Of a stretch of DNA of 12,364 nucleotides, positions 1-12,364 are shown in pieces (within the stretch, counting starts at the first letter, position 1; each line of letters starts with the position of its first letter). The stretch comes from Thermoanaerobaculia bacterium. Its GTDB lineage: Bacteria; Acidobacteriota; Thermoanaerobaculia; Multivoradales; UBA5704. The DNA lies in contig JAICSG010000052.1 in NCBI GenBank assembly GCA_025937035.1, positions 1 to 12,364 of the forward strand, written 5' to 3'. The notes under the pieces were generated by a model, which ran no database searches, was not told where the DNA came from, and saw only the letters and a program-made list of their open reading frames with translations. A program made the translations under genes and the position numbers.

Positions 1-744
1 CACGACATGAGCTCGTTCGACAACGCCTTCTTCTTCGGCGTCACCTGCTCCGAGGACGTCCCCTTCATCCGGGACCCGGAGATCCCCGCCGCGGTGGCCG
101 GCACCTTCCTGGGCGATTTCCGCATCCGCGAGCAGCGGGCGGCCTGTGCCGAGTGGCCGGCGGTGAAGGTCCCGGAGAGCTTCCTGAAGCCCGTGACCTC
201 GGACGTGCCGGCGCTCGTCATCGTCGACGAGAACGATCCGGCGACTCCGCCGAGCGACGGCGAGGAGGCCGCGCGCACCCTCCGCCACAGCCGGTATGTC
301 GTCGTCCCCAAAGCCGGCCACGGCTGGAACGGCCTCAAGGGGCTGGAGTGCATCGCCGGTCTTTATGTGAAGACCGTCGAGGACGGCGCGGTCGACCGGC
401 TCGACGCCTCCTGCCTGGCGAGGATCGAGCGGCCGGCCTTCGCGCTCAGCCCGGGCGATCCCGAGGTGGCGGTCAGCCGGGCCGATCTGGAGCCCCTGGT
501 GGGGACCTATGCTGGCGGCGAGGACGGCCTGACGTTCAAGATCGATCTCGTGGAAGGGCGGCTGCGCGTGGAGGTCGGTTCCGAGACGCATCTCCTGGTG
601 CCCACGGCAGCCACCCGCTTCCGGCCGGACGGGATGCCCGCGGGCTACTCTTTGTCGTTCGAGCGCGATGGTGGAGGGGCGGCCACGGCCATGATCGTGA
701 CGCGGCCGGGTATGCCGGACGAGCGGGTGACGCGGAAGCCCTAG
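1..744 (+). CDS. Secreted TAP-like alpha/beta hydrolase (peptidase), 3' part, with C-terminal beta domain
   Basis: The reading frame is open from the left edge, so only the last 247 residues are visible; the first ATG (position 7) aligns with an internal Met of the downstream paralogue and is not the start. The visible part is the TAP-like C-terminal half of an alpha/beta hydrolase. The motif DPATPP carries the likely catalytic Asp (codon 235-237), and AGHG the catalytic His (codon 319-321). The nucleophile Ser must lie upstream of the window. By family knowledge these are exported tripeptidyl- or proline-aminopeptidase-type enzymes. After about residue 150 comes an extra segment of about 95 residues (LVGTYAGG, then alternating strands, F-x-x-x-G near the end) that resembles the DUF3471-type lipocalin-like domain found behind serine hydrolases. 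The gene is followed after 33 bp by a near-identical paralogue (778-2229) that lacks this domain. The family call is strong; substrate is unknown. Confidence 0.88.
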   Translation, partial: HDMSSFDNAFFFGVTCSEDVPFIRDPEIPAAVAGTFLGDFRIREQRAACAEWPAVKVPESFLKPVTSDVPALVIVDENDPATPPSDGEEAARTLRHSRYVVVPKAGHGWNGLKGLECIAGLYVKTVEDGAVDRLDASCLARIERPAFALSPGDPEVAVSRADLEPLVGTYAGGEDGLTFKIDLVEGRLRVEVGSETHLLVPTAATRFRPDGMPAGYSLSFERDGGGAATAMIVTRPGMPDERVTRKP

Positions 745-777
745 AGCACCGCTCCAGACAGAGAAAGGAGAATCCTG

Positions 778-2229
778 ATGAAGCGCAACGCCATGCTGGC
801 CGCCTTCTGTCTCTCCGTTGTCACCGTCCTCCCCGCGAGAGCCGCGCCGCGGTTGATCCTCGGCCCCTGCGCCGATCCGGCCCTGCCCAAGGATGCCCGG
901 TGCGGCATCTACCAGGTCTTCGAGAACCGCGCGGCGAGGAAGGGGCGCAAGATCCCCCTGCGGGTGGTGGTGTTGCCGGCCCTCGGCCCCGACCGGCGGC
1001 CCGACCCGGTCGTCGCTTTCGGGGGCGGGCCGGGCGGGTCCTCGGTGGAGGAGGGGATCTATTACAGCCAGGAGCTGGCGCCGTTGCGCCAGCATCGCGA
1101 CTTCCTGCTCGTCGATCTGCGGGGGACCGGCGGCTCGGCGCCCCTCAAGTGCCCGGAGCTCCGCGACGTCCAGGGATTCCTCGACCACTACGTGTCCGCC
1201 GACAGGGTGCGCGCCTGCGCCGGGCGGCTGCGCAAGGTCGCCGACCTCACCCAGTACACAACCGACAACGCCGTCGATGACGTGGACGAGGTGCGCGCCG
1301 CCCTCGGCTATCCCCAGGTGAGCATTATGGGGGCCTCCTACGGCACGCGAACGGTCCTGGTCTATCTGCGGCGCCATCCGGACCGGGTGCGCACCGCGAT
1401 CCTGGACGGCGTGGTGCCGACGCACGACCGGGCGCCGCTCTTTTTCGCCCGCAGCACGCAGAAGGCCCTGGACGGGCTGATCGCGGAGTGCGCGGGGGAC
1501 GCGGGCTGCGCCCGGACGTTCCCCCGTCTCAAGGAGGAGATCGCCACGGTCCTCGCGCGGGCGGAGAGGGAGCCGGTCCATGTACGGCTCCTGGACCCCA
1601 AGACGGGACGGCCCTCTGAGATCCGTCTCGCGCGCAGCGGCGTCGCCCAGACCTTGCGCTACATGCTCTACGATCCGTCCGCGGCGGCCGAGCTGCCGTT
1701 GCGGGTCCACCTGGCGGCGCAGGGGGACTGGAAGCCGCTGGCGGAGAAGGCGAGCTCCTTCGCTAAGATCATGACCTCGTTCGACAACGCCTACTTTTTC
1801 GGCGTCACCTGCTCCGAGGACGTCCCCTTCATCCGCGATCCGGAGATCCCGGCCGCGGTGGCTGGCACCTTCCTGGGCGACTTCCGCATCCGTGAGCAGC
1901 GGGCGGCCTGCGCCGGATGGCCGGCGGTGAAGGTCCCCGAGAGCTTCCTGGCGCCGGTGGTCTCGGATGTACCTTCCCTCGTCATCGCCGGCGAGCGCGA
2001 TCCGGCCACCCCGCCGACCGACAGCGAGGAGGCAGCGCGCACCCTCCGCCACAGCCGGTACGTCCTCATCCCCGACGCCGGTCACGGCACCGACGGCTTC
2101 AAGGGTCAGGAGTGTATCGACGCTCTCTACATGAAGACTGTGGAGGACGGCTCGGTGGATCGGCTCGACACCTCCTGCGTGGCGAAGATGGAGCGGCCGG
2201 CCTTCGTGCTCAGCCTGGGCGATCGTTAG
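778..2229 (+). CDS. Secreted TAP-like alpha/beta hydrolase (SlpD/E-type aminopeptidase), complete
   Basis: 483 residues, starting at an ATG 7 nt after the Shine-Dalgarno AAAGGAG (764-770). Residues 1-22 form a signal peptide (KRN, then a hydrophobic stretch ending in PARA), so the enzyme is exported. Motifs in order: GGGPGGSS (residues 82-89, oxyanion loop of the proline-iminopeptidase group), DLRGTGGS (113-120), nucleophile elbow GASYG with Ser187, the TAP-like C-terminal region with Asp408 in GERDPATPP, and His436 in AGHG. The full catalytic triad is therefore present. Several Cys pairs (for example C124/C147, C239/C244) suggest periplasmic disulphides. Known relatives release short peptides or single residues from peptide N-termini; the substrate here cannot be read. 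It is a tandem duplicate of the gene ending at 744, sharing long near-identical DNA stretches from about 1771 onward, but it stops at GDR where the other continues into a further domain. Confidence 0.93.
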   Translation: MKRNAMLAAFCLSVVTVLPARAAPRLILGPCADPALPKDARCGIYQVFENRAARKGRKIPLRVVVLPALGPDRRPDPVVAFGGGPGGSSVEEGIYYSQELAPLRQHRDFLLVDLRGTGGSAPLKCPELRDVQGFLDHYVSADRVRACAGRLRKVADLTQYTTDNAVDDVDEVRAALGYPQVSIMGASYGTRTVLVYLRRHPDRVRTAILDGVVPTHDRAPLFFARSTQKALDGLIAECAGDAGCARTFPRLKEEIATVLARAEREPVHVRLLDPKTGRPSEIRLARSGVAQTLRYMLYDPSAAAELPLRVHLAAQGDWKPLAEKASSFAKIMTSFDNAYFFGVTCSEDVPFIRDPEIPAAVAGTFLGDFRIREQRAACAGWPAVKVPESFLAPVVSDVPSLVIAGERDPATPPTDSEEAARTLRHSRYVLIPDAGHGTDGFKGQECIDALYMKTVEDGSVDRLDTSCVAKMERPAFVLSLGDR

Positions 2230-2246
2230 GCGGTCCCGGGGGAGAT

Positions 2247-2273
2247 GGAGCGGCGGGAAGTCCCCGCCGCTCC
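2247..2273. terminator. Perfect 11-bp hairpin between convergent genes
   Basis: GGAGCGGCGGG (2247-2257) is an exact inverted repeat of 2263-2273 with a 5-nt loop AAGTC. It lies 18 bp after the stop of the + strand hydrolase and 8 bp from the stop of the - strand RiPP precursor, where a bidirectional terminator is expected. Neither side has a T-run, so it may be a Rho-assisted or RNA-stabilising hairpin rather than a canonical intrinsic terminator. Confidence 0.6.
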
Positions 2274-2280
2274 GCGAGGC

Positions 2281-2523
2281 TCAGCAGGTTCCGCAGCAGC
2301 TCCAGTCCTGGGCGGTGAGGCTCGGGCACTGGGGCCCGCTGCAGGTGTTCGTCCCGCCGCCCGTGCCGGTCCCGCCGCTGTCGCAGGCGTCCGTGCAGAC
2401 GCAGGTGGTCATGTCCTCCAGCGTGCAGATGCCGCGTCCCACCACTTTCCCGAGCTGCTCGGCCTGCAGGTTGCCCAGCGTCTCACGGTTGAGGCTCAGC
2501 TTCTTCTTCAGGCGTCTCCTCAT
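2281..2523 (-). CDS. Ribosomally made peptide precursor, class I lanthipeptide-type leader
   Basis: 80 residues. The start is set by AAGGAGA (2529-2535 on the - strand) 5 nt before the ATG; longer in-frame starts have no such site. The leader, residues 1-30, reads MRRRLKKKLSLNRETLGNLQ and then AEQLGKVVGRG. This matches the LSLNRETL...L...V-G pattern of class I lanthipeptide-type leaders, with GR in place of the usual GG at the probable processing site. The core, residues 31-80, holds nine Cys (33, 41, 43, 47, 61, 66, 76, 77, 80), ten Thr and four Ser, a Gly/Thr-rich middle (50-60) and a CCGTC end. That is the composition of a peptide meant for dehydration and thioether or disulphide formation. 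No LanB/LanC/LanM, protease or exporter is visible in the window, so any modifying enzymes act from elsewhere. It is divergent from an ECF sigma factor. The leader family is well supported; the modification type is inferred. Confidence 0.82.
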   Translation of the reverse strand: MRRRLKKKLSLNRETLGNLQAEQLGKVVGRGICTLEDMTTCVCTDACDSGGTGTGGGTNTCSGPQCPSLTAQDWSCCGTC

Positions 2524-2557
2524 GGGCGTCTCCTTGAAAAAACAGCGTGTTGATCGC

Positions 2558-2589
2558 GATCCGGATGGAATTAATGAATTCCTCGGATC
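2558..2589. promoter_or_regulatory. Nested dyad symmetry in divergent intergenic region (candidate operator)
   Basis: An inner perfect palindrome GGAATT-aatg-AATTCC (2567-2582) is flanked by GATCCG (2558-2563) and its inverse CGGATC (2584-2589). A second palindrome, GATCGCGATC (2552-2561), overlaps the left side. It sits in the AT-rich 144-bp gap between the RiPP precursor (start 2523, -) and the ECF sigma gene (start about 2668, +), the natural place for an operator controlling both. I see no convincing -35/-10 pair, so function is inferred from symmetry and position only. Confidence 0.4.
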
Positions 2590-2667
2590 GCTGGAATGGT
2601 AGGGGGCCCGAAGCGGAGGGTCAAGCCCGGTTTCCTCTTTCCCGCCCTCCGTGTCCAACGAGGTAGG

Positions 2668-3276
2668 ATGAGCGCGCTACGAACCGTAGTCTCGACGAGC
2701 ACCTGGGGAGGCGATTTGCGGAGCCGGGCCGAGGCCGGAGAGGAGGGGCGGCTGCTCGCCGCCCTGGCCGCCGGGGACCGTCAGGCCGCCGAGCGGCTGG
2801 TGGAGCGGACCTATCGTGGGGTCTACGGTCTGCTGCGCCGGCTGTGCGGCGATCCCGATCTGGCGGCGGACCTCACCCAGGACACCTACCGCAAGGCCTG
2901 GGACGCCCTGCCGGGGTTCGACCGGCGGTCGCAGTTTTCGACCTGGCTGTTCCGCATCGCCTACACCACCTTCCTGAACCATCTGCGCCGCCCCCGGCGC
3001 CTCGTGCCGCTGGAGGAGAAGCACGAGGCGGCCGTCCCGGACCCCGCGCCCGGCGCCGACGAGGTGGTGGGCCGGGACGCGGAGGGGGACCGGCTGCGGC
3101 GAGCGGTCCTCGCCCTGCCGGACGATCTGCGCTATACCGTGACCGCCGTCTTCTGGGGGGAGCTGCCCGTCAAGGAGATCGCGCGCCAGGAGGGGATCAC
3201 GACGGTCGCCATCCGCAAGCGTCTCAAGAAGGCGTTCCGGTTGCTGGCGCTGGCCCTGGAGGAGGACGTTCGATGA
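2668..3276 (+). CDS. ECF-family RNA polymerase sigma factor
   Basis: 202 residues from the ATG at 2668 (GAGG at 2660-2663). An in-frame TTG at 2716 has a better-looking GGGGAGG and would give 186 residues, a typical ECF length; an ATG at 2596 looks too far upstream. Sigma region 2 spans about residues 40-108: AAERLVERTYR, then DLTQDTYRKAW (68-78, core-polymerase binding and -10 melting helix) and FSTWLFRIAYTTFLNHLRR. Sigma region 4 spans about 143-197, with a helix-turn-helix in LPVKEIARQEGITTVAIRKR that should read the -35 element. There is no region 3, as usual for ECF. The stop overlaps the start of the next gene (ATGA), which indicates translational coupling with its likely anti-sigma partner. 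The target regulon is unknown; the divergent RiPP precursor is one possible member. Confidence 0.93.
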   Translation: MSALRTVVSTSTWGGDLRSRAEAGEEGRLLAALAAGDRQAAERLVERTYRGVYGLLRRLCGDPDLAADLTQDTYRKAWDALPGFDRRSQFSTWLFRIAYTTFLNHLRRPRRLVPLEEKHEAAVPDPAPGADEVVGRDAEGDRLRRAVLALPDDLRYTVTAVFWGELPVKEIARQEGITTVAIRKRLKKAFRLLALALEEDVR

Positions 3277-4595
3277 GCCGCTGGAGCGAGCGCGAGATCG
3301 CCCGGAAGCTGGCCGAGCACGATGAGCTCGAGCCCCCCGCCGGGCTGCTGGAGAAGATCAAGAGCGAGATCCCGCCGATGATCCCGGTGGGGACCGGAGT
3401 GCCGGAGATCGACCGCCGGCCGTCCATGCCGCCCCGGCAGCGCTGGCTGATCGCGGCCTCGATGGTCACGATGATCGGGGCGGGCCTGCTCGCCCTCCAT
3501 CGGACGGAGGTCCCTCCCGTGGAGGAGACGGTCCGGACCGCCGCGGGCGCGCGCCAGCCGGCCCCGAGAGGGGTGATCCTTCCTTCGACCCCTGCCGCGC
3601 CACCGCAACCGAGGGCTCTGACGCAGCCGCTCGAAAAGGCCCCGGAGCCGAAGCCGGTTCCCCAGAGGGAAGAGAAGCAGCTCAAGTCTCTGGGCTACAT
3701 CTCCAGTCCGGAGGGGAGCGTCGAGCCAGGAGCCCCGGCTGGCGTCGTGGGCGGTGTGGCCGGAGGTGCGCCGGCCGGTCCTCCGCCGGCCCCTTCCCTC
3801 GCTCCCCCGCCTCCGCCTCCGGCCGCGGTCCAGGAGCTGGCCGACAAAAAGGAGAGCGCGGCGGGGACCCTCAGCCGGGACGAGGAGCGGCGGTCCAACG
3901 AGAACCTGCCCCGGAGCACCGCTCCGATGCAGGAGGCGGCGAAGCCCCAGGCCGCCCTGAGGGCCAAGGCCGCCGAGGCCGAGCCCGCCTGGAAGGTGCC
4001 GTCCGCCTGGCCGATCGACGTCAGGGGGGATGTCGGCACGGCGTCCTATACCGCCCTGCGCCGGTCGCTCGGCGAGGGGCGGCTGCCCGATCCGGCGGCG
4101 ATCCGGATCGGAGAGATCCTCAACGCCTTCGAGACGGGCGGCGCGCCGCCGGTGGAAGGGGCTCCCACGCCCTTCGTGCACGGGCCGGGATACTGGCTGC
4201 TGCGCATCCACCCGTCCGGGGCGGGCCCGGCGCTGTTGAGCTTCAATCCCGTGATAGTGGCCCGGTACCGGCTGGTGGGGAGCGGCACCTCGGCGCTCTA
4301 CGAGATCGAGCTGCGCTCCGACGCGCCGCGGGACAGCCAGGTGGCGACGCTGCACCTGGGCGAGACGGGGAGGGCGGTCCTCCTCTCCGACCTCGCCCCC
4401 TCCTGGGACAAGGCCTCGCCCGGCTTCCGCCTCGCCGCCCTGGCGGCCCGATTCGCCGAGGTCATCAAGGGCACTCCGGGAGATCTGTCCGAGATCGCCC
4501 GCCAGGCGACGGCGGTGGGGAAGGATCTCCCGAATCGAATCAAGGCCGAGGATCTGGCGGATATGGCGGCGCGGATTCAGCGGATTCGGGGGTAA
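3273..4595 (+). CDS. Membrane-anchored probable anti-sigma factor with VWA-less YfbK-like module
   Basis: 440 residues, start codon overlapping the sigma gene stop (ATGA). Residues 1-57 form a short cytoplasmic segment without a visible zinc motif. There is one transmembrane helix at about 58-76 (RWLIAASMVTMIGAGLLALH), then a Pro/Ala/Gly-rich linker (about 96-185, including a run of prolines at 178-183). Residues 254-287 (DVGTASYTALRRSLGEGRLP, then AIRIGEILNAFE) match the YfbK/VWA_N segment that normally precedes a von Willebrand A domain. Residues about 320-412 (LLSFNPVIVARYRLVG, ALYEIEL, FRLAALAARFAEVIKG) match the YfbK C-terminal domain (DUF3520). The VWA domain with its MIDAS motif, expected between them, is absent: only about 30 residues join the two parts. 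Position and topology suggest that it holds the sigma factor at the membrane; this is inference. Its 3' end overlaps the convergent peptidase gene by 56 bp. Confidence 0.8.
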   Translation: MSRWSEREIARKLAEHDELEPPAGLLEKIKSEIPPMIPVGTGVPEIDRRPSMPPRQRWLIAASMVTMIGAGLLALHRTEVPPVEETVRTAAGARQPAPRGVILPSTPAAPPQPRALTQPLEKAPEPKPVPQREEKQLKSLGYISSPEGSVEPGAPAGVVGGVAGGAPAGPPPAPSLAPPPPPPAAVQELADKKESAAGTLSRDEERRSNENLPRSTAPMQEAAKPQAALRAKAAEAEPAWKVPSAWPIDVRGDVGTASYTALRRSLGEGRLPDPAAIRIGEILNAFETGGAPPVEGAPTPFVHGPGYWLLRIHPSGAGPALLSFNPVIVARYRLVGSGTSALYEIELRSDAPRDSQVATLHLGETGRAVLLSDLAPSWDKASPGFRLAALAARFAEVIKGTPGDLSEIARQATAVGKDLPNRIKAEDLADMAARIQRIRG

Positions 4596-7188
4596 CGTTT
4601 ACCCCCCGCCCCCCTTCCGCTCCCCCCGCCGTCCGCATCTGCTCCTTGAGCAGCTCCGTCTCCCGTTCGAGCTGCTCGACGCGGTCGCGGAGAGCCTGAT
4701 CCTCCTTCTCCCTGGTCTGGCTGGTGAGGATCTTCTGGACGGCCTTCTCGGCGTTGCGCTGCTGGCGGCCGTCCGCCTCCAGGCGGGCCCGGCGCTCGAT
4801 GGCGGGGATGGCGGCGGGATCGCCGAGATCACCCAGGCGGCGGTAGACGTCCTCGCGCAGGGAGTAGTAGGGGTCGTCGAGATAGCCTTCGAGGATCTTG
4901 CGCACCTCCTCCCGGCGGTGGCGGTCGTGCTTGGCGATGGTGACCAGGGCGTCGAGGGCGTCGCCGCGGCTGGCGCTCGGGGCGCCGTACCTCGCCAGCT
5001 TCTGGGCCGGCGCCCAGGCGCGGCCGGGATCGAGATCGGCCAGCGCCTTGATCGCGTTGCCGCGGACCGTTTCGCGATAGCTCTCCTGATTGAGCGCGGC
5101 GAGGAGGACGGGGACGACCTGATCGCGGTCCGGCTCGAAGGCGCCCAGCGCGCCGGCCGCCGCCCCCCGGGCCGCGTAGCTGTCGTCGGTCTCCAGGGCG
5201 CGCCGGAGGATGGGGATCAGCTCGGCGTGCTCGGGGAACGATCCGAGGGCTTCGAGGACCCGCGACCGCACGCGGCTGTCCTTGTCCGCGAGGCCGGCGC
5301 GGAGGGCCTCCAGGGCGGCTGGCTCCTTGTGGAGCTTGCCCAGGGCCCGGGCCACCTCCCGGCGGGCGCCGTAGAAGGGCTCCTCGCGGAGGGCCCGGCC
5401 GAGCGCCGCCACGGCCTCGCCGCCGCCAAGGTCGCCCAGGGCGCGGATCGCCTCCAGCTTCGCCGCCAGGGGCTTGGAGGCGGTGAGCTGGATCACCCAC
5501 TCGGAGACGGGCTTGGTGAGGTCGACCGTCTTCAGGATCCAACCCTGGGGGTCGAGCACCACCGTGCGCGGGCGCTCGTCGCTCTGCAGATAGAGGTCCT
5601 GGAAGTCGCGCGCCGCCACCGGCAGGCGGCGGACCACCGTCTCTCGTTCGCCGATCAGCGCGACCTCCAGCGGGAAGGAGAAGAGGCCGGTCTTCTGGGT
5701 CTGCCGGATCTCCAGGTGGACCTGGCGGGTGTCCGGCTGGTAGTCCCACCGGACCTTGAGCTCGGGGTGGCCGGAGCCGTAGACGTACTGGTCGAAGACG
5801 GGGCCGAGGGAGACCCCGGTGCTCTTCTCCAGGGCGTCCTGGAGGTCGGCCGTGGTCACCGTCTGCCCGGCGAAGCGCTCGACGTAGGCGTGGATCCCCT
5901 TGGACCACCCCTCCTCGCCGAGGAGGAAGTGGATCATGTGGAGCACCAGCGCCCCCTTGTTGTAGGTGTGCCGGTCGAACATGTCGATGGGATCGGCGTA
6001 GCGCCGGGTGACGATCGGCCGCTGGTAGTCCCGCTCGGCCTCGCGGAGATAGGCGCCCCGGAGGCCGTCCACCTCCTCCTCGAAGGCGTCCTCGCCGTGG
6101 GCGTGGCGCTGGTAGAGGGCCGTGAAGTAGTCGGCGAACCCTTCGTTGAGCCAGGCGTTCGACCAGTCCTCGCAGGTGAGGAGGTCCCCGAACCACTGGT
6201 GGGCGGTCTCGTGGGCGACCAGCCCCTCGCTCGGATAGTCGCTCTCGGCCCGGGCGTCGTGCAGAGTGCGGGCGGTCTGGGTGGTGGCGGAGATGTTCTC
6301 CTCGCCTCCCCACATGAAGTCGACCACCGCCGACTGGGCGTACTTGGCATAAGGGTAGGGGCGGCCCGTGGCCTGGGAGTAGAAGTCCAGGATCTTGGGC
6401 GTATCGCCGAAGGAGCGGCGGGCGGTGGCCTCGCCGGTGCCCGGGGGGACGTAGTACTCCACCGGGATGTCCCGCCAGGTGTCGGAGACCTTGGTGAAGT
6501 CGCCGATCGCCACCGAGACGAGGTAGGTCGAGTGGGGGACGTCCATGCGCCAGTGGTAGGCGCGCCGGCCGTCCGGCTGGTCGGTCACCTCCAGCAGCTT
6601 GCCGTTGCTGACCACCACGAGGGGGCGCTTGACGGTGGCGACCACCTCGGTGGTGGTGCGGTCGTTCGGAGAGTCCCAGCTCGGGAACCAGAAACGGTTG
6701 AGGTCGGCCTCCCCGTGGGACCAGATCTGGCGGGGCTTGTCAGGGTAGCCGCGGTCAGGGCCCACGAAGTAGAGGCCGGCCTGGGGGTGGGCGGAGTAGT
6801 CGACCGCCACCTCCAGCCGGTCCTGGGGGCCGTAGCCGCGGTCCAGCCGCACGGTCAGGGTCTGGGCCTCGGGGTCGAGGGTGAACGGGCGCTCGGCGCC
6901 GTTGACCCGCACCTTGTGGACGTCCAGCCCGGCGGCGTTGAGCACCAGAGAATCGACCCCAGGCAGCAGGGGGACGAGGGTGTTGGTGGCGGTGCCGGCG
7001 ACGCCGCGGGCATCCCAGTCGAAAGAGAGATCGAGGCGCAGGTGCTGGAGGTCGTACTGCCGGGTGGGCATGTAGCGCGCGGGGGTCCCTTCGGGAGCGA
7101 AGGACCGCGGCGCGGCGAGGCCGGGGAAGGCCGTGGCGAGGATCAGGGCGGCGAGGATCGTCCGGACGTGATGGGCATCGGATCTCAA
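4540..7188 (-). CDS. Secreted M1-family zinc aminopeptidase with C-terminal HEAT repeats
   Basis: 882 residues from a TTG at 7188 with AGAGGGGG upstream. An ATG at 7248 (902 residues) is possible but has no ribosome site and adds a poor N-terminus to the signal peptide (TILAALILATAFPGLA). Numbering from 7188: N-terminal beta domain about 35-230; exopeptidase motif GGEEN (294-298, equivalent to GAMEN); zinc site HETAH (326-330) with Glu349 in LNEGFADY, the HExxHx18E pattern; catalytic Tyr409 in DRHTYNKG. All key residues are present, so it should remove N-terminal residues from peptides in the periplasm or outside. From about 575 to 825 come armadillo/HEAT-type helical repeats (AIRALGDLGGGEAVAALGRA, DKDSRVRSRVLEALG, SLREDVYRRLGDLGD), then a short charged coiled coil (about 821-852). 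The last about 20 codons are shared, antiparallel, with the preceding gene. Specificity is unknown. Confidence 0.94.
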   Translation of the reverse strand: MRSDAHHVRTILAALILATAFPGLAAPRSFAPEGTPARYMPTRQYDLQHLRLDLSFDWDARGVAGTATNTLVPLLPGVDSLVLNAAGLDVHKVRVNGAERPFTLDPEAQTLTVRLDRGYGPQDRLEVAVDYSAHPQAGLYFVGPDRGYPDKPRQIWSHGEADLNRFWFPSWDSPNDRTTTEVVATVKRPLVVVSNGKLLEVTDQPDGRRAYHWRMDVPHSTYLVSVAIGDFTKVSDTWRDIPVEYYVPPGTGEATARRSFGDTPKILDFYSQATGRPYPYAKYAQSAVVDFMWGGEENISATTQTARTLHDARAESDYPSEGLVAHETAHQWFGDLLTCEDWSNAWLNEGFADYFTALYQRHAHGEDAFEEEVDGLRGAYLREAERDYQRPIVTRRYADPIDMFDRHTYNKGALVLHMIHFLLGEEGWSKGIHAYVERFAGQTVTTADLQDALEKSTGVSLGPVFDQYVYGSGHPELKVRWDYQPDTRQVHLEIRQTQKTGLFSFPLEVALIGERETVVRRLPVAARDFQDLYLQSDERPRTVVLDPQGWILKTVDLTKPVSEWVIQLTASKPLAAKLEAIRALGDLGGGEAVAALGRALREEPFYGARREVARALGKLHKEPAALEALRAGLADKDSRVRSRVLEALGSFPEHAELIPILRRALETDDSYAARGAAAGALGAFEPDRDQVVPVLLAALNQESYRETVRGNAIKALADLDPGRAWAPAQKLARYGAPSASRGDALDALVTIAKHDRHRREEVRKILEGYLDDPYYSLREDVYRRLGDLGDPAAIPAIERRARLEADGRQQRNAEKAVQKILTSQTREKEDQALRDRVEQLERETELLKEQMRTAGGAEGGRGVNVTPESAESAPPYPPDPRP

Positions 7189-7232
7189 ATGGATTCCCCC
7201 TCTCGAAAACGGGCCTATGTTACAACCCGCCC

Positions 7233-7253
7233 GCGGAGCGCTCCGCATACAAT
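7233..7253 (+). promoter_or_regulatory. 14-bp palindrome and possible -10 box just before the PTPS gene
   Basis: GCGGAGCGCTCCGC (7233-7246) is a perfect palindrome, and TACAAT (7248-7253) follows one base later. The PTPS ATG begins only 6 nt after TACAAT, so transcription from this box would start at or next to the A of ATG, giving a leaderless mRNA. No ribosome-binding sequence precedes that ATG, which agrees. No good -35 is seen at normal spacing (TTACAA at 7220-7225 is 22 bp away). The gap also holds the divergent promoter of the M1 peptidase. Confidence 0.35.
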
Positions 7254-7259
7254 CGGCCC

Positions 7260-7739
7260 ATGGCTCGCTATCGGATGATCCTCGCCAAGGAAGATTTCAA
7301 GTTCTCCGCCGCCCACTTCACCCTCTTCAGCGACGGCCGCGCCGAGCTGCTCCACGGGCACAACTACCGGGTCCGGGTGGAGCTGGCCGGAGGGGACCTC
7401 GACGCCGAGGGGCTCCTGGTGGATATCGAGAGCTTCAAGCGGGCCCTGCGCGCCCTCTGCGCCGGCCTGGACAGCCGGACGCTGATCCCCGGCGAGAGCG
7501 CCCGCCTGCAATGGGAGCGGGAGGGGGACGCGATCGCGGTGCGCTTCGGCGAGCGGGCCTACCGCTTCCCCGCCGCCGACGCCCGGGTGCTCCCGCTCGC
7601 CAACACCTCGATCGAGCTGCTGGCCCGCATGCTCTGGCACGACCTCGCCCCCCATCTCGCGGGATCGCGGGTGGAGGCTCTCGCCGTGTCGGTGGAGGAG
7701 ACGGCGGGGCAGGAGTGCTGGTACGAGGCGGGGATCTGA
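7260..7739 (+). CDS. 6-pyruvoyl-tetrahydropterin synthase / QueD-family protein
   Basis: 159 residues, ATG start, possibly leaderless. Zinc ligands of the tunnelling-fold family are in place: His19 in FSAAHF, and His32 and His34 in HGHNY. LVDIESFK (53-60), NTSIELLARML (115-125) and a C-terminal VEETAGQECWYEAG (145-158, substrate-pocket Glu) also fit. The catalytic Cys that QueD and animal PTPS carry just before HGH is absent; instead Glu29 gives ExxHGH, the signature described for PTPS-III enzymes that make 6-hydroxymethyl-dihydropterin for folate when FolB is missing. The usual catalytic Asp-His pair (LDHR) reads LDSR (Asp71, Ser72). The protein is longer than QueD owing to an insert at about 78-112. 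Family membership is strong; whether it serves folate, queuosine or another pterin pathway is open. No other pterin gene is nearby. Confidence 0.88.
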   Translation: MARYRMILAKEDFKFSAAHFTLFSDGRAELLHGHNYRVRVELAGGDLDAEGLLVDIESFKRALRALCAGLDSRTLIPGESARLQWEREGDAIAVRFGERAYRFPAADARVLPLANTSIELLARMLWHDLAPHLAGSRVEALAVSVEETAGQECWYEAGI

Positions 7740-7746
7740 AACCTCA

Positions 7747-8850
7747 TCACCCCTGGCCGACGGTCCGCCCCTTCCAGCTCACCACCCGCCCCCGGCGCCG
7801 GTCGACGATCCCCATCCCCATCACTCCCGCCAGGACCAGGGCATCCAGCGGGTACAGCAATCCATAGATCGGCCGGTGGCCGCTCCCGGAGCGTAGGAGC
7901 ACCGAGGCGGCGGCGCCGGCGGTCCACAGGAGGGCGGCCGGCACCCAGCGGCCGGTGAGGAGCGCCCCGATCAGGGCCAGGGCGGGGAGGAGCAGGACCG
8001 CCAGGATGCCGGCCGCCGTTCCCGGGAGGTGGCTGAAGAGCGCTCCCAGGTTGCGCCGCCAGCCGCGGGCCGCCTCGCGGAAGCCCCGGTACATACGGAT
8101 GCGCAGCCCCGCGTCCCGGAGGAAGCCGGCGCGGAAGCCATGAGCGCGCAGGGCCGCGGCCACCGCCACGTCGTCGATCGGCGCCTCGCGCACGGCCTCG
8201 AAGCCGCCGCTCGCCTCCCAGGCCTCCCGGCGCAGGAGGATGAATTGGCCGTTGGCCACCGCCGGTCCGGCGCCGTCCGCCGCCGCCTCCCAATCGCCCA
8301 GAAAGGCGTCGAGGAGGGCGAAGACGGTGGGGACCAGGAGGCTCTCCCCCAGGCCGCGCGCCTCCTGGAAGCCGGCCACGGAGACCGCGTCCAGCCGCCG
8401 CTCGGCCGCCGCGGCGTGGGCCCGGGCCAGCAGCTCCGGGTCGTGGCGGGTGTCGGCGTCGGTCGAGAGAAGCCAGGGGGTCTCGATCCCTCGCGATCCG
8501 ACCCAAAGGGCGTGGACTTTCCCCGGCCAACCCTCGGGGAGGGGGCCGGCGGCGAGGAGCTCCAGGCGGGGCTCCTTCGCGGCCATCGCCGCCACGAGCC
8601 CGGCGGTGCCGTCGGTGGAGCCGTCGTCGATCACCCGTGCTTCGGGGGCCACGGTCTGGGCGAGGATCGTTGCCACGCAGGCCTCCACGTTGAGGCGCTC
8701 GTCGCGCACGGGCAGCAGGACGGTGGTCTCGGGAGGGTGGGGGAGAGGGGGCGGGAGGGCCGGAGCCCGCCGCCGCCGTTCCTCCGTCCTCAGCGCCAGC
8801 CCGAGGAGGCCGGCGCCGAGGAGGAGGGAGAGGAAAAGGCCGGGGCTCAC
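7747..8850 (-). CDS. Membrane glycosyltransferase family 2, CrtQ/HpnB-like
   Basis: 367 residues from a GTG at 8850; the upstream in-frame codon is the stop of the selenoprotein gene, so no longer start exists. N-terminal membrane anchor at about 3-20. GT-A domain: TTVLLPVRDE (42-51), IDDGSTDGT (74-82, nucleotide binding), GWPGKVHAL (107-115, a motif typical of CrtQ- and HpnB-type transferases), DAD (131-133, metal-binding DxD), a catalytic IDD at 225-227, and RGWRRNLG (262-269) in the QxxRW position. Three further hydrophobic helices lie at about 279-300, 303-318 and 331-347. Relatives glycosylate carotenoid acids or hopanoid and other lipid acceptors from nucleotide sugars at the inner face of the cytoplasmic membrane; the acceptor here is not readable. 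It begins 9 bp after selW, so the two are probably co-transcribed. It ends 7 bp from the convergent PTPS gene. Confidence 0.9.
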   Translation of the reverse strand: MSPGLFLSLLLGAGLLGLALRTEERRRRAPALPPPLPHPPETTVLLPVRDERLNVEACVATILAQTVAPEARVIDDGSTDGTAGLVAAMAAKEPRLELLAAGPLPEGWPGKVHALWVGSRGIETPWLLSTDADTRHDPELLARAHAAAAERRLDAVSVAGFQEARGLGESLLVPTVFALLDAFLGDWEAAADGAGPAVANGQFILLRREAWEASGGFEAVREAPIDDVAVAAALRAHGFRAGFLRDAGLRIRMYRGFREAARGWRRNLGALFSHLPGTAAGILAVLLLPALALIGALLTGRWVPAALLWTAGAAASVLLRSGSGHRPIYGLLYPLDALVLAGVMGMGIVDRRRGRVVSWKGRTVGQG

Positions 8851-8859
8851 GCGAGGGGG

Positions 8860-9102
8860 TCAGGCGGAGAGCCGCTTCTGCAGCTCCTGCTCGACCTCGC
8901 CGGGTTGCGGGAATCGGCCCAGTTGTTTCTTGGAGAAGACAAGATCGTTGCCCAAGGTGACCTCGAAGACACCACCCCGGCCGCGGATCAGTTGGGGAGA
9001 AACGCCGAGCTTCTGCTGGATCTCGGCCGCCAGACTGGCGGCCCGGGGGTAGTACCCTCAGCTCGTGCAGTACTCGATGGAGATGGGGCTGGTCGCGGAC
9101 AT
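8860..9102 (-). CDS. selW: Selenoprotein W-like (Rdx family) with in-frame UGA as selenocysteine
   Basis: 80 residues if the UGA at 9058-9060 is read as selenocysteine (U). ATG at 9102 with AAAGGAGG (9107-9114) 4 nt upstream. The protein begins MSATSPISIEYCTSUGYYPR; Cys12 and Sec15 form the thioredoxin-like CxxU redox motif, followed by AASLAAEI, then GRGGVFEVTLGNDLVFSKK and LGRFPQPGEV, which is the Rdx/SelW pattern through to a normal TGA at 8860-8862. Conservation on both sides of the UGA argues against a nonsense mutation, as does a perfect hairpin directly after it (9025-9043). SelW proteins are small redox proteins of beta-alpha-beta-beta-beta-alpha fold, thought to act with thiol partners; the exact role is unclear. 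It precedes a glycosyltransferase by 9 bp and is divergent from an arsR gene. selA/B/C/D must be elsewhere in the genome. Confidence 0.93.
9025..9043 (-). promoter_or_regulatory. Bacterial SECIS-like hairpin for selenocysteine insertion
   Basis: On the - strand GGCCGCCA-GTC-TGGCGGCC forms a perfect 8-bp stem with a 3-nt loop. The stem starts 15 nt after the UGA, and the loop, whose first base is G, is at +23. Bacterial SECIS elements lie inside the coding region at about this distance and carry a G at the start of the apical loop for SelB binding. The fit is good; binding is inferred. Confidence 0.75.
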
Positions 9103-9419
9103 GCTTCCTCCTTTCGGAGCCATTCTACCAGCCCGCGGGGTGCCCCTCTCCCGAGTTTCTCCAGAGAGGAATCAAATGGCGGAAAGCTCTGTTAGAGGTA
9201 TGTAAAGGTGCGTCCCGAGCCCAAAGCGGGACAGGATGCCCGAAAATTTCCCTGGAGACTGGATTTCGCCTGTGGACCTGAGTATAATCGAGATTGTTCA
9301 ACATCGCTGTTAGAATTGAGATGGTTGGGGATCTTCAGGGGAGCCTGCATTCCGTCCGACGGGTGCACCGCCGGAGGGTGTAAGGAAGTATATATTGTAT
9401 GAAACGTGGAGGTAAGAAA
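9103..9419. other. 317-bp divergent intergenic region between selW and arsR
   Basis: No convincing gene. It is visibly more AT-rich than its surroundings from about 9170 to 9440. On the - strand, TAGAAT (9122-9127) is a possible -10 for selW. On the + strand, TATAAT (9283-9288) is the best -10 in the window; TAGAAT at 9311-9316 is another. GTCCCG (9212-9217) and CGGGAC (9227-9232) form a weak inverted repeat. The AT-rich segment TATATATTGTATG (about 9389-9401), just before arsR, could hold an operator, but its symmetry is poor. Confidence 0.5.
9283..9288 (+). promoter_or_regulatory. Candidate -10 box (TATAAT) upstream of arsR
   Basis: Exact consensus TATAAT in an otherwise GC-rich sequence; the hexamer at -35 distance (TGGATT, 17-bp spacing) is a poor match. 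Transcription from here would give a 5' leader of about 125 nt before the arsR start. Confidence 0.4.
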
Positions 9420-9767
9420 ATGAAAGGTGAGGCGCCGAACATGTCATCGAAAGAAATGGCCCAGATCCGGCAGAACCTTGAGGGGACGCCGGACATCGAG
9501 GAGGCGGCGGAGCTGATGAACCTCGCCGGGAATTCCACCCGGCTCAAGCTCCTCTACCTGCTCGAGAACATGAAGGAGCTCTGCGTGTGCGATCTCGCGG
9601 AGATGCTCGGGGTTTCGGTTTCGGCCGTGTCCCAGCACCTCGCGAAGCTGAAGGCCTACGGGCTGGTCGCTCCGCGCCGGGACGCTCAGACGATCTACTA
9701 CCGTCTGACCGACCACGAGTTCAACGGCAAGCTCCGGGACAACTTCTTCAAGCAGTTTCAGGTCTGA
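9420..9767 (+). CDS. ArsR/SmtB-family metal-sensing repressor
   Basis: 115 residues. The ATG at 9420 is chosen because GGAGGT (9408-9413) sits 6 nt upstream; an ATG at 9399 lacks good spacing. It is a winged helix-turn-helix of the usual ArsR size. LAGNSTRLKLLYLLE (35-49) is the N-terminal helix pair. ELCVCDLAEMLGVS (53-66) carries Cys55 and Cys57, the CVC metal-binding site on helix 3 seen in arsenic, cadmium and lead sensors. SVSAVSQHLAKLKAYGLV (66-83) is the recognition helix, followed by the wing RRDAQTIYYRLTD. Family members repress their own operon and release DNA on metal or metalloid binding. No efflux pump or arsenate reductase lies beside it; the gene is monocistronic, ending at a strong terminator, and divergent from selW. 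Whether it senses metal, and what it regulates, cannot be read here. Confidence 0.93.
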   Translation: MKGEAPNMSSKEMAQIRQNLEGTPDIEEAAELMNLAGNSTRLKLLYLLENMKELCVCDLAEMLGVSVSAVSQHLAKLKAYGLVAPRRDAQTIYYRLTDHEFNGKLRDNFFKQFQV

Positions 9768-9796
9768 GCGGCAGTAGGCTGGACCTTTCTCGAAGG

Positions 9797-9831
9797 CGGC
9801 CGGGGGTCTCCCCCCGGCCGATTTCCTTTTT
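9797..9831 (+). terminator. Intrinsic terminator of arsR
   Basis: CGGCCGGGGG (9797-9806), loop TCTC, and the exact inverse CCCCCGGCCG (9811-9820) form a 10-bp GC stem. It is followed by ATTTCCTTTTT (9821-9831), a U-rich tail in the + direction. It lies 29 bp after the arsR stop. Confidence 0.9.
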
Positions 9832-9880
9832 CAGGCCGACTTGGGCGCTTCCTGGGGGGGCCCAGGCTGCCGCGCTCGGA

Positions 9881-9886
9881 TAGAAT
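9881..9886 (+). promoter_or_regulatory. Candidate -10 box (TAGAAT) for the UPF0173 hydrolase gene
   Basis: TAGAAT lies 34 bp before the start codon, after the arsR terminator, so a promoter is expected in this gap. No recognisable -35 at 17 bp. A small inverted repeat, CCTGGG (9851-9856) and CCCAGG (9861-9866), lies just upstream. Confidence 0.3.
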
Positions 9887-9920
9887 CCGCGGCGCGACGA
9901 TCTGAAGGGAGGGAAAAGCC

Positions 9921-10637
9921 ATGAGCCAGCATCCGCGTCCGAAGTTCACCCACCTCGGCCACGCCACGATCCTCTGCGAGCTTCCCGGTGGGGAGACGGT
10001 GCTGATCGACCCCTGGGTGCAGAACAATCCGGCCTGTCCCCAGGAGCTGAAGGAGCTCCAGCGGGTCGACGCGATGCTCATCACCCACGCCCACGGCGAC
10101 CACATGGGGGACGCGGTCGAGATCGCCAAAAAGCACCGCCCCAAGGTCGTGGTGGCCAACTACGAGATCTGCAACTGGCTGACCGGGAAAGGGGTGGAAA
10201 ACTGCAACGGCATGAACCTGGGGGGGACCCAGGAGGTGCTGGGCATGCAGGTCACCATGGTGCGCGCCGACCACTCCTGCGGCATCTCCGACGGCGACCA
10301 GACCCTCTACGGCGGCGTGGCGTCCGGCTATATCGTGCGGCTCCAGGGGGGCTTCACCTTCTATCACGCGGGGGATACGGCCCTCTTCTCGGACATGCAG
10401 CTCTTCGGCGAGATGTACCGTCCGGAGCTCGCCTTCCTGCCGATCGGCGACTTCTACACCATGGACCCGCTGCAGGCCGCCCGCGCCTGCCGCTTCCTGG
10501 GCGTGCGCAAGGTGATCCCCATCCACTGGGGGACCTTCCCCGTGCTCACCGGCACGCCGGAGATGCTGGTGAAGGCCCTCGGCGACCACGGGAGCTCCTG
10601 CGAGGTCATCGGCCTCAAGCCGGGCGAGAGCTATTAG
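9921..10637 (+). CDS. Metallo-beta-lactamase-fold metal-dependent hydrolase, UPF0173 type
   Basis: 238 residues, with the Shine-Dalgarno GGGAGGG about 7 nt before the ATG. Motifs in order: FTHLGHATILCE (9-20); IDPW (29-32); THAHGDH (55-61), giving His56, His58, Asp60 and His61 for the two-metal site; His118 in RADHSCG; AGDT (150-153) with the bridging Asp152; and IPIHWGTFP (199-207) with His202. These match the UPF0173 (YtkL/L-ascorbate-lactonase-like) group, and the length agrees with the family. There is no signal peptide, so it should be cytoplasmic. The substrate is unknown in most members. The stop codon overlaps the stop of the convergent outer-membrane gene by 3 nt (TTAG, shared bases), leaving no room for a terminator between them. 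Confidence 0.93.
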   Translation: MSQHPRPKFTHLGHATILCELPGGETVLIDPWVQNNPACPQELKELQRVDAMLITHAHGDHMGDAVEIAKKHRPKVVVANYEICNWLTGKGVENCNGMNLGGTQEVLGMQVTMVRADHSCGISDGDQTLYGGVASGYIVRLQGGFTFYHAGDTALFSDMQLFGEMYRPELAFLPIGDFYTMDPLQAARACRFLGVRKVIPIHWGTFPVLTGTPEMLVKALGDHGSSCEVIGLKPGESY

Positions 10638-11428
10638 AAGCGGACCGAGGCGCCCAGGCCCGTGAACCAGTTGGGGTGGGGCTTGTCGAGCCCCACTCCG
10701 ACGCGGACGTCGAGCGCCAGATCGTTCGAGACCTGATAGGAGAGGCCGGTGTCGGCGTAGTGGGTGGCCGAGCCGTCCGCGCTCTCCTTGGAGAAGACGT
10801 ACCCCTCCAGGAAGCCGCCCCATTTTTCGTTGAGCTGGAATCCGGCCGAGGCGCTGGCGAAGAGCTGGCCGAAGCGCTGACCACTGTCCGCGGCGTAGGT
10901 GTACCCGAGATTGCTCTCGAGCGACCACTCGGCGGGCAGGTCCCAGTGGAGCGCGAAGGTCGCGGTCGGCTGCCAGACGTCGGCGGTGAGGGCGCGCGCT
11001 CCCACGGGGAGGGTGGTGTTGAGGAGCAGGCCCATGGCCGGCACGCCGTGAGGGCGGTGCTCCGCCTCGGCGTCGTTGAGCCGGATCTTGACCTCCACCA
11101 GGGGGTCCTCGAAGCCCGAGATCCGTCGCTCGCCGGGCACGCCGGTGTCGATCCAGTCGTAGGAATTCAGTCCCAGCCGCGCCTCCCAGCGGTCGTCGAA
11201 GGCGTAGCGCAGGAGGACCTCCCCCAGGGAGCTCGTCTTTTCGGAGCCGGTGCGCGTGTAGGTATATCCGGTCTCGATCTGGAGATGCCCCGGCGCCACC
11301 AGCGAGGGCCCGTTGGTGAAGTCCGGCCGGTCCGGATTGATCGGCTCCTTCAGGCCGGAAAAGTCCTGGGCGGCGAGCGGCGCGGCGAGCGCGAGCAGGG
11401 CGGCGGCGGCGAATGGCCGGATTCTCAT
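10634..11428 (-). CDS. Outer-membrane transporter-type beta-barrel protein (MetA-pathway family)
   Basis: 264 residues from the ATG at 11428, with GGAGGG 8 nt upstream; longer starts have no ribosome site and would bury the signal peptide. Signal peptide residues 1-20 (MRIRPFAAAALLALAAPLAA), cleavage probably before QDFSG. The mature N-terminus NPDRPDFTNGPSLVAPGHLQ (30-49) is the hallmark of the transporter / putative MetA-pathway-of-phenol-degradation family. It is followed by alternating amphipathic strands (GYTYTRTG, EVLLRYAFDDRWEARLGLN, WSLESNLGYTYAAD, LALDVRVGVG). The last residue is Phe (GASVRF), as expected for BAM-assembled barrels. Family members are thought to form outer-membrane channels, but most have no known substrate. 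It is downstream of the squalene/phytoene-synthase-like gene on the same strand, separated by the palindromic repeat element. Confidence 0.88.
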   Translation of the reverse strand: MRIRPFAAAALLALAAPLAAQDFSGLKEPINPDRPDFTNGPSLVAPGHLQIETGYTYTRTGSEKTSSLGEVLLRYAFDDRWEARLGLNSYDWIDTGVPGERRISGFEDPLVEVKIRLNDAEAEHRPHGVPAMGLLLNTTLPVGARALTADVWQPTATFALHWDLPAEWSLESNLGYTYAADSGQRFGQLFASASAGFQLNEKWGGFLEGYVFSKESADGSATHYADTGLSYQVSNDLALDVRVGVGLDKPHPNWFTGLGASVRF

Positions 11429-11473
11429 GCGAGGCTCCCTCCGAGAAACAGCGGTCCGGGGGAGAATCCTATA

Positions 11474-11593
11474 GGAGGTAGGCACGGACAGCCACGGACG
11501 GCCACCGACAGCCACGGACTACAGATCCCTGGTCCTCAATGTCCGTGAGTGTCCGTGTCAGGTCCGTGTAAGTCCGTGTTCTTTCCTACCTCC
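11474..11593. repeat. 120-bp palindromic element built from 10-bp CACGGAC repeats
   Basis: Four 10-bp units (11481-11520) each carry CACGGAC (the third reads CACCGAC). After a 20-bp centre, four units of the inverse GTCCGTG follow (11541-11580) at 10-11-bp spacing. The ends are a 9-bp inverted repeat, GGAGGTAGG (11474-11482) and CCTACCTCC (11585-11593). The whole can fold into one long hairpin. Its right end contains the stop codon of the adjoining - strand gene (11586-11588). It contains no gene. It may be a dispersed intergenic repeat, a protein-binding array or an RNA processing/termination hairpin. Confidence 0.85.
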
Positions 11594-12364
11594 CCACCCA
11601 CCGCGCCCGCATCAGCAGGCCGAGCCGGGCGCCGAGGGGGAGGCGGGGGGGAGCCTTCAGGAGATCGGTCTCGGGATCCTCGATCTCGGTGAGCAGGCGC
11701 AAGGCGGCGAGGAGCGAGAAGACGGCGGCGCGGCGGTAGCCGTGGGGGAGGCCCACCAGACCGCGGGGGGCGCGCAGCAGGCGCGAGCGGATGCGCGGGC
11801 ACTCCCGCCGGGCCGCCGTGAGGAGGCGCGCCGGGTCGAGCGAGCCGTCCTTCCCCTCCTCGACCTCGCTCGCCGGCAGGGGGCATCGCCGGCCCGCCGT
11901 CTCCTCCCCCAACCGCTGGAGCGCGCCGAGGCGGACGAGGGCGCTCGCCAGGCCGTCCACCTCGGCGTTGAGGCTCTTCTCCAGCAGCGCGGCGGCCACC
12001 GCCCGCCCCAGGCTCAGGGCCTCGACGTCGGCGTCCGCCACCGTGGCCGGCCGGCGGCGGAGGGCCCGGCGGCGGGCCGCCGTGGCGAGGTCGTCCAGGG
12101 CGTCGACCGGCCAGCGCCGGCGCTCGTTCTCGCGCGCCATGCGGAGGAAGACCGGCTGCCCCGTGCGCTCCCCCGCGAAGGCGGCCTCCAGGGTGAATTC
12201 CCAGCGGTTGATCTGCGCCAGCTTCTCCCCTTCGAGCCCCCCCTGGCGCGCGAAATCGAAGAGCCCGTACGTATACGCCAGGAGCGCCTGCGCCCGCCGC
12301 CGCTCCGTGCCGGGGAGCAGGAGCAGGGAGGGCGCGAAGTCGCCGAGCAGAGCCCGGGCGATCC
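11586..12364 (-). CDS. Squalene/phytoene-synthase-like protein, 5' end outside window, catalytic Asp motifs missing
   Basis: The frame is open to the right edge, so the N-terminus is missing; 258 residues are visible and the Met at 12140 is internal. The order of features follows trans-isoprenyl diphosphate synthase-like head-to-head synthases (HpnC/HpnD, CrtB): DFAPSLLLLPGTERRRAQAL, then AYTYGLFDFARQGGLEGEKL, a W-centred helix, LGALQRLGEETAGRRCPLPA (where active enzymes have NxLRDxxEDxxxGRxYLP), and a C-terminal helix pair (GYRRAAVFSLLAALRLLTEI) ending KAPPRLPLGARLGLLMRARW. The two DxxxD motifs that bind the substrate diphosphates are not present: the first position reads LFDFARQ and the second QRLGEE. 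It may be a pseudo-enzyme, a regulatory subunit or a divergent enzyme. The stop codon lies inside the terminal repeat of the palindromic element. The family call is moderate because the similarity was judged by eye. Confidence 0.6.
   Translation of the reverse strand, partial: IARALLGDFAPSLLLLPGTERRRAQALLAYTYGLFDFARQGGLEGEKLAQINRWEFTLEAAFAGERTGQPVFLRMARENERRRWPVDALDDLATAARRRALRRRPATVADADVEALSLGRAVAAALLEKSLNAEVDGLASALVRLGALQRLGEETAGRRCPLPASEVEEGKDGSLDPARLLTAARRECPRIRSRLLRAPRGLVGLPHGYRRAAVFSLLAALRLLTEIEDPETDLLKAPPRLPLGARLGLLMRARWVGR

Follow-up and report, generated by a model that had tools for sequence, protein, structure and literature searches.

A SelW-like gene with an in-frame UGA codon and a SECIS-like hairpin in a Thermoanaerobaculia genome

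Described SelW-like selenoproteins and the window gene

Bacterial SelW-like selenoproteins with a CxxU motif have been in print since 2005; the accessible portion of the report on Sargasso Sea data gives 48 genes and describes the family as the most abundant (PMC1088965), and the corresponding portion of a report on GOS data counts 427 selenoproteins (PMC2398784). In the excerpted text of another survey, SelW-like proteins are named among the families with very few or no cysteine forms in organisms that use selenocysteine (Sec), and its Table 2 assigns three families and four selenoproteins to the Acidobacteria (PMC1794560). One Acidobacteriota genome appears among the tests described in the available part of the deep-Sep paper (PMC12013277). 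In the sections available from three of these sources, the bacterial SelW-like selenoproteins (Rdx, PF10262, TIGR02174) share a CxxU motif, a SelW-related profile, and a UGA codon accompanied by a bacterial SECIS element (PMC1088965, PMC2398784, PMC1794560). The gene described here lies in a stretch of 12,364 nucleotides from a Thermoanaerobaculia assembly (the window) and differs from these known proteins in detail only. It is a well-supported further member of a protein family already known, and it does not constitute a novel type of system.

The selW-like (Rdx) gene occupies 8860..9102 on the minus strand, as defined by translation with TGA as U and by profile matches, and comprises 80 codons, including the putative Sec codon, and a TGA stop. 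Its coding part runs from 9102 to 8863, with the ATG at 9102 and the stop at 8862-8860, and the minus-strand product is an 80-residue protein of the form MSATSPISIEYCTSU...LSA. The in-frame UGA (9058..9060, minus strand) corresponds to residue 15 within a CTSU motif; its assignment as Sec is predicted from translation and conservation. The sequence 5' of the start codon reads AAAGGAGGAAGC-ATG and contains a Shine-Dalgarno site, AGGAGG (9107..9112, minus strand), four bases ahead of the ATG. Under the standard code, no open reading frame of at least 60 amino acids is listed on the minus strand across this stretch, so that routine gene calling would probably pass over the gene. The original prediction of a complete gene at this place, provided that UGA is read as Sec, is confirmed: the interval, the length, the CTSU motif, the ribosome site, and the normal stop were all correct, and only the strand had been missing. 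A plus-strand reading of 8860-9102 yields an unrelated-looking sequence and was dropped.

When the 80-residue protein was compared with the Rdx/SelW families, it scored above the cut-off of three models: Pfam Rdx PF10262 (73.7 bits against a cut-off of 22.6, with the best stretch at residues 7-75), and the NCBIfam models TIGR02174 CXXU_selWTH (60.8 against 34.2) and NF041051 (89.1 against 88). Because all three models are exceeded and homology extends to both sides of the UGA, the match is not a chance one. The last of these models, SelTWH_Campy (SelT/SelW/SelH family), is presumably centred on Campylobacterota, judging by its name; the window protein is barely above its cut-off, and equivalence is uncertain. 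Two solved Rdx chains can be aligned with the protein, 2fa8 (Atu0228) over residues 4-75 (E 4.2e-10) and 3dex (SAV_2001) over residues 4-78 (E 1.1e-8), and both have cysteine at the Sec position. The C12-T-S-U15 motif near the N-terminus thus falls on the CTQC of 2fa8. These two structures represent CxxC proteins, for which a SECIS element is unneeded, whereas the window protein has CxxU. The CTSU form is found in the window and in two relatives of the same genus; the other loci fetched often have CVVU-N.

SelA makes Sec-tRNA from Ser-tRNA, using selenophosphate from SelD. In the proposed mechanism, Sec-tRNA carried by SelB would decode the UGA at 9058-9060, and SelB would bind a hairpin located inside the coding sequence and starting 14 nt downstream of the UGA. 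The finished protein would be a small selenol/thiol oxidoreductase with a predicted thioredoxin-like fold, and its partner would probably be a low-molecular-weight thiol or a further redox protein; its redox role is suggested by the motif and by the family. It is very highly probable that the gene encodes a SelW-like Rdx protein with CxxU, in which the UGA is decoded as Sec through SelB and the hairpin and which acts as a small thioredoxin-like oxidoreductase. The sequence evidence supports the original interpretation of the UGA as a Sec codon in a SelW-like protein.

Gene neighbourhood and possible partners

The neighbourhood of the gene raises the possibility that Sec is inserted but that the protein serves a specific neighbour, such as a glycosyltransferase or a PTPS-like enzyme, rather than acting as a general thiol oxidoreductase. 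A GT2-family glycosyltransferase open reading frame, recognized from the list of open reading frames and a family match, lies at 7747..8850 on the minus strand; it is a neighbour that stands outside the mechanism proposed above. Its listed GTG start is 9 bases past the selW stop, so the two genes are possibly co-transcribed. A PTPS/QueD-like gene is found at 7260-7739 on the plus strand. Among 30 loci (own included), 12 have a PTPS/QueD-like gene no more than about 1.5 kb away from selW (the window, L015, L016, L018, L022, L029, L032, L035, L037, L038, L041, and L042), in differing arrangements, and seven have a GT2 gene beside selW. These counts would be consistent with a dedicated partner; however, the fetched flanks had no PTPS-like match in 18 of 30 cases and no GT2 match in 23 of 30, gene order can be inherited, and the CxxU motif is common to family members in other contexts. 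A role tied to one neighbour is accordingly considered unlikely, and a general thiol oxidoreductase remains the preferred reading.

Several further features of the window were noted. An ArsR-type regulator (9399-9767, plus strand) and a metal-dependent hydrolase of the PRK00685 type (9921-10637, plus strand) are divergent from selW. In L015 and L018, the regulator shows identities of 100% and 93%, and it is more conserved than selW itself. Two tandem, related TAP-like alpha/beta hydrolase reading frames are present at 7-744 and 778-2229 (plus strand), the first apparently cut by the start of the window. A small reading frame at 2284-2523 (minus strand) scores 33.3 bits with the class I lanthipeptide leader model NF038153 (cut-off 22) and has a tail rich in Cys, Thr, and Ser; from these sequence features, it is likely to encode a ribosomally made peptide precursor.

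Selenocysteine machinery of the genome

The window belongs to a metagenome-assembled genome (G000) of 1254 contigs, 93.75% complete and with an estimated contamination of 4.01%. A search of the window for tRNAs found none; elsewhere in the assembly, a tRNA-Sec (selC) with anticodon UCA was found at 70.7 bits, by an Rfam model whose cut-off is also passed by five of 14 control genomes, such that matches near the cut-off may be unspecific. SelA was found at 541.9 bits (cut-off 267.9) and SelD at 342.8 bits (cut-off 125). The selD gene, located by profile match (L012, 1405-2457, minus strand), itself contains one in-frame TGA, within CATTGGUAAK, and is for this reason likely to be a second selenoprotein gene. 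The genes for tRNA-Sec, SelA, and SelD sit on contigs other than that of selW, in an assembly to which the 4.01% contamination estimate applies.

The original prediction had implied a working Sec system in the host. This was borne out for selA, selC, and selD; selB was not found in the fragmented 1254-contig assembly with either TIGR00475 or a SelB protein from the same genus; the matches obtained were IF-2, LepA, and an EF-G-type factor. EF-Tu is represented in this assembly only by two end pieces, on separate contigs, that cover 130 and 33 model residues, and IF-2 by pieces on two contigs. Since these factors are fragmented too, and since 166 of the 196 genomes, including G001 from the same genus, have a SelB above the cut-off, the absence of SelB says little, and it is probable that the organism has this factor. 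The two IF-2 pieces (L007 and L010, on contigs C687 and C447) overlap with small differences, a hint of strain mixture.

The distribution of the two genes points in the same direction. A selW match was found in 134 of the 166 genomes with SelB above the cut-off (tallied by hand). Of the 30 genomes without SelB at that level, 12 have a selW match; all of these consist of at least 350 contigs, and two of the matches are partial or weak only (G121 and G132). No selW match was found in any of the 12 SelB-less genomes with 310 contigs or fewer. From these co-occurrence counts by contig number, selW appears to track SelB wherever the assembly permits judging.

Conservation of the UGA codon and its hairpin

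The absence of SelB from the assembly, together with the break that the UGA makes in the standard reading frame, could also be taken to indicate a pseudogene or an assembly error, in which an Rdx gene that formerly had Cys would have acquired the UGA by nonsense mutation or by a miscall. This possibility can be weighed by comparison with related genomes. In a search of 196 genomes (own included) at E 1e-3 or better, a selW match was found in 146; the best 150 matches were listed, with some weaker matches beyond. An in-frame TGA is present in 147 of the 150 matches listed. The three counted without it are a CTQC protein of a different Rdx subfamily (L057, in G165), a match that begins past the motif and whose N-terminus is unreadable (L058, in G121), and a match cut by a contig edge, where the TGA is nevertheless visible (L059, in G184). 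L057 is thus the one readable case of cysteine at the Sec position among the 150 listed matches.

The sequences of 71 loci were fetched, comprising the 30 best matches (own included), 40 chosen for distant genomes or second copies, and L044; they cover 70 of the 150 listed matches, and for the remaining listed matches the information is the count of in-frame stops. The exact Sec position could be read as TGA in 69 of the 71 loci and as Cys in one (L057), and was unreadable in one (L058). The 69 TGA loci consist of 67 that matched a sequence pattern, plus L071 and L059. Because this pattern demands a stop codon, TGA is present in the 67 by construction, and the independent count is the 147 of 150 listed matches. 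The pattern left out L057, L058, L059, and L071, the last of which has the TGA and was missed; of earlier patterns applied to the 71 loci, one missed 14 and another matched only four. Downstream of the UGA, residues are also conserved, with 14 invariant columns across 33 sequences. The relatives, then, keep TGA and the sequence that follows it, rather than showing random codons at this position and no conservation beyond. A locus from a Chloroflexi metagenome-assembled genome (L044) has the UGA form as well, and this form may for that reason reach beyond the phylum of the window.

On the minus strand, the RNA 3' of the UGA folds as GGCCGCCA-GUC-UGGCGGCC (9043-9025), a SECIS-like hairpin at 9025..9043 with an 8 bp stem and the loop G-U-C at 9033-9035, recognized from the RNA fold, the alignment, and the published rule for bacterial SECIS elements; the spacing between UGA and loop is 22 nt. 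As stated in the accessible part of the source, these rules comprise a loop of 3-9 nt, an upper stem of 4-16 bp, a G in the first two loop positions, a spacing of 16-37 nt, and an MFE of at most -7.5 kcal/mol, and the window hairpin agrees with them in this form (PMC13188914). Rfam scans, one over the whole window and one over 8700-9300, listed no SECIS family and gave only weak matches to miRNAs, far short of the cut-offs. The energy of the window hairpin alone is unexceptional (z -1.72, with 10 of 200 shuffles as stable), and L057, the Cys form, reaches a comparable energy (-19.3 kcal/mol) in another shape. Support for the hairpin comes instead from the alignment of the 67 segments. Across the fetched loci the hairpin is rather uniform, of the form GCCGCC-RGUYU-GGCGG.

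In this alignment, compared with shuffles that ignore relatedness, pairing was found in 93.0% of 469 cells (86.4% in shuffles), and four of seven pairs had double-sided changes, with 21 such cells (2.4 in shuffles). Compensatory changes were of the types C-G to G-C (in nine and three sequences), C-G to U-A (in four and three), and G-C to U-A (in two). The covariation score was 0.264, against a shuffle mean of 0.142 and with none of 500 shuffles reaching it, and slid controls gave at most 0.106. Two of the five measures were less rare, the number of doubly changed pairs being reached by 15 of 500 shuffles and that of further pair types by 18 of 500, and a control slid by -1 had 18 doubly changed cells against 21 for the real alignment. 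Pairs 19-35 and 22-32 are weak, being unpaired in 24 and six of the 67 rows, respectively. All 67 segments have G as the first loop base; the second is T in 63 and G in four. At the loop codon, 62 of the 67 genes use GGT or AGT and five do not, compared with a use of these two codons at 83 of 628 Gly/Ser positions further downstream in those genes; the Fisher value of 1e-41 serves as a guide only, as the rows are related and not independent. The 67 aligned segments of UGA and hairpin form a clean natural data set on which the requirements of SelB for a bacterial SECIS element could be tested.

A conserved hairpin of this kind would be senseless in a pseudogene. With the TGA kept in nearly all listed matches and the downstream residues conserved, conservation refutes in practice a nonsense mutation or miscall, which is most improbable here. 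Decoding of the UGA as Sec is the reading that fits these data. It is likely that SelW is all but fixed in its Sec form in the phylum of the window, that Sec is the sole workable form there, with a near-invariant SECIS loop, and that nearly all copies in public protein catalogues are truncated or mistranslated. That Cys forms are so scarce in the relatives bears on the question of why Sec is kept.

Database proteins illustrate how annotation loses this gene. The Sec position is missing from 66 of 81 database relatives, most of which start internally past it (e.g., P0006, P0007, and P0050), and the 15 that reach it have W in nine cases, C in two, S in two, L in one, and R in one. This agrees with the earlier expectation that gene callers would truncate or skip the gene, and the present reading recovers a gene that is otherwise left without its Sec position or, in nine of the other 15 relatives, printed with Trp. 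The protein search reaches only relatives sharing short exact words, so distant Cys forms are under-sampled in it. The W copies (e.g., P0003) might suggest that UGA is reassigned to Trp, as in a code of type 4 and with a CTSW motif, but this is the least probable reading of all, because selW itself terminates at TGA, the genome has SelA, SelD, and a tRNA-Sec whose anticodon is UCA, non-UGA family members can have Cys at this position (YCTQC in 2fa8 and YCETC in P0012), and a SECIS-like hairpin would be unneeded. The W copies are most easily explained as UGA read by a gene caller with another code. In four relatives (P0014, P0019, P0025, and P0032), three of which come from one closely related group, the Sec position is occupied by Leu, Arg, or Ser, possibly through genuine replacement or through sequence error.

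Four of the fetched loci (L070, L071, L072, and L073) contain a second paralogue, Rdx-like and again with a UGA in frame, of the type HC[VT]SUGY..RAASLAA. The three of these four that were folded (L070, L072, and L073) show a hairpin 3' of the UGA.
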